DNA of 58,340 nt from Candidatus Babelota bacterium. GTDB taxonomy: Bacteria; Babelota; Babeliae; Babelales; JACPOV01. Of the stretch, positions 1-58,340 are shown piece by piece (position 1 is the stretch's first letter; each line of letters begins with the position of its first letter). The stretch covers positions 9,907 to 68,246 of the forward strand of contig JAKJAQ010000010.1 of NCBI GenBank assembly GCA_022707425.1, in the 5' to 3' direction. The position numbers and the translations under genes were made by a program. Below the pieces are notes generated by a model. That model was not told where the DNA came from. It made no database searches and saw only the letters and a list, made by a program, of their open reading frames with translations.

Positions 1-756
<756 letters not shown>

Positions 757-816
757 GAGTGTTCTCCTTATGAAAAATTTTTATACCGCACAACGTAGCA
801 TAGCTTATTGAAACAC

Positions 817-1863
817 TCAACGCTGATTTGAATAATTCGTGGAAAGTGGATGAGAATATACAACAGATTTTTCAATCATTGTTGAAACAGCATTATTAAA
901 TTGTTCAATAAACCCAGATTGAGTTACTCGATGCGCATAAACGAGCGCATCTTCAATCGCTTCTTTATGCGAAGAACCGTGCGCAATAATAATTGGTTTT
1001 TGCACACCCAGAAGCAATGCCCCACCTTTTTGCACGCGTGCTACATTTTGTTTTAACTTTTTGAAAAAACGTTTGCCCAAAAATCCAACCGTTCGTCCCC
1101 ACCAACTTTTTTTGCATTCACGTTCAACAATTTTTGGCACTAATGAAACCATAGCCTCAAGCGATTTGAGCATTATATTGCCAACAAAACCATCACACAC
1201 AAGCACATCTACATCACCATGCAAAATATCGTATGGTTCTCGGTTGCCAATAAAATTTAGACCTGAAGATTCTAATAGTTCATAACTGGTAAGAAGCGCT
1301 TTATTTCCTTTTGAACGTTCTATGCCATTAGAGAGAAATGCAATGCGTGGTTGATTTATCTGTTTTTTTAATTTGACGTAGACATCACCCATAATTGCAA
1401 ATTGCTTAAGATGCTCTGGTTTACAATCAACATTAGCACCAAGATCGATGCAAAAAACTTCTCCATTGAGCGTCGGAATGAATTCGCCAATTGCAGGACG
1501 CAAAATACCTGGCGTTTTACCAACAATCAACATACCACCAACCAAACATGCGCCAGTATTTCCTGCCGAAACAAAAGCAAGAGCTTTACCACTTGCAACA
1601 TCGTTCATCGCTTGTACCAACGATGAATCTTTTTTGCGCAATACCGCAGTAGTTGGCTCATCGTCCATTTGGACAACTTGCGAACAATGAACCAGAGTTA
1701 TCGGCAAATTATGCCATCCTGGATCAAGTTTATGTAAACAGGGAATTATCTGATCTTCATCGCCATAAATGCGCAGTGGTATTCCGCGCCGCGCCGCCAA
1801 AAGAGCTCCTGCAACGATTGCTTGAGGGGCATGATCTCCCCCCATCGCATCTAATGCTATCAT
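817..1863 (-). CDS. plsX: Phosphate acyltransferase PlsX
   Basis: 348 residues, the usual family length. It starts with the diagnostic MIALDAMGGDHAP and contains the SAGNTGA segment (about residues 99-105), DLGANVDCK (about 140) and a C-terminal GGALLLGVQKPIIIAHGSSH stretch, all hallmarks of PlsX. The enzyme converts acyl-ACP plus phosphate to acyl-phosphate, the acyl donor for PlsY in the first step of phosphatidic acid synthesis. It acts as a peripheral membrane enzyme. It lies 33 bases after rpmF, the widespread rpmF-plsX pairing. Fatty acid synthesis genes, which often follow, do not; the next gene is the TPR protein. Later in the window pgsA uses products of the same phospholipid pathway. 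Confidence 0.95.
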   Translation of the reverse strand: MIALDAMGGDHAPQAIVAGALLAARRGIPLRIYGDEDQIIPCLHKLDPGWHNLPITLVHCSQVVQMDDEPTTAVLRKKDSSLVQAMNDVASGKALAFVSAGNTGACLVGGMLIVGKTPGILRPAIGEFIPTLNGEVFCIDLGANVDCKPEHLKQFAIMGDVYVKLKKQINQPRIAFLSNGIERSKGNKALLTSYELLESSGLNFIGNREPYDILHGDVDVLVCDGFVGNIMLKSLEAMVSLVPKIVERECKKSWWGRTVGFLGKRFFKKLKQNVARVQKGGALLLGVQKPIIIAHGSSHKEAIEDALVYAHRVTQSGFIEQFNNAVSTMIEKSVVYSHPLSTNYSNQR

Positions 1864-1896
1864 AGTGGGCCAAACAGGTTAAAAAGTTTAGGCGGC

Positions 1897-2154
1897 CTAT
1901 TGAGCAGCTTGTGATTCATCGCGCTGAGCTTCTGTTTTTTGCTTTGCGCGAATTTCAAGACGCTTAACACCACGATCGCTCTTGGTATTTATTATTTTTG
2001 CGCCTTTATAGAAACCACATTCGCGACATGCTTGATGAGGAAGCTGTGGATGTTGGCAATTTGAGCACAACACTAATGCTTTTACAGCAATTTTCTTATT
2101 TGCAAATCTTGAATCTCTACGTGCTCGCGACCGCTTACGTTTTGGTACTGGCAT
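1897..2154 (-). CDS. rpmF: 50S ribosomal protein L32
   Basis: 85 residues. The N-terminus MPVPKRKRSRARRDSRFANK is typical of L32. Four cysteines in CSNC...CREC (about residues 31-48) form a zinc ribbon. The protein is about 20 residues longer than most L32s because of a charged C-terminal tail rich in K, E and Q. L32 is part of the large subunit near the peptidyl transferase centre. The start is preceded by TTGGAG. A probable terminator separates it from the HAD gene upstream, so it may be transcribed from its own promoter together with plsX. Confidence 0.93.
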   Translation of the reverse strand: MPVPKRKRSRARRDSRFANKKIAVKALVLCSNCQHPQLPHQACRECGFYKGAKIINTKSDRGVKRLEIRAKQKTEAQRDESQAAQ

Positions 2155-2230
2155 ACAAACTCCAATAATATTTTAAAATCGTGTTTTTTTGGTAATACAT
2201 GTAACTGTACCCAAATTTGAAAAAAAACGC

Positions 2231-2254
2231 AAAAAAAGCCTTTTAGGATAAAGG
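2231..2254 (-). terminator. Probable intrinsic terminator after the gyrA-dprA-HAD run
   Basis: On the minus strand CCTTT, a 6-base loop and AAAGG are followed directly by CTTTTTTT. The stem is only 5 bp and overlaps the stop codon of the HAD gene, so termination may be partial. Confidence 0.45.
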
Positions 2255-3094
2255 TAGACATCCTTCTTGGATCAAGACATTTTTCAACGCCTTGTAATCT
2301 CCCTGGAACCAATAACTCTTAATGCCGCAGCTCTCTGCTGCTCTAATATTTTCGATCTGATCATCTACAAACAAGCAATCTGCTGGATTGAGATGATACT
2401 GTTCAATTACTTTTTTAAATAACGCTACATCAGGCTTCATAATACCATTGGCGCCTGAAATGAAGATATAGTGCTGGCCAAACAACTGGAATATTTTTCT
2501 TCCAGGGCCGGTACGCAATAAATGTGCGTATGAAAATGGATCCCAATTTGACACCACAATATTGGCGCATCCGCTTTTTCTGCACAGTTCAACCAGTTCA
2601 ATTCCTGCATTTACTAACTTAGTGTAACGAGCAAGAACCTGTGGATCAAACACCACTTTAACCATTTTTTCAAGCAAAACACGTTCTCGTTCACTCACAA
2701 AGTAATGACGCGTATCAAGATCTTTGATGATTTGATGCAACTTGTTACATAACTCATGACCAGATATCATACCTTTTAACCAGTCCATCATGATTGGAGC
2801 CATACGCCGACCATCAGGCATATAAGCAATAAAACTATCTGGTGTTTGCGCGTCAATTCGGTACAGTAAATCGTCAAATAAAAGATCTTTCAAATTATTT
2901 GGACTTCTTTGATCCCACACCATATATGATGCAAAATCTTTCCATCCTAATTCGTAATAAGACATTCCCAAACGATCAACCTTAAATAATACACCACCAA
3001 GATCCCAAAGGATTGTTTTGGCATCAATAAAACTAAGGTGCCCAAGCGCAACAATCAGCAATAAGTATTTTCTCATTGAAATTAAATTTTTCAT
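2243..3094 (-). CDS. Secreted HAD-superfamily hydrolase
   Basis: Starting at the ATG at 3094 (GGAG nine bases upstream), the protein has a charged N-terminus, then a hydrophobic signal segment (RKYLLLIVALGHLSFIDA). The HAD motifs follow in order: ILWDLGGVLF with the nucleophile Asp, IVVSNWD (motif II Ser), GIMKPDVALF (motif III Lys) and CLFVDDQIENIRAA (motif IV acidic pair). These are the complete catalytic residues of a phosphatase/dehalogenase-type HAD enzyme, and a large helical cap lies between motifs I and II. Substrate cannot be read from the sequence. Most HAD enzymes are cytoplasmic, so the apparent export signal is unusual. The gene starts 75 bases after dprA ends. Upstream in-frame starts at 3109 and 3169 exist but lack a better ribosome site. 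Confidence 0.75.
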   Translation of the reverse strand: MKNLISMRKYLLLIVALGHLSFIDAKTILWDLGGVLFKVDRLGMSYYELGWKDFASYMVWDQRSPNNLKDLLFDDLLYRIDAQTPDSFIAYMPDGRRMAPIMMDWLKGMISGHELCNKLHQIIKDLDTRHYFVSERERVLLEKMVKVVFDPQVLARYTKLVNAGIELVELCRKSGCANIVVSNWDPFSYAHLLRTGPGRKIFQLFGQHYIFISGANGIMKPDVALFKKVIEQYHLNPADCLFVDDQIENIRAAESCGIKSYWFQGDYKALKNVLIQEGCLPLS

Positions 3095-3168
3095 TCGCTC
3101 GTACTCCATATTCAAGAACTTTAATCTCTTGTAGTCTATCAGATGAGCTAAAAAATACAATGTTGGCA

Positions 3169-4302
3169 CTAGATCTGTTGCCAGAGGCCAGAATAATTTT
3201 GTTCAATTTTTCCGCAGAGTTGCAAATCGAACACTGCTGCCTGTACAGTATTCAAATCAAGCCCAAGTAGTTCAACCAGATCATCTACCGACTTTGGTTC
3301 TTGACAATGAGAAATAATTTGTACGGCCAATGGTTGGTTATTTTCATTACTCATGAGTTGCTTTTCGTTGGTTGATTTGATTTCCTTTTTTTCGGGCACT
3401 ACCTGAGCAATTGGAGAACAATGCAGCGGAAACTCATGCAGAATATCATTTACCGAATGCACCAATTTTGCACCTTGCGCAATGAGTTCATGGCAACCAA
3501 CACTTAATGGATCATCAATAGGACCTGGTACGGCAAAAACGTCGCGGCCTTGTTCGAGACTAAAAAGTGCGGTAATTTTAGATCCGCTTGCTTGTGCCGC
3601 TTGAATGACCACACAACCAAGCGAAAGACCTGAAATTACTCGATTTCGCGCTGGAAAATTCCCTGGCGCTGCCGAGACTTCCATTCCAAACGGACTCAAA
3701 ACGCATCCACCGTTAAGAACGATCTCATCAAATAATTTTTTATGAGCAATGGGATAGGGTCTCAACAATCCTGAACCAAGAACCACAACCCCCTTTCCAC
3801 CATATTGAACTGTGGCGCGATGAGCCATTGCATCAGCACCAAGCGCCCCTCCGCTCACAATAGCAAAACCCTGGGCAATCAGCTGTGGAACTAATTGGTA
3901 AATCACTCGCTCACCATACAAATTTGCTTGTCGAGAACCAACAACTGCTAAAGAAGGTTGACTTGGCAATGTTCCTTTGCAGTATAAAACAAGAGGCGGT
4001 AAATGAATTTCTTTAAGCAAAGCGGGATAATGTTCATCAAATGAAGTAAACCAATTAATGTGATGTTTTTCAATTAAGGCAAGCTCATGGTCAAGTAATG
4101 CACGATCCTTTAATCCATCAACAATCAATTGTGCAGAGTGTGAAGAAATAGAACCGAACGTAATTAGGTCCTGCACATTAAAATTGTACAACCGCAAAAA
4201 TCTTTCAGAACCTAAACATTCATACAATTTTTTTACAAGAGCTGGTCCAACGCCGTTAATTAATGAAAGGTGAAGAACCAGCTGTTGCAATGAAACGTCC
4301 AT
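3169..4302 (-). CDS. dprA: DNA processing protein DprA/Smf
   Basis: 377 residues in three parts. The N-terminal helical segment contains a helix-hairpin-helix-like LINGVGPALVKKLYE. The Rossmann-fold core (about residues 110-295) has AVVGSRQANLYG, VSGGALGADAMAHRA, PARNRVISGLS and VFAVPGPIDDPLS, the DprA signature set. A C-terminal winged-helix (DprA_WH, about 325-377) follows a charged linker. DprA loads RecA onto incoming single-stranded DNA during natural transformation and protects that DNA. It follows gyrA by 8 bases and is probably co-transcribed. Its retention suggests that DNA uptake or ssDNA recombination is still possible in this lineage, which is relevant to the module exchange inferred at the toxin locus. 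Confidence 0.93.
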   Translation of the reverse strand: MDVSLQQLVLHLSLINGVGPALVKKLYECLGSERFLRLYNFNVQDLITFGSISSHSAQLIVDGLKDRALLDHELALIEKHHINWFTSFDEHYPALLKEIHLPPLVLYCKGTLPSQPSLAVVGSRQANLYGERVIYQLVPQLIAQGFAIVSGGALGADAMAHRATVQYGGKGVVVLGSGLLRPYPIAHKKLFDEIVLNGGCVLSPFGMEVSAAPGNFPARNRVISGLSLGCVVIQAAQASGSKITALFSLEQGRDVFAVPGPIDDPLSVGCHELIAQGAKLVHSVNDILHEFPLHCSPIAQVVPEKKEIKSTNEKQLMSNENNQPLAVQIISHCQEPKSVDDLVELLGLDLNTVQAAVFDLQLCGKIEQNYSGLWQQI

Positions 4303-4310
4303 ACGATAAT

Positions 4311-6935
4311 TTATGCTTCGCTTATTTCATCAAATGATGATTGTGCATGAAGCATTTTCATAATATCTTCTGACGGAGTAGTTACATCGACATCGAAAAT
4401 ACTTACTTGTTGATCTTGTTCAAGCGTTTTAATTGAACCGCCCGTTGGAGGGGTTGTATTTTCATTATCAGGTGTTTCATCCATTTCTTCTTCAAATGCA
4501 ACAATGCGTCTTAATTGTTGATCAGAATCCAAACGAATCAAGCGTACACCTTTTGCTTGTCTACCCATAGTGCGAATTTCACTTGGTGATAAACGAATCA
4601 TTTTACCAACCGTATCAATAAGCAACACATTTGAGTTGTCGCTCACGGCAGCCAAGCCTATTACATCACCATTGCGGCCATCGGTAGGAATAGTGCGAAC
4701 ACCATAACCACCACGATGCGCAACGCGGAAATCTTCTGCTTTTACTCGTTTTCCGTAGCCACCACTGGTTGCAAATAAAATGTCGCGATCATCCGCAATT
4801 ACTTCCATACCAACGACGCGGTCACCTTCACGCAAACGAATACCCATTACACCTGAAGCTTGACGGCCCATTTGACGGACTTCAGTTTCTTTAAACCGAA
4901 TACCTTGGCCCTTAGCAGTTGCAATTACAATTGAGTCATTACCAGAACTCAGTGCACAGAATACGAGCTCATCACCATCGCGCAAACTAACCGCACGAAT
5001 ACCTGAGCTTCGAATTTTGGCAAATTCAGTTGCATCTGTTCGTTTGATGATACCATTTTTTGTGAGCATCACCATCGAACGGCCTTCCATTTCACGAATA
5101 GGCAACAATCGTACTACGTGTTCATTTGGGTTCAGTTGCAATAGGTTAACAATTGCACGACCCTTTGCAGTGCGCGAACCTTCAGGCACTTCAAATACAC
5201 GCATGCTGTACACGCGACCCAGATTGGTGAAGAACATGAGTTCATCGTGCGTTTTTGCAACAAACACATCTTGTACAAAATCGCCCGATTCTTCGAGCGG
5301 CGCCATACCCATTTTTCCTTTTCCGCCGCGGTGCTGTACACCATATACTTCAAGTGGAACGCGTTTGATGTATCCGCGATCAGTAAGGGTAACAACCACT
5401 TCTTCTTGCGGAATCAAATCGGCTTCAGTGAGAATATCGATCGGTCCTTCAATTCGTGTGCGGCGTGGATCATGATATTCAGTTTTAATTTGTAGCAGTT
5501 CTTTTTCAATTTCTTTTTTTAGAACTGTTTTTTCACTCAAAATTAATTTGAGTTGAGCAATAATTTTTTTAAGATCTTCCATTTCACCAAATATTTTTTC
5601 TTGCTCCATGCCAGTTAAACGCTGTAAACGCATTTCTAAAATTGCTTTACCTTGTTCAGCAGAAAGCAAAAAGCGTTTATTTAATTTGGTAATAGCTTCT
5701 TCTGGAGTTGGCGAACTTTTAATAAGCGCAATCGCTTCATCAATATTACTGAGCACAATAATAAAACCAGCCAAAATATGTTCACGTGCTTGCGCTTTTG
5801 ATAAATCAAAAACGGTGCGTTTATAAATAACTTCTTGGCGATGCAATAAAAATTCACGAATTAAATCACGCAAACTAAATACAAGCGGTTTGTTATCAAG
5901 CAAACCCAACATTAAAATTGAAATGCTCGTTTCAAGTTGTGTGAATTTATAAAGCTGATTAAGAACTACGTTTGGAATTTCGCCACGCTTAAGCTCAATA
6001 ACAACACGCATCCCTTTTCTGTCAGATTCGTCTCGAATATTTGAAACACCGTCAATAATTTTGTTTTTTACCAAATCGGCAACTTTGATAATCAATTCTG
6101 CTTTATTTACTTGATACGGAAGCTCAGAAATGATTAATGCACTTCCTTTTTTAGTTTCTTCGATTTCTACAACACCGCGCAAAATAACATTACCACGTCC
6201 CGTTTTGTACGCACGCACAATTCCTGCACGTCCACAAATAATGCCCCCGGTAGGAAAATCGGGACCAGGAACTTTTTCAAAAATCTCTTCTTCAGAAATA
6301 TGTTCGTTTTCTAAAAAAGCTAAACATGCATCGATCACTTCACCTAAATTGTGTGGTGGCACCGATGTTGCCATACCGACTGCTATTCCGGAAGTTCCAT
6401 TGATCAACAAATTTGGTAATTTGCTTGGCAATACAACTGGCTCAATCGTGGATTCATCAAAGTTAGGAACAAAATGAACGGTGTCTTTATCAAGATCGGC
6501 TAAAATTTCTTGCGCAATTTTTTCCATGCGCACTTCGGTGTAACGCATCGCTGCTGCATTATCACCGTCAACAGATCCCCAGTTTCCTTGACCATCTAAA
6601 AGTGGATAGCGTTTTGAGAAATCTTGCACCATACCAACCATGGTATTATAAACCGCTTGGTCACCATGCGGATGATACCGTCCAAGAACTTCCCCAACCA
6701 CGCGCACCGATTTGTGATAGGGTTTGTTGTAATGAAAGCCAAGTTGATTCATGGTATACAACACACGACGATGAACCGGTTTTAATCCATCCCGCACATC
6801 GGGTATTGCACGGCTGACTACAACCGACATTGCATAATCTAAAAATGAACTTTTAAGCTCATTTTCAATCAGCACCGGCTTTAGTTTTCCGTGGATCATT
6901 TCATTGTGCGAAGCATCGTTTGTTGAGGACGCCAT
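4311..6935 (-). CDS. gyrA: DNA gyrase subunit A
   Basis: 874 residues, full length. The breakage-reunion domain carries the catalytic tyrosine in AAMRYTEVRM (Tyr132) and the primer helix SRAIPDVRDGLKPVHRR. A coiled-coil tower and exit gate lie around residues 390-500. The C-terminal six-bladed pinwheel (about 510-830) contains the GyrA box as QHRGGKG and repeated GRQA(S/K)GV motifs. It ends in an acidic tail. With GyrB (not in the window) it introduces negative supercoils. In the quinolone pocket the usual Ser83 and Asp87 (E. coli numbering) are Gln93 and Asn97 here (HPHGDQAVYNTMV), a substitution pattern associated with reduced fluoroquinolone binding. A GyrA/ParC dual role cannot be excluded, but the GyrA box argues for gyrase. 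Confidence 0.96.
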   Translation of the reverse strand: MASSTNDASHNEMIHGKLKPVLIENELKSSFLDYAMSVVVSRAIPDVRDGLKPVHRRVLYTMNQLGFHYNKPYHKSVRVVGEVLGRYHPHGDQAVYNTMVGMVQDFSKRYPLLDGQGNWGSVDGDNAAAMRYTEVRMEKIAQEILADLDKDTVHFVPNFDESTIEPVVLPSKLPNLLINGTSGIAVGMATSVPPHNLGEVIDACLAFLENEHISEEEIFEKVPGPDFPTGGIICGRAGIVRAYKTGRGNVILRGVVEIEETKKGSALIISELPYQVNKAELIIKVADLVKNKIIDGVSNIRDESDRKGMRVVIELKRGEIPNVVLNQLYKFTQLETSISILMLGLLDNKPLVFSLRDLIREFLLHRQEVIYKRTVFDLSKAQAREHILAGFIIVLSNIDEAIALIKSSPTPEEAITKLNKRFLLSAEQGKAILEMRLQRLTGMEQEKIFGEMEDLKKIIAQLKLILSEKTVLKKEIEKELLQIKTEYHDPRRTRIEGPIDILTEADLIPQEEVVVTLTDRGYIKRVPLEVYGVQHRGGKGKMGMAPLEESGDFVQDVFVAKTHDELMFFTNLGRVYSMRVFEVPEGSRTAKGRAIVNLLQLNPNEHVVRLLPIREMEGRSMVMLTKNGIIKRTDATEFAKIRSSGIRAVSLRDGDELVFCALSSGNDSIVIATAKGQGIRFKETEVRQMGRQASGVMGIRLREGDRVVGMEVIADDRDILFATSGGYGKRVKAEDFRVAHRGGYGVRTIPTDGRNGDVIGLAAVSDNSNVLLIDTVGKMIRLSPSEIRTMGRQAKGVRLIRLDSDQQLRRIVAFEEEMDETPDNENTTPPTGGSIKTLEQDQQVSIFDVDVTTPSEDIMKMLHAQSSFDEISEA

Positions 6936-7146
6936 ACCATGACCTTTCTAGGAAAAAAGCGCTAGTTTGTTTTCTTTAATTGAAACCAGTTTCCGCTCAA
7001 AGAGCAAGCGCAATAATATATACATTAATAATAGCTCGAAAAGCAATTTTAGACAAGCTCAGTTGCAAGCTGAATTCTTGAATTTTTCTCTTCAGCCAGG
7101 TATTTTTGGTTCGATCTACTGCCACCATCAATTAAAGAGAGGAACT

Positions 7147-7584
7147 ATGAAGAATATTTTCCTTACATTATCATTGCTAACATTTTCACTCTGCGGTCAA
7201 TGCCACAAAGAAAATAAAGAAATCGAACTTCGTGACATGCAAAAAACAAAAAAAATTTCACAATGGACACCCATTTTTAATGCTCTTGATCAACAAAATG
7301 ATTTTAATACAGTGCTCCTATTTTTACAAAATGAAATCACTAAAACACCCGCAGGCTATATTGATATTCACGCTACAATAAAACGAAAAGCTTCAAAACA
7401 TTATCGCACCCCTTCGCTCGGAAAAAAAGCATATACGCGCATGATTCCTTTAATCAATCTTGCTTGCATTAATGACAAGTTAACTAAAATACAACTCGAA
7501 GAAAAATCACTAAAAGATCAGCAGCAAAAAATTATGACACTGATCACTGGCCCCGATTCACCCTATGTTTCACGAAACAAATGA
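7147..7584 (+). CDS. Small secreted protein of unknown function
   Basis: 145 residues from the ATG at 7147, which has AGAGAGGAAC just upstream. A clear signal peptide (about residues 1-19, MKNIFLTLSLLTFSLCGQC) may be lipoprotein-type, because a Cys follows LCGQ. The mature part is lysine-rich and mostly helical, ending in a coiled-coil-like EEKSLKDQQQKIM. I recognise no family. It stands alone between divergently transcribed gyrA and lepA. A longer frame starting at 6967 is open, but its first 60 codons lack a ribosome site and read as leader sequence. About 210 bases between gyrA and this gene hold no other gene I can see. Confidence 0.6.
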   Translation: MKNIFLTLSLLTFSLCGQCHKENKEIELRDMQKTKKISQWTPIFNALDQQNDFNTVLLFLQNEITKTPAGYIDIHATIKRKASKHYRTPSLGKKAYTRMIPLINLACINDKLTKIQLEEKSLKDQQQKIMTLITGPDSPYVSRNK

Positions 7585-7591
7585 ACGTTAA

Positions 7592-7620
7592 TTTACAAAA
7601 ATGAGCAGATCCCGTACACT
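7592..7620 (+). promoter_or_regulatory. Putative lepA promoter
   Basis: TTTACA at 7592-7597, a 17-base spacer and TACACT at 7615-7620, 48 bases before the lepA start. The same TACACT -10 with a 16-17 base spacer occurs before rpmH, tRNA-Lys and two AAA genes. Confidence 0.55.
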
Positions 7621-7667
7621 TAAGAGCAAAATTAACATTTCTCAATGCTCTTCTTACCTAGTGTGTT

Positions 7668-9494
7668 ATGGATATTAAAAAAATAAAATTAAATGATTTT
7701 ACCCCAGACAGAATTCGCAATTTTTCAATCATTGCCCACATTGATCATGGCAAATCATCACTTTCCGATCGATTGCTTGAAACAACGGGCACGCTTTCTG
7801 GAAAAGTGCGTCATGAACAATTTTTGGACAAACTCCAAGTAGAAAAAGAACGGGGAATTACGGTCAAAGCACAAACTGCGTCAATGTTTCACACCTACAA
7901 AGGCAAAACGTATTTACTCAACTTAATTGACACTCCCGGTCACGTTGATTTTAGTTATGAAGTTTCTCGTTCTCTCTATGCATGCCAAGGAGCGTTATTG
8001 CTTGTTGATGCATCACAAGGGGTAGAAGCACAAACAATTGCTAATTTTTATTTAGCATTTGAACAGGGACTTTCAATTATTCCTGTCATAAATAAAGTTG
8101 ATTTAGGAACTGCTGATGTACCACGCGTTGTGGGTGAAATGAAAAAAATGTTCGATTTTTCAGATGAAGAAATCATTCGCGCATCGGCAAAATCGGGTAT
8201 TGGTATTCAAGAAATTTTAGATGGCATTATTGAACGTATTCCGCAACCAGAAAGTGTGCCATCACAACCGCTCAAAGCATTGTTGTTTGATTCATGGTTT
8301 GATGAATACAAAGGTGTTGTATGCTTGATTGCACTCAAAGATGGCATGATCAGCAAAGGTGATGTGATTGAACTTGCGCACTCAAATTCTCAATATGAAG
8401 TGCTCGAATTAGGCCTCATGTATCCAGATCAAACACCGATGGATGCACTCTATGCAGGACAAGTTGGTTATTTAGTTTCAGGAATGAAAACGGTAAAAGA
8501 AGCCCGCATTGGTGACACCATTTGCCATGCAAAAAAAACAGTACCACCCTTTCCCGGTTTCAAACCAGCAAAACCAATGGTTTTCGCCGGCATTTATCCT
8601 ATTGATAACACTGAATTCGAACCATTACGAACCGCGATTGAAAAATTAACACTCAACGATGCAAGTGTCACCGTTGAAAAGAAAACTTCGATAGCTCTTG
8701 GTCTTGGATTTAAATGTGGGTTTTTAGGTTTATTGCACATGGATGTGTTTAAGCAGCGTCTTGAGCAAGAATATCAAATTGTTGCAATTGTCACAGCACC
8801 AAGTGTTTTATATAAAATTCGCAAAACAAATAATGAAATGATGAATGTCGAAAGTCCTGCAGATTTTCCCGATCCTAGTCAAATCGAAGAAATTTTTGAA
8901 CCAGTAATCAACGCAACCATCATTGTTCCCAAAGAATATTTGGGTAGTGTTATCAAGTTATGCCAAGACAAACGTGGTGTTCAAAAAGAATTAAGTTATT
9001 TAAGTGAAGACCGCGTCATTTTGCACTACACATTACCACTCAATGAAGTTGCAACCGATTTTTATGATCAACTTAAATCGCTCAGTTCAGGATATGCAAG
9101 TTTTGATTATGAAGAAGCTGGCTTTCAAGCAGGTGATTTAGTCAAAATGGATATTTTGCTCAACGGAAAACCGGTCGATGCGCTTTCAACCATTGTACAC
9201 ACCGATAATGCTTATCAAGCAGGAAAAGAATTGGCTTCGCGCCTCAAAGAAGTGATCAAACGCCAACTGTTTGAAGTGGTGATCCAAGCCGCAATTGGCG
9301 CAAAAATTATTGCGCGAGAAACTGTATCGCCAATGCGCAAAAACGTAACTGCAAAATGTTATGGTGGTGACATTTCACGAAAACGAAAGTTACTCGAAAA
9401 GCAAAAAGAGGGAAAAAAGAAAATGAAACAGTTGGGAACGGTAGAAGTCCCGCATGAAGCGTTCCTTGCTATTTTGAAGAAAACTGAATCGTAA
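7668..9494 (+). CDS. lepA: Elongation factor 4 (back-translocating GTPase LepA)
   Basis: 608 residues, normal length. GTPase motifs are G1 AHIDHGKSSL, G2 in the EKERGITVKAQ segment, G3 DTPGHVDF, G4 NKVDL and G5 SAK, all in the first 190 residues. The LepA-specific C-terminal domain follows, with the VSPMRKNVTAKCYGGDISRKRKLLEKQKEGKKKM region near the end. EF4 binds the ribosome and remobilises stalled elongation complexes; it is also implicated in initiation and 30S maturation. It is probably read from the TACACT promoter just upstream. The following RMD1-like gene starts 12 bases after the stop with a good AAAAGGAG site, so the two form an operon. Confidence 0.96.
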   Translation: MDIKKIKLNDFTPDRIRNFSIIAHIDHGKSSLSDRLLETTGTLSGKVRHEQFLDKLQVEKERGITVKAQTASMFHTYKGKTYLLNLIDTPGHVDFSYEVSRSLYACQGALLLVDASQGVEAQTIANFYLAFEQGLSIIPVINKVDLGTADVPRVVGEMKKMFDFSDEEIIRASAKSGIGIQEILDGIIERIPQPESVPSQPLKALLFDSWFDEYKGVVCLIALKDGMISKGDVIELAHSNSQYEVLELGLMYPDQTPMDALYAGQVGYLVSGMKTVKEARIGDTICHAKKTVPPFPGFKPAKPMVFAGIYPIDNTEFEPLRTAIEKLTLNDASVTVEKKTSIALGLGFKCGFLGLLHMDVFKQRLEQEYQIVAIVTAPSVLYKIRKTNNEMMNVESPADFPDPSQIEEIFEPVINATIIVPKEYLGSVIKLCQDKRGVQKELSYLSEDRVILHYTLPLNEVATDFYDQLKSLSSGYASFDYEEAGFQAGDLVKMDILLNGKPVDALSTIVHTDNAYQAGKELASRLKEVIKRQLFEVVIQAAIGAKIIARETVSPMRKNVTAKCYGGDISRKRKLLEKQKEGKKKMKQLGTVEVPHEAFLAILKKTES

Positions 9495-9506
9495 AAGGAG
9501 TGTAGA

Positions 9507-10598
9507 ATGAAGTCGGAGCAGCGTATTGAAGGTCAACCACTAGAACATTTTTCCGGTAACTTTTTCATATTCTATGCATTTGATGTTGGGGAAGACATTG
9601 CATTGAATAAAATTGAAACAAGTGGTGTGCTGACAACCAAACAATTAATGCTTTCCAAATATTTCAAAAATTATCATATTCCACTCGCCGTTGAACTTCC
9701 GCAACCATCAATGAGTCCACGCTGCCTTGGGGTAACCTTACACAGCTTTGGTGTTATGTCTCTTGCTTATAAAATTCCGTTTTCTGATACCATTGAAACA
9801 ATTAGAAAAACGCTTAACACCATCGATGCTGAATATCGTGAACAAAGCATTGCAGATGCGCATGCAATTTTTGGCAAAATTAAAACGTACATTAAACAAG
9901 CTCGTTTTTTTCATTTGCGTAATTCGTACATGGTAATTCAAGTTGACCAAACAGCACATTTAAGCAGCTCTGAACTGAAACAAAATTTTGGCGGCTTAAT
10001 CGCTTCATTGTTACGTTTTGAAACTGAAACGCTTTCTGAATATCAAAAAGATGCCATTTTGGAATCTGCAACTGGTTATTACCGCGGTGATTTAATTGTG
10101 ATTGATACTGAAGCAGCATTTGTTTATGACGACGATTATGCAGAAATTTTGGACCTTTTTGAATTTGGTAATATTCAACAACTTGAACTGCATTATTACG
10201 ATCGCATTCTCGATCAGCAACTCAATGTGGTGTATTTACAAGAAGTGTGGACACTTCCACTCACTGCTTATATTCCATTTTTAAGTTCAATAGCAAAAGA
10301 TCCAATTAGTGATCTGGAGCGACTCAAAGTTGAAATTTCGGTGATTGTAGAACGAATTGAAAGTAGCGTAAAAACTGCTGGCGATGTCTATGTTGCAGAA
10401 ACGTACGCAGTTCTTGAAGAAAAACTCGATCTAAAAAATTGGAAAGAATCACTTGATAGTAAATTAGCTATTATTCGTGATGTACTTTCAGTTTACCAAA
10501 GCAAAATTGATACAACGCGCGAAGATTTACTTTCCGTGCTGATTATTGTATTAATTTTCATCGAATTGGTCGTTGGGATTTTGAGTTATTTCAAATAA
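9507..10598 (+). CDS. RMD1/DUF155-like membrane-tethered protein
   Basis: 363 residues. The middle contains GDLIVIDTEAAFVYDDD followed by a stretch resembling the RMD1 (DUF155/YagE) core (residues about 200-265: EILDLFEFGNIQQLELHYYD, then DQQLN). A helical region ends in RDVLSVYQSKIDTTREDLLSV and a single C-terminal transmembrane helix (VLIIVLIFIELVVGILSYF). In eukaryotes the family (Rmd1, RMND1) is anchored in the mitochondrial inner membrane and supports mitochondrial translation. Bacterial members are uncharacterised. The position directly behind lepA, a translation factor, fits that theme but does not prove it. The last 48 bases overlap the end of the convergent J-domain gene. Confidence 0.6.
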   Translation: MKSEQRIEGQPLEHFSGNFFIFYAFDVGEDIALNKIETSGVLTTKQLMLSKYFKNYHIPLAVELPQPSMSPRCLGVTLHSFGVMSLAYKIPFSDTIETIRKTLNTIDAEYREQSIADAHAIFGKIKTYIKQARFFHLRNSYMVIQVDQTAHLSSSELKQNFGGLIASLLRFETETLSEYQKDAILESATGYYRGDLIVIDTEAAFVYDDDYAEILDLFEFGNIQQLELHYYDRILDQQLNVVYLQEVWTLPLTAYIPFLSSIAKDPISDLERLKVEISVIVERIESSVKTAGDVYVAETYAVLEEKLDLKNWKESLDSKLAIIRDVLSVYQSKIDTTREDLLSVLIIVLIFIELVVGILSYFK

Positions 10599-12194
10599 TT
10601 CAGAAATTGGTTTTCTAGTTTTTCGACTTTTTTGTTTTTGATTTGAAACATATTGATTCCAAAGCCTCCACGATTCTTGGTACTGCATTTGTCTTAATTG
10701 ATCTTCGGGCATTTTCAATTCAGGCATATCTTTAAGGACCAGATCTGACTTCAATGGAGGCAAATCATACGTAAAGAAACGCCGGTTATTTTTTATCAAA
10801 AAATTAATACGTTTGCGTTCTTCTTGCCACTTATTATTAACTTCGTTTTTTTGAGTTTCCATATCTAATTTTTCAATAAATTGAGTAAATTTTTCTGAAT
10901 ATTCACGCAATTGTGCATTAGAATAACTTTCATTAACCGAGTTTTCTTTCAACCAATTTTCATGGATCGATTCTTTAGTAAATCTCCTGTTAGGAAATTG
11001 TTGAATAATTGATTCAACAATTGGCTTTGCTTCATTAGCATTTTGCATGGCAACATGATTTGCTTTAATTTGTTCATCAGTATTCTGTATCGCATTAAGT
11101 TTGTCAGGATGATTATTAACTGCAAAAACTCGCCATTTATCTTTAAATTCTTTGTCAGAAAAATTATCTCCTAATCCTAATTTATCGTATAATATATCGA
11201 TTTTTTTCCATTGCTCTTGCACAGCTTGTTCATGGTTTTTTGCAATATTTTCTTTATTTTTTAATTGAGCATTTTTCTGCGTATAAATGTAGTTATATTG
11301 ATTTAAAGCTCGATCTCCGCGCTCAATCAAGATGTACTTGTTGCGAAATTCATTATTTTCTTTTTCAAATTCACGTAAACGGTTTTTTCGATCTTTCTGA
11401 ATTATTTCGTTAATTTTTTTGCCGTATATTTTGTGGTCGATGACCAATTGCAAATAGTGCGTTTTCTTGATTATGTGAGACTTCCAGCCTCGCCAATCAA
11501 TAACTTGAGATTTTTGTTGTGCTTGCATCATTAAGTAATTATTCAACTCATGCAATTCGTGTTCTTTTTGTGATTTACTTAAACTTGGATTGCCAATAAT
11601 TGTATTGGCTCGATTAACTACATTAGAATTCTTCAGTGTTTCATTAAAAATACTCATCGCCTTTTTTCGATCAATTCCTATCTCCGGCAATCCAATTTCT
11701 TCATAGATATGCTTAATGACTTTTATAAACCTGCGAAATTTATTTTTCTCATCTTCGAATTGATTAATGATTTTTTTGATTTCATCATCTTGCAGCAATG
11801 TTAATTTATTTAAACGATATGCAATATCGCTTAAAATAACTGCTTCACTTTGCATATTCCCTTCTTCATCCACAAATATGGTCATTTTTTCGGCAAGCAG
11901 TTTCATGAATGAGGTTTTTTCAATCTCTTCGTTGTCAATTCTTTCGGTATGTGCTTTTGATAACAAATGAAAAAAACGCTCGTAGAGTAATTGTTCATCT
12001 AAAGGTAAAGTTTCCACTGATAAAACAGAAAATAACTTTTTGTGTGCCGATGCATAATGACAACTATCAGTTATTTGCTTAAATGCTAAAGAAACCGGAT
12101 TATAATTTTTTAAACGAGAAAAATTAATTAATGGCAAAGCATCAATAGGAATTGAAAAAAAGAGTAGAGAAAAAAAATACAATGCACTGTACAC
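10551..12194 (-). CDS. Exported J-domain (DnaJ-like) protein
   Basis: 547 residues, starting at a GTG with AGGGA upstream. A signal peptide (about 1-20, LYFFSLLFFSIPIDA) is followed by a long helical, highly charged region. A J-domain-like segment sits at about residues 335-405, with LGLGDNFSDKEFKDKWRVFA and then the invariant HPD tripeptide in NNHPDKL. J-domains stimulate the ATPase of Hsp70 through that HPD loop. No glycine/phenylalanine or zinc-finger region is present, so this is not a standard DnaJ. It starts 10 bases after grpE, the Hsp70 nucleotide-exchange factor. The association with grpE supports the J-domain call, while the signal peptide would place it outside the cytoplasm, away from the bacterium's own DnaK. 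A secreted co-chaperone acting on host Hsp70 is a hypothesis. Confidence 0.65.
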   Translation of the reverse strand: MYSALYFFSLLFFSIPIDALPLINFSRLKNYNPVSLAFKQITDSCHYASAHKKLFSVLSVETLPLDEQLLYERFFHLLSKAHTERIDNEEIEKTSFMKLLAEKMTIFVDEEGNMQSEAVILSDIAYRLNKLTLLQDDEIKKIINQFEDEKNKFRRFIKVIKHIYEEIGLPEIGIDRKKAMSIFNETLKNSNVVNRANTIIGNPSLSKSQKEHELHELNNYLMMQAQQKSQVIDWRGWKSHIIKKTHYLQLVIDHKIYGKKINEIIQKDRKNRLREFEKENNEFRNKYILIERGDRALNQYNYIYTQKNAQLKNKENIAKNHEQAVQEQWKKIDILYDKLGLGDNFSDKEFKDKWRVFAVNNHPDKLNAIQNTDEQIKANHVAMQNANEAKPIVESIIQQFPNRRFTKESIHENWLKENSVNESYSNAQLREYSEKFTQFIEKLDMETQKNEVNNKWQEERKRINFLIKNNRRFFTYDLPPLKSDLVLKDMPELKMPEDQLRQMQYQESWRLWNQYVSNQKQKSRKTRKPISELFEITQNPNDQFDEN

Positions 12195-12203
12195 TTCAAA
12201 TCC

Positions 12204-12722
12204 CTACGCAACTATTGTCACTTTTGCAGCACGCAAGAGTTGCCCATTCAGTAAATACCCTTTTTGCAAAACGTTAACAATTTCTCCTGATTCTTTTTCA
12301 GGTGCTTGCACACTCATGACTGCTTCATGCAAGTTTGGATCAAATATTTTTTCATTTTTCATTTCGGTAACATGAAATTTTTCAAGCATTTTTTGCAAAT
12401 TGCGTCGAATGAGAGAAAATCCAGCTAAATGTGCAGCGATCGATTTATCTGATACATTTGTTTCGCTGAGCGCCAAATCAAAACTATCAACGATTTCTAA
12501 AAGTGGCAGAAAAAAACTTTTTTGCATTTGGCCATACGCTGTTGTCTGATCTTTTTCTAATCGTTTTTTGAAATTTTCAAAATCAGCACCAAGACGCGCA
12601 TACTTTGCTTTCATGTCAATTAATTCTTGTTGGCAAGAAGCTAACTTGCTCAATTCTTCTTGTGTATCATTTTGAGCAGTTTCTTCTGGTTGTGATTGAT
12701 TTTGATCTTCAACGCGATTCAT
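12204..12722 (-). CDS. grpE: Hsp70 nucleotide exchange factor GrpE
   Basis: 172 residues from the ATG at 12722. An acidic, Q/E-rich N-terminus leads into a long coiled coil (KYARLGADFENFKKRLEKD). The compact beta domain contains FDPNLHEAV and, near the end, a GYLLNGQLLRAAKVTIV signature. GrpE releases ADP from DnaK. The start is set by a strong promoter whose -10 ends at 12768, downstream of an in-frame upstream start at 12812 that would lie inside the promoter. dnaK and dnaJ are not adjacent; an exported J-domain gene follows instead. Confidence 0.93.
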   Translation of the reverse strand: MNRVEDQNQSQPEETAQNDTQEELSKLASCQQELIDMKAKYARLGADFENFKKRLEKDQTTAYGQMQKSFFLPLLEIVDSFDLALSETNVSDKSIAAHLAGFSLIRRNLQKMLEKFHVTEMKNEKIFDPNLHEAVMSVQAPEKESGEIVNVLQKGYLLNGQLLRAAKVTIVA

Positions 12723-12767
12723 AATAAATACCTTTTGCAACGGAAATGAAATGTATGGTACTGCTAT

Positions 12768-12797
12768 ATTATATACTAAATGAGTGATACGTGACAA
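12768..12797 (-). promoter_or_regulatory. grpE promoter
   Basis: On the minus strand TTGTCA (12797-12792), an 18-base spacer and a perfect TATAAT (12773-12768), about 45 bases before the grpE ATG. It is the closest match to the housekeeping sigma consensus in the window. No CIRCE inverted repeat is visible next to it. Confidence 0.65.
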
Positions 12798-12851
12798 CAA
12801 TGATCTTTTCATCTATAAATAGAAAGCGTATTTTGTTAAAAGGAACGTTAC

Positions 12852-14123
12852 ATGAATGCCTGCAGGCGTTGGCTGGTTTCACTCATTATTTTGGTTATTT
12901 CATACACCATACATGCAATTGATAATCCCCATTTTTATCGAGCGTTACGTTTTTGGGACGAACCTCGATTTGAACGTCCTTGGCTTAATTCATGGCAACT
13001 CAATGCCGGCTTTGCAACCACGCGCCATTCGCGTAATCCACATGGATCGATCGCTCCGCTATGGGATATTATTGGTCCGCAAAATTTACAATTTCTTGGC
13101 ACCAATGTTCCCAATCTTGACCCAGCAAATCCAATCGATCAATTGTTAATCGATGTTGCTGCACTACCGGTGCGTACTACCTTTGGCAACGTTTCGTTTA
13201 ATGGCGAGTTTGCCCTTTTTGAAATTATTGGTGAATGTTACCAAAACATTATTAACGGATTTTTTTTTCAAGCATATTTACCGCTGTTGCGCTCACTGAC
13301 TGTTTCTAACATTAATTTCACCGATTTATCGCCCGATGATAATGAGTTTCCGAATAAAAATACACCCGCCTGGCAAAATCTACTCAGCGGTTTTGGAACT
13401 ATTTTGAATCGTTACCATATTATGATCCCCAATACGATGCACCGAACCGGCATTGGCGATCTTTCATTTCTTGCAGGATGGGCATCCACGTACCAAGAAA
13501 CTCATGTTTTGGATTTTGTAGATGTGAGCGCGAAAATTGGTGTTTTATTTCCAACTGCTGCTACCGCTTCATTTCATCATCCGTTTGAATTGCCTCTGGG
13601 ATACAATGGCCACTTTGGCTTACCATTAAAATTTGATTGTTCATTGGGGGCCTATGGTTGGATCACAATAGGCTTTCATCAGGGCGCTCTTTTTTTATTT
13701 AAACGTGCACAGCACATCTTATTAAAAACAACAGCGCAGCAGAACGGTTTCATTTTATTAGCACACGAAAAAGTAACTATTGATCCTGGCACTATTTGGG
13801 AAATTGGTACCTATGCAAAAGCGGATCATGTAGTGCGTGGACTATCATTGTATGCAGGATATTCATTTACCAAGCATGATAATTCAACGCTCGAAGTTGA
13901 AAATAGCAATTTTGATATTGATATCATTAATCATGATGAACGGTTTAATGGCTGGGATATGCACACTTTTCATGTCAGTGCTGAATATGACTTTGCTGAT
14001 TCTCTTGTAGATTTGGGACCACGCATTGGCATATGGTTTAATATTATTATTGGTGGGCGGCGCATTTTTAACGCTCATTTATTCGATAGTTTATTTGGAC
14101 TTGAATGTTTGTGGCAATTTTAA
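12852..14123 (+). CDS. Probable outer-membrane beta-barrel protein
   Basis: 423 residues with a signal peptide (about 1-23, ending SYTIHA). The mature chain alternates polar and hydrophobic residues in short aromatic-rich strands (for example VDVSAKIGVLFPT, GLSLYAGYSFTKHDN, HTFHVSAEYDFAD) and ends in a C-terminal phenylalanine (LECLWQF). That ending is the classic recognition signal for BAM-dependent outer-membrane proteins, which implies a Gram-negative-type envelope. I recognise no specific porin family. It is divergent from grpE. AAAAGGAAC precedes the ATG. Confidence 0.65.
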   Translation: MNACRRWLVSLIILVISYTIHAIDNPHFYRALRFWDEPRFERPWLNSWQLNAGFATTRHSRNPHGSIAPLWDIIGPQNLQFLGTNVPNLDPANPIDQLLIDVAALPVRTTFGNVSFNGEFALFEIIGECYQNIINGFFFQAYLPLLRSLTVSNINFTDLSPDDNEFPNKNTPAWQNLLSGFGTILNRYHIMIPNTMHRTGIGDLSFLAGWASTYQETHVLDFVDVSAKIGVLFPTAATASFHHPFELPLGYNGHFGLPLKFDCSLGAYGWITIGFHQGALFLFKRAQHILLKTTAQQNGFILLAHEKVTIDPGTIWEIGTYAKADHVVRGLSLYAGYSFTKHDNSTLEVENSNFDIDIINHDERFNGWDMHTFHVSAEYDFADSLVDLGPRIGIWFNIIIGGRRIFNAHLFDSLFGLECLWQF

Positions 14124-14644
14124 AAAACTTGGTTTATTTCTGAGGACGTGGAATTCAGTGCGATTTCGTTACGCGCGGCGCGTAAAACTTCAAGCTGTTC
14201 ACACATTTGATGAAAAAGTGTTATATGTTGTTTGCTCTCAGCATGCGGCATGTAATGTTTCATTTTTTCGCACACTAGAACATATTTATTCGCAAGCACA
14301 CCAATCATGCGCATTAGATACAGAATATCTTCAGGCAAATAGCTTTCTGTTTCTTTTTCATTGCGCGATAAACTTTTAACTGCCGTCAATAATTGTTCGA
14401 TTTCTGCACATAAAACTGGTGCTTTTTCTAACAATTGTTCAAACGGTTCATGCGTTAAAAAAAGATCTAAATCACTCCACATATTTTTGCAAATTGATTC
14501 AACTTTATGAAAACTTGAATAGGGATACAAATAATCGGCGCATACGTGTACAAATGAATTTTCTTCATTATGTAAACAGTACAAATGAGTAACAAAAGAC
14601 AAAAAAACCGCATAGATTAGCGCACATTGAATGTTTTTATTCAT
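14120..14644 (-). CDS. Small exported protein of unknown function
   Basis: 174 residues from the ATG at 14644 (GAGGAAATT upstream). A signal peptide covers about residues 1-23 (CALIYAVFLSFVTHLYCL). The mature part is helical with several cysteines, possibly forming disulfides outside the cytoplasm. No family is recognised. It converges on the barrel gene with a 4-base overlap at the stops. The 196 bases between this start and the propeller gene at 14841 hold only A/T-rich leader sequence and a weak promoter-like TTGTTT / TAAGAT pair. Confidence 0.55.
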   Translation of the reverse strand: MNKNIQCALIYAVFLSFVTHLYCLHNEENSFVHVCADYLYPYSSFHKVESICKNMWSDLDLFLTHEPFEQLLEKAPVLCAEIEQLLTAVKSLSRNEKETESYLPEDILYLMRMIGVLANKYVLVCEKMKHYMPHAESKQHITLFHQMCEQLEVLRAARNEIALNSTSSEINQVF

Positions 14645-14840
14645 AATTTCCTCAGTTAACAAAAGAGGCGCACTCATTGTTAACTATGAACCATTTATTT
14701 TCAATTTGTCAATCATAATAATTCGATGCTTATTTTTTATTTCTTTCATGATAAAAAAAACAATGCAAAATCTTTGTTTCAAACTAAAAGAGATGTAAGA
14801 TATTTTTTTTAGAAATTAGATAATAACTAAGGAGGGTTTA

Positions 14841-16565
14841 ATGAAACAGGCACTATTTTTTTATTGTTTAAGTATTGTTGCTACCAGCGCATGCATGAAT
14901 GAGCATTTTCATAGATCATTAAAGGCATCATCTGAAACTATCCAATCACTCTGTGATGATTTGAATGATGTCAACATCTCAACTGAATCCATTTTTGATA
15001 ATGAGAAAAATGCACAGCTGCTTAATTGCTATGTTACTACAATTGAACAATATCCTGAAAAAAAGAATGAATTGCAAAAACAATTAGTAAATTATTTAAA
15101 TAAAGAATCAATCCAAAATTTGCAAACAATTACCAATTTAGCAGATTATTGGAACATTCCTAAGTTATTACCTTTGGCAATAAATGCAGTTGCATTAAAA
15201 TTGTCTTCAGATGAACAAATTAATTTTTTTGAAAAAAATCCTGAAAACTATCTGAACAATCTGCAGTTACCTCGAACTATTTTACCAATTGTGTCCCGTA
15301 TCTTGCTTGAAAAAAGTCCACTCAAAAATGATTTAGTTACACGAGAATTAAAAAATAAAACGGTGCCACTTTTTTCATTACCGTCTTGCCAGGCAAAACA
15401 ATATATTACCAATAATGATGAAACACTGATTGCATTTTCACACGATAAACAGATAAAGATAGTAGATCTTCAGACAAATAAAGAAGCCGTGATATATAAC
15501 TCTCCTTTTGACTCCTTAGTTCCTTGTTCATTTACCAAAAAAAATTCATCAATAATTTGTCGAACTTTTGCCGATGGCTTATGTATTATTCCGCTTTCAT
15601 CACCGACACAACTCGTTGAAATCAACGAGCCAATTTCATTATTTGATACAAGTACTGATGAACGATTTCTCGCCGCTAAATCGCAAAGATCAGGAACACT
15701 TTATTGCTGCGATTTAACAACCGGAAATCAACTCATTTCTCACGAAATTCCAGGCAACGTAACAATTACAACGATCAAAATAGATCCAACCAGTAAATTT
15801 ATTGCTACTGGCCATGCAAATGGCGTTATTTATTATTGGAAACCTGAACTGGGTAAACCACACAAGTTTGTAAACCACGTAGGAGCGGTTAATGACATTG
15901 ATTTTAATTGTAATGGTTCTCGCATGGCTTCAGCTGGTCAAGACCAAGCACTCTGCATATGGAATCTTGAAACTGGAACGCTCGATAATCGTGTAACAGA
16001 AGCGGCACCAATTAAATCGATTAGTTTTAATCCCGTTAACGACTCGTTGGGTGTAATAAATCAAAACACTACCGCAACGTTGTATGATCAAACTCTGAAA
16101 AAAATAAAAACAATTGCAAAATCAAAACAAACAAACCGTTCATTGTCTGGTTCACCCCAAATGCGCTGGTCAAAGAAAGGTGATGTGTTAACCTATGTAC
16201 ATAAAACACTTTATTTGCAAATTATCGGCTTAGTAAAAAAAGATGAACAATTCTCTGCACACTCAATCTTCAACGGATTACCTATAACAACACCATCGTC
16301 ATCATCGCATATTCGATTAAGTAATCACGGTTCTCACGCGGTAATTTATCATAAAGATACATTTAAAACACATTGTCTTCTTGATCTGTCTCAAGTTCCT
16401 TTATTGCGTAATAAAATCACCCAATCACCATCTATTTCGCAAGCACTTGCGCTTTTGTTGTGGTATAAAAATCCACAACTGTTCAATCAGCGACCTGAAA
16501 TGAGAACATTAGTAGAAACTATTGATCCGCTCATTAAAAAACATTTGGATATCAATGAACAATAA
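14841..16565 (+). CDS. Exported WD40-like beta-propeller protein
   Basis: 574 residues with AAGGAGGGTTTA before the ATG. A signal peptide covers about residues 1-18. A helical N-terminal region (about 40-150) includes NLADYWNIPKLLPLAINAVA, reminiscent of the C-terminal helices of BTB/Skp1-type adaptors. From about residue 190 a beta-propeller follows; the best repeat is HVGAVNDIDFNCNGSRMASAGQDQALCIWNLETG (given in part), a near-canonical WD repeat. The same two-part layout recurs in the genes at 29723 and 31671. WD40 scaffolds mediate protein-protein contacts. Combined with export and a BTB-like head, a role in host interaction is plausible but unproven. Confidence 0.7.
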   Translation: MKQALFFYCLSIVATSACMNEHFHRSLKASSETIQSLCDDLNDVNISTESIFDNEKNAQLLNCYVTTIEQYPEKKNELQKQLVNYLNKESIQNLQTITNLADYWNIPKLLPLAINAVALKLSSDEQINFFEKNPENYLNNLQLPRTILPIVSRILLEKSPLKNDLVTRELKNKTVPLFSLPSCQAKQYITNNDETLIAFSHDKQIKIVDLQTNKEAVIYNSPFDSLVPCSFTKKNSSIICRTFADGLCIIPLSSPTQLVEINEPISLFDTSTDERFLAAKSQRSGTLYCCDLTTGNQLISHEIPGNVTITTIKIDPTSKFIATGHANGVIYYWKPELGKPHKFVNHVGAVNDIDFNCNGSRMASAGQDQALCIWNLETGTLDNRVTEAAPIKSISFNPVNDSLGVINQNTTATLYDQTLKKIKTIAKSKQTNRSLSGSPQMRWSKKGDVLTYVHKTLYLQIIGLVKKDEQFSAHSIFNGLPITTPSSSSHIRLSNHGSHAVIYHKDTFKTHCLLDLSQVPLLRNKITQSPSISQALALLLWYKNPQLFNQRPEMRTLVETIDPLIKKHLDINEQ

Positions 16566-16598
16566 AAAAAAAGCGGCTTTTTTTGGGCCGCTTTTTTT
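16564..16598. terminator. Bidirectional hairpin terminator
   Basis: An A-run, GCGGC, a 9-base loop, GCCGC and seven Ts. The flanking A and T tracts extend the stem. It serves the propeller gene on the plus strand and ssb on the minus strand. Confidence 0.8.
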
Positions 16599-16614
16599 AA
16601 CGAACTGATTTTTT

Positions 16615-17154
16615 TTAGAATGGTAAATCATCTTGAAAAGGTGGTTCGTCTTTAAATTCAAGTTCACCAGCTTTCTTTGGCGCTTTTTTGCGCGATGCTG
16701 GTTCTTCATCATAATCAACATCAATATCATCAACATTACCAGCGGCCTGAGCTGACATTGCTGGTTTTGATGAACGCTGAGCTACAGAACGCTCACCAGC
16801 TTCGTTTTCTGCATTTGCGCCACCAGCTGACAAGAACACCACACGATCAGCAACGATTGAATATTTATTACGTTTTTGACCATCTTGTGTTTCCCACGTA
16901 TCAAATTTCAACCGTCCTTCAACAAGAACGGCGCGTCCTTTTTGTAAAAATTGACGACTGCTTTCTGCTTGCGCACCAAAAACATCGGCATCAATGAAAC
17001 ATACTTCTTGCACCATTGCGCCTGTTTGTTTGTTTTTATATTGACGATTTGATGCAAGCCCTAATCGACACACTGCCTGACCTGAAGGAAGTTGTTGATA
17101 TTCAGGATCGCGTGTCAAATTTCCCATAATGATAATTCTATTATAGCCAGCCAC
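16615..17154 (-). CDS. ssb: Single-stranded DNA-binding protein
   Basis: 179 residues, GTG start. The OB-fold (about residues 1-108) contains NRIIIMGNLTRDPEYQQLPSG, VCFIDADVFG and RAVLVEGRLKFDTWE. A flexible linker follows, and the acidic tip ends DDLPF, the conserved peptide through which SSB recruits replication and repair partners. It forms tetramers that coat ssDNA during replication, repair and recombination. It is the last gene of the mnmA-pgsA-hypothetical-ssb minus-strand run and ends at the shared hairpin terminator. Confidence 0.95.
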   Translation of the reverse strand: MAGYNRIIIMGNLTRDPEYQQLPSGQAVCRLGLASNRQYKNKQTGAMVQEVCFIDADVFGAQAESSRQFLQKGRAVLVEGRLKFDTWETQDGQKRNKYSIVADRVVFLSAGGANAENEAGERSVAQRSSKPAMSAQAAGNVDDIDVDYDEEPASRKKAPKKAGELEFKDEPPFQDDLPF

Positions 17155-17190
17155 GAGAGTATCCTTTCAAACAAAGAAAAAATTATTTAA

Positions 17191-17550
17191 TTATGTGCAA
17201 TGCCAAACATCGTTTTGCATCTTTTTATACATCTGTGTACTTTTCTCGAGGCACTCTTTGATGTGGGCAACAAGAGTAAGTAAGATGTCGCGACATCGTT
17301 GCAATGCAGCACGATCTGCATGTGCAAAAAAACCTTCTTCACTATTTTCCACTAGTTCATACAATTTAGGAATTACCAGTTTATTTGATAATCCGCAAAC
17401 AGTAATGAGTTCATTCTGCATCTCAATTAATTGCCCTTGCAAATGTGCAATTTCTTCTTTAAGCGCACCAACACGCTCTTTTTTTTGCGGTGCCGGTACT
17501 GCACTCACCAATATCACGGTTGCAAGAACGATCATTATGATTGAACGCAT
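17191..17550 (-). CDS. Small exported coiled-coil protein
   Basis: 119 residues, GGAG eight bases before the ATG. A signal peptide spans about residues 1-20 (MRSIIMIVLATVILVSAVPA). A coiled-coil heptad stretch follows (KKERVGALKEEIAHLQGQLIEMQNEL, given here only in part as a pattern), then a second helical block with two cysteines. No family is recognised. It overlaps the end of pgsA by 16 bases and lies 36 bases before ssb, so it is co-transcribed with both. Confidence 0.55.
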   Translation of the reverse strand: MRSIIMIVLATVILVSAVPAPQKKERVGALKEEIAHLQGQLIEMQNELITVCGLSNKLVIPKLYELVENSEEGFFAHADRAALQRCRDILLTLVAHIKECLEKSTQMYKKMQNDVWHCT

Positions 17551-18134
17551 GAAGAACTCCTGAATGCAAATGCTTGTTTGGCATAAGAATAAAATGCCAC
17601 AACCATCGCCACCGTTGTAAAAATAAGCATATCATCAATGATAAATTGATCCAGCGGGATATTTAATAACTGCAAACACAATGTGCATATCAACAGTGTT
17701 TGCGCGCCCATGGCAATTTTTCCTATTACTTGTGCTTTTATTTTTGTCATATGCTCATTGGCTATCACTAGAGAGGTGCCGACAATAAGCAAAAATTCTT
17801 TAGTCATGAATAATAACCAAAACCAAAATGGTAATGTTATTTTCAATTGCGTTGAAAAAGTAAACAAGGTCACCAATGCACCCATCAACAATTTGTCAGC
17901 AAGTGGATCAAGCAATGCGCCAAGCACCGTCCGCTGTTTAAATAAACGTGCAATCATGCCATCAACAAAGTCGGTCACTAATGCACTGGCAATTAATAGT
18001 AATGCAACGGTGTACAACGAACCCAAGAAAGCGTACACAATAAACGGAATTAATCCGATGCGCATGAGAGTAAAAATTGACGCAGTAGTAATTTTTCTTT
18101 GTTCAGGTGGTAGCTTATTAAAAAAATTAATCAT
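17535..18134 (-). CDS. pgsA: CDP-alcohol phosphatidyltransferase, probably phosphatidylglycerophosphate synthase
   Basis: 199 residues from the ATG at 18134. It carries the complete CDP-alcohol phosphotransferase motif D-x2-D-G-x2-A-R-x8-G-x3-D-x3-D as DFVDGMIARLFKQRTVLGAL followed by LDPLAD. At least five hydrophobic helices span the rest. PgsA transfers glycerol-3-phosphate onto CDP-diacylglycerol, the committed step to phosphatidylglycerol. The N-terminal PPEQRKITTASIFTLMRIGLIP matches PgsA rather than PssA. It starts 8 bases after mnmA ends. An upstream in-frame start at 18182 would overlap mnmA and has no ribosome site. Confidence 0.88.
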   Translation of the reverse strand: MINFFNKLPPEQRKITTASIFTLMRIGLIPFIVYAFLGSLYTVALLLIASALVTDFVDGMIARLFKQRTVLGALLDPLADKLLMGALVTLFTFSTQLKITLPFWFWLLFMTKEFLLIVGTSLVIANEHMTKIKAQVIGKIAMGAQTLLICTLCLQLLNIPLDQFIIDDMLIFTTVAMVVAFYSYAKQAFAFRSSSCVQS

Positions 18135-18142
18135 GAAAAACC

Positions 18143-19207
18143 TTATAGAATCGCTCGTGTAATAACACCACCACCCAAGCACGTAACACCATCATACAAT
18201 GCTGCAAATTGTCCCGGTGCAATTCCTTGATCACGCGCTTGCAATGTTACGAGCGGTCCAGGCTTTGTAGAAAAATCGATTATTGCATCGTGCATCTGTT
18301 GTCCATGACGAATTTTTACACCCAATTTAGATACCATTGGTTGTTGATCTAAAATCCAATTACATTCTCCAAGATAAAAGCTCTTTCGCTCTTTATCGTG
18401 TTCATAATAATGGCGTGAAATGTAGACACAATTACGTGCCGGATCTTTATTTACCACATACCAAGGCCCACCAGCTAATCCTAAGCCTTGCCGTTGCCCA
18501 ATGGTAAAAAACCAAAATCCACGATGCACACCAACTGTAGTGCCAGTTTCAACTTCAATAAGCGGCCCTTCTTGCTCACCCAAGTGATGGCGTAAAAACG
18601 CCGCAAAATCGAGTTTTCCTAAAAAACAAATTCCTTGGCTATCTTTTCTTGATTTGGTTGGCAAATCTGCTTCATGAGCCAATGCTCGCACCTGTTTTTT
18701 TTGCAAATGACCAATGGGAAACAATGCGCGCGCTAATTGTTTTTGTGTTAAATGTGATAAAAAGTAGGTTTGATCTTTAACTGGATCGGGCGACTGAACT
18801 AAACAAAATTTTCCGTTCATTTCTTGAACTTGAGCGTAGTGTCCCGTTGCTACTTTTTGAAAAGAATCGTCAATTTTTGAATAAAATGCACCGAATTTTA
18901 TTCGTTGATTACACAAAATATCGGGATTGGGCGTGTTGCCTGCGCGAGCTTGTTCAATAGTATATGAAACCACTTGGTCCCAATATTCTTTTTGCAATGA
19001 AACTATTTTGAGCGGAACGTTGAGCTTTTCGCACACTTTTTCAACATATTCAAGGTCTTCTTGCCAAGGACAGTTTCCTAAAAATGCAAGTTCATCTTCC
19101 AGCCAAATTTTCAAATAAAATGCGGTTACATCATGTCCCTGGCTACGGAGCAAATGCAAAGCTACCGAACTATCAACACCACCAGAAACAAGCGCTGCAA
19201 TTTTCAT
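18143..19207 (-). CDS. mnmA: tRNA-specific 2-thiouridylase MnmA
   Basis: 354 residues. The N-terminal ATP pyrophosphatase P-loop is ALVSGGVDSSVAL. The first catalytic Cys lies in TPNPDILCNQRIKFG (about residue 99), and the second in KDSQGICFLG. GHYAQV and FTIGQRQGLGLAGGPWYVV, typical of MnmA, follow. It installs the 2-thio group of s2U34 in tRNA-Lys, -Glu and -Gln using sulfur relayed from IscS. The gene heads the minus-strand operon; a TATACT -10 element lies at 19243-19238, about 30 bases upstream of the ATG. Confidence 0.95.
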   Translation of the reverse strand: MKIAALVSGGVDSSVALHLLRSQGHDVTAFYLKIWLEDELAFLGNCPWQEDLEYVEKVCEKLNVPLKIVSLQKEYWDQVVSYTIEQARAGNTPNPDILCNQRIKFGAFYSKIDDSFQKVATGHYAQVQEMNGKFCLVQSPDPVKDQTYFLSHLTQKQLARALFPIGHLQKKQVRALAHEADLPTKSRKDSQGICFLGKLDFAAFLRHHLGEQEGPLIEVETGTTVGVHRGFWFFTIGQRQGLGLAGGPWYVVNKDPARNCVYISRHYYEHDKERKSFYLGECNWILDQQPMVSKLGVKIRHGQQMHDAIIDFSTKPGPLVTLQARDQGIAPGQFAALYDGVTCLGGGVITRAIL

Positions 19208-19288
19208 CTAATATCCTTATTCTTAAGCACTTTTTTTAGTATACGACAAAATTGACAAAAAATCACGGGACATTTCTTGGTAAAAATA

Positions 19289-19318
19289 TTGCAGACTGAA
19301 AACTAAATAAGATATGCT
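19289..19318 (+). promoter_or_regulatory. Putative promoter of the tandem secreted paralogues
   Basis: TTGCAG at 19289-19294, an 18-base spacer and TATGCT at 19313-19318, 38 bases before the ATG at 19357. Confidence 0.45.
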
Positions 19319-19356
19319 TTATATATAAAGATCGCTGCAAAACGAGGAGATATTCA

Positions 19357-20325
19357 ATGAAAAAAACATTAATGGGGTCATTGTTGCTTGCCATTACTTT
19401 GGCAAGTTTTTCTCTGAGCGCCGATCAAGCACAATATGATAAAATCGCAAATCCACAAACAAGCGGTTCCCAAGTATATCAAATTATTGACGCGCTTAAG
19501 GTAAGGACTTTTGCCGTTGATTCATTTATTAAAAATAAAATAGCTCCAGATGAAATGAAAACATGGATTTCATTGGTTACCGATGCAAATCAATATGTTA
19601 TTGATCAAGTAAAAAAAGGGAAAGCACCAGGACAATTTGTTGATCTTACTGCTCAACTTTTTTCAATTATCAATTTTATCTCAACAACAGCAAATCAACT
19701 GTATACTCAAAAAAATAACATTAACATAATGAAAATTAATGAGTTGATCAGCAAAGCACAGTCACTTCTAAAAGAAACACGACAAATCAATCGTACTATT
19801 CTTGCCCAAAATACAATTCCTGAAAGTTGGATCAGCACCGTTCCAAAAGATCCAAACTCAATCGTTATTAAACTTGATCCAGCCAAACCGGGAGAAAAAA
19901 TCTTTGTTCCTAAACAAGTCACCTATCAGGATTTTTTCAAAGATGTAAAAAATATCGATGCCGTTCGAAATTTAACCCCGGAAGGGTTCAGACGTTTTCT
20001 TTATTTAAAAAATATTGATAATAAATTTACCATTGCCGCAGCGCTCGATAGTTTCGAAAAAATTGCATACCGATTAAAAGAAATATCAAAAAATCAAGGT
20101 TGGTTTGATTGGACAAATTACAAAAAAGATATCGAATATGCCACCGTTTTTGCTGATAAAATCAAAGAATCATATCCTGATTCTCTTTCAAAATTAGATG
20201 TCGCACTGTTTACCGCAATGACCGATAAGCCATCACTGATTATTTTTGCTCAAGCTGGTGCATATGAAGGTGCGCTTACACGAATTATTAAAGATTTAAA
20301 TTCGCTCAAACCAGCAGGCCAATAA
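19357..20325 (+). CDS. Secreted helical protein, tandem paralogue 1
   Basis: 322 residues with GAGGAGATA before the start. The signal peptide ends about residue 22 (SFSLSADQA). The mature protein is mainly helical and begins with YDKIANPQTSGSQVYQIIDA. The next gene has a closely related protein: IANP(Q/K)T, VRTFAVDSFIKNKIAP / IRAFAVDSFLKNKIAP, PESW, PEGFRRFLYLKNI / PQEFRTFLTNKNI, KESYP. I do not recognise the family. The pair shares spacing and an almost identical ribosome site, so both come from one duplication and are made together. Confidence 0.7.
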   Translation: MKKTLMGSLLLAITLASFSLSADQAQYDKIANPQTSGSQVYQIIDALKVRTFAVDSFIKNKIAPDEMKTWISLVTDANQYVIDQVKKGKAPGQFVDLTAQLFSIINFISTTANQLYTQKNNINIMKINELISKAQSLLKETRQINRTILAQNTIPESWISTVPKDPNSIVIKLDPAKPGEKIFVPKQVTYQDFFKDVKNIDAVRNLTPEGFRRFLYLKNIDNKFTIAAALDSFEKIAYRLKEISKNQGWFDWTNYKKDIEYATVFADKIKESYPDSLSKLDVALFTAMTDKPSLIIFAQAGAYEGALTRIIKDLNSLKPAGQ

Positions 20326-20357
20326 AGCCAACTGCTGAAAAAACTAGGAGATACTAA

Positions 20358-21299
20358 ATGAAGGCAAATTGCTTCGTTATTCTTATCGCGGTTTCAATGG
20401 GTGGACTTGTGCTCAATGGAGACAATACACAATATGAAGAGATTGCCAACCCAAAAACAACGCCCAACAATGTTTATCAAGTGCTTGAAGGATTAAAAAT
20501 ACGAGCATTTGCGGTCGACTCTTTTCTTAAGAATAAAATTGCTCCAAAAGAATTAGATATTTGGACAAGTTTCATTTCTAATGCAAATAAATATGTAACG
20601 GAAATGATAAAATCTGGAAAAGCGCCACAAAACTATCTTCAAATGATTACCCAGCTTGATACCATTTTGAATTTCATCAAACAAACAACAACGACGCTCT
20701 TTAATGAAAAAGAAAATATGAGCTCAGACACAGCCGATTCGTTAATCGTTCAAGCACAAAAATATTTAATCGAAGCGCGTACCATCAACCAAACGACTTT
20801 AAAAACAATCAATAGTCAAAATCCCTATCCTGAATCGTGGACAAAACAAGTGCCCGAATCATTTGAAACCATTACGATCAAACTTGATTCACCACCCGTT
20901 CAAAAACCATATGCCGAGTTTTTCGAAACGCTCAATGTTAACGAAATTAAATCACTTAAGCCACAAGAATTCAGAACCTTCCTTACCAATAAAAATATTA
21001 CAAACAAATACACAATAACTCATTTATTAAATAGTCTTGAACAATTAAATTATCGCTTTGATCAAGTAAAAGATAATTTATGGTTTAAGACTCCCCATTT
21101 TCAAAATCAGTTTAAATTGGCGCAAACACTTATTGAAAAAATAAAAGAGTCATACCCCGAAGCATTATCACAATTACAATTGGCGCAATTTTTAGCAACC
21201 ACCGATAAAGTGTCAATCATAATGTTTGGCGAATCTAGCACTTATGCGGACGTGCTCGCCAAAATAATTAGAGATCTGTGGAGTATTATTGGTATTTAA
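20358..21299 (+). CDS. Secreted helical protein, tandem paralogue 2
   Basis: 313 residues. A signal peptide covers about 1-20 and the mature N-terminus is YEEIANPKTTPNNVYQ. It aligns with the preceding gene over its whole length, but it lacks about ten residues where paralogue 1 has LDPAKPGEKIFVPKQ. It lies 32 bases downstream with the ribosome site CTAGGAGATA. Function unknown. No transmembrane segment, cysteine pattern or catalytic motif is visible, so a structural or binding role is more likely than an enzymatic one. Confidence 0.7.
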   Translation: MKANCFVILIAVSMGGLVLNGDNTQYEEIANPKTTPNNVYQVLEGLKIRAFAVDSFLKNKIAPKELDIWTSFISNANKYVTEMIKSGKAPQNYLQMITQLDTILNFIKQTTTTLFNEKENMSSDTADSLIVQAQKYLIEARTINQTTLKTINSQNPYPESWTKQVPESFETITIKLDSPPVQKPYAEFFETLNVNEIKSLKPQEFRTFLTNKNITNKYTITHLLNSLEQLNYRFDQVKDNLWFKTPHFQNQFKLAQTLIEKIKESYPEALSQLQLAQFLATTDKVSIIMFGESSTYADVLAKIIRDLWSIIGI

Positions 21300-21320
21300 T
21301 ACGAGCAAAAACCGATAAAA

Positions 21321-21349
21321 GTGACAAGCACTTTCATTCAGTTTATACT
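21321..21349 (+). promoter_or_regulatory. argS promoter
   Basis: GTGACA at 21321-21326, a 17-base spacer and TATACT at 21344-21349, 33 bases before the argS ATG. Confidence 0.6.
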
Positions 21350-21381
21350 GGCTATGCACCATTATTTTAATAGGTATCAGA

Positions 21382-23034
21382 ATGAATTTGTTGCTCCATC
21401 TTGAAAATGAATTGACTAATTATATATTAAGCGCATTTAAAATTGATAAATCGTTCCTGCGCAATGATCTTTTTGCACTCAACGTCGACGAACAAAAACA
21501 GGGATTTGGCGATCTTTCAAGTAATATTGCACTTTTACTTGCTAAACCACTCGGCCAGCAACCACGAAGCATTGCACAAAAAATTCAACATGAATTTTCG
21601 CACCCATTTGTTTCAAAAATAGAAATTGCAGGACCCGGCTTTTTAAACATTTGGTTAACACCGCAAGCCTATGTGACCTTAGCAGAAACACTTTTTGAGC
21701 AACAAGAACAATTCTTTAAATTAGAAAAAAACACTCAAAAACATACATTCAACGTCGAATTTGTCAGTGCTAATCCAACCGGCCCTCTACACTTAGGGCA
21801 TGGACGCGGTGGAATTATTGGTGATGTTCTGGGCAACGTTTTACGTTTTTTGGGTCATTCAGTCACTAAAGAATTTTACATTAACGATGCAGGTTCACAA
21901 ATTCAAAAATTGGGAGCTTCGTTTAAAGCTCGGTGCTTGGAGCAACTCGGGTTTGAATTTCAACTACCTGAAGATGGTTATCAGGGTGAATATTTAAAAG
22001 AGCTCGCTGCCAAATGTATTGCACAATACGGTTCTGCATTACCCGAAAAATCTGATGAATTTTTTGCTCAATATGCAAAAACTGAACTTTTAGAAGCAAT
22101 TAAAAAAACATTGATTGATTATGGCATTCATTTTGATACGTGGTTTTCCGAAAAAACGTTACACGATTCTGGAGCAATCACTCAGAGTTTAAAACGCCTT
22201 GAAGAACGTGATCAAACCTATGTTCAAGATCATGCCCTGTGGTTTCGCTCAACCACCTATGGTGATGATAAAGATCGTGTTGTTCGCAAAGCGAATGGTG
22301 AACTCACCTATGCAGCAGCTGACATTGCTTATTTAGAAAATAAAATTAGTCGTGGATTTGATAAAATTGTAATTGTACTTGGCCAAGATCATCACAGCTA
22401 TAAACAACGTCTTGCGGGTTTCTTGCAGGCGCTTGGTTACAAAGCAGATATGTTGGATGTTATTCTTTATCAATTGGTAACACTCAAAGAGTCGGGTGAA
22501 CTGGTACGAATGTCAAAACGTGCTGGAAAAATAGTAACGCTCCGAGACATCATTGATACAGTTGGCAAAGATGTTGCGCGCTTTTTTTATCTTAACCGAA
22601 AAGCGGATGCACATCTTGATTTTGATATTGATTTGGCACTTAAAAAAACTGAAGAAAACCCCGTTTATTATGTGCAATATGCCTATGTGCGAACGGGAAG
22701 CATCATTCAAAAAGGTCACACACAAGAAGGGCTCGCGCAGATTGGACCACATGATGCGGTCAACTTAGGTCAAGAAGAACAACTTCTTTTAAAAAAAATT
22801 GTCTCCCTGAAAAATCTGCTCGAAGCGATTAGTAGCTCAAACCAGACCCATTCTCTTACCTATTATGTTCTTGAATTGGCACAACTTTTTCACAGCTATT
22901 ATGCAAAAAATCGGGTAATTGATGCGGAAAAAATCGACCAAAGCCGCGCTCGGTTACTTCTTATAATTATTCTACGTAACACATTCAAGACCTGCTTGGA
23001 TCTGCTTGGTGTCAGCAGTCCTGATAAAATGTGA
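21382..23034 (+). CDS. argS: Arginyl-tRNA synthetase
   Basis: 550 residues. The N-terminal Arg-specific domain (LSSNIALLLAKPLGQQPR, GPGFLNIWL) precedes the catalytic core. The core has VEFVSANPTGPLHLGHGRG (HIGH motif as HLGH) and a degenerate KMSKS as VRMSKRAGK. The C-terminal DALR anticodon-binding domain is near the end. It charges tRNA-Arg and needs the tRNA for adenylate formation. It has its own promoter and is followed by a 92-base gap before tsf. Confidence 0.95.
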   Translation: MNLLLHLENELTNYILSAFKIDKSFLRNDLFALNVDEQKQGFGDLSSNIALLLAKPLGQQPRSIAQKIQHEFSHPFVSKIEIAGPGFLNIWLTPQAYVTLAETLFEQQEQFFKLEKNTQKHTFNVEFVSANPTGPLHLGHGRGGIIGDVLGNVLRFLGHSVTKEFYINDAGSQIQKLGASFKARCLEQLGFEFQLPEDGYQGEYLKELAAKCIAQYGSALPEKSDEFFAQYAKTELLEAIKKTLIDYGIHFDTWFSEKTLHDSGAITQSLKRLEERDQTYVQDHALWFRSTTYGDDKDRVVRKANGELTYAAADIAYLENKISRGFDKIVIVLGQDHHSYKQRLAGFLQALGYKADMLDVILYQLVTLKESGELVRMSKRAGKIVTLRDIIDTVGKDVARFFYLNRKADAHLDFDIDLALKKTEENPVYYVQYAYVRTGSIIQKGHTQEGLAQIGPHDAVNLGQEEQLLLKKIVSLKNLLEAISSSNQTHSLTYYVLELAQLFHSYYAKNRVIDAEKIDQSRARLLLIIILRNTFKTCLDLLGVSSPDKM

Positions 23035-23055
23035 GAACCCGCTTACCCACATTCG

Positions 23056-23083
23056 TTGCCAATTATGCTATTTCTGGCACACT
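23056..23083 (+). promoter_or_regulatory. Possible tsf promoter
   Basis: TTGCCA at 23056-23061, a 16-base spacer and CACACT at 23078-23083. A TAGATAAT immediately after could serve as an alternative -10. It is 44 bases before the tsf ATG. Confidence 0.35.
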
Positions 23084-23126
23084 AGATAATAACATTTGAT
23101 TTCTTTTTCCAAGTACAGGAGCTTGT

Positions 23127-23726
23127 ATGGCAAAAATTAGCATAGAACTTATTCAACAATTACGTGAGCGCACCGGCGTTGGCATGTTAGATTGCAAAAA
23201 AGCACTTGAAGAAACAAATGGTGATATTGAAAAAGCAGTTGAGCTTTTGCGTAAAAAAGGCGCTGCTATTGCTGCAAAACGTGGTTCTAACGTTACCGCT
23301 GAAGGTATCGTACATGCCTATATTCACCCTGGTTCGCGCGTTGGGGTGCTCATCGAAATTAACTGCGAAACAGATTTTGTTGCTCGCACAGACGATCTTA
23401 AAAATTTCGCCAATGATGTCTGCATGCACATTGCCGCAATGAAACCACTTTATTTATCTGCCCAAGAAGTTGATCCAAAATTCTTGGAACATGAAAAAGA
23501 TATTTTCAAACAACAATTAGTCGATGCTGGTAAACCAGAAAAAATCGTTGCGCAAATTGTTGAAGGCAAAGTACAAAAAATGTATAGCGAAGTATGTTTG
23601 CTCAATCAAACATTTGTCAAAAATGATCAATTGACTATTGATGACTTATTAAAAGAGTTGATTGGCAGAATTGGCGAAAACATCAAGATCAAACGTTTCG
23701 CTCGATTTGAAATTGGCGCTGCATAA
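23127..23726 (+). CDS. tsf: Elongation factor Ts
   Basis: 199 residues, a short-form EF-Ts. The N-terminal UBA-like domain is LRERTGVGMLDCKKALEETN, followed by the DIEKAVELLRKKG helix, the TDFVAR motif in INCETDFVARTDDL and a compact C-terminal dimerisation region. It regenerates EF-Tu-GTP. The start has ACAGGAGC upstream. tsf, pyrH and frr run together here, as in most bacteria; rpsB, normally first, is absent from this position. Confidence 0.95.
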   Translation: MAKISIELIQQLRERTGVGMLDCKKALEETNGDIEKAVELLRKKGAAIAAKRGSNVTAEGIVHAYIHPGSRVGVLIEINCETDFVARTDDLKNFANDVCMHIAAMKPLYLSAQEVDPKFLEHEKDIFKQQLVDAGKPEKIVAQIVEGKVQKMYSEVCLLNQTFVKNDQLTIDDLLKELIGRIGENIKIKRFARFEIGAA

Positions 23727-23730
23727 TTGA

Positions 23731-24441
23731 ATGCTCATGAACTCAATTACTATTCTTTTGAAACTCACTGGCGAAGTTTTGTTGCATCAAAACACACAAA
23801 AACTCAATGACTCGTTGGTGCGATCGATAGCACGACAAATCAAACAACTAGAATCAACGCATAGATTTGGCATTGTTATTGGTGGTGGTAATTTTTTTCG
23901 TGGTAGCGTACAAGGAACAGTTCTTAAATTAACCCCCTCAATTGGTCATCAGATTGGTATGCTTGCTACGATGATGAACGGATTAATTATCAAAGATTTG
24001 TTTGAGCAAGAAGGATTATCAAGTACCCTTTTTTGTGCCGTTCCCGCATCTGAAATTGGAGCACCCATTTCGCACCAAACAATCGAAAATGCTTTAGTCC
24101 ATAAAAAACTGCTCATTTTCACTGGTGGCACCGGTAACCCTTTTTTCACTACCGATACCACCGCAATTTTGCGCGGATTACAAATCAATGCAACGCAAGT
24201 GTGGAAAGGAACAACAGTCGATGGTATTTACACCGCTGATCCTAAGAAAGACCCGTGTGCTCAACGACTTTCAACGTTGTCTTATGATCAAGCATTAATG
24301 GAGAAAATGGGTATAATGGATGCAACCGCAATTGCACTTGCGCGACAACATCGGTTACCAATCAGAGTATTTAATATTTTTCATGATCAAGCAATCATCT
24401 GTGCTGCAGAAGACCAATCATTCGGCAGTACAATGAGTTAG
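23731..24441 (+). CDS. pyrH: UMP kinase
   Basis: 236 residues of the amino-acid kinase fold. It shows LLKLTGEVLL (usually LKLSGEAL), the UMP-binding VIGGGNFFRG, FTGGTGNPFFTTDTTA, and a DGIYTADPKKDP loop. It phosphorylates UMP to UDP in pyrimidine nucleotide synthesis. It starts 4 bases after tsf. A second in-frame ATG two codons in is an equally possible start. Confidence 0.95.
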   Translation: MLMNSITILLKLTGEVLLHQNTQKLNDSLVRSIARQIKQLESTHRFGIVIGGGNFFRGSVQGTVLKLTPSIGHQIGMLATMMNGLIIKDLFEQEGLSSTLFCAVPASEIGAPISHQTIENALVHKKLLIFTGGTGNPFFTTDTTAILRGLQINATQVWKGTTVDGIYTADPKKDPCAQRLSTLSYDQALMEKMGIMDATAIALARQHRLPIRVFNIFHDQAIICAAEDQSFGSTMS

Positions 24442-24466
24442 AAAACTATTTGGAAGGAATCGTCCT

Positions 24467-25054
24467 ATGATAGAATTAAAATTAAACGACCAAAATATCA
24501 AAGAGTTTGAAAAAGCCATCCAGACAGAAATGGACAAACCAATCAAACACTTTGAACGTGAATTAATTACCATTCGCACGGGACGAGCACATCCTGCACT
24601 TGTTGAAGATTTGAAAGTTGTGTGTTACGGAAACACAACCATGCGTTTGCGTGATACAGCATCAATTTCTGCACCCGAAGCGCGACTCATTGTTATTCAA
24701 CCATGGGATCCAGCAGTTTTGGCAGATATTGAACGAGCTCTTCGCGAGTCAGATCTTGGCATTAGCCCACAAAACGATGGTGCATTAATTCGCATTGTGC
24801 TTCCTGAAATTTCGTCAGCTCGCCGCGATGAATTGGTAAAAATTTTGGGTAAAAAGCTAGAAGATACACGCATCAGCATTCGAAATGTGCGCAAAGATTT
24901 TCATAATTTAGTGCGCGATTCTCAAAAAGGAAAAGCTGTTTCTGAAGACCATGCGCGAAGATTGTCAGATTTACTTCAAAAATTAACTGATGATTTTATC
25001 AAACGCGCCGAAACTATGTCTGCAGCAAAAGAAAAAGAGATTAAAAGCGTTTAA
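24467..25054 (+). CDS. frr: Ribosome recycling factor
   Basis: 195 residues. Helix 1 contains FERELITIRTGRAHPALVED, with a central SAPEARLIVIQPWD and the C-terminal helical arm with RNVRKDFHNLVRDSQKGKAVSED. RRF splits post-termination ribosomes with EF-G. It has a short N-terminal extension of about ten residues compared with typical members. AAGGAATC precedes the ATG. Last gene of the tsf-pyrH-frr operon; a new promoter for the tRNAs begins immediately after its stop. Confidence 0.95.
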   Translation: MIELKLNDQNIKEFEKAIQTEMDKPIKHFERELITIRTGRAHPALVEDLKVVCYGNTTMRLRDTASISAPEARLIVIQPWDPAVLADIERALRESDLGISPQNDGALIRIVLPEISSARRDELVKILGKKLEDTRISIRNVRKDFHNLVRDSQKGKAVSEDHARRLSDLLQKLTDDFIKRAETMSAAKEKEIKSV

Positions 25055-25083
25055 TTGACGTTTTCAAGCTCCTTTAATACACT
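25055..25083 (+). promoter_or_regulatory. tRNA operon promoter
   Basis: TTGACG at 25055-25060, exactly 17 bases, then TACACT at 25078-25083, 21 bases before the first base of tRNA-Lys. It directly abuts the frr stop codon. Confidence 0.65.
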
Positions 25084-25103
25084 TTAGTTTGTATCTTTTG
25101 TTG

Positions 25104-25179
25104 GGGCCGCTAGCTCAATTGGTAGAGCGACAGACTCTTAATCTGCAGGTTATTGGTTCGATTCCAATGCGGCCCACCA
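25104..25179 (+). tRNA. tRNA-Lys (anticodon CTT)
   Basis: A 76-base cloverleaf. Acceptor GGGCCGC pairs with GCGGCCC, D stem GCTC/GAGC, anticodon loop CTCTTAA (CTT), variable AGGTT, T arm ATTGG-TTCGATT-CCAAT, then A and an encoded CCA. The first anticodon-stem pair is an A-C mismatch. Confidence 0.95.
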
Positions 25180-25198
25180 GAGTACAAAAAAATCGCGT

Positions 25199-25285
25199 GC
25201 AAGAGTGGCGGAATTGGCAGACGCACTGGACTTAGGATCCAGCTCCCGAAAGGGAATAGGGGTTCGACTCCCCTCTCTTGCACCA
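25199..25285 (+). tRNA. tRNA-Leu (anticodon TAG)
   Basis: An 87-base class II tRNA. Acceptor GCAAGAG/CTCTTGC, anticodon stem CTGGA/TCCAG with loop CTTAGGA (TAG), a long variable arm (CTCCC-GAAA-GGGAAT region), T arm AGGGG-TTCGACT-CCCCT and an encoded CCA. It follows tRNA-Lys by 19 bases and is likely processed from the same transcript. Confidence 0.95.
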
Positions 25286-25303
25286 AAAAAGGAGATTTTG
25301 CTG

Positions 25304-26611
25304 ATGGTAAGTCGTAATGTAAGCACCACTTTATCGTGTACGATCCAACAGGTAAATCCTCGCGTGTGCACTGCAACGGTAACGATTGATCAAGGATTGG
25401 TCAATATGTTGTACCATGAAACGGCAGTTGATCAAAAACATGATACGCACACCTATGGATTCGCTAAAGGTTCTACCCCCCTCTCCTACATAAAAGAACA
25501 TTACAAAAGTAATATAACTGCACATCTGCAAGAATTTTTATTTAAATATTGTGTTTTGAGTCACCTCTATGATCAATTACATCAACATCGCTTAGCAGTT
25601 GCTGGCGAACCACGGCTCTTTCACATCGTGATCCAACCGGGAACAAATGCACAATTTTTATTCGAGCTTTCTGTTGCTGCTCCAATCGAATTTCGTGATT
25701 GGACAACATTTCCGTTTAAGGCACCAAAACGAAAAAATTATAAAGATATTGATCGGCAAGTAGAGCTTTTTATTAAAGAAGAAGATGCATTAGGTCAACA
25801 GTATGCAACTGACACCATTACCATTGGTGATTGGATCTGTTTTGAACTCTTTTTACTTGATAAAAATAGCAAACCTCTTTTTGGTGAATATAAAGAAATG
25901 GTCTGGCTGAAAATTGGTAATGAAGAAGCTGATTTACCGTTTCAAGATTTATTCATTGGAAAAAAAGTTGGTGACTATAGTGTGAGCTCAAACAGTTGCT
26001 TACAAGAATATTTTAGCAATCAACTTGATACACACTATATTTTTGGTATCACCATCCTACAACGAATTCCTGCTTCACATTTTTCATTTGATCAATTCAG
26101 GCACCATTTTCGTATCAAAAATACAAAAGATATGCACCAAAAATTAATTGAAGTTTTTTCATTCAGAAACGATATTTCACAACGCAGAATGATGGCTGAA
26201 GAAGCGCTCAAATTATTGTTATCAAAACATCATGTTGAAGTACCACACTCACTGGTTCTTCGCCAACAAAAAGCGGTGCTCGAATCGGTGCAACATAACC
26301 CTGATTATCACGTATACAAAACTGAAAATACCTTCAAAGAGATGATTAAACAACTCGCACTCAAACAAGCAAAAGAAATTCTCATAATCGATCAACTTGC
26401 TTTTCATGAAAATATAAAAGTTGAGATGGACGATTTGATAGGCTACCTCAATTTATTAAAACGACCGCGCACAAAAGAGTTTATTTATTTCAACCCACCA
26501 TCAACTAAGATTCAAGGTCATGAAATGCCACTTCCCGCACAAATTTTGAAACAATGTTGTTTGCGTGAAAAAACACTCAATCATGTGATTTATCATTTGA
26601 CCAGGAAATAA
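25304..26611 (+). CDS. tig: Trigger factor (divergent)
   Basis: 435 residues from the ATG at 25304 (AAAAGGAGA upstream). The frame is open further upstream, but that would run through tRNA-Leu. The C-terminal half has a recognisable trigger-factor layout: RRMMAEEALKLLLSKHHVEVPHSLV, then a long helix ending KQAKEILIIDQLAFHENIKV. The N-terminal ribosome-binding signature is weak and a middle FKBP-like PPIase domain is not obvious beyond GDWICFELFLLD. Trigger factor is the first chaperone met by nascent chains at the ribosome exit. Position next to trxB rather than clpP is unusual. The annotation rests mainly on the C-terminal domain; SurA-like chaperones are the alternative. Confidence 0.75.
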   Translation: MVSRNVSTTLSCTIQQVNPRVCTATVTIDQGLVNMLYHETAVDQKHDTHTYGFAKGSTPLSYIKEHYKSNITAHLQEFLFKYCVLSHLYDQLHQHRLAVAGEPRLFHIVIQPGTNAQFLFELSVAAPIEFRDWTTFPFKAPKRKNYKDIDRQVELFIKEEDALGQQYATDTITIGDWICFELFLLDKNSKPLFGEYKEMVWLKIGNEEADLPFQDLFIGKKVGDYSVSSNSCLQEYFSNQLDTHYIFGITILQRIPASHFSFDQFRHHFRIKNTKDMHQKLIEVFSFRNDISQRRMMAEEALKLLLSKHHVEVPHSLVLRQQKAVLESVQHNPDYHVYKTENTFKEMIKQLALKQAKEILIIDQLAFHENIKVEMDDLIGYLNLLKRPRTKEFIYFNPPSTKIQGHEMPLPAQILKQCCLREKTLNHVIYHLTRK

Positions 26612-26617
26612 AACACC

Positions 26618-27550
26618 ATGACAAAAGAATTAATTCATCAGATTGTTATCATCGGGTCCGGCCCAGCAGGGCTCACCGCAGGAATTTATGGTGCTCGTGC
26701 GAACTTAAAACCATTAATTATTGAAGGCAAAACACCCGGTGGCCAACTCATGGGCACCACCACTGTTGAAAATTGGCCAGGAAATCGTGAAATTTTAGGC
26801 CCAACACTGATGCTCAATATGCGGGAACATGCACAAGATCTTGGTTGCACCCTCCTTCAAAATCAAGCGGTTGCAGTCAACTGTTCGACGCATCCATTCA
26901 CGATTAGTACCGAAGAACAAATTATTAAAAGCCACACTTTAGTCATTGCAACCGGTGCAACGCCTAAGCGGATCGGTTGCCCGGGAGAAGATCAATACTG
27001 GGGAAAAGGTGTTACCACCTGCGCCGTATGTGATGGTGCATTTTATAAAGACCGTCCGGTGCTCATTGTTGGCGGTGGCGATACCGCAATGGAAGATGCT
27101 TCGTTCATGGCACGCTACACCAATCAAATCACCATTGTGCACATTTTAGATAAGCTGACTGCATCTGCAGCTATGCAAGAACGGGTAATTGATAACCCCA
27201 AAATAAAGATTTTGTATAACAGCACAATCACCGAAATTAAAGGGGATGGTGCTCATGTCAATCAAGTAACCATTACCAACCAAAAAACCGGTGAAAAATC
27301 GGCTCTTGGGGTCGATGCAATTTTTGTAGCGGTCGGGCTTAACCCCAATACTGCTCTTTTCAAAGGCCAAATTGAGTTAACACATTATGGCTATATAGCA
27401 TTGAAGGGGCATACCCAGACTTCGGTACCTGGTATTTTTGCCGCTGGTGATGTGGCAGATCCGGTTTACCGGCAAGCAATTACTTCGGCTGCAACCGGGT
27501 GTATGGCCGCTTTAGACGCTGAACGATACCTCAAAGAGATCAAAAAGTAA
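26618..27550 (+). CDS. trxB: Thioredoxin reductase
   Basis: 310 residues. FAD-binding IIGSGPAGLTAGIYGARANL lies near the N-terminus. The redox pair CAVC (Cys135 and Cys138) follows GVTTC. NADPH-binding VLIVGGGDTAMEDASF and a C-terminal FAD motif PGIFAAGDVADPVYRQ are present. It keeps thioredoxin reduced with NADPH. It lies 6 bases after tig, so the two form an operon. Confidence 0.95.
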   Translation: MTKELIHQIVIIGSGPAGLTAGIYGARANLKPLIIEGKTPGGQLMGTTTVENWPGNREILGPTLMLNMREHAQDLGCTLLQNQAVAVNCSTHPFTISTEEQIIKSHTLVIATGATPKRIGCPGEDQYWGKGVTTCAVCDGAFYKDRPVLIVGGGDTAMEDASFMARYTNQITIVHILDKLTASAAMQERVIDNPKIKILYNSTITEIKGDGAHVNQVTITNQKTGEKSALGVDAIFVAVGLNPNTALFKGQIELTHYGYIALKGHTQTSVPGIFAAGDVADPVYRQAITSAATGCMAALDAERYLKEIKK

Positions 27551-27557
27551 GCTCCAT

Positions 27558-27586
27558 TTGAAAAAAACTCGATTTATACGTACACT
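27558..27586 (+). promoter_or_regulatory. rpmH-rnpA-yidD promoter
   Basis: TTGAAA at 27558-27563, a 17-base spacer and TACACT at 27581-27586, 50 bases before the rpmH ATG. Confidence 0.6.
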
Positions 27587-27636
27587 ATTAACTCAAACAA
27601 TGCTTACAATAGTTTTTTTTGTTTCAAGGATACCCT

Positions 27637-27777
27637 ATGTCAATTACTTATAAACCAAGCCGCCGTAAAAGAAGCAGAAAACACGGATTTCTAAAACGTA
27701 TGGCAACCCATGATGGTAGAAAAATCGTCAATCGACGCCGCGCAAAAGGCAGAAAACGTCTTACGGTCAGTGAGTAA
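27637..27777 (+). CDS. rpmH: 50S ribosomal protein L34
   Basis: 46 residues. [20 protein letters not shown], a basic core [20 protein letters not shown] and a short tail. L34 normally starts MKRTYQPS; the KPS-RRKR-HGF-RM-T--GR-V---RRAKGRK pattern is diagnostic. It is part of the large ribosomal subunit. It overlaps the following rnpA reading frame. Confidence 0.95.
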
Positions 27778-28108
27778 TTCTACACCGGCAGTACGATCAC
27801 TTTCTTCTTTTCAAACAACTGAAATTCGCCAGCTTTTTGCACAAGCACGGCTGGCGCTCAAAGTTCCTGGTCTTGAAATTCGTACTTCACCAGCACATAA
27901 ACCTTTTGGCCGAATCTTAGTGGTCGTTCCACGCCGCGTTGGTTCGGCACCGCAACGTAATTTGATAAAACGACGGTTAAAAGCGCTGTTTTATGAAAAT
28001 AGAATATTTGAGCATAAAAAAGATTTTTTAATTTTTGTTACAGCAGATGCAACTCACCTAACGTTTGCACAACTCAGAGCATTAATGCGCAAAGTAGTTG
28101 AATCATGA
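27770..28108 (+). CDS. rnpA: Ribonuclease P protein component
   Basis: 112 residues from a GTG at 27770 that overlaps the rpmH stop by 8 bases. The frame stays open back to ATGs at 27710/27713, which would overlap rpmH by more than 60 bases. The core matches Rnp[16 protein letters not shown] (the KxGRR region is weakened), [27 protein letters not shown] (the RNR signature as QRNLIKRR), and [22 protein letters not shown]. It assists the RNase P RNA in tRNA 5' maturation. The rpmH-rnpA-yidD order is conserved across bacteria. Which start is used is uncertain. Confidence 0.85.
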
Positions 28109-28296
28109 ACCAACGTCCAGTTAACTCTCTGTTAATCAACCTTTTGATAGCGATTCGTCCCTTACTTGGATTTGCATCGTGCAAATTCCCTATGAGCTGT
28201 ACTACTTTTGCGCTCGCGCAGTTGCGTGATTTACCTCTTGTTCCTGCTTGCCGCTCAATTGCACGACAAGTTCTTGCTTGTAATCCTTTTTGGTAA
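28105..28296 (+). CDS. yidD: YidD-like membrane protein insertion efficiency factor
   Basis: 63 residues starting ATGA over the rnpA stop. It has RPLLGFASCKFPMSCTTFAL and ACRSIARQVLACNPF, which correspond to the YidD pattern SPLLG--CR--PTCS-YA...R...C-PF, with four of its characteristic cysteines. The C-terminus is shorter than usual, ending right after NPFW. YidD helps YidC insert inner-membrane proteins. A yidC gene, usually next, is not here. Confidence 0.8.
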   Translation: MNQRPVNSLLINLLIAIRPLLGFASCKFPMSCTTFALAQLRDLPLVPACRSIARQVLACNPFW

Positions 28297-28314
28297 AAAA
28301 CACAGGGAAAAACA

Positions 28315-28887
28315 ATGCGCATTTTGGCACTTGTTGCTCACGACAAACCAACTTCACTCACCAAGCGAATTTTTCAACACGCCATTGAAACACTCAAACA
28401 GCAATCTGATTGTACAGTTGATGTGCTCGATTTGTATGAACGTGCAAGCGAAATACCATTTTACAGCAGTGATCGCGCTCATCTTGAAGCACACCCTTTT
28501 TATCAAGAAAACAAAGAACGGTTTATGAAAGCTGACCGGCTTTTGATTGTGTTTCCCACCTATTGGTACAGCACACCCGGTATTTTAAAATGTTGGTTTG
28601 ATTTAATTAATCAATTTGCGTGGAAATTCCAAGGAAAATATCAACCCGCACACCCTCTTCACCGCATCAAAAAAGCACTTGCAATTAATCTGACCATTAC
28701 CCCGCGCTGGTACAACTGGTTATTCTTGGGCGATCCTGCACGTAAGCAAGTTCAGCTCACCCTTCAATTTTTGGGAATTAAACCAACAATGCACACCGTT
28801 GGTAATTCAACAAGTTTAACTGAAACGCAGCTCAAAAAACAATTACAGAACGTTGAAAAACTGTGCAAACAACTTATTTTGGATTAA
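28315..28887 (+). CDS. NAD(P)H dehydrogenase (quinone), flavodoxin fold
   Basis: 190 residues. An N-terminal beta-strand/loop MRILALVAHDKPTSLTKRIF binds FMN/FAD. The central LIVFPTYWYSTPGILKCWFDLIN is the characteristic NQO1/KefF/MdaB active-site strand and helix. The family reduces quinones or similar electrophiles by two electrons. No specific substrate can be read. It follows yidD by 18 bases but has its own GGGAAAA site. Confidence 0.8.
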   Translation: MRILALVAHDKPTSLTKRIFQHAIETLKQQSDCTVDVLDLYERASEIPFYSSDRAHLEAHPFYQENKERFMKADRLLIVFPTYWYSTPGILKCWFDLINQFAWKFQGKYQPAHPLHRIKKALAINLTITPRWYNWLFLGDPARKQVQLTLQFLGIKPTMHTVGNSTSLTETQLKKQLQNVEKLCKQLILD

Positions 28888-28906
28888 ATTTTTAAAAAAT
28901 TTAATC
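28882..28906. terminator. Possible bidirectional terminator between convergent genes
   Basis: GATTAAATTT, a 5-base loop and AAATTTAATC: a 10-bp A/T-rich stem that spans the stops of the quinone reductase and the minus-strand gene beyond. Confidence 0.4.
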
Positions 28907-29341
28907 TCCATTTCCTTTTGAAGGGTTAATATAATATTTTGTTGCGACCGTTCCGATAGTTATACCAATAACAAGCGCCGTGCCTGCTATAATCTTTAAG
29001 TTTCGTCGAGCCACTTTAATTTGTTCTTCTAACTCTTCCCTACTTAATTTTCTAACCTGCGTGTTTGATCTATTATCGTTGAAACGCACATCTTTTCTAA
29101 CGTTAGGATTTTTTCTATTTATTGAAGGCGATAGTATTTTTTCTGCATCAGCGGCAATTAATTTGAAACGTGCATCAATGTTTTTTAGATAAAGCTCTAA
29201 TTCACTGATTTGTTTATTTATTTCATTAATTTGTTGATCTGATTTTTGCTCTTCTTGTTCATTTATTGTTTCCATTGCTCCCAATGGGCTTACAAAAGCT
29301 GAAATTAGTACCATTAAAATACAATGTCGCGTTAATTGCAT
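28901..29341 (-). CDS. Small exported/membrane coiled-coil protein
   Basis: 146 residues from the ATG at 29341 (AGGTGG upstream). A signal peptide ends in SPLGAMETINE. A coiled coil (QQINEINKQISELELYLKNI) and a basic central region follow, then a C-terminal transmembrane helix (IIAGTALVIGITIGTVATKYY). The cleavage-region text GAMET is shared with the propeller protein at 29723 (LPIGAMETEKK), suggesting a common leader. No family recognised. Confidence 0.55.
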   Translation of the reverse strand: MQLTRHCILMVLISAFVSPLGAMETINEQEEQKSDQQINEINKQISELELYLKNIDARFKLIAADAEKILSPSINRKNPNVRKDVRFNDNRSNTQVRKLSREELEEQIKVARRNLKIIAGTALVIGITIGTVATKYYINPSKGNGD

Positions 29342-29402
29342 ACCATTTCCACCTGTTGAATTTTTTAATTGCATTATACATTTGCTGCGAAATTAAACAA
29401 TT

Positions 29403-29737
29403 TTATAGATATCTTATAATAGAACGATTTAAAAACTGATAATGACAATTTATTTTGGTCGATTGGCTAAATATAATTTTGTATCCAATAGAGCCGTGGT
29501 ATACCCAAAATACTGCGCCAATTGCACAATTAAAATTACGTTGAACAATTGAATCTTGCATGTAATAGCTAACTACCGATCCAACAATGATGTGACAAAA
29601 TAGGGATTGAAAAGAGGAACGGATTGGGGTGCTGTTGCCAATTCATCATGATACCTAGAATGGTGCCGATATTTGTACCAATAATTGAACAAAAATATAA
29701 TTGCAGTTGCTTTAGTATACAATTAAGATAATTCATC
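29403..29737 (-). pseudogene. Frameshifted small membrane-protein gene
   Basis: Between 29342 and 29722 there is no intact gene. On the minus strand one frame from about 29737 encodes NCILKQLQLYFCSIIGTNIG, a hydrophobic stretch, and then stops at 29569. The next frame picks up with IIVGSVVSYYMQDSIVQRNF and a second hydrophobic stretch (CAIGAVFWVYHGSIGYKIIF), ending at 29403. Joined by one frameshift near 29585-29600, they would form a protein of about 110 residues with two or three membrane segments. The start overlaps the end of the propeller gene. A sequencing error is the alternative to decay. I do not recognise the parent family. Confidence 0.4.
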
Positions 29738-31570
29738 TTCTTCGTGCTCATCTTTGCCTGACCTTTTTTCATATTCATCTGTATCAGAAGTTAGGTCAAA
29801 ATTATACGGAATAGCACCGCCCTCAGATTGTTTTATCAGCTCATTTCCGCTTGCCGGGTTTTCTTGTTCATTTTTAATTTTCTGCAAAACTTCATGCAAT
29901 CGTAACGAATCAGCATTGATTTTAAATTTCAATGCATAGAGCCATGAACCTTCAACAACAACAGCACGCTTACCATTTTTACTGAAGACCAATTTTGGAC
30001 ATTTTCCCAGCTGTATTACTTTATTTGTTGTAAGTGAAGTAGCCACTAATTGGTTATCACATTTTGCAATAAGCCAATTGCGATACATTTCAACTGGCGA
30101 ATCATTATCACATTCAAATTCATGCTCGCGCATTTCATTCATGATCAGATTAAAAACTTTTATATATTTTTTATCACTTATATTTTTCGTGTAACAGACC
30201 ATTAAATTAGTACCGCTCGCATCAAATAAGAGTTCACAATTTTGAACATTGGTTAATTCGAACAGGGTCTCTCTCTTTCCATTCGTCTCCAACACTATAC
30301 CGCATTCGCGATCCCATAATGCACAGGTATTTTCAAACGGATGCAGCGAAACTCTTTTTCCAATCAGTTCTGTTTTTTTTCCATCAATATCATATTTTAT
30401 TGCAGAGTACGGCAGCACTTCATTAATCGCAATGATCTTTTCGTCGTTGCTAAAATTAATATTCGTAATATTCTGACATAATTTGTCCTCAACTCTCTTC
30501 ATTTCATTAAGTTGTAAATCATATAGATCAAATTGCTTAAATTGATACCCCAACCTCGACCAGTCAACCATTGATCGAATAATAGCTAGATAGTTATTTT
30601 GGCTGCTAAATTTGAGTAATTCTACCGGATCGTTCTTATCATGTATATCTACTACTTCCTTAAAATTTTCTTTTACATTCACAATTTTAATTAACTTGTC
30701 AGTATGTGCAAAAGCACATACTGTTTCATCATCACTCAATGCAAATATCGGGTTATCCTTTTTTTCAGGCAGCAAGCCACCAATTTCTTCACCATTAAAC
30801 GAATAGAAGATAATTCTTGGTTGCATAAATGTCGTTGCTCGCATCAATAAATTACCACGAGCGCTCACAGAAATAGCATCCGAACTTCCTTCTCGTGGCA
30901 TAATAATAATTCCCGCTGTATCTACATCTACGTTTGCACAATATGAGTTTAATTGATGTTCAAGAATGGGCGGCAATGTAGATTGCTTAACCGCCTCAAT
31001 CGTTTCATCAGATAAATTTTCATGCAACCTCACTGCACACTCTTTTTCAATTATTGATTTTAAAACAGCAAGTTCATTTTTTTGATTTTGATTGAGCGAA
31101 CAGTTATTATTGTTTTCATCAATTTTAGCATTCTTTGGTTGCAAAAAATCAGCTGCGGTCCATAAACCGCACAACACCTGAAATTCTTTCTTCTTAAGTT
31201 GCTTATGGTACATAGAGACTTTTTGCGGCTGCAGGCAATAGTTCATTATATAGTTGAAGTCTCTTACCTGAAGATAGGGAAAAGGGTATTTTCCTTGCAA
31301 CGCATTTGATTTATCTGCAGATGCATGGCTGAGCAAATTGTTCAAGCAGGTTTTTTGGCAATCAACAAAGAGCCTATTATTGTTCCGTTCATTCACCGTT
31401 CGCATTGGAATTTGTAATATACCAGATTCTGCCGCCTGCGGTTTATTTTTTCTGGGTGGTTTTATGCGCGAAATGCGCATTTGTTCCTGCGTCAATTTCT
31501 TTTCAGTTTCCATTGCCCCAATAGGCAAACTAAACAATGCAATCAGTACAACACTCATTTTTTTCAACAT
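29723..31570 (-). CDS. Exported BTB/Skp1-like plus beta-propeller protein
   Basis: 615 residues from the ATG at 31570. Signal peptide ends LFSLPIGAMET. Residues about 50-150 resemble a BTB/Skp1-type adaptor fold (PFPYLQVRDFNYIMNYC, then KKKEFQVLCGLWTAADFLQP). A linker leads into a degenerate beta-propeller (from about 215), with blades such as PIFALSDDETVCAFAHTDKL and NITNINFSNDEKIIAINEV. The acidic tail ends DEHEEDELS. The layout matches the genes at 14841 and 31671. If the BTB call holds, it would resemble eukaryotic ubiquitin-ligase adaptors. That part is inference from pattern and needs structure prediction. Confidence 0.6.
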   Translation of the reverse strand: MLKKMSVVLIALFSLPIGAMETEKKLTQEQMRISRIKPPRKNKPQAAESGILQIPMRTVNERNNNRLFVDCQKTCLNNLLSHASADKSNALQGKYPFPYLQVRDFNYIMNYCLQPQKVSMYHKQLKKKEFQVLCGLWTAADFLQPKNAKIDENNNNCSLNQNQKNELAVLKSIIEKECAVRLHENLSDETIEAVKQSTLPPILEHQLNSYCANVDVDTAGIIIMPREGSSDAISVSARGNLLMRATTFMQPRIIFYSFNGEEIGGLLPEKKDNPIFALSDDETVCAFAHTDKLIKIVNVKENFKEVVDIHDKNDPVELLKFSSQNNYLAIIRSMVDWSRLGYQFKQFDLYDLQLNEMKRVEDKLCQNITNINFSNDEKIIAINEVLPYSAIKYDIDGKKTELIGKRVSLHPFENTCALWDRECGIVLETNGKRETLFELTNVQNCELLFDASGTNLMVCYTKNISDKKYIKVFNLIMNEMREHEFECDNDSPVEMYRNWLIAKCDNQLVATSLTTNKVIQLGKCPKLVFSKNGKRAVVVEGSWLYALKFKINADSLRLHEVLQKIKNEQENPASGNELIKQSEGGAIPYNFDLTSDTDEYEKRSGKDEHEEDELS

Positions 31571-31618
31571 ACAAATCTTTCTCAATTTTTGTTTTTCAAT
31601 AATTCATATTAAAACAGA

Positions 31619-31647
31619 AATGAGCGTTCCTGTTAAGAACGCTCATT
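31619..31647 (-). terminator. Hairpin terminator after the truncated propeller gene
   Basis: AATGAGCGTTC, a 7-base loop and GAACGCTCATT: a perfect 11-bp stem between two minus-strand genes. It ends the gene at 31671 before the next minus-strand start. Confidence 0.65.
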
Positions 31648-31670
31648 AATTTTGTTAAAAATTTTGCCGA

Positions 31671-32993
31671 CTATTTATTTTCTTCTTCTTTTCCTGTCTT
31701 GTCAGAAAGATCGATCGTATTTGTTTGAGATGGTGTATTGAGAAGCGTCGAAAGTGCTTTATTTCCGGCACCAGGCTGTTGTTCTTCTTCATATACCATT
31801 GTTAACGATCGCCACGGTTTCCACTCAGGAATTTCAGGTCTTAAATTTGCCCAATGTAGATTGCCATCCTTATGCTGGACGATCATCGTATTTTGATCAT
31901 TATTCAATTCAAAACTACCTGGAAAATTTGGAAATAACTCCATCGGCTCTTTTTGAAGATGATGATAAATTTTGATTATGTGGCCATCTTTAATCAACAT
32001 GTTTTTTGATTTTCCAAAAAGAGCGATTCCCTCGCACGGATTAGCCGTTTCAATTGTTTTTTGTATTCGTTTTTTTGCGATATTATAAAGTGTTACGACC
32101 GAATGTGCTGGATTGGCATCGATCTTTTTTTCAAGTTGACTAATCAAATAATTACCATTCTGAGAAAAAGAAAGTGTTCCATTACCAGCTTCTTGTTCAT
32201 ACAGTTTTTCTTTATGATCTGAATCAATTTGATGTTGGTAAATGCATCCTTTTTTATCTAATGTTACGTAGAAGTTACTATTTGGTTCAAATGAAAGCGC
32301 AATTATTTTTTCTGATTCATTTCTGAAATCTTTCACAATGTGCTTGGTAGCAACATCAATAATAAAACTATCTCCTGCAGCACTTGAAATTCCTATATAC
32401 CCTTGACCAAAACTAATTTCATATTTGTGGAAATTGCTCTGGAGCGGAAATAACGTCGTTGAACTATTATGTGCATCCCACAATGCAAGTTGATTTGCAA
32501 TAATTGCTAATTTAGATGAATCTGGGCTGAATTTCATGCGGCATACTGAACCTTGTCCATAATTAACGGTAGATAGCACTGCTTGTGTAACCAAATTTTG
32601 CACGGTGACATGAGTTTGATTAGTAGCATTGTTCTTTGTTGGAAAAGCAAATATATCATTTCGGCCAAAGGCGGTTACTGCATTTTTTTCTGATGCAACA
32701 AATACTCCAACAACTGATCCTTTATTATCAACAATCATACCATTGTCAGCGATATTATTGGTAATAACCACTTTATTACCTTCAGGATTAAGATGCAGTT
32801 TCAAGTCCCCAATACTTAATGCATGCGCTGGCGTTTGAAGAAAATCATTTTTCAATGATTGTATTGCATACAATGACGCAATTTGCCGATTAACACGTTT
32901 TGATAATTTAACTGGCAGCTCGGAAATTTTTACCGAATCAATATTTTCAGGAGTTACATTCGAAAAAAGGTGCTGAGCTAATTTGAACGCCAT
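31671..32993 (-). CDS. Beta-propeller protein lacking its N-terminal domain and signal peptide
   Basis: 440 residues if translated from the first ATG at 32993. The frame is open to 33068, but that part is a TTG start plus seven asparagines from an AAT/AAC repeat. The protein begins in the middle of the layout seen in its paralogues: TPENIDSVKISELPVKLSKRV corresponds to the linker after the BTB-like domain in the 29723 gene. The propeller follows, with blades such as CRMKFSPDSSKLAIIANQLA and NGTLSFSQNGNYLISQLEKK. The missing head and signal peptide would leave it cytoplasmic or untranslated. The lost 5' end coincides with the lost 5' end of recD2 on the other strand. Confidence 0.6.
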   Translation of the reverse strand: MAFKLAQHLFSNVTPENIDSVKISELPVKLSKRVNRQIASLYAIQSLKNDFLQTPAHALSIGDLKLHLNPEGNKVVITNNIADNGMIVDNKGSVVGVFVASEKNAVTAFGRNDIFAFPTKNNATNQTHVTVQNLVTQAVLSTVNYGQGSVCRMKFSPDSSKLAIIANQLALWDAHNSSTTLFPLQSNFHKYEISFGQGYIGISSAAGDSFIIDVATKHIVKDFRNESEKIIALSFEPNSNFYVTLDKKGCIYQHQIDSDHKEKLYEQEAGNGTLSFSQNGNYLISQLEKKIDANPAHSVVTLYNIAKKRIQKTIETANPCEGIALFGKSKNMLIKDGHIIKIYHHLQKEPMELFPNFPGSFELNNDQNTMIVQHKDGNLHWANLRPEIPEWKPWRSLTMVYEEEQQPGAGNKALSTLLNTPSQTNTIDLSDKTGKEEENK

Positions 32994-33011
32994 TTCATTT
33001 TTTAATTGTGA

Positions 33012-33878
33012 AAACAACTTTTCACTATTATTGTTGTTGTTATTGTTTTTATTGGTGATATTGATCAATTGCCATCAGTTGGTGCTGGTAATGTTCTTAA
33101 CGATCTAATTGCAAGCGGTAAAGTGCAAACAATTCGTCTAACGCATATTTTTCGCCAAGCACAAGATAGCCTCATTATCACGAATGCTCACCGCATAAAT
33201 AATGGTGAATTTCCAGTAAGTAGCCTACCAGATGCAAAAAAAGACTTTTTTTTCATTAAAGAAGATGATCCACAAAATCTATTTGCACAACTACAAAAAG
33301 TATACAAATCATTGCTGCCACGTTACGGATTTTCATCGCCACAATCGATGGTGCTTGTTCCAATGAATCGTGGTATTGCGGGAACATTTACACTCAACAG
33401 CCAACTTCAGCAGCTTTTTAATCCCGCCCAAAAAGAAACAATAACAAGCAACGGCACCACCTATAAAATTGATGATCGCGTGATGCAAATTCGCAATAAT
33501 TATGAAAAACTCGTATTCAATGGTGATATTGGCACGGTTACCGCTGTCAATACCGTTGATCAGCAATTAACCGTTTCATATGGTGATCGTCTTGTTCTTT
33601 ATGAAACAAGTGAACTTGATGAACTTGTTCTTGCTTATGCAATTTCGATTCATAAAAGCCAAGGATCGGAATATGATGTTGCAATTATACCGATTTTCAT
33701 GCAACATTTTGTGTTATTACAACGCAACTTAGTTTACACCGCATTAACACGTGCAAAAAAATTATGCATTTTTATTGGACAACCAAAAGCGGTGGCCATG
33801 GCAATAAAAAATAATAAAGGCACCGTGCGCACCACATTTTTACAACAATTTTTAACTACTTCACTCACATGCCGTTGA
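33012..33878 (+). pseudogene. recD2: 5'-truncated RecD2-type helicase fragment
   Basis: The open frame runs from just after a TGA at 33009. It encodes the C-terminal third of a RecD2-like SF1B helicase: motif III as [20 protein letters not shown], then [21 protein letters not shown], the SH3-like insertion region, motif V as [14 protein letters not shown] and motif VI as [16 protein letters not shown]. Full RecD2 is around 700-740 residues. Everything before motif III, including Walker A and Walker B, is missing, so it cannot hydrolyse ATP. An annotation starting at the TTG at 33069 would hide the truncation. The 3' part is undamaged, suggesting a recent deletion, or a misassembly at this point. 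Confidence 0.8.
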
Positions 33879-34552
33879 AATATAGTGTTATTTTACTGTT
33901 TTTCTTTGTTGAATACGTGAGCAATTCATTATGCACACCCATTCAAAAAAAAATCACAATTATGCTTGATCCTGCGGGTGACGCAGCTCATCCGGGTCGC
34001 TCAATAGATGGCACCTTTGAACGTGGTATTACCTTGCAGTATGCTGAACAGTTAAAAAAAATGATTGAACTCCATAATTCGCAGGTGCGTGTCATTATAA
34101 CCCGCACACCGGGGGAAACTATTGAACCGTTGCAAAATGCACAATTTGCAAATCGTCTGACAGTTGATTTGTTTATTCATATTTCATGTTTTCATGAAAA
34201 TGAAGCATTACCAACTATTGCGCTTTATTCATTTATGTGGCACCCCGTCACTGATTCGTGGCAACAAACAACTTCTTCTCTTTCATTTATTCCTTATCAA
34301 TATGCTCATCGCTCTTCATTAAAAAAACGTGAACCGATTATTTCGCACTTTAACAAATCAATTTCAGAAAATGCTGGAAATGCTTCCTTTACGTACAAAG
34401 GATTGTGCGCACTTCCATTTAAACCGTTAATTGGCATTACACAAGTTGCATTTGGTATTGAACTTGGGTTGCGTTCACAGCATGAATGGAAATTATTTCT
34501 CGAACCGTTATGTTCAACAATAAACAATTTTATAGCGTCGATTAGCGTATGA
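33869..34552 (+). CDS. Exported amidase_3-like protein with degenerate zinc site
   Basis: 227 residues with a signal peptide (about 1-22). The fold order of N-acetylmuramoyl-L-alanine amidases is visible: [20 protein letters not shown] (usually VxIDPGHGGxDPG), [17 protein letters not shown] (usually EKDLxL), [13 protein letters not shown] (usually VxxTRxxD) and [15 protein letters not shown] (usually ADLFxSIHxN). The first zinc His is absent (PAGD for PGHG), and the second His region is altered. The Glu in FERG is retained. Catalysis as a peptidoglycan amidase is therefore doubtful. It overlaps recD2 by 10 bases and the next gene by 4 (ATGA). Confidence 0.65.
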
Positions 34553-35103
34553 ACAATCGTTTATTTTATGCTATCATCTGTTGCTGTACTTTTTTTATCG
34601 GCCTTTTTATGGTCGCTTATCAACAACAATGGATTATATTTCAGCTACCTCCGAGCATGCACCCTTCATTTTTAATTTCTAAAACAGCAACAACGAAAAA
34701 AAATGTAGTCATTTTTGTTTATCATCAAGACCGTTGGTGCTCTGAAAAAAAAGAACTGCTTTGGCCAGCATCTAAACGCGAACAGCTCGAACAACTGGTG
34801 TATGCCTGGATTTCGTTAATTGATGAAGAACTTACTGATGCAAAAAAAATCACTCTACAAAAGGTTTTGATCGCACCAGATGAACAATCGGTGTATATTT
34901 CATTTGATCGTTCTCCACTGAATAAAGAATGGTCAACATTTCGCAAATGGTATCATTTAGAATCATTACTCAAAACGATTCGTGAAAATAGCGTCGATGT
35001 GCGTTCAATATTCTGGTTGGTTCAACATCAACCATTGCAGGATCCACATCTTGATTGTTCACAATCGTGGCCGATTGATGGGTTTATAAAAAATATTTCT
35101 TAA
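34549..35103 (+). CDS. GerMN-domain-like envelope protein
   Basis: 184 residues. An N-terminal membrane anchor covers about residues 5-27 (FYAIICCCTFFIGLFMVAYQ). The exported domain has KNVVIFVYHQDRWCSEKKEL (the opening strand of GerMN domains), KITLQKVLIAPDEQSVYISF and HLESLLKTIRENSVDVRSIF. GerMN domains occur in GerM and LpqB, and often beside amidases in Gram-negative bacteria, where they are cell-wall associated. The ATGA overlap with the amidase-like gene supports a functional pair. Confidence 0.55.
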   Translation: MNNRLFYAIICCCTFFIGLFMVAYQQQWIIFQLPPSMHPSFLISKTATTKKNVVIFVYHQDRWCSEKKELLWPASKREQLEQLVYAWISLIDEELTDAKKITLQKVLIAPDEQSVYISFDRSPLNKEWSTFRKWYHLESLLKTIRENSVDVRSIFWLVQHQPLQDPHLDCSQSWPIDGFIKNIS

Positions 35104-35110
35104 AAAATAG

Positions 35111-35139
35111 TTAAATATTTTTTTTCTTTGCCCTACACT
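35111..35139 (+). promoter_or_regulatory. Putative promoter of the first AAA+ gene
   Basis: TTAAAT at 35111-35116, 17 bases, then TACACT at 35134-35139, 26 bases before the ATG. The -35 is weak; the -10 matches the recurring TACACT. Confidence 0.45.
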
Positions 35140-35165
35140 TATCCTATATTTTTTTAGGAGAAAGT

Positions 35166-36758
35166 ATGGGGAAACACGTTTCTTTGGTCGTTATTTTGCT
35201 ATTCATTAATGTAATTTGTGTTACGGTTCGCAGTAATGATTTACCCTGCGCTTCATATGCGCAAGAAGTTACGCAGCAAACAATTGATGACGACCTTATT
35301 TTTCATTTATTGAGCACCTGTCCCAAATTACGCCGTTTAGTGTATCGTCTTCAAGATCCGGTGCGTTACGGCAAAAATGTACCAACAAAAATTTTATTGG
35401 TCGGTCCTCCGGGCGTTGGTAAAACCACGCTGTCAAAAGGGATCGCTTCACTTATTAGTCGACAATATAAATTTTTGCGTGCTTCACTTTTAGTTAATGA
35501 ATACAAAAATTCTGGGCCGCAAAATTTAGCGCGCGAAATTTTGCCAATTTTACAAAGCAAGCAACCCTATGTGATCATTGTCGACGAAATTCATAGCCTT
35601 TGTGAAAATTACAAAAAAGAACAAAACTCAGACCCTGGTACTGCAGAAGCATTATGGTCAATTTTGGATGAGTGTACAAAAAATCCACAGATTTTATTTA
35701 TTGGTACAACCAACGATGCGACAAACTTACCAGAACCACTCAAAACACGATTTGCAAACTGTGTTATCGAAATTCCACTTCCCAATGTAGCACAACGCAA
35801 ACGGATCATAAAATATTATTTGCGCAATACTCTGTGCGATTTTGATGATGTCTATATTACCAAACTTGCAAAACAAACAAATCATCTTGCAGGTCGCAAC
35901 TTAGAACAATTAGTTTCCGATGCATTGCTGTATGCACTTGATCGTGCAGATATTCCACTTGTGCGCAAAAAAGATTTTGAACGTGCATTGCGTGAAATGA
36001 GCAAAAATGAACAGTTCTTGCAAATGACCGGACTGGGAAAATATACAAAATACATAAAAGATCATGCAAATTTAGTACTGCAAGCAGTAAACATCGCTCT
36101 TGGTCTTGGTTTACAATATTGGTCAATGCAGCGACAAATGGCATTCCAAAAAACGGCCCATGAAGAACAAAAAAAAGCGCAAGCGAACTTTAATGCTGAT
36201 CAGAAGAAAATGCAGGAAGATCAATTCACTACCCAAAAAAATCAACAAATAGAATGGCATAAAGAAGAAGTTGCCAGGCAAATAGCACATCATGATAGAC
36301 TAGAGTTCGAGCAACTTGAACATCAAGCAGATCAATTAGCATTGCAAGAAAAAAATGCTAAAGATCAATTAAATCAGCAAAAAAAATCTTCTAGTGATCA
36401 GTTGGCTCAAAGTTCAACCCATAGTTTTATAAATATGGGTCTTGGTGTAGGTACACAGGTTATGATGGGTGCATATAATAATAAACAAAATAATTCGGGA
36501 GCAAATGAAACTACTGAAACTACCAAACAAGCAGCAGCAGTTGGCGTTTCTAATATTATAAAAAACCCAGACGCTGCTAAAGATATATTGGGAAAAACAG
36601 TGACTTTTGGAAAAAATGCTGCGGTAGCAGTTAAAAATGTAGTAATAGCTCATCCATATATTGCAGCAGGAATTGTCGTTGTGGGAGTAGGTTATTGCGT
36701 CTACCGTTGGTATAATTCTGGACCACCTAAAATACAACCGCAACCATCTCCAGCTTAA
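35166..36758 (+). CDS. Exported AAA+ ATPase with coiled coil and C-terminal membrane anchor
   Basis: 530 residues; TTAGGAGAAAGT precedes the ATG. Signal peptide about 1-23. The AAA+ module (about 70-285) has Walker A GPPGVGKTT (from Gly80), Walker B YVIIVDE (Asp140, Glu141), sensor I IGTTND and an arginine-finger-like PLKTRF. The lid follows with a GRNLEQLV sensor II. It is close to the FtsH/proteasomal-ATPase branch. A Q/K-rich coiled coil (about 325-420) and a C-terminal transmembrane helix (AAGIVVVGVGYCVYRW) complete it. There is no protease domain. A paralogue on the other strand lies at 41991. With a genuine signal peptide the ATPase domain would sit outside the cytoplasm, where ATP is normally absent, unless the protein enters the host. 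Confidence 0.75.
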   Translation: MGKHVSLVVILLFINVICVTVRSNDLPCASYAQEVTQQTIDDDLIFHLLSTCPKLRRLVYRLQDPVRYGKNVPTKILLVGPPGVGKTTLSKGIASLISRQYKFLRASLLVNEYKNSGPQNLAREILPILQSKQPYVIIVDEIHSLCENYKKEQNSDPGTAEALWSILDECTKNPQILFIGTTNDATNLPEPLKTRFANCVIEIPLPNVAQRKRIIKYYLRNTLCDFDDVYITKLAKQTNHLAGRNLEQLVSDALLYALDRADIPLVRKKDFERALREMSKNEQFLQMTGLGKYTKYIKDHANLVLQAVNIALGLGLQYWSMQRQMAFQKTAHEEQKKAQANFNADQKKMQEDQFTTQKNQQIEWHKEEVARQIAHHDRLEFEQLEHQADQLALQEKNAKDQLNQQKKSSSDQLAQSSTHSFINMGLGVGTQVMMGAYNNKQNNSGANETTETTKQAAAVGVSNIIKNPDAAKDILGKTVTFGKNAAVAVKNVVIAHPYIAAGIVVVGVGYCVYRWYNSGPPKIQPQPSPA

Positions 36759-36774
36759 TGATTGTTGATTGTTA

Positions 36775-39681
36775 ATGAACTATTTCAGAAAAAAAAGAGA
36801 GTTATCCCGCACGGTTCTATTGATTGCATTATTTTGTTTTGGTTGTGCATCGTTGCACTCGATGAATTTGTTGCTTCCTGCACTTTCGCAGGCAGTGAGC
36901 ATAACCACCAAGTCATTTACACAAGTACTCACTTCTCTTTTTAATAATTTGCCACTGCCTTCAATTGAAGCACGCAATGATTCATTGCTGCCCAAAATTG
37001 TCATCAGCAATAATGCAGTTGATATGCAGACCATTGCACTACCTTCGGCTTACCATGCACCTGCCGATTATGTACAATTGCCAACAGTAAAGCCGGTTGA
37101 ATTTGCACCTGCGTTTGATCAATTAATGGTTACTGCCAATCCACAGCCAGCATCATGGGTTGGGTCGGAACTTATCAATTATCATCAAACGCACGATGCT
37201 TTTTTTTCTTCCTATGAACAATGCATCAATCTGCAAAATGAAATGATTGATCAAGCGCGCCTGAACGGTACGTTGGGCCAATTAACTTCTCGCGTCAATG
37301 AATTCTTTTCGTGGTTGTATGCGCTCAATCGTTCAGATATGACCGGAACGAATGCGCGTTTGCTGCTTGCTGATATTAAACCACCGCTTCCGTTGCTTGA
37401 ATTTTATTTTGCACAATTTAAAAAAGAGATTTGCCACTACGTGTTCAATAGTGATTGGAGTGTTAAAACACAGTTATCGGGCAACGATAGTTATAGAATT
37501 GCTCAGTTAAGTGCAGATTTGATAAAAAATGGGGTTGGTTCATTCAGTGGTAAACGTTTTATTGAACATGGATGCAAATTACATAGTGCAGGATTCAATT
37601 ATCTTTCTGGCAATGCATCACGCTCACTTATCGAATCATGCAAAAGTGCTGCTTCACATTTTTTTACGTTCGGTAATTTCAGACCGAAAATGGTGTTCAA
37701 AAATGAATTTAATAAAATATGTTCACAGATTAATGGCCATCTTGTAACAGGTAATTTTGGCAAAGCATTTGAATGCGTACAATCACTGCCAGCAAATGAT
37801 CCGCAGGCGAAACAACTGCTTTCTTTTTATCAAGAAGCGTATGGTGCACAGTACAATCGTTTTGGTGTTGCGCATTGCTATGAAAACGATCCGTATTTTC
37901 AGCGCTTACTGCCAACACTACAACCACAGCATGTTCCGCAAGCAGCACTCAATCAAACATTGGCATTTCGCGCACAATTGTATGAATCGTTGTACAAAAC
38001 AATTGGCGTTATTGGCAATCCATCACCGCTTGTTCATGATTTACTCTATTATCTTGTTGATCACTATAGTGCTTCATCAACCAATGTTACTGATATTATC
38101 ACGCATTTTTGTGAACGACTTTCGGGTGAAAGCAACGATCTTACAATAAAAGATGCGTACCACATCTTTTTTAATGATCAGGGTGTATTGCGTCTTACCA
38201 CGAATTATTCATTTAAAAAAACTGCCATTCCCGCTCCAATTCACACTGATGCATACAAACATGAAAAAGTATTACTCAATTTACTTGCGCATCTCAACCA
38301 CGCAGAAGCAACAACGCGGCAGCATATTGATTGTGCGGTTAATTATATTGTTAATGGGTGCACTGATAAACATCTTACGGCTGATTATCGCACTCTTGCT
38401 CATGAAATAACTCGCGCACTCGTTGACCCGCATGCCGATAAAACAATACTTTCGTGCGGTGATTTTTCACGCGTACCCGTTGCAATGCAACTTACCGCTC
38501 ACACACTTCGTCAGCGCGACAACTGTGCGCCAGCAAGTGCACAATATGAAAAAATGAATACGCTCATACGCGCTCTTGATAAAACGTGCACCGATATCGC
38601 AAATGGCACCTTTACGTTTGAACCGAAAAAAATGTTGCCAGTTGTAGCGCCTGAACATAAACAAACATTGGTGACTCCTCAACCACCAACTCTTTCCACA
38701 GCGCAACAACCGCCGGCACAACTTGAATCACGAACGTGGCTTGATACATTTATTTCATGGATTGCTGGTGGACTAATGATGAGCAGCATGCAAGCTGGAT
38801 TACCGTCAGCTTCTCCTCCACGCATCCCTCATTCAACAATCCCAACACAACAACCAAGCCCGCATACGCAAACACCAGTTCCTGAAGAATCAAAAAAACC
38901 AGTACTAGGTGATTCGCCAGCTGGTCACTCCGTGCATCCTGAACGAGCGCACCAAAACAGCTTAGATAAAGCAAACGAAACTGATGAAGCGACACAAGAA
39001 GCTGACGATGCAGAGGTTGCTGCGCCACGCTTTCCACGCTGCGGCCAAGCATCTGGAATGCCACTTTTCTTTCAAGAAATGCAAAAAACACCCGCGAATG
39101 CAGCTCAAAAAGCAACCACTAAAAGTGAACCAGATTGTATCGAACAAGCAAATAAATTGCCGGAGTTTGCGCAAATTGTGCTCGCAGAAAAAGCAAATGC
39201 CTATTTCAGAGCAGAAATTACAAAATATGAAGCACAAATTGTGCACGCAATTGAACAAAAATTGAAAGAACAGAATATTACGCATCCGTATCCCATAGTT
39301 ATTAATGATATTAATATGAAACATATTATGTTTGCAGAATGGAGTAAGCGAAGACAGGAGCCTACGGGTTTACATTCAGCACGATGGAGTCCTGAGCGAA
39401 TAAATAAAATTACTATTCCAGAAGGCCTTTTGGGGACTTATGAAGCTGAAGTACAATTGCATTGCAAGCATAAAAATTCTACTTTTTTTCCTAATACTTG
39501 GGATGAGAATGTCATCATTGATAAAATTATTGAATCATTTTTCATGATTGATGAAATTAAAGTTCGAACTGATGCTATCAGATTATGGGGATTTACCAAG
39601 GAAGGAATAAAGATTGAAATAACATTACTTAATTCTGGCAAAATAGTAACAGCATACCCAGCAAGAGATGGAATAAAATAA
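36775..39681 (+). CDS. Large exported protein with C-terminal EndoU ribonuclease toxin domain
   Basis: 968 residues from the ATG at 36775. Signal peptide about 1-30 (LLIALFCFGCASLHS). A helical body of about 600 residues with no recognisable domain is followed by a Pro/Gln/Thr-rich linker (about 640-720). The last ~120 residues are a bacterial EndoU nuclease domain. It has KHIMFAEW with candidate His850, PTGLHSARW with His867, a lysine cluster near 899-901, STFFPNTWDENVIIDKIIES and IKIEITLLNSGKIVTAYP, matching the toxin order H...H...K and the terminal IVTAYP strand. EndoU toxins such as certain CdiA-CTs cut tRNA. The gene is followed 4 bases later by a small gene whose paralogues repeatedly pair with EndoU pieces, as expected for a toxin-immunity couple. 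No RHS, haemagglutinin repeat or Hint domain is seen. Confidence 0.75.
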   Translation: MNYFRKKRELSRTVLLIALFCFGCASLHSMNLLLPALSQAVSITTKSFTQVLTSLFNNLPLPSIEARNDSLLPKIVISNNAVDMQTIALPSAYHAPADYVQLPTVKPVEFAPAFDQLMVTANPQPASWVGSELINYHQTHDAFFSSYEQCINLQNEMIDQARLNGTLGQLTSRVNEFFSWLYALNRSDMTGTNARLLLADIKPPLPLLEFYFAQFKKEICHYVFNSDWSVKTQLSGNDSYRIAQLSADLIKNGVGSFSGKRFIEHGCKLHSAGFNYLSGNASRSLIESCKSAASHFFTFGNFRPKMVFKNEFNKICSQINGHLVTGNFGKAFECVQSLPANDPQAKQLLSFYQEAYGAQYNRFGVAHCYENDPYFQRLLPTLQPQHVPQAALNQTLAFRAQLYESLYKTIGVIGNPSPLVHDLLYYLVDHYSASSTNVTDIITHFCERLSGESNDLTIKDAYHIFFNDQGVLRLTTNYSFKKTAIPAPIHTDAYKHEKVLLNLLAHLNHAEATTRQHIDCAVNYIVNGCTDKHLTADYRTLAHEITRALVDPHADKTILSCGDFSRVPVAMQLTAHTLRQRDNCAPASAQYEKMNTLIRALDKTCTDIANGTFTFEPKKMLPVVAPEHKQTLVTPQPPTLSTAQQPPAQLESRTWLDTFISWIAGGLMMSSMQAGLPSASPPRIPHSTIPTQQPSPHTQTPVPEESKKPVLGDSPAGHSVHPERAHQNSLDKANETDEATQEADDAEVAAPRFPRCGQASGMPLFFQEMQKTPANAAQKATTKSEPDCIEQANKLPEFAQIVLAEKANAYFRAEITKYEAQIVHAIEQKLKEQNITHPYPIVINDINMKHIMFAEWSKRRQEPTGLHSARWSPERINKITIPEGLLGTYEAEVQLHCKHKNSTFFPNTWDENVIIDKIIESFFMIDEIKVRTDAIRLWGFTKEGIKIEITLLNSGKIVTAYPARDGIK

Positions 39682-39685
39682 AATT

Positions 39686-40075
39686 ATGAATTTATTGAAA
39701 CTAAGAAAGATTGGAACTAGTCAAAATTCGTATACATCATATTATGCATCGTCCCCAGAATTGGATCTACTTGGCGATTTTTTAGAAGATTTTGGATATA
39801 GCCTAGGATTAAAATTAATAAAACAAGTTATGAATGATCCATTAATAGATAGTTGGGCGGGAAACATGATGGGATTTAAAAAAAATGAAAAAGGTAAATT
39901 TGAGATTTATAATTTGATTTTAAATGACGATATTTATTTTGAAATCGATCAAAATGTATTGTTGAAAATTGTCGAATCTTACATTCAATTAAGACAGAAC
40001 CATTTATCTCCAAAAGAAATCATCATTACATGCGATCATAATTTACAAAATCCAGTTGTTGAACCCATCTATTAA
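39686..40075 (+). CDS. Putative EndoU immunity protein 1
   Basis: 129 residues starting 4 bases after the toxin stop. Acidic, no signal peptide, so cytoplasmic. It begins MNLLKLRKIG and contains LDLLGDFLEDFGYSLGLKLI, VLLKIVESYIQLR, PKEIIIT and ends NPVVEPIY. Two downstream paralogues share the FLEDFG / FFEDFG, NVLLKI / DVLLKV, PKEIIIK and PVVESVY elements. Because each copy follows an EndoU domain or remnant, immunity is the simplest role. I cannot tie it to a named immunity family. Confidence 0.7.
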   Translation: MNLLKLRKIGTSQNSYTSYYASSPELDLLGDFLEDFGYSLGLKLIKQVMNDPLIDSWAGNMMGFKKNEKGKFEIYNLILNDDIYFEIDQNVLLKIVESYIQLRQNHLSPKEIIITCDHNLQNPVVEPIY

Positions 40076-40105
40076 TTGCGCACATACGCAATTAAACAGG
40101 TTATG
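40076..40105. repeat. Module-joint repeat, copy 1
   Basis: TTGCGCACATACGCAATTAA and the following CAGGTTATG, directly after the stop of immunity gene 1. TTGCG and CGCAA form a short inverted repeat. It closely matches copy 2 at 40868-40897. Confidence 0.55.
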
Positions 40106-40450
40106 TTTGCCGAATGGAATGGACGAAAACCAACGGGGCTGCATTCGCGCCGTTGGAACCGAGAGCGGATTGTTGAAATGACAATTCAACCAGGTATTCT
40201 AGGAACATCCGCTGGGAAAGTGCAGATGAATTGTATAACAAAACCATCATCATTTTTTCCAGACAGCTGGGATGAATTCAAGATTGTCGATAAAACGATA
40301 GAATCTCTATTTAGAATTGTTGAAATAAAAATTGAGTCTAATGGGTTAAGGATTTTCGGTAAAACATCAGAAGATATTGTTATTCAATTAATCTTGAGAC
40401 ATGGAGGATTAATTTCTACTCTATTTCCAACTTTGGACTATAAAGGTTGA
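40076..40450 (+). CDS. Orphan EndoU toxin C-terminal module
   Basis: About 124 codons that begin directly after the stop of immunity gene 1. Only a TTG at 40076 or the ATG at 40103 is available, with no ribosome site and no signal peptide. The protein aligns with the EndoU domain of the large toxin throughout: VMFAEW, PTGLHSRRW, ERIVEMTI, GILGTSAGKVQMNC, SSFFPDSWDEFKIVDKTIES, ISTLFP. The first candidate catalytic His (KHIMF) is Gln here (KQVMF), while GLHS is kept. This is the picture of an orphan toxin tail parked downstream of a complete toxin gene, as known for cdiA-CT orphans, serving as donor for recombination. It may be silent. Confidence 0.65.
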   Translation: MRTYAIKQVMFAEWNGRKPTGLHSRRWNRERIVEMTIQPGILGTSAGKVQMNCITKPSSFFPDSWDEFKIVDKTIESLFRIVEIKIESNGLRIFGKTSEDIVIQLILRHGGLISTLFPTLDYKG

Positions 40451-40453
40451 GGT

Positions 40454-40867
40454 ATGCATTTATTAAAAATATCAATGAAAAAAATAAATCAAGAAAAATT
40501 ACCAGGTTACTATTATTGCTGTACTTCTTATTCAAGTTCCTTTGAAATAGGTTTTCTGGGTACCTTTTTGGAAGATTTTGGTAATGACTGGGGATTAGAT
40601 TTTATAAAAAAGATATTAAACGACCCTAGTCAAAATGGCACATGTGGAAATCTTTCCAATGTCGATATACTTGATAATGGAAAAATTGCATTATCTCATT
40701 TATACATGGATGAGAATGATACGTTACATTTAGAAATTGATGCAAATGTGCTGCTAAAAATTACTCAAATGTATATAGAAGCACGAGAAGCTCCACTCCT
40801 TCCCAAGGAAATAATCATTAAATTAGATAATTCTATGTTAATTCCAACTGTTGAATCGGTTTACTAA
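40454..40867 (+). CDS. Putative EndoU immunity protein 2
   Basis: 137 residues starting 4 bases after the orphan EndoU module, with TTGAGGT just before the ATG. Paralogous to the genes at 39686 and 40971: MHLLKI, FLGTFLEDFGNDWGLDFIKK, ANVLLKITQMYIEAR, PKEIIIKLDN and a final PTVESVY. It has a longer N-terminal segment with YYYCC. Sequence divergence from copy 1 is high outside the shared blocks, as expected if each immunity protein matches its own toxin. Confidence 0.7.
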   Translation: MHLLKISMKKINQEKLPGYYYCCTSYSSSFEIGFLGTFLEDFGNDWGLDFIKKILNDPSQNGTCGNLSNVDILDNGKIALSHLYMDENDTLHLEIDANVLLKITQMYIEAREAPLLPKEIIIKLDNSMLIPTVESVY

Positions 40868-40897
40868 TTGCGCATGTGCGAAATTAAAAAGGTATTG
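40868..40897. repeat. Module-joint repeat, copy 2
   Basis: TTGCGCATGTGCGAAATTAA and the following AAAGGTATTG, directly after the stop of immunity gene 2. It carries a small CGCA/TGCG hairpin. A decayed copy (GATGTGCAAAATAAAAA) follows immunity gene 3 near 41382. Confidence 0.5.
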
Positions 40898-40983
40898 ATA
40901 TTACTATAAAATTACTTTATCTGGGTAAAGTAGTAACTGTATATCCAACTAAAGAAGCAAATGGTCGACTATGTATATATTGA
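40888..40983 (+). pseudogene. Remnant of a third EndoU toxin tail
   Basis: After an in-frame TAA at 40885, the frame encodes GIDITIKLLYLGKVVTVYPT and then KEANGRLCIY before a TGA at 40981. This is the last strand and terminus of the EndoU domain (compare GIKIEITLLNSGKIVTAYP in the full toxin). The first ~90 residues, with the catalytic histidines, are gone. The stop overlaps the start of immunity gene 3 by 13 bases, preserving the native toxin-immunity junction. It shows that a third toxin once preceded this immunity gene. Confidence 0.75.
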
Positions 40984-41357
40984 AATTAAGAAAATTAGGC
41001 AAACTTAATCTTTGGAAAACTGCTTATGACGAAAAATTTCCAGGAGGTTTCGTATTAAGCGAATTTTTCGAAGATTTTGGTGATGCTCAAGGAATCAAAT
41101 TATTTAGAGAAATGAAGAGCGATCGAGCGCAACAATTTATGACTGGAAATATATCTGCACTTGATAAATCTGATAACAATAAAGTTATTATTACAGGCAT
41201 ATATTCTACTGATCCCAATTATCAACTAATTCTTGATGCAGATGTTTTATTAAAAGTAATGGAACTATTTAATGAAGCAGCAAATACGTGCCCAAAAGAA
41301 ATCATCATAAAATTTGATAATAATTTACAAAATCCTGTTGTTGAATCGGTTTACTAA
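40971..41357 (+). CDS. Putative EndoU immunity protein 3
   Basis: 128 residues. It has MYILKLRKLGKL, FVLSEFFEDFGDAQGIKLF, ADVLLKVMELFNEA, PKEIIIKFDN and NLQNPVVESVY. The last block is nearly identical to copy 1 in protein and DNA, while the middle differs. Its start lies inside the remnant toxin tail. Without a cognate intact toxin in the window it is an orphan immunity gene that could protect against sibling strains. Confidence 0.7.
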   Translation: MYILKLRKLGKLNLWKTAYDEKFPGGFVLSEFFEDFGDAQGIKLFREMKSDRAQQFMTGNISALDKSDNNKVIITGIYSTDPNYQLILDADVLLKVMELFNEAANTCPKEIIIKFDNNLQNPVVESVY

Positions 41358-41425
41358 TTAGGTAGTTTTCAGCAATTAATAAGATGTGCAAAATAAAAAA
41401 ATTATAATTTTAGAAAGTAAAACGC

Positions 41426-41887
41426 GTGAAATTTAAAGCATTTGCATTAACATTTTTTATGACTTTTTCCTGTATTGATAATATTCTAGCGTCGAACGAT
41501 ATTTCAACTCCTGCTTTGCATCATTATAATTATGCTGCATCATCAAACTTTATCAGATTTCAAACAATAAATACGATTAATTCAATTGCGAATGTTTTCG
41601 CTTTACTATTTCTTTATTTTGAATACGTCAAAGAAAATATTTCGAGAAAAGAAATTGAAAATTATGATCAATTAGTATTGATCGAATGCCATGAAAATAC
41701 AAATCCAGATAATTTCTGGAGAAGTTTTCGTTTGTGGTTTGAAAAACGAACTATTGATTGGAATAAATTTTATGACACTCATTGCACTGCTTCTGCAATA
41801 GCAAATAATCTAAAAGCGCTACATAAGAAACAATGGGATATGGGAAAAATAGCTGGTCTTTCCTGTCTTTGTTTACTTGCATTCTAA
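41426..41887 (+). CDS. Small exported/membrane protein of unknown function
   Basis: 153 residues from a GTG. Signal peptide about 1-22 (FALTFFMTFSCIDNILA). A hydrophobic helix (SIANVFALLFLYFEYV) and a C-terminal one (IAGLSCLCLLAF) flank a charged, Trp/Tyr-rich middle. I do not recognise it. It is the last plus-strand gene of the toxin cluster; whether it belongs functionally is unknown. The roughly 100 bases to the next, convergent gene hold no clear terminator. Confidence 0.5.
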   Translation: MKFKAFALTFFMTFSCIDNILASNDISTPALHHYNYAASSNFIRFQTINTINSIANVFALLFLYFEYVKENISRKEIENYDQLVLIECHENTNPDNFWRSFRLWFEKRTIDWNKFYDTHCTASAIANNLKALHKKQWDMGKIAGLSCLCLLAF

Positions 41888-41990
41888 CCATTTTGATATT
41901 CCTATGAAGGGCCGCTGTTAGAAAAAAACTTTCATCATAAAAACTGAGACCACATAGGCCGATTAATTATCGGTTTCCTAATAACCAATA

Positions 41991-43505
41991 TTATTTAGTT
42001 TTTTGCGCAACTGTGGAATCGGTAAGATCATTTCTTTTTACATATTCATCATAATAACGATCCATATGCTTACCTATAGTATTAAACATATTAATATTAT
42101 CAGTAAGGCCCGTAAAGCACGTATTAAGTGTATCCTTTAATTCCTGCTCTTTACACATGCCAAGTTGATGCATTTTCGATCTAAATGCCATCCTATCTTG
42201 TTCAATTAGCAACCATCCGATCACCTTTTTATATTTTAAAGCCAGTGTTTTCATATCACGGTAATCTTTAGTAATTTTAAGCATTTCTTCATGTGTTTTA
42301 ACATTTTTGTCGTGCAAAATATAGGTATTGCTTGCGACGTTCAATTGCTTTTGTTGCACTTCATTACATTCTTTTTGAACTTTTAATTGTTCATTTTGCA
42401 GCCGCGTTGCTTCTTTTTCTGCTTTTGCTATCTCTTGCTGTGCTTGCAATCCTTGTTCATGAAACGGTTGCTGTTGCCAGCGCCACATGTAATATTGAAA
42501 GGCAAATCCTACTAGGGAAAGTAATGCAGGAAAAATATAGGGCATTGCTTTTGTAAGTAATTCTCGTTTGTGAGAAAATATGTATCTCAGTTGCGTAACC
42601 AATGCACCATGCGGTCGAATAGTGTTGAGAGCGCGGAGCATATCTTTTGCTGTAATATAGGTCATTGTTGAATGACGTTCATACGCATAATTGAGTGCTT
42701 GCGTTACCAATTCTTCAAGCTCGCGTCCAGAAAATCCTTCTGTTTGTTTGCAAATCGTTCTCAGTTGGCTGCGCGAAAGTTCGTGTTCAAAACTGTTTAG
42801 AAAATAAAGCAAAATTGTGCGTCGTGCTGCGTACGATGGTAGCGGAATTTCAATCGTGTGATTTTTAAACCGAGTTTCAATAGGACCTGGGATCGATTCA
42901 ACTTCATTCATCGTACCAATAAATAAAATATCTTCGCGCGCGCAGCATTCATCAAGGGCAAGCCACAAAGCGGTTGCCGTTTCTTTATCTTGATTGTGCT
43001 TATTGTTAAAATTATCGAGCAAACAGCTCATTTCATCGATCACAATCACATATGGTTTTCGTTCATTTAAAATCGAACGCACTTCACGCAATAAGTTTTC
43101 TGATCCTGAATGCTGATATTTAGTAAGTAAATCGGTTGCTTGAATAAATTTGCACGGTCGCTTTATAGCATGTGCAATACAGCGAGCAAGCGTTGTTTTG
43201 CCAACACCCGAAGGACCGACGATAAGTAATTTACGGGGTTTTAATTTTTCAGGGCATGCAGGATTATTTAGTCGTTTAATAATTGAATAAATTCGTTGAC
43301 CAGTTGCCCCTTGACAACATCTGATAATGGCTTCAAGATGCTGTTCTAACTCATCTAAAACTTGTTCATCAGCAACAGCTGAAATATCTTGTAACACTGG
43401 CGCATGCTGAGACATTGAGCTGATTTCATAATCAACTGCATTTTTTGCATACACAAAGCCAGAATAAAACAATAATAAAGTGACGAGAACAGTGCTGTAT
43501 TTCAT
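41991..43505 (-). CDS. Exported AAA+ ATPase, paralogue of the 35166 gene
   Basis: 504 residues. Signal peptide about 1-20 (TLLLFYSGFVYA). AAA+ module: Walker A GPSGVGKTT (97-105), Walker B YVIVIDE (Asp157, Glu158), sensor I IGTMNE, PIETRF and a GRELEELV sensor II. It aligns along the whole ATPase domain with the plus-strand copy (SGSENLLREVRSIL versus SGPQNLAREILPIL; ALWLALDEC versus ALWSILDEC). A hydrophobic segment near 318-335 (AMPYIFPALLSLVGFAFQYY) and a coiled coil (about 345-410) follow. No protease domain. The two copies face each other across the toxin locus. Confidence 0.75.
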   Translation of the reverse strand: MKYSTVLVTLLLFYSGFVYAKNAVDYEISSMSQHAPVLQDISAVADEQVLDELEQHLEAIIRCCQGATGQRIYSIIKRLNNPACPEKLKPRKLLIVGPSGVGKTTLARCIAHAIKRPCKFIQATDLLTKYQHSGSENLLREVRSILNERKPYVIVIDEMSCLLDNFNNKHNQDKETATALWLALDECCAREDILFIGTMNEVESIPGPIETRFKNHTIEIPLPSYAARRTILLYFLNSFEHELSRSQLRTICKQTEGFSGRELEELVTQALNYAYERHSTMTYITAKDMLRALNTIRPHGALVTQLRYIFSHKRELLTKAMPYIFPALLSLVGFAFQYYMWRWQQQPFHEQGLQAQQEIAKAEKEATRLQNEQLKVQKECNEVQQKQLNVASNTYILHDKNVKTHEEMLKITKDYRDMKTLALKYKKVIGWLLIEQDRMAFRSKMHQLGMCKEQELKDTLNTCFTGLTDNINMFNTIGKHMDRYYDEYVKRNDLTDSTVAQKTK

Positions 43506-43546
43506 TACCTAACCTGCATCATTAATTACTAAAAAACTGTACGATT

Positions 43547-43574
43547 AGTGTAAAGCGTGTCCGATTTTTTGCAA
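43547..43574 (-). promoter_or_regulatory. Putative promoter of the second AAA+ gene
   Basis: On the minus strand TTGCAA (43574-43569), a 16-base spacer and TACACT (43552-43547), about 40 bases before the ATG. Confidence 0.5.
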
Positions 43575-43583
43575 TTATTTTTG

Positions 43584-44246
43584 TTAGATTTTCTCACCAT
43601 GTTGAATAAATTTTTCAACTCGCTGAAAATGTTCTTCGCGCACAGCGCTATTTTTTTCAAAATCTTGATCACAATCCAAAACAAGTACCGGTACCTGTGT
43701 TAATTCGGGTAAAATATCTTTTTTTGTAATCAAAAACCGTTCGTGTTGTTCATGAATTTGTTTCAGGTATGCAAATGTGATTGCTTTTTCTGCTAAACGA
43801 TTACGTTTTTTAATGCGTTTATAGGCAATTTCGGGTGTTGTACGCAAATAGATGAACCCTTTTGGTGGCAGACAACGATTTGGAATGAGATAGTTAAACC
43901 ATTCTTGATAGAGCAACCATTCAAGATCGCTCATAAACCCGTTTTGATATCCAGTATGCACGAAACAATAATGCCCAGAATAGATGGAACGTTCAACAAG
44001 TCGCACCGAGTTCATTTCTTGTTCTCGCACATGTTCACGAACACGGCAAATCATGGCAAAAGTTTCAAAACTGTACGACCAACGGTGTGGATCTTGATAA
44101 AAATTGGCAAGTAACGATTGTCCGTACACATTTTTTTGCCAATTATGTAACGGCTCCAATGCCACACCTAAAGTTGGTATTCTTCTTTCAATTAATTGCA
44201 AAAAAGTCGATTTTCCGGCGCCAATGTTGCCTTCAAGAATATACAT
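43584..44246 (-). CDS. Deoxynucleoside kinase (dCK/dGK/TK2 type)
   Basis: 220 residues from the ATG at 44246. P-loop EGNIGAGKST right at the N-terminus, EPLHNW, the ERS motif as VERSIYSGHYCFV, and the arginine-rich lid IYLRTTPEIAYKRIKKRNR. These are the features of the deoxynucleoside kinase family found in animals and some bacteria (Mycoplasma, Bacillus dAK/dGK). It phosphorylates deoxynucleosides to monophosphates for salvage. The ERSIYS form is closer to the eukaryotic/mitochondrial enzymes. A salvage enzyme fits a parasite drawing nucleosides from its host. Substrate preference cannot be assigned. Confidence 0.85.
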   Translation of the reverse strand: MYILEGNIGAGKSTFLQLIERRIPTLGVALEPLHNWQKNVYGQSLLANFYQDPHRWSYSFETFAMICRVREHVREQEMNSVRLVERSIYSGHYCFVHTGYQNGFMSDLEWLLYQEWFNYLIPNRCLPPKGFIYLRTTPEIAYKRIKKRNRLAEKAITFAYLKQIHEQHERFLITKKDILPELTQVPVLVLDCDQDFEKNSAVREEHFQRVEKFIQHGEKI

Positions 44247-44335
44247 AGTCAATTTTCAATTCGTACTAAGAGTGCCCAACTTCAAAAAGTGTTTAAAGTC
44301 TAACAAAAAAAGCGTTTTTTTCTAGTTCGGTTTTT

Positions 44336-45544
44336 TTACAGAGTAATGGTACGATGTAATAATGGATTGATGTGGGTTACCACTTCATAATTAATAGTGC
44401 CGATCCGTTGTGCAAGCGCATCAGCAGTGATTGCTTCATGGTCTCCAAGCAAAAGCACTTCATCATTAACTTGAATTTCTGGGATTTCTGTTACATCAAC
44501 CATACACAAATTCATCGCAACACGACCAACAATCGGTGCAACTTTATTTTTTACCACAACAACACCATTGTTTGAAAATGATCGCTGTATACCATCCCAA
44601 TAACCAACCGGAAGCACCGCTATTTTTGTTTCACGGTTAACCTGATGAGTCAAATCATATCCAACAAAGCTGCCTGCTGAAATTGATTTGATCTGAATAA
44701 TGCGGGTTTTCCACTGTAATACTGGTAATAAACTAAAACCTGGATGTTGTTGGTTCGTTTTTTGTTTGTTTTCAAGCGATGGCCACAAACCGTAAAGCCC
44801 AATACCAAAACGTACAAGCGAACCATGTGCTTCTTGGTAGGCACCAATGGCAGCTGAACAGGTTGTGTGTTTAAATGGAATTGAAATTCCCTGCTGTGCA
44901 AGTTCAGCAATGACAGTATTAAAGCGTGCAAGTTGCAGCTGCACAAAATGATCATCATCACTTTCAGAATTTGCAAAATGAGTGAAAATACCGACAATTT
45001 CAATGTGTGATAATCTTTTTATCCGTTCAATAAATTGAAGAGCTTGCGGTGCTAAAACACCCAGGCGAGAAAGACCGGTGTCAATTTTGATGTGCACTTG
45101 AGCGCGAACATGATATTTTAACGCATATTCACTTAACGTTTGAGCAGTTGACTCATCGTATATTACAAGATCAATATCATGCAAAACCGCTTGTTCAATA
45201 GCAGTGTCAATGATGCTCAGAACTACAATTTTTTTTGTAATTCGGTGCTTGCGTAATATCAATGCTTCGCTTAGTGAAACTACCGCCATCGCATCAACCA
45301 ACTCATTTTCTTGCAGCAATTGTGCAATTTCGATCATACCGTGCCCATAAGCGTTACTTTTTATAACCGGCATAATCACCACACCTGGTGCTATCAATGA
45401 ATGATATTGCGCAATATTATGAAATAATGCATTTTTACTCAGTTCAACCCAGGTAAGTTCATTTTTAATGAGTGCTTGATCCAAAAAAGAAGCCTGGTGT
45501 TGCACCAGGCCTGTTAATTGGTCATTTTTTTGAGGAAAATTCAT
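44336..45544 (-). CDS. alr: Alanine racemase
   Basis: 402 residues. PLP lysine in VIMPVIKSNAYGHG (Lys62). KIDTGLSRLGV, HFANSESDDDHF, VRFGIGLYGLWPS, the catalytic tyrosine in SAGSFVGYDLTHQ and GRVAMNLCMVDVTEI all match Alr. It makes D-alanine for peptidoglycan cross-bridges, so the cell probably builds a wall. The first 30 residues precede the normal Alr N-terminus and look like an extension. The start overlaps the stop of the alpha-crystallin-like gene (TAATG), so the two are coupled. Confidence 0.94.
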   Translation of the reverse strand: MNFPQKNDQLTGLVQHQASFLDQALIKNELTWVELSKNALFHNIAQYHSLIAPGVVIMPVIKSNAYGHGMIEIAQLLQENELVDAMAVVSLSEALILRKHRITKKIVVLSIIDTAIEQAVLHDIDLVIYDESTAQTLSEYALKYHVRAQVHIKIDTGLSRLGVLAPQALQFIERIKRLSHIEIVGIFTHFANSESDDDHFVQLQLARFNTVIAELAQQGISIPFKHTTCSAAIGAYQEAHGSLVRFGIGLYGLWPSLENKQKTNQQHPGFSLLPVLQWKTRIIQIKSISAGSFVGYDLTHQVNRETKIAVLPVGYWDGIQRSFSNNGVVVVKNKVAPIVGRVAMNLCMVDVTEIPEIQVNDEVLLLGDHEAITADALAQRIGTINYEVVTHINPLLHRTITL

Positions 45545-46113
45545 TATTCTTCTGTTACCTGAATTCTATAAATTTTTTCTAATTCATTTTTTTCTAATTT
45601 AATCATCAAGCTGTTCTCGCTTTTAAATTTTTTTATTTCTACATTTTTCAAATCAACAGCAGCCGGTAACGAACATACTTGCTTGTATTTACTTAGTAAT
45701 TGCTTACCTTCTTTTTCTTCATTTTTTTCAACAGCAAGTTGAGTTTTATATTCGCTTATTGTCGCATTTATTTTGATGACTGCGCTATCAACATTAAGAA
45801 TTATCGCATTTCCTTGACGGCTGCTTTCAATTTTCGCATCATTTAAATGCTCACTTTTTAATTTTATATACACAAAATTATCATCTTGACTAATTTCGCA
45901 CCCAACTGGCATTGATTCAGCATGATCTTTAATTGTTTGCTGAATGTGTTCATTCATTCTTTCAAACTCTGCAAACACCGCTTGATGGACTTTGGTAAAC
46001 TGATCGAAAAAGGGACAACTCGGGCAAAGATTATTATTTTGACCTGCTTGAGCTAAAAAAGAACTCAAGATAGAAAGAATAACGAGCTGTTGCTTTTTAT
46101 TGAATATATTCAT
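45544..46113 (-). CDS. Exported alpha-crystallin/Hsp20-like protein
   Basis: 189 residues from the ATG at 46113, with GGGAGG seven bases upstream. Signal peptide about 1-21 (LVILSILSSFLAQAG). A CPSC motif follows shortly. Residues about 75-185 read like an alpha-crystallin domain: NFVYIKLKSEHLNDAKIESS, GNAIILNVDS, an inserted charged loop, VCSLPAAVDLKNVEIKKFKS and NSLMIKLEK. The inferred role is holding unfolded proteins in the periplasm or outside the cell. Small heat-shock proteins are normally cytoplasmic, so the signal peptide is unusual. It precedes alr in one transcription unit. Confidence 0.6.
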   Translation of the reverse strand: MNIFNKKQQLVILSILSSFLAQAGQNNNLCPSCPFFDQFTKVHQAVFAEFERMNEHIQQTIKDHAESMPVGCEISQDDNFVYIKLKSEHLNDAKIESSRQGNAIILNVDSAVIKINATISEYKTQLAVEKNEEKEGKQLLSKYKQVCSLPAAVDLKNVEIKKFKSENSLMIKLEKNELEKIYRIQVTEE

Positions 46114-46150
46114 AAAAATCCTCCCATGAAAAATAATTTTTTTCAAAAAA

Positions 46151-46179
46151 AGTATACCTAAAAGTAAATTCACATACAA
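46151..46179 (-). promoter_or_regulatory. Promoter of the Hsp20-like/alr operon
   Basis: On the minus strand TTGTAT (46179-46174), a 17-base spacer and TATACT (46156-46151), 38 bases before the ATG. Confidence 0.6.
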
Positions 46180-46215
46180 ATGGTTATTTTATTAAAATAA
46201 TGATATGCTCTTCGT

Positions 46216-46953
46216 ATGATTAAAAAAAATGAAACACAAAATACAGAACTCATTTTCGGCATTCACCCCATTGTTGAATTGCTCAAAGCAAAACGGCGCA
46301 AGTTGCGTATTATTTACACAACCAAGCCAACGCCCAAAGCATGGGACCAAATTGCCCCATTGCTACCAAAAGCAATTCAAATTCAATATGTTGATCGTGA
46401 AGTGTTACATAAATTAGCACAATCGACCGATCATCAAGGGGTGGTTGCTTATGCTTCCCCGTTTATAATCCGCACAAAATTTTTCGAACCTGCAAAAACA
46501 CCATTTTTGCTTCTTCTTGATGGCATTCAAGATCCGCGTAATTTGGGCGCTATTATACGTTCAGCTTATTGCACTAAAGTTGATGGTATTATTATTGTCA
46601 AAAAAGGTGGCACGGGCCTTACCCCTGCTGCGCTCAAAGCGGCCGCTGGTCTTGCAGAATATCTTGATATTTATATTGCACCTTCAGCATCTGCTGCTCT
46701 TTTACAACTCAAAACTGCCGGCTATCACATTTATTTGGCAGTGCTTGAAAAAGGTGAAAATGCACTTGGTGTGAACTATCAAGATCCATGTTGCATGGTA
46801 ATTGGCAGTGAAGGTTCAGGTATTTCGCCAGAAATTAGAAAAGGTGGCACGTTAATAACCTTACCGCAGCGCCGCGCCGATATTTCATATAATGCATCAG
46901 TTGCTGCTGGCATTTTGCTTTTCACTATTGCGACTCGCTTAAAAAAAATCTAA
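46216..46953 (+). CDS. rlmB: 23S rRNA 2'-O-methyltransferase (RlmB/TrmH family)
   Basis: 245 residues. N-terminal substrate-binding part IFGIHPIVELLKAKRRKLRI and TDHQGVVAYASP. The SPOUT knot contains LLDGIQDPRNLGAIIRSAYC (motif 1 Asn and Arg), MVIGSEGSGISPEIRKG (motif 2) and ISYNASVAAGILLF (motif 3). RlmB methylates G2251 of 23S rRNA; the spacing and DHQGVVA fit RlmB better than TrmL or TrmH. It is divergent from the Hsp20-like gene and convergent with the next by 4 bases. Confidence 0.9.
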   Translation: MIKKNETQNTELIFGIHPIVELLKAKRRKLRIIYTTKPTPKAWDQIAPLLPKAIQIQYVDREVLHKLAQSTDHQGVVAYASPFIIRTKFFEPAKTPFLLLLDGIQDPRNLGAIIRSAYCTKVDGIIIVKKGGTGLTPAALKAAAGLAEYLDIYIAPSASAALLQLKTAGYHIYLAVLEKGENALGVNYQDPCCMVIGSEGSGISPEIRKGGTLITLPQRRADISYNASVAAGILLFTIATRLKKI

Positions 46954-47351
46954 TACAACTTCTTGAACAATGATTTTATGCCTTGCCAACCAAGCCAGGG
47001 GAAAAAAGTAAGAATGCTCCGTTCGCTAAATTCTTTGGCAAGCCAATAACAAGTGCCGGGAACCGAATCGGCACCATTTGCAATACAATCGAGCGCTATT
47101 CCGCAAAGAAAAATACTCACAAACAAACTTTTGGGTGATGCGTTCTCTTCTTCATCATCTTCATCGTCAAGTACATAATTAAGTAATGACCAAAAACCAA
47201 CAAGCGCTGCACTGGTCATATAGGGATGATTCTTTGCTAAATTGATCATCACCATCTTTGCTTGCTCGACTGAAACTTCTGTTCCATAGCTTTCTAAAAA
47301 AAATAGAACTGTCCCTAAAAAAAGAAATTTGCCCAAACGTAGCCACTTCAT
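46950..47351 (-). CDS. Small membrane protein of unknown function
   Basis: 133 residues from the ATG at 47351, which has AAAGGAGGTGG directly upstream. The open frame further upstream has no such site. Signal or first membrane segment about 5-22 (LGKFLFLGTVLFFLES), a middle hydrophobic helix (YMTSAALVGFWSLLNYVL), an acidic DDEDDEEE loop, a third (SLFVSIFLCGIALDCIA) and an aromatic C-terminus. No family recognised. Confidence 0.55.
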   Translation of the reverse strand: MKWLRLGKFLFLGTVLFFLESYGTEVSVEQAKMVMINLAKNHPYMTSAALVGFWSLLNYVLDDEDDEEENASPKSLFVSIFLCGIALDCIANGADSVPGTCYWLAKEFSERSILTFFPWLGWQGIKSLFKKLY

Positions 47352-47515
47352 ACCACCTCCTTTTACTTTTAACAGTAAGTACGAAAAGCAATACCGCACA
47401 AGATTTTTTATTTTATTTTGAAATAAATTAAAATTAAAAATAAAAAGAAATATCGAAATTGTGAATATATTAATTTTTTTACGCCTATCAGAATTTAATA
47501 AAAACAACTAAATCA

Positions 47516-47545
47516 TTGATTATTGCAATAGTAAAATAGTATGAA
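47516..47545 (+). promoter_or_regulatory. Possible promoter of the ftsQAZ cluster
   Basis: TTGATT at 47516-47521, an 18-base spacer and TATGAA at 47540-47545, 45 bases before the first gene. A small inverted repeat GATGC-GTCA-GCATC at 47562-47575 lies in the leader. Confidence 0.3.
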
Positions 47546-47589
47546 AAGTAAGAGGGTGGGATGCGTCAGCATCGCGTACGGGGGGAAGT

Positions 47590-48330
47590 ATGAAACACCG
47601 CACATTTATTTTTTTTATTTTTTCAACTGTTGCAACGTGTGCTACGTTGACCATTACTCTTTTGTGTATTGCGTCACTGCTCACACCAACACAGTTAACA
47701 TTTTCTATTGATCCCTGTGTCACCCCCGCTACCAGCCAACTATTAATCACTACGGCGCGCAGTGCGCATCAAAAAATTCAACATGAACCATGGTATTTTT
47801 CATTAAAAAGACAATTTCCCTTTATCAATGAAATTATCTGTTCACGGTACAAACCGCACCAACTGTATGTAAACATACATATTGATCTGCCCTATTTTTT
47901 GGTAAACGATGAAAGAGTTCTCACCAGACGCGGTTGCATTGCATCCTGTTCATTCTTTGAAAAACAGTATCTCACACTTCCCGGAATTAATATCATCCAA
48001 CCAAAACAAGAACTTGACCACCGGTGTTTACAGTGGCTCCAAAGAGTTCCCCAAAAAATGTTTCAATTGTACGAAATCACGATTGAAAATCGTACGTCAA
48101 TTCTCGTAAGTGATCGCATGAAAACATGCATGACGATCAAAATGGATAGCAACCAATTACTTGATCAAGCTATTATTAATCGGTGCATCAAGATGCAAGC
48201 ACAACTCACCGAACAAAAGAAATTTAAAAAAACATCGCCAGCTGCATGGATTGCCGATGTACGGTTCAATAAACAAATTGTTATTTATCAGAAAGGGAGG
48301 AAAGAGAATGAAGGGCAGCGTTTTCTCTGA
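47590..48330 (+). CDS. ftsQ: FtsQ-like cell division protein
   Basis: 246 residues with GGGGGGAAGT before the ATG. One N-terminal transmembrane helix (about 5-30), then a short POTRA-like stretch. A beta domain follows in which PFINEIICSRYKPHQLYVNI, DLPYFLVNDERVLTRRG and LTLPGINII follow the FtsQ pattern of catastrophic-end strands around a VLTxxG turn. Identity to known FtsQ is low; the call leans on its place directly upstream of ftsA and ftsZ. FtsQ links the Z-ring to the FtsL/FtsB and septal peptidoglycan machinery. It overlaps ftsA by 23 bases. Confidence 0.65.
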   Translation: MKHRTFIFFIFSTVATCATLTITLLCIASLLTPTQLTFSIDPCVTPATSQLLITTARSAHQKIQHEPWYFSLKRQFPFINEIICSRYKPHQLYVNIHIDLPYFLVNDERVLTRRGCIASCSFFEKQYLTLPGINIIQPKQELDHRCLQWLQRVPQKMFQLYEITIENRTSILVSDRMKTCMTIKMDSNQLLDQAIINRCIKMQAQLTEQKKFKKTSPAAWIADVRFNKQIVIYQKGRKENEGQRFL

Positions 48331-49534
48331 TATAGTGGTTGCTATTGATATTGGCACCACGAAAATTTGCGTCCTAGTTGCCCAGCTACAAAGTAATGGC
48401 AGCATCGATATTATTGGCATCGGTAATTCACCATCAGATGGGCTAAAAAAGGGCGTTGTTGTTGATATTGGCAAAACAGTACATTCAATAAAACAAGCAG
48501 TTTCAGAAGCACAGTTTATGGCGGGGTGCACTATTGATTCTGCCTGCATTGGTATTTCTGGTAGCCACATAAATTCATTCAGTTCTGAAGGTGTTGTGCC
48601 AATAAAGCGCGGCCAAGTAACTCGCCACGATGTTGAAGATGTAATTGCCGCTGCTCAAGCAATTGCATTACCCGAAGGACAACAAATTTTACATGTACTT
48701 CCTCATTATTTTATTATTGATGGCTCTGACAAAATTAACGATCCAATTGGTATGTATGGTGTAAGGCTTGAAGCAAACGTTCATATTATTACCGGTTCAG
48801 TTGCATGTGCGCAAAATTTAATTAACTGCTGCCAGCTAGCTGGCATTAAAGTTAATGATGTAGTACTTGAACAACTTGCTTCTGCTGCCGCAGTGCTCAG
48901 TCCCGATGAACGAGAACTTGGCGTTGGCATACTTGATATTGGCGGCGGCACTTCAGATTTAGCGGTGTACATGAATGGAGCAATTCGTTATACCCATGTA
49001 ATTCCTGTTGCAGGCAATCAATTTACCAATGATCTTGCCATCGGTTTGCAAACGACCGTAAATGAAGCAGAAAGAATTAAAAAAGAATTTGGCAGTGTCA
49101 GCGAAACTTCTAGCGACACAATTATCACCATTCAATCATTGGAACAAGATCAAACACATGATGTTTGGGCACTAGAATTAAGTGCAATTTTACGACCTCG
49201 TGCTTCTGAGCTCCTTCATATGGTAAAAAAAATAATTGATAGCAAACATTTAAATCAAACGATAACTGCAGGATTTGTTCTCACTGGTGGTGGTTCATTG
49301 CTGCATAATTTACCACATCTTGCGCACGAAATTTTGCATGTTCCGGTCCGCATTGGTAAGCCACGATTACAAAACAGCATCTTTGCTACATTAGAAAATC
49401 CATTATATGCCACTGGGTATGGACTCTTGCTTCATGCACTGCAAAAAAGAGATACTGCTACTAACGGGATATCGGGACCAATACTCACGCGTATTGTTTC
49501 TCGAATGAAATCATGGGTGTCCGATTTTTTTTAG
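48308..49534 (+). CDS. ftsA: Cell division protein FtsA
   Basis: 408 residues from the ATG at 48308 (GGAGGAAAGAG upstream, inside the ftsQ end). An earlier in-frame start at 48161 lies deep in ftsQ. Actin-like ATPase motifs: VAIDIGTTKICVLVA (phosphate 1), GVGILDIGGGTSDLAVY (phosphate 2) and AGFVLTGGGSLL (adenosine). The 1C domain shows SGSHINSFSSEGVVPI. The C-terminal amphipathic helix RIVSRMKSWVSDFF is the membrane-targeting sequence. FtsA tethers FtsZ filaments to the membrane. Confidence 0.95.
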   Translation: MKGSVFSDIVVAIDIGTTKICVLVAQLQSNGSIDIIGIGNSPSDGLKKGVVVDIGKTVHSIKQAVSEAQFMAGCTIDSACIGISGSHINSFSSEGVVPIKRGQVTRHDVEDVIAAAQAIALPEGQQILHVLPHYFIIDGSDKINDPIGMYGVRLEANVHIITGSVACAQNLINCCQLAGIKVNDVVLEQLASAAAVLSPDERELGVGILDIGGGTSDLAVYMNGAIRYTHVIPVAGNQFTNDLAIGLQTTVNEAERIKKEFGSVSETSSDTIITIQSLEQDQTHDVWALELSAILRPRASELLHMVKKIIDSKHLNQTITAGFVLTGGGSLLHNLPHLAHEILHVPVRIGKPRLQNSIFATLENPLYATGYGLLLHALQKRDTATNGISGPILTRIVSRMKSWVSDFF

Positions 49535-49546
49535 GGGAGAGGGGTT

Positions 49547-50683
49547 ATGATTACATTTGAACCAGAAAAATTATCTACTAATTGTTCAATCGCACGCATA
49601 AAATTAATTGGTATTGGTGGCGCTGGCGGTAACACCGTTAATAGTATGATTGATACCGAAGTTGAAGGAATTGAATGCATTGTTGCAAATACTGATGCGC
49701 AAGCACTCAACGCATCAAAAGCAGAACATAAGATTCAAATTGGTGTTAAATCAACCAAAGGATTGGGAACTGGGGCTAATCCGGAATTGGGAAAGCGAGC
49801 AGCAGAAGAAGATCTTGATAAAATCATGGAACTGGTACATGATGCTGACATTGTTTTTCTTACCGGCGGTCTTGGTGGCGGAACCGGATCCGGCGCACTG
49901 CCTGTGGTAGCGCGTGCATTACGCGAAAAAAATATTCTGTGCATCGCTGTTGTTACAAAACCGTTTCATTTTGAAGGGAAACGTCGCACTGCGGTTGCAC
50001 ATGCCGCACTTGAAACATTAAAAAAAGAAGTTGATACATTAATCGTTATCCCAAACGAAAAATTACTCAATGTGGTCGATAATTCAGTCTCGATGATTGA
50101 TGCATTTGGCATGATCAATGAAGTGTTGCACCGCTCAGTAAAATCGATTGCTGATATTATTGCAAAACCAGGTCACATTAATGTTGATTTTGCGGATGTT
50201 CGCGCCATTATGAAAGATCGCGGTATGGCAATTATGGGAACTGGCATAGCAACTGGTGCAGATCGCGCACAAAATGCAGCATTACAAGCAATTAGTTCAC
50301 CACTTCTTGAAAACATGAATATTGCTGGCGCAAAAGGTGTTCTTCTCAATATTACCGGGGGAACTAACTTAGGATTGCATGAAATTCGTGTTGCTGCGTC
50401 AATAATCTATGAACAAGCTGATCAGGATGCCAATATCATTTTAGGTTCTGTTATAGATGAAACTCTTACCGATGAGATTCATGTAACCATCATCGCTACT
50501 GGTTTTACACCAATTTCAACAATTGAAACTGCAAAAACCAAAGAAATTACACCAGCACAAGTGCAAAAAGTAGAAATCAAGTCACCGTCTATTTCAATAG
50601 AACAACCTGCAGTAACTGTTGATATTAATGATCTGGATGTTCCAACATTTTTACGAAAAAAACAACAAGAAGATTCAATTTAA
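49547..50683 (+). CDS. ftsZ: Cell division protein FtsZ
   Basis: 378 residues. GTP-binding IGIGGAGGNTVNSM, tubulin signature GGLGGGTGSGALPVVA, and the T7 synergy loop GHINVDFADVRAIM. After a short linker the conserved C-terminal peptide DLDVPTFLRKKQ, which binds FtsA, is present. It polymerises into the Z-ring. GGGGAGAGGGG precedes the ATG, 12 bases after ftsA. A strong terminator closes the cluster. Confidence 0.97.
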   Translation: MITFEPEKLSTNCSIARIKLIGIGGAGGNTVNSMIDTEVEGIECIVANTDAQALNASKAEHKIQIGVKSTKGLGTGANPELGKRAAEEDLDKIMELVHDADIVFLTGGLGGGTGSGALPVVARALREKNILCIAVVTKPFHFEGKRRTAVAHAALETLKKEVDTLIVIPNEKLLNVVDNSVSMIDAFGMINEVLHRSVKSIADIIAKPGHINVDFADVRAIMKDRGMAIMGTGIATGADRAQNAALQAISSPLLENMNIAGAKGVLLNITGGTNLGLHEIRVAASIIYEQADQDANIILGSVIDETLTDEIHVTIIATGFTPISTIETAKTKEITPAQVQKVEIKSPSISIEQPAVTVDINDLDVPTFLRKKQQEDSI

Positions 50684-50697
50684 TTTATCTGAGATAG

Positions 50698-50723
50698 GAG
50701 AGCCGCACGAGGCGGCTCTCTTT
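50698..50723. terminator. Strong hairpin terminator after ftsZ
   Basis: GAGAGCCGC, loop ACGAG, GCGGCTCTC, then TTT: a perfect 9-bp GC-rich stem. It sits between convergent ftsZ and the first beta-helix gene and can serve both. Confidence 0.85.
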
Positions 50724-50731
50724 AAAAGAAA

Positions 50732-52138
50732 TTAATTACCAAGTAATTCACTTATTGCATTACTCAAATTTCCTACTGACACATTTGAGTTAATCAATGA
50801 AGGCGATGAAACGTTTGCTGAAAGTAATGATGAAAAGCCTGCTAAAGCATTACCACCGGTTCCGCCATCAACATTGCCAACACTAACGTTATCAAATACT
50901 CCTGATTGACCTGAAGGTAATCCGATTGCACTATTGGTTAAGCTTCCTTCAATGATAGCTAACGTAACTCCAGTAGTGTACGTTACACTATAATTCGTAC
51001 CGTTATTAAGCGCATAGTTTCCGATTACTAATGAACTACTTGGATTTGCATCATCAGCAATACCAAAACCCTGAACTCCCGAATTATTAACAACAGTATT
51101 GTCTTCAATATAACAATTTGAACTATTATTTAATAAACGTATACCATATGCTGATCCGGCAGAGCTCGTATTTGCACGACTCATACAAGTATCTAAGTAT
51201 GAGGTATTTTCACCATCTAACATGTAACCGACAGCAGAAGCAAACCCGTTATTATTTTGAGCAATAGATTTTTCAATTATATTTTGAGAACCATTGGTTG
51301 AAGAGAATCCAGCACCTCTTCCAGCAAGAGCGCCGTTACCTACCCCTTGACAATTAGCCACCCAAAGTCTTGAGCAGTTATTAAAAAAGAAACCAGAACC
51401 AAGTGAATTGGAATCACCAGCTGCAGCAATATTGAAATAGCAAATACAATTGTCCATTAAACCATCACTGCTCGAATCAAAATTAAATCCGATCGCTGTA
51501 CCAACACCGAGTTGACCCAACGCTTTACTATTAGTTATTTGAAACGCGCTTACATTTTCAAATGATATTCCCCGAGAAGCAAGATTAACTAATTGTTTCG
51601 TTCCTTCAAACAAACAATTTTCCATTGATAACCTGCTGCAATTTTTTACACGAAGGCCATAAGCAGATCCGGATGTCGACAATACATTTGAAAATGAGCA
51701 ATCTCGAATGGTTAAGTTACTAAGACCTGTCCCTGTTGTAATGCCTTCACAAAAAATGCCCGCATCGGTGCAACTGTCTAATGTTAAATTTTCAAAAGTC
51801 ACCTGTGAGCAACCATCATTTACATAAATGCCATTGCTCGTCAGATTTGCAATTTTACCGTTTCTAATAATAACATTTGAAAGATTTGGATTAATCACAA
51901 TTAATTTAAAACCGGGAACGGTATTACCAACTTGTTGCCCAAATGTTCCATCTCCCAAATCTAATACAATATTGCTACTCGAAATAATAAACAATGAATC
52001 GTTAGGATCAGTTGGGCTTCCATTAAATCCCGCACCATATTTATACGTGCCAGGTGTATCAAAAATTATCGCAATTGAGTCAGCCAATGCTGCACAATTT
52101 AATACAAGACCTACAAACAATAACAATTGTTTCTTCAT
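50732..52138 (-). CDS. Secreted right-handed beta-helix protein, array member 1 (subfamily A)
   Basis: 468 residues. Signal peptide about 1-19 (LLLFVGLVLNCAALA). The opening IIFDTPGTYKYGAGF and SSSNIVLDLGDGTFGQ match the next gene. Then many short rungs of parallel beta-helix (NVIIRNGKIANLTSNGIYVN, VTFENLTLDSC, LTIRDCSFSNV, LSMENCLFEGT), the NosD/pectate-lyase-like pattern with N and C at regular turns. No catalytic Asp/Arg set for pectate lyase is apparent. It ends in a serine/glycine-rich part (GNVDGGTGGNALAG, ISELLGN) unlike the others. A surface or extracellular binding role is inferred. Confidence 0.75.
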   Translation of the reverse strand: MKKQLLLFVGLVLNCAALADSIAIIFDTPGTYKYGAGFNGSPTDPNDSLFIISSSNIVLDLGDGTFGQQVGNTVPGFKLIVINPNLSNVIIRNGKIANLTSNGIYVNDGCSQVTFENLTLDSCTDAGIFCEGITTGTGLSNLTIRDCSFSNVLSTSGSAYGLRVKNCSRLSMENCLFEGTKQLVNLASRGISFENVSAFQITNSKALGQLGVGTAIGFNFDSSSDGLMDNCICYFNIAAAGDSNSLGSGFFFNNCSRLWVANCQGVGNGALAGRGAGFSSTNGSQNIIEKSIAQNNNGFASAVGYMLDGENTSYLDTCMSRANTSSAGSAYGIRLLNNSSNCYIEDNTVVNNSGVQGFGIADDANPSSSLVIGNYALNNGTNYSVTYTTGVTLAIIEGSLTNSAIGLPSGQSGVFDNVSVGNVDGGTGGNALAGFSSLLSANVSSPSLINSNVSVGNLSNAISELLGN

Positions 52139-52195
52139 TTTTTTCCTTTATTTTTCATAAAAACTTTTTTTATATGTACAGACTATTTTTTCTTC

Positions 52196-53461
52196 TTATG
52201 TAAATGCAATATTTTCGTAATCACTTGCACTGGCAATAGTAGAAAAATCTCCAACCGTTGCAAAAAGAACGGGCAAACTGCCACTCGTGCGGTTTACATC
52301 AAATGCAGTAGTTGTATTTTGAAATGATAAATTTCCTGCGATTAAATTTGTAGTATCAGTTGTTGTATCTTTTAACCCAACACCAATAAGACCGGTATTA
52401 CCAATAAGTTTATTTTGCCAAATATCGCAATTTTGCGGGCCATTAATGTAAATTCCATAGCCGGTTCCAGCCACGCCACCATTGTTAATGCGACTCGTGC
52501 ATTCCATAAGAGCTGTTTGTGATTCTGTACCATTAATCGCAAAACCAGCAGCTACCGTAGCACCACTATTATTTCTTGAGTTACAAAGCACACACATATT
52601 ATCTGATCCATCGAGTAATTCAAAACCATATGATTGAGATAATGAACTATTACTATGTTTGACTATGCAATCAGTCAAAGTGTTGTGATCACAATCATTA
52701 ATTAAAAACCCTACTGCTTTGCTTGTTCCTGAAGCGCTACGCGCAATTGTGTTCATTGAGTTACAGTTTCTCACAATAGCCCAACGGCATTGAAAAAGAC
52801 TGATACCAACACCCAGAATATTTCCTCCATTATTTTGAGCACTACAGTCCACAATTTTGCATGAATCGCAATTTTCTAAACTTAAGCCAAAACCAGAAGC
52901 AATAGTACCTGCATCATTATTTTCAAAAACGCAATTTTTTAGAACGAAGTTGTCACATTCTACTAAACGCATTCCGTACGCAGGCCCTCCATTATTTCCG
53001 GTGCATGATAAAACTAAACAATCAATGATAGATCCATCTTTAATAGCATTTAATGAGGTGCCTGCTAATAATATTCCACCTGCAGGACACTCTCTTATTT
53101 GAATATTTTCGATGACGATATTTTCGCATCCTTCATTTACAATAATGCCGGCACCAGTCACATTACCAATATTCCCATTACGCAATGTAACATTTTTCAA
53201 ATCAGCACTTATAACAACACCATTAAGTCCTCCAACAGTGTTTCCCGGTGTTTGTGCAAATACATGCTCACCTAAGTCAACCACTACATTGCTTGATGTA
53301 ATGCAAACAATAGCATCATCGGGGTCAGAGGGAGATACAATATTGTCAGCACCATATTCATAATTTCCTGGTTGATCTATAACTGAGCAAACAGAATCAG
53401 CCTTGGTTATTTGAGCGCACACCAGCGCACTGCTCAGAAAAATTAAATATAGCTTCAACAT
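52196..53461 (-). CDS. Secreted right-handed beta-helix protein, array member 2 (subfamily A)
   Basis: 421 residues from the ATG at 53461 (AAGGAGAAGTTT upstream). The frame extends further upstream without a ribosome site. Signal peptide about 1-22. IDQPGNYEYGADNIVSPSDP and ITSSNVVVDLGEHVFAQTPG match member 1. Beta-helix rungs are unusually cysteine-rich (CDNFVLKNCVFEN, ENCDSCKIVDCSAQN, NDCDHNTLTDCIVKHS). Regularly stacked Cys-containing rungs could form disulfides or a cysteine ladder after export. Tail ENIAFT. Confidence 0.75.
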   Translation of the reverse strand: MLKLYLIFLSSALVCAQITKADSVCSVIDQPGNYEYGADNIVSPSDPDDAIVCITSSNVVVDLGEHVFAQTPGNTVGGLNGVVISADLKNVTLRNGNIGNVTGAGIIVNEGCENIVIENIQIRECPAGGILLAGTSLNAIKDGSIIDCLVLSCTGNNGGPAYGMRLVECDNFVLKNCVFENNDAGTIASGFGLSLENCDSCKIVDCSAQNNGGNILGVGISLFQCRWAIVRNCNSMNTIARSASGTSKAVGFLINDCDHNTLTDCIVKHSNSSLSQSYGFELLDGSDNMCVLCNSRNNSGATVAAGFAINGTESQTALMECTSRINNGGVAGTGYGIYINGPQNCDIWQNKLIGNTGLIGVGLKDTTTDTTNLIAGNLSFQNTTTAFDVNRTSGSLPVLFATVGDFSTIASASDYENIAFT

Positions 53462-53493
53462 AAACTTCTCCTTAAAAAAAATTAAAAAAACTT

Positions 53494-54807
53494 TTAAGTA
53501 GTAATTGCTCCATTTGTCCATGGACTAGTAATATTATTAATATTACTCGTTGCAGGAGCAGCGGGTGTTGTTAAGCTTCCTGCAGGAAAGCCGGTTATTT
53601 GATTGGCGATTGTTGTTCCATTATTAAATGCACTATTTTGAAAACACAGCTGAGTGAAAGCGACCGGTTGTTCTATTATGCCAAAAGATCCTGCCGTTCC
53701 AATGTTGCGATTAAATTGACAGTTTCTTACTAACCAATTGCTCCCGACAGTGGCCTCAAAAACCATTCCTATGCTATTGAGAGTTACCGCATTATTATAT
53801 AAAGCTAAACACCCAATAAGTGCATTTCCATTAGCGGTATTTAACCCTCGAAAACCCGCAAAAGATTGTCCTCCAGAAGTTGATGAATTCGCTATTGCAG
53901 CACAATCGGTCATTATGTTTTGATTTGATCCATCATAAATAAAGCTTACATTATTTCCTAAGCTTGTATTTCCCAATGCAACACAACCGGAAAAATAATT
54001 ATTCGTACTTGATACTAATGAATATGCTGTAAATGCTTGATTAGAAGCAGCATTAGATCGAACACTACATTTGTTAAAACTTATTCCACCGCTACTTTCA
54101 ACTAAAATCGCGGTACAGGTTGTAATTGTTGAACTACAGTTCATTACTTGACAGGTATTAAAAATAATTTGTTCACATTTACCTAAATTAAATCCTTGAA
54201 AAGATCCTGTTGTCGTGTTGTTTGAAACAACAGTATTATCCACATTACAATTTTCACAACCACTCATTTGTAAAGCTTTAAAACTTACAGTGGTAATAAT
54301 ATCACTAATTAAGATGTTGCTTAATGCTCCATTTAGACAATTATCCAAAGAAACAGCTGCCGTTGTCGTTAACTGCGTATGCCCACCAAAAATTCCACAA
54401 TCTGCAATTTCAAAATTGGTAATCATTCCAGAACCCGAAGCACCAATTAATGCTATTGCACCAGATCCACAATTTTCTATATTTAAATTATTAATTTTAA
54501 TTCGGCTACAGGTATCATTTATAACTATTCCTTTTCCCGTAACATTCAGTATCTTACCATTTTTGATGGTAACATCAGTCGATTTTGGTGCAATTGTTAT
54601 TCCATTTACATTTGAAGTACCATTTAGCCCTCCCAAATCCATCACAACATCATTTGCACTAATAGTAATTAACGTATCTGCACCCAAGGGGCTACTTGAT
54701 ATAAAATCTCCCAAAAGATAATTGCCAGGCAATGTAATGGCGAGTTCAACAGAATATGCAGTAAAACAAAGTAGCAGAAAAAAAGACAAAGAATAAAAAA
54801 CCTTCAC
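53494..54807 (-). CDS. Secreted right-handed beta-helix protein, array member 3 (subfamily B)
   Basis: 437 residues, GTG start with GGAGTAGG upstream. Signal peptide about 1-19 (SLSFFLLLCFTAYS). Subfamily B opening VELAITLPGNYLLGDFISSS, then ISANDVVMDLGG, VTIKNGKILNVTGKGIVIN and further rungs with N-C-S turns. The C-terminus has FNNGTTIANQITGFPAGSLT followed by TPAAPATSNI and SPWTNGA, a tail shared by members 3-6. No enzyme motif seen. Confidence 0.75.
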   Translation of the reverse strand: MKVFYSLSFFLLLCFTAYSVELAITLPGNYLLGDFISSSPLGADTLITISANDVVMDLGGLNGTSNVNGITIAPKSTDVTIKNGKILNVTGKGIVINDTCSRIKINNLNIENCGSGAIALIGASGSGMITNFEIADCGIFGGHTQLTTTAAVSLDNCLNGALSNILISDIITTVSFKALQMSGCENCNVDNTVVSNNTTTGSFQGFNLGKCEQIIFNTCQVMNCSSTITTCTAILVESSGGISFNKCSVRSNAASNQAFTAYSLVSSTNNYFSGCVALGNTSLGNNVSFIYDGSNQNIMTDCAAIANSSTSGGQSFAGFRGLNTANGNALIGCLALYNNAVTLNSIGMVFEATVGSNWLVRNCQFNRNIGTAGSFGIIEQPVAFTQLCFQNSAFNNGTTIANQITGFPAGSLTTPAAPATSNINNITSPWTNGAITT

Positions 54808-54835
54808 CCTACTCCTTATTTACATTTTTTTACAC

Positions 54836-56155
54836 TCACGCAGCTGCAGCAATATTTGTCCAGGAGCCTGTAATGGTCGCGATATTATTACTAGCAGGAG
54901 CTGCGGGTGTTGAAACAGAACCTGCAGGAATTCCTAAAAGTTGATTCGCGACTGTCGTATTATTACTATATCCAACTGATCGTGTAAATAGATTGTTTGC
55001 TCCAACTGCACGATTAAAACCAAATGAAGTCGCTGCTGTATTTCCTTGATTTCCCTCAGCAATACAATCCACAAAAGCAGAGTTCGTATTACCAGCAGTT
55101 TCTAGTGAAATACCGATTGCAGTTCCTAAAGATGCCCTATTAAATCCTGATAGTGCGCGTAATGCGGTTATAAAATTAGAATTGTTCATCAAAAATCCGA
55201 CTGCTCTATTTGGTGCAGCGCCACTTGCGGTATTGCCTTGGGCAACACAATCTATCAAAATATTTTCATTACTCGTGTTCAACACATACCCAAAAACTGA
55301 AGCGCCTGAGTTTAAATTTACTTGGCAATTTCGTAATACATTATTTGTTGATGTACCACTGAAATCAAATCCTGTAAAAGTTGTAACCGCACTGTTTTGC
55401 AAAACAGCGCAATCAACAAAACTGTTGTCAAAAGATGAACTACCAAAAACGAATCCTTCAAAAACAGTACCGCTGGCATTATTGTTTCTCACAACACAAT
55501 TAACAAATGAATTTACCGTACCAGTTTTTGCCGAAACTCCATTAAAAATAGGCGAAACATTATTTTGTATCAGGAGATTTCCAAAACTGCTTAGTGAAAC
55601 TGTTGTTAAGCTGAGCCCAGACAAAGTTGCGGTGTTATTTGTCATACTACTAATAGTACAATTGGTGCATTGTATTTGCGAACACGTATCAAAAAAAAGT
55701 GCCGAATCAGCAGTTGCAGCTGAACAACAAGAAAAAAATCTGCAGTTTTCGATTTCAAGATTATTAATTATAGAACCAGAAATTCCTCTTGTTGCACAAT
55801 TTTCAAAAATCACATTTGATAATTTAATTCGAGCACATGAAGGATTAATGAGCACTCCTCTGCCCGTAACATTACGTATTATTCCATTTTGTATTGTAAC
55901 ATCGCTAACACCGCTTGAAATTATTATTCCATCAACATTAGCGGTTGCATTTCCTTGAGCAATCAAATTATTTTTGAAATCCAGAACAACATCACTTGCA
56001 TTTATTGCAATAATACAATCTGTTCCAGTTGGGGTAGTCACAATTGAATCGCTTATTTCATAAGATCCGGGTAGGGAAATCGTTAATTCAACGGCTCGCA
56101 ATGCGTAAGTCCAAACAACTAAGATTAATATTATAATTCTGCTTTTACTGTGCAT
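54836..56155 (-). CDS. Secreted right-handed beta-helix protein, array member 4 (subfamily B)
   Basis: 439 residues starting at the ATG at 56155, which overlaps the stop of member 5 as TGATG. A GTG one codon upstream is also in frame. Signal peptide about 1-22. VELTISLPGSYEISDSIVTT, INASDVVLDF, VTIQNGIIRNVTGRGVLINP, then rungs. The tail NNTTVANQLLGIPAGSVSTP and APASNNIATITGSWTN is the clearest form of the shared C-terminal motif. Coupled translation with member 5 suggests equal expression. Confidence 0.75.
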   Translation of the reverse strand: MHSKSRIIILILVVWTYALRAVELTISLPGSYEISDSIVTTPTGTDCIIAINASDVVLDFKNNLIAQGNATANVDGIIISSGVSDVTIQNGIIRNVTGRGVLINPSCARIKLSNVIFENCATRGISGSIINNLEIENCRFFSCCSAATADSALFFDTCSQIQCTNCTISSMTNNTATLSGLSLTTVSLSSFGNLLIQNNVSPIFNGVSAKTGTVNSFVNCVVRNNNASGTVFEGFVFGSSSFDNSFVDCAVLQNSAVTTFTGFDFSGTSTNNVLRNCQVNLNSGASVFGYVLNTSNENILIDCVAQGNTASGAAPNRAVGFLMNNSNFITALRALSGFNRASLGTAIGISLETAGNTNSAFVDCIAEGNQGNTAATSFGFNRAVGANNLFTRSVGYSNNTTVANQLLGIPAGSVSTPAAPASNNIATITGSWTNIAAAA

Positions 56156-57480
56156 CACGATCCAATTGCCATATTAGTCCAAGCTGCTGTCACCGCAGCC
56201 AAATTACTTGTTGCAGGAGCACCCGGTGTTGTTACTGATCCAGCGGCAACACCTAACAATTGGTTTGCCGCAGTCGTATTATTATTAAACGCAATGTTGC
56301 GAGTAAATAAATTATTAGCACCAACTGTAAGAGTAACTCCACGCGAGTTTGCAGCGCTGCTGCCTACATTTCTATTGAATAAACAATTTATAAAAGCATT
56401 GTTTGTATTTCCAGTACCTTCAAGAACAAGACCAATTCCTAAAGATGCTGTTGATGAATTATATGAAGCCAGACACCGTAACATTGTGCAAAAATTTGCA
56501 TTGGTGAATAAATAACCAATGCATCTAGCGGCAGCAGCAGTTGCGCTATTATCGGTCACTAAACAATCTATCAATGTTTGTTGAACCGATGCGTTAAAAT
56601 TAAAACCTACACAGTTAGTTCCGCCAATGCACGAACTCACTCTACATTGATTAAATACATTACTATCCGACGTCGAAACAACATTAAACCCAATAAATTG
56701 ATTTGCCGTACTTCTATTAAAAATCAGATCACAATTATTAAATACATTGGAATCACTAGAGCTAAAGTCTAGCCCAGTAAGAAGACCTGTTGCCGAATTA
56801 CTACGCGCAATCAAATTCGTAAATACATTCGTTGCGCAAGAAGTAAGTGTAACCATATCTAGGGTAGTTCCACTATTATTTTGCAAAGTTAGCCCTTTAA
56901 AATCACATCCTGTACAACTTGCAAGGTTTAAAAGTGATAGCGTCGCAGTGCCAGCTGTATTGGCAATGATACAATCAGATACTTGAGAATAAATTGTGTT
57001 GGTGAGTAATAAGACACTGTCTGCGCTTGCACCATTTGCGCAAGAAAAAAATCTACAATTTTTTATTTCAGAGTCGCGAATTTGATTAACTCCCGCTGCT
57101 CCGGTAAATGCAATACCCCGACTTGCACAATTTTCAAAATAAATATTTTTTACACTAATTCTTGAGCATGCTTGATTTACCAAAATCCCTTCGCTGGTAA
57201 CATTTCTAATGATACCATTTTGAATTACGACATCATTTAAACCTGAATTAATAACGATACCATCCACATTCGCTGTTGCATTATTCTGTGCAACTACATA
57301 ACCACCCAAATCAAAAATGACATCACTCACATTAATGTTGATGATACTATCAGCACCTGTTGGTGTACTTAAGATACTTTGGCCCAAAGTATAAATACCT
57401 GGTAAAGAAATGGTTAATTCAACTGCATTTATATAGAAAGAAGAAAAAATAATAAGAGTTAAAATAATTTTTTTTTTCAT
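56155..57480 (-). CDS. Secreted right-handed beta-helix protein, array member 5 (subfamily B)
   Basis: 441 residues. Signal peptide about 1-19 (ILTLIIFSSFYINA). VELTISLPGIYTLGQSILST, VSDVIFDLGGYVVAQNNA, VVIQNGIIRNVTSEGILVNQ, closely similar to member 4 in the first 120 residues, then divergent rungs. Shared tail NNTTAANQLLGVAAGSVTTP and APATSNLAAVTAAWTN. The ATG overlaps the stop of member 6 (ATGA). Confidence 0.75.
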   Translation of the reverse strand: MKKKIILTLIIFSSFYINAVELTISLPGIYTLGQSILSTPTGADSIININVSDVIFDLGGYVVAQNNATANVDGIVINSGLNDVVIQNGIIRNVTSEGILVNQACSRISVKNIYFENCASRGIAFTGAAGVNQIRDSEIKNCRFFSCANGASADSVLLLTNTIYSQVSDCIIANTAGTATLSLLNLASCTGCDFKGLTLQNNSGTTLDMVTLTSCATNVFTNLIARSNSATGLLTGLDFSSSDSNVFNNCDLIFNRSTANQFIGFNVVSTSDSNVFNQCRVSSCIGGTNCVGFNFNASVQQTLIDCLVTDNSATAAAARCIGYLFTNANFCTMLRCLASYNSSTASLGIGLVLEGTGNTNNAFINCLFNRNVGSSAANSRGVTLTVGANNLFTRNIAFNNNTTAANQLLGVAAGSVTTPGAPATSNLAAVTAAWTNMAIGS

Positions 57481-58340
57481 GCTGCTATTGCCATATTTGT
57501 TGCTGGTAAAGTTATGCTTGCAATATTACTGGTAGCTGTTGCTGCTGGCGTTGAAACTGATCCTGCAGGAACACCTGAAAGTTGATTTGCAACTGTAGTA
57601 TTATTATTAAATGCAATCGTTTTCGTAAAAAAATTATTAGTACCAGCAAGAATTCTAACACCAAATGAATTGGCTGCAGAGCTTCCAAAATTACGATCGA
57701 CAATACAATCAGAAATCGACCAATTAGTTCCGCCACCTCCCTGAAAAGAAACACCTATTGCTAATGAGGCGGATGAACGATTGTAAAGGGCAGCACACCG
57801 AACAAGTGTTCCAAAATTAGCGGTATTTACCAAATAACCTGTTGATTGCCCAGCAGCTCCAGTTGCACTATTTGCAATTGCGTAACAATCAATCAATGTA
57901 CATTGATCACCCACACCGCCTGCGCCAACAATATTGAACGCTGTCATTGCAGTGGAACCAGTATTACCAATTGATTTACATTGCTTATAGGTACCAGTAG
58001 TCGATGTTGCAGAATTAAAATCAGTGCACGTATTTGCAGAACTATTATTTGAAAGTGCCAGGCAATTAGTTATAGTTGCAAGTATACTCGTATTAAAATT
58101 ATAACCTATCATGATACCAGTAGAACTATTATTGCGTGCCGTACAATTAAGAAAAGTATTATTACTACCAGATGAAAATTGAAATGCTGTCAATGCAGAT
58201 CCCACACAATTTTGAACCGTTACATTTACAATATCGCATAGATTGCAACTGGTTAAATTAACCAAAGTCAAATTTGTTCCGGTGCAACTGCTAATTATGC
58301 AATCATTTACTAAAACCCGATAGCAAAAATTCAAAATAAT
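57477..58340 (-). CDS. Secreted beta-helix protein, array member 6 (5' end beyond the window)
   Basis: At least 287 codons, open to the right edge. No signal peptide is visible because the N-terminal third lies outside; the apparent TTG start at 58334 is not a real start. Rungs such as NDCIISSCTGTNLTLVNLTS and NNTFLNCTARNNSSTGIMIG, and the shared tail NNTTVANQLSGVPAGSVSTP with ATATSNIASIT, place it in subfamily B. Confidence 0.75.
   Translation of the reverse strand: MILNFCYRVLVNDCIISSCTGTNLTLVNLTSCNLCDIVNVTVQNCVGSALTAFQFSSGSNNTFLNCTARNNSSTGIMIGYNFNTSILATITNCLALSNNSSANTCTDFNSATSTTGTYKQCKSIGNTGSTAMTAFNIVGAGGVGDQCTLIDCYAIANSATGAAGQSTGYLVNTANFGTLVRCAALYNRSSASLAIGVSFQGGGGTNWSISDCIVDRNFGSSAANSFGVRILAGTNNFFTKTIAFNNNTTVANQLSGVPAGSVSTPAATATSNIASITLPATNMAIAA

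Follow-up and report, generated by a model that had tools for sequence, protein, structure and literature searches.

The window analysed here is a 58,340-nucleotide stretch of a Candidatus Babelota genome (G000:C1:9907-68246), whose right edge is the end of contig C1 (68246). Its ORF listing places six adjacent genes, p6 to p1, on one strand between 58340 and 50732, next to a convergent ftsZ:

57477..58340, minus strand: p6, tail-type beta-helix paralogue; start missing, cut by the contig end; ends ...NNNTTVANQLSGVPAGSVSTPAATATSNIASITLPATNMAIAA
56155..57480, minus strand: p5, tail-type paralogue with signal peptide, N-cap, beta-helix and tail (PF13229, AlphaFold2)
56158..56313, minus strand: tail of p5, the final 52 or so codons ahead of the stop; last-coil strand, low-confidence Pro/Ala/Thr linker and terminal WTNMAI strand
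54836..56155, minus strand: p4, tail-type paralogue (ORF, PF13229, TGATG overlap with p5)
53494..54807, minus strand: p3, tail-type paralogue; GTG start preceded by AAGGAG (PF13229)
52196..53461, minus strand: p2, beta-helix type conserved as a single copy and lacking the tail form of p3-p6 (PF13229, orthologues)
50732..52138, minus strand: p1, conserved beta-helix type without the tail form of p3-p6; extension of about 50 residues past an FDNVSV element (PF13229)
50699..50721, no strand: GC-rich 9-bp hairpin where p1 and ftsZ converge (-17.6 kcal/mol, z -4.2)
49547..50683, plus strand: ftsZ, convergent neighbour of the array (ORF call, locus comparison)

The six genes described in a first, sequence-only reading of this DNA are thus present, as are the translationally coupled pairs, of which it had counted at least two: from p6 to p1 the intergenic spacings are -4, -1, 28, 32 and 57 bp, with an ATGA overlap at the p6/p5 junction and a TGATG overlap at p5/p4. 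Any continuation of the array past the window, as stated in that reading, would lie beyond the end of the contig. For p2 we use the ATG at 53461, which has an AAGGAG-type ribosome site, as the longer ORF call to 53521 would overlap p3. The hairpin is a probable terminator common to p1 and ftsZ; scans for promoters and terminators gave matches no more numerous than in shuffled sequence. FtsA relatives, with 57% identity to that of CRAIB_MAG84, assign this genome to Candidatus Babeliales/Dependentiae. Elsewhere in the window (36769-39681), a 970-residue ORF carries a C-terminal bacterial EndoU nuclease domain (PF14436, 3e-10) and is possibly a secreted nuclease.

The proteins had been proposed to be secreted parallel beta-helices, and for p1-p5 this holds on several counts. 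All five score above the curated cut-off of Pfam Beta_helix PF13229 (28.4-61.7 bits against 25.9; PF05048 NosD is matched more weakly), and AlphaFold2 confidently models p5 (pLDDT 91.5) as a parallel beta-helix: each coil takes up 27-30 residues, the pattern is rich in Asn and Cys, and the strands of the last coil lie at 391-398. The model of p1 has a pLDDT of 82.8, with all residues beyond 390 below 50. The truncated p6 gave no significant match of its own in the Pfam search and is assigned through its homology to p5, to which it is 47% identical. Beyond the domain match, the array proteins additionally possess a conserved N-cap and a C-terminal coda. Membership of the NosD family proper was rejected (p2 scores 13.9 bits with TIGR04247, NosD_copper_fam, against a cut-off of 300). 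Each of p1-p6 contains 13-20 cysteines, many beside an asparagine at the same rung position, a pattern that suggests a stacked cysteine ladder inside the helix.

Inspection, together with a predicted N-terminal helix, reveals a signal-peptide-like N-terminus in p1-p5 (p6 lacks its start), from which we infer export via Sec; passage beyond the inner membrane would presumably follow. The genome encodes two secretins, and a search for the autotransporter barrel PF03797 found none at E<=0.1, nor is there a barrel domain within p1-p6. In Babela massiliensis, a type II system is reported as the sole secretion system (PMC4378268).

Comparison with structural libraries placed the p5 model closest, among predicted viral structures, to beta-helix proteins of giant viruses of protists (Klosneuvirus KNV1 A0A1V0SLS7, E 1e-13, TM 0.69; Hyperionvirus A0A3G5AB52, TM 0.62). 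This is a likeness of fold only, at 14% identity, and scans of IMG/VR and phage records with the A2 and p2 alignments, plus tblastn against phages, returned no sequence relatives in viruses. A sequence search of the PDB returned 4mxn alone (E 0.03).

Of the order's 101 genomes, 19 contain the family at E<=1e-10, frequently as tandem copies (genomes G001, G003, G002, G004, G054, G016 and G068). In four species of the genus, namely our own and G001, G003 and G002, the array adjoins ftsZ; in G002, p1 and p2 are absent between the two. The p2 gene has orthologues in G001, G003 and G004 (tree support 100) and a similar gene in G054, and is 45-57% identical across two families. The p1 type, present twice in both G001 and G003, also comes out as a clade (support 99 within the genus). 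In the same tree the tail types multiply within individual genomes. Hence p2 represents an old type that has been conserved, as does p1 in a looser sense, and the tail type is the one that multiplies. In G054, which belongs to another family, a five-gene array (L180:5162-13364) combines p2-like and tail-like members; most genomes of that family have no array, which suggests transfer or repeated loss. One tail-type paralogue of G003 (L080:9279-10654) is broken into ORFs of 141 and 298 residues and is apparently a frameshifted pseudogene. Large proteins of the relatives also carry long Cys-containing repeats like LNACCEGTFSVLANL ahead of beta-helix domains (L080:1-2204; L081:2687-7467 and 13237-17728; L086; L087:1284-5627; L085:14708-16279), and several contigs break in or near repeats of this type.

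Conservation is unevenly distributed along these proteins. In 28 tail-type proteins, mean pairwise identity per 20-residue block is 0.44-0.54 over residues 21-100, falls to 0.22-0.35 over 101-380 and rises again to 0.37-0.40 over 381-440, so that both ends are conserved and the middle is variable. The N-terminal ~100 residues, which the sequence-only reading had not mentioned, are therefore conserved more strongly than the tail it had singled out. Its claim that the rungs vary is borne out by measurement, since the middles of the tail-type proteins of this genome are 26-42% identical and their tails 47-67%. Between p5 and p4, the NG86 dN is 0.36 in the N-part, 0.63 in the middle and 0.25 in the tail, with dS near saturation and similar along the length; low dN at both ends at near-saturated dS indicates that these are held by amino-acid selection. 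The p2 type, by comparison, is under uniform constraint along its length.

The common tail of four members is likewise real: in this genome it occurs in p3-p6 and in one fusion protein on contig C18, and 14 of the 50 alignment columns are invariant even with the latter included. When the whole family is aligned, the columns of the tail fall at the C-terminal end of all types, and N400 and N436 are almost invariant. In the p5 model, the first ~10 tail residues lie inside the last coil; pLDDT is 83 for 401-410, drops to 62 and then 43 over 411-430 and recovers to 65 in the next block, so that a low-confidence linker rich in Pro, Ala and Thr precedes a short terminal strand at 436-439. The tail is thus best read as a C-terminal coda belonging to a family of secreted beta-helix proteins, in part last coil and in part conserved flexible extension. 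It begins in the last coil and, in the genomes searched, turned up on no protein outside the family; ~40 conserved residues lie beyond the helix.

The first reading took the tail for an independent export or anchoring module, and the searches do not bear this out. A wide tail profile (18 members, E<=5, ten genomes) and a narrower one (49 genomes) both gave significant E-values for ORFs of this beta-helix family alone; matches outside it were weak (E>=0.15 in the ten genomes, E>=0.02 in the 49) and mostly short or broken frames. A strict DNA pattern of the terminal motif (Trp-x-Asn-hydrophobic...stop), which overlooks p3, p4 and p6 themselves, hit two family genes in the whole genome, p5 and the one on C18, besides six short frames attributable to chance, and a contig scan with the tail-type alignment returned no relative. 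Nor does the C18 protein place the tail on unrelated domains: its 802 residues (L009:7498-9906) join a lactonase-type seven-bladed propeller to a tail-type beta-helix. Conserved ends with a diversified middle therefore stand, and a portable anchor is not supported in the genomes searched. PEP-CTERM, LPXTG and lipoprotein anchors were dropped, as inspection found neither a C-terminal hydrophobic segment nor a lipobox.

A narrower proposal is that the tail is a sorting or anchoring signal specific to this family, the flexible linker offering the short strand at its end to an export apparatus (such as type II) or to an outer-membrane partner. The ~40 post-helix residues are conserved despite low AlphaFold2 confidence, and a conserved end predicted to be flexible is also what is expected of a sorting signal. 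Linker length varies, as in G001_02, where an insertion leaves the terminal WTN strand in place; the propeller fusion keeps the tail; and the strand motif is seen again in further protein families of this order. Within the family, 38 of 45 rows have [WFYL]xN[hydrophobic] in their final 13 residues, compared with 6.5% for internal 13-mers. In 12 proteins from other families of the order, Nhxh is present at the C-terminus of 10 (against 15%), although these sequences are related and hence not independent. On the other side stand the restriction of the tail to one family in the searched genomes, the existence of the p1 and p2 types without the p3-p6 form, the lack of any hydrophobic C-terminal segment or lipobox, and p1 itself, whose orthologues end at FDNVSV, an element related to the tail, while in our p1 it sits ~50 residues before the C-terminus, so that the element need not stand at a free C-terminus. 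We consider a dedicated signal of this kind possible if unlikely, and the tail may still have a family-restricted sorting or docking role in view of its conservation beyond the helix.

The array copies of one relative, G001, carry evidence of exchange. In its genes 03, 04 and 05 (L082:3746-7800), the N-parts, spacers and tails are alike at the DNA level and the middles have diverged, at silent sites too; in 40-codon blocks the ends reach 97% and 94% and the middles 38-74%, and the similar blocks extend from a tail through the spacer into the N-part of the next gene. Differences at four-fold silent sites are 0.04-0.43 in the ends and 0.53-0.78 in the middles overall, with a significant contrast of ends against middle for 03/04 (p 5e-7; N-part 0.20, middle 0.78) and 04/05 (p 1e-3; tail 0.04, middle 0.58), and none of significance for 03/05. 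Selection at the protein level alone would not give such a contrast, which in G001 is likely to stem from gene conversion or unequal crossing-over; misaligned rungs could account for part of the silent divergence of the middles. In G004_1/2 the contrast (p 0.005) comes from the N-part only, in our p4/p3 it is weak (p 0.03, uncorrected), and there is none in the other pairs of the window or in most other pairs compared. Between G001 and G003, silent sites of array orthologues are saturated (~0.72) against 0.30-0.42 for ftsQ, ftsA and ftsZ, a gap to which codon constraint in the fts genes may contribute.

Plain, old tandem duplication, with a relaxed middle, ends kept only for folding, and neither selection for diversity nor any particular part played by recombination, would fit the near-saturated and even dS of p5/p4, the uniform constraint on p2 and the region trees, which are broadly similar in topology and too weak to detect recombination by discordance. 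It sits poorly with the silent-site heterogeneity in the G001 and G004 pairs, with the DNA-level blocks of tail, spacer and N-part, and with an expansion that was repeated in separate genomes, and we regard it as rather unlikely. A further reading, that the ftsZ-side array is a locus of recombination-driven diversification, its ends and spacers serving as handles that copy and shuffle the middles into a changing host-facing coat while the terminal strand docks the copies to a common outer-membrane partner, is a speculative extension that we hold to be quite doubtful. Finally, it is very improbable that the proteins are polysaccharide-active enzymes (lyases, hydrolases or epimerases) whose array spans a substrate range: the top PDB fold matches are indeed phage tailspikes, a fucoidan lyase and alginate epimerases, but at TM of only ~0.25-0.5 and 8-16% identity, the invariant or nearly invariant residues of the 43-member alignment are limited to the start M, G, N and a single N-cap D, and the rungs, where known beta-helix enzymes have their active sites, are the least conserved part. 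With no conserved catalytic residues, an enzyme identity was set aside, and a binding role is the likelier one.

We therefore favour, as the probable though by no means certain explanation, a family of right-handed parallel beta-helix proteins, exported by Sec and expanded in this lineage, with an intrinsic C-terminal coda, multiplied in tandem with exchange of the ends and with middles that serve for binding. A tail-type member would carry a conserved cap at its N-terminus, then some eight coils of variable sequence, and last the coda, in which the final coil is followed by a flexible linker and a short strand at the terminus. Capping or docking of the helix end is the most likely role of the coda, which would be intrinsic to the family, not a transferable anchor; the post-coil residues of p5 and those of p1 beyond 390 are modelled at low confidence, which weakens the case for capping. 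Copies would multiply in tandem, with gene conversion or unequal crossing-over swapping sequence between their common ends and spacers as the middles, probably binding surfaces turned towards the host or the cell surface, diverge.

Among known systems, the chlamydial Pmp proteins of intracellular bacteria are likewise multi-copy, variable beta-helix proteins; they are autotransporters, however, whereas the search of the array genome found no autotransporter domain. Within the phylum of the array genome itself, Babela massiliensis and Chromulinavorax are host-dependent parasites with many secreted repeat proteins, expanded families in which ankyrin repeats have been stressed (PMC4378268, PMC6561590); a term search of both papers gave no mention of beta-helix proteins, and a literature search found no paper linking Dependentiae with the beta-helix. 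New here are the ftsZ-side location in four species, the distinction between the old p2 and p1 types and the multiplying tail type, and the contrast between ends and middles at silent sites in one relative.

These results bear on a group that is known almost only from metagenomes and whose members are known as parasites of protists. With its several copies, constant ends and quickly changing middles, this probably secreted family is a concrete candidate for the interface at which Babeliales meet their protist hosts, and its fixed place on the chromosome makes the locus comparable across species. More generally, variable repeat proteins can share a conserved end without its being an anchor.
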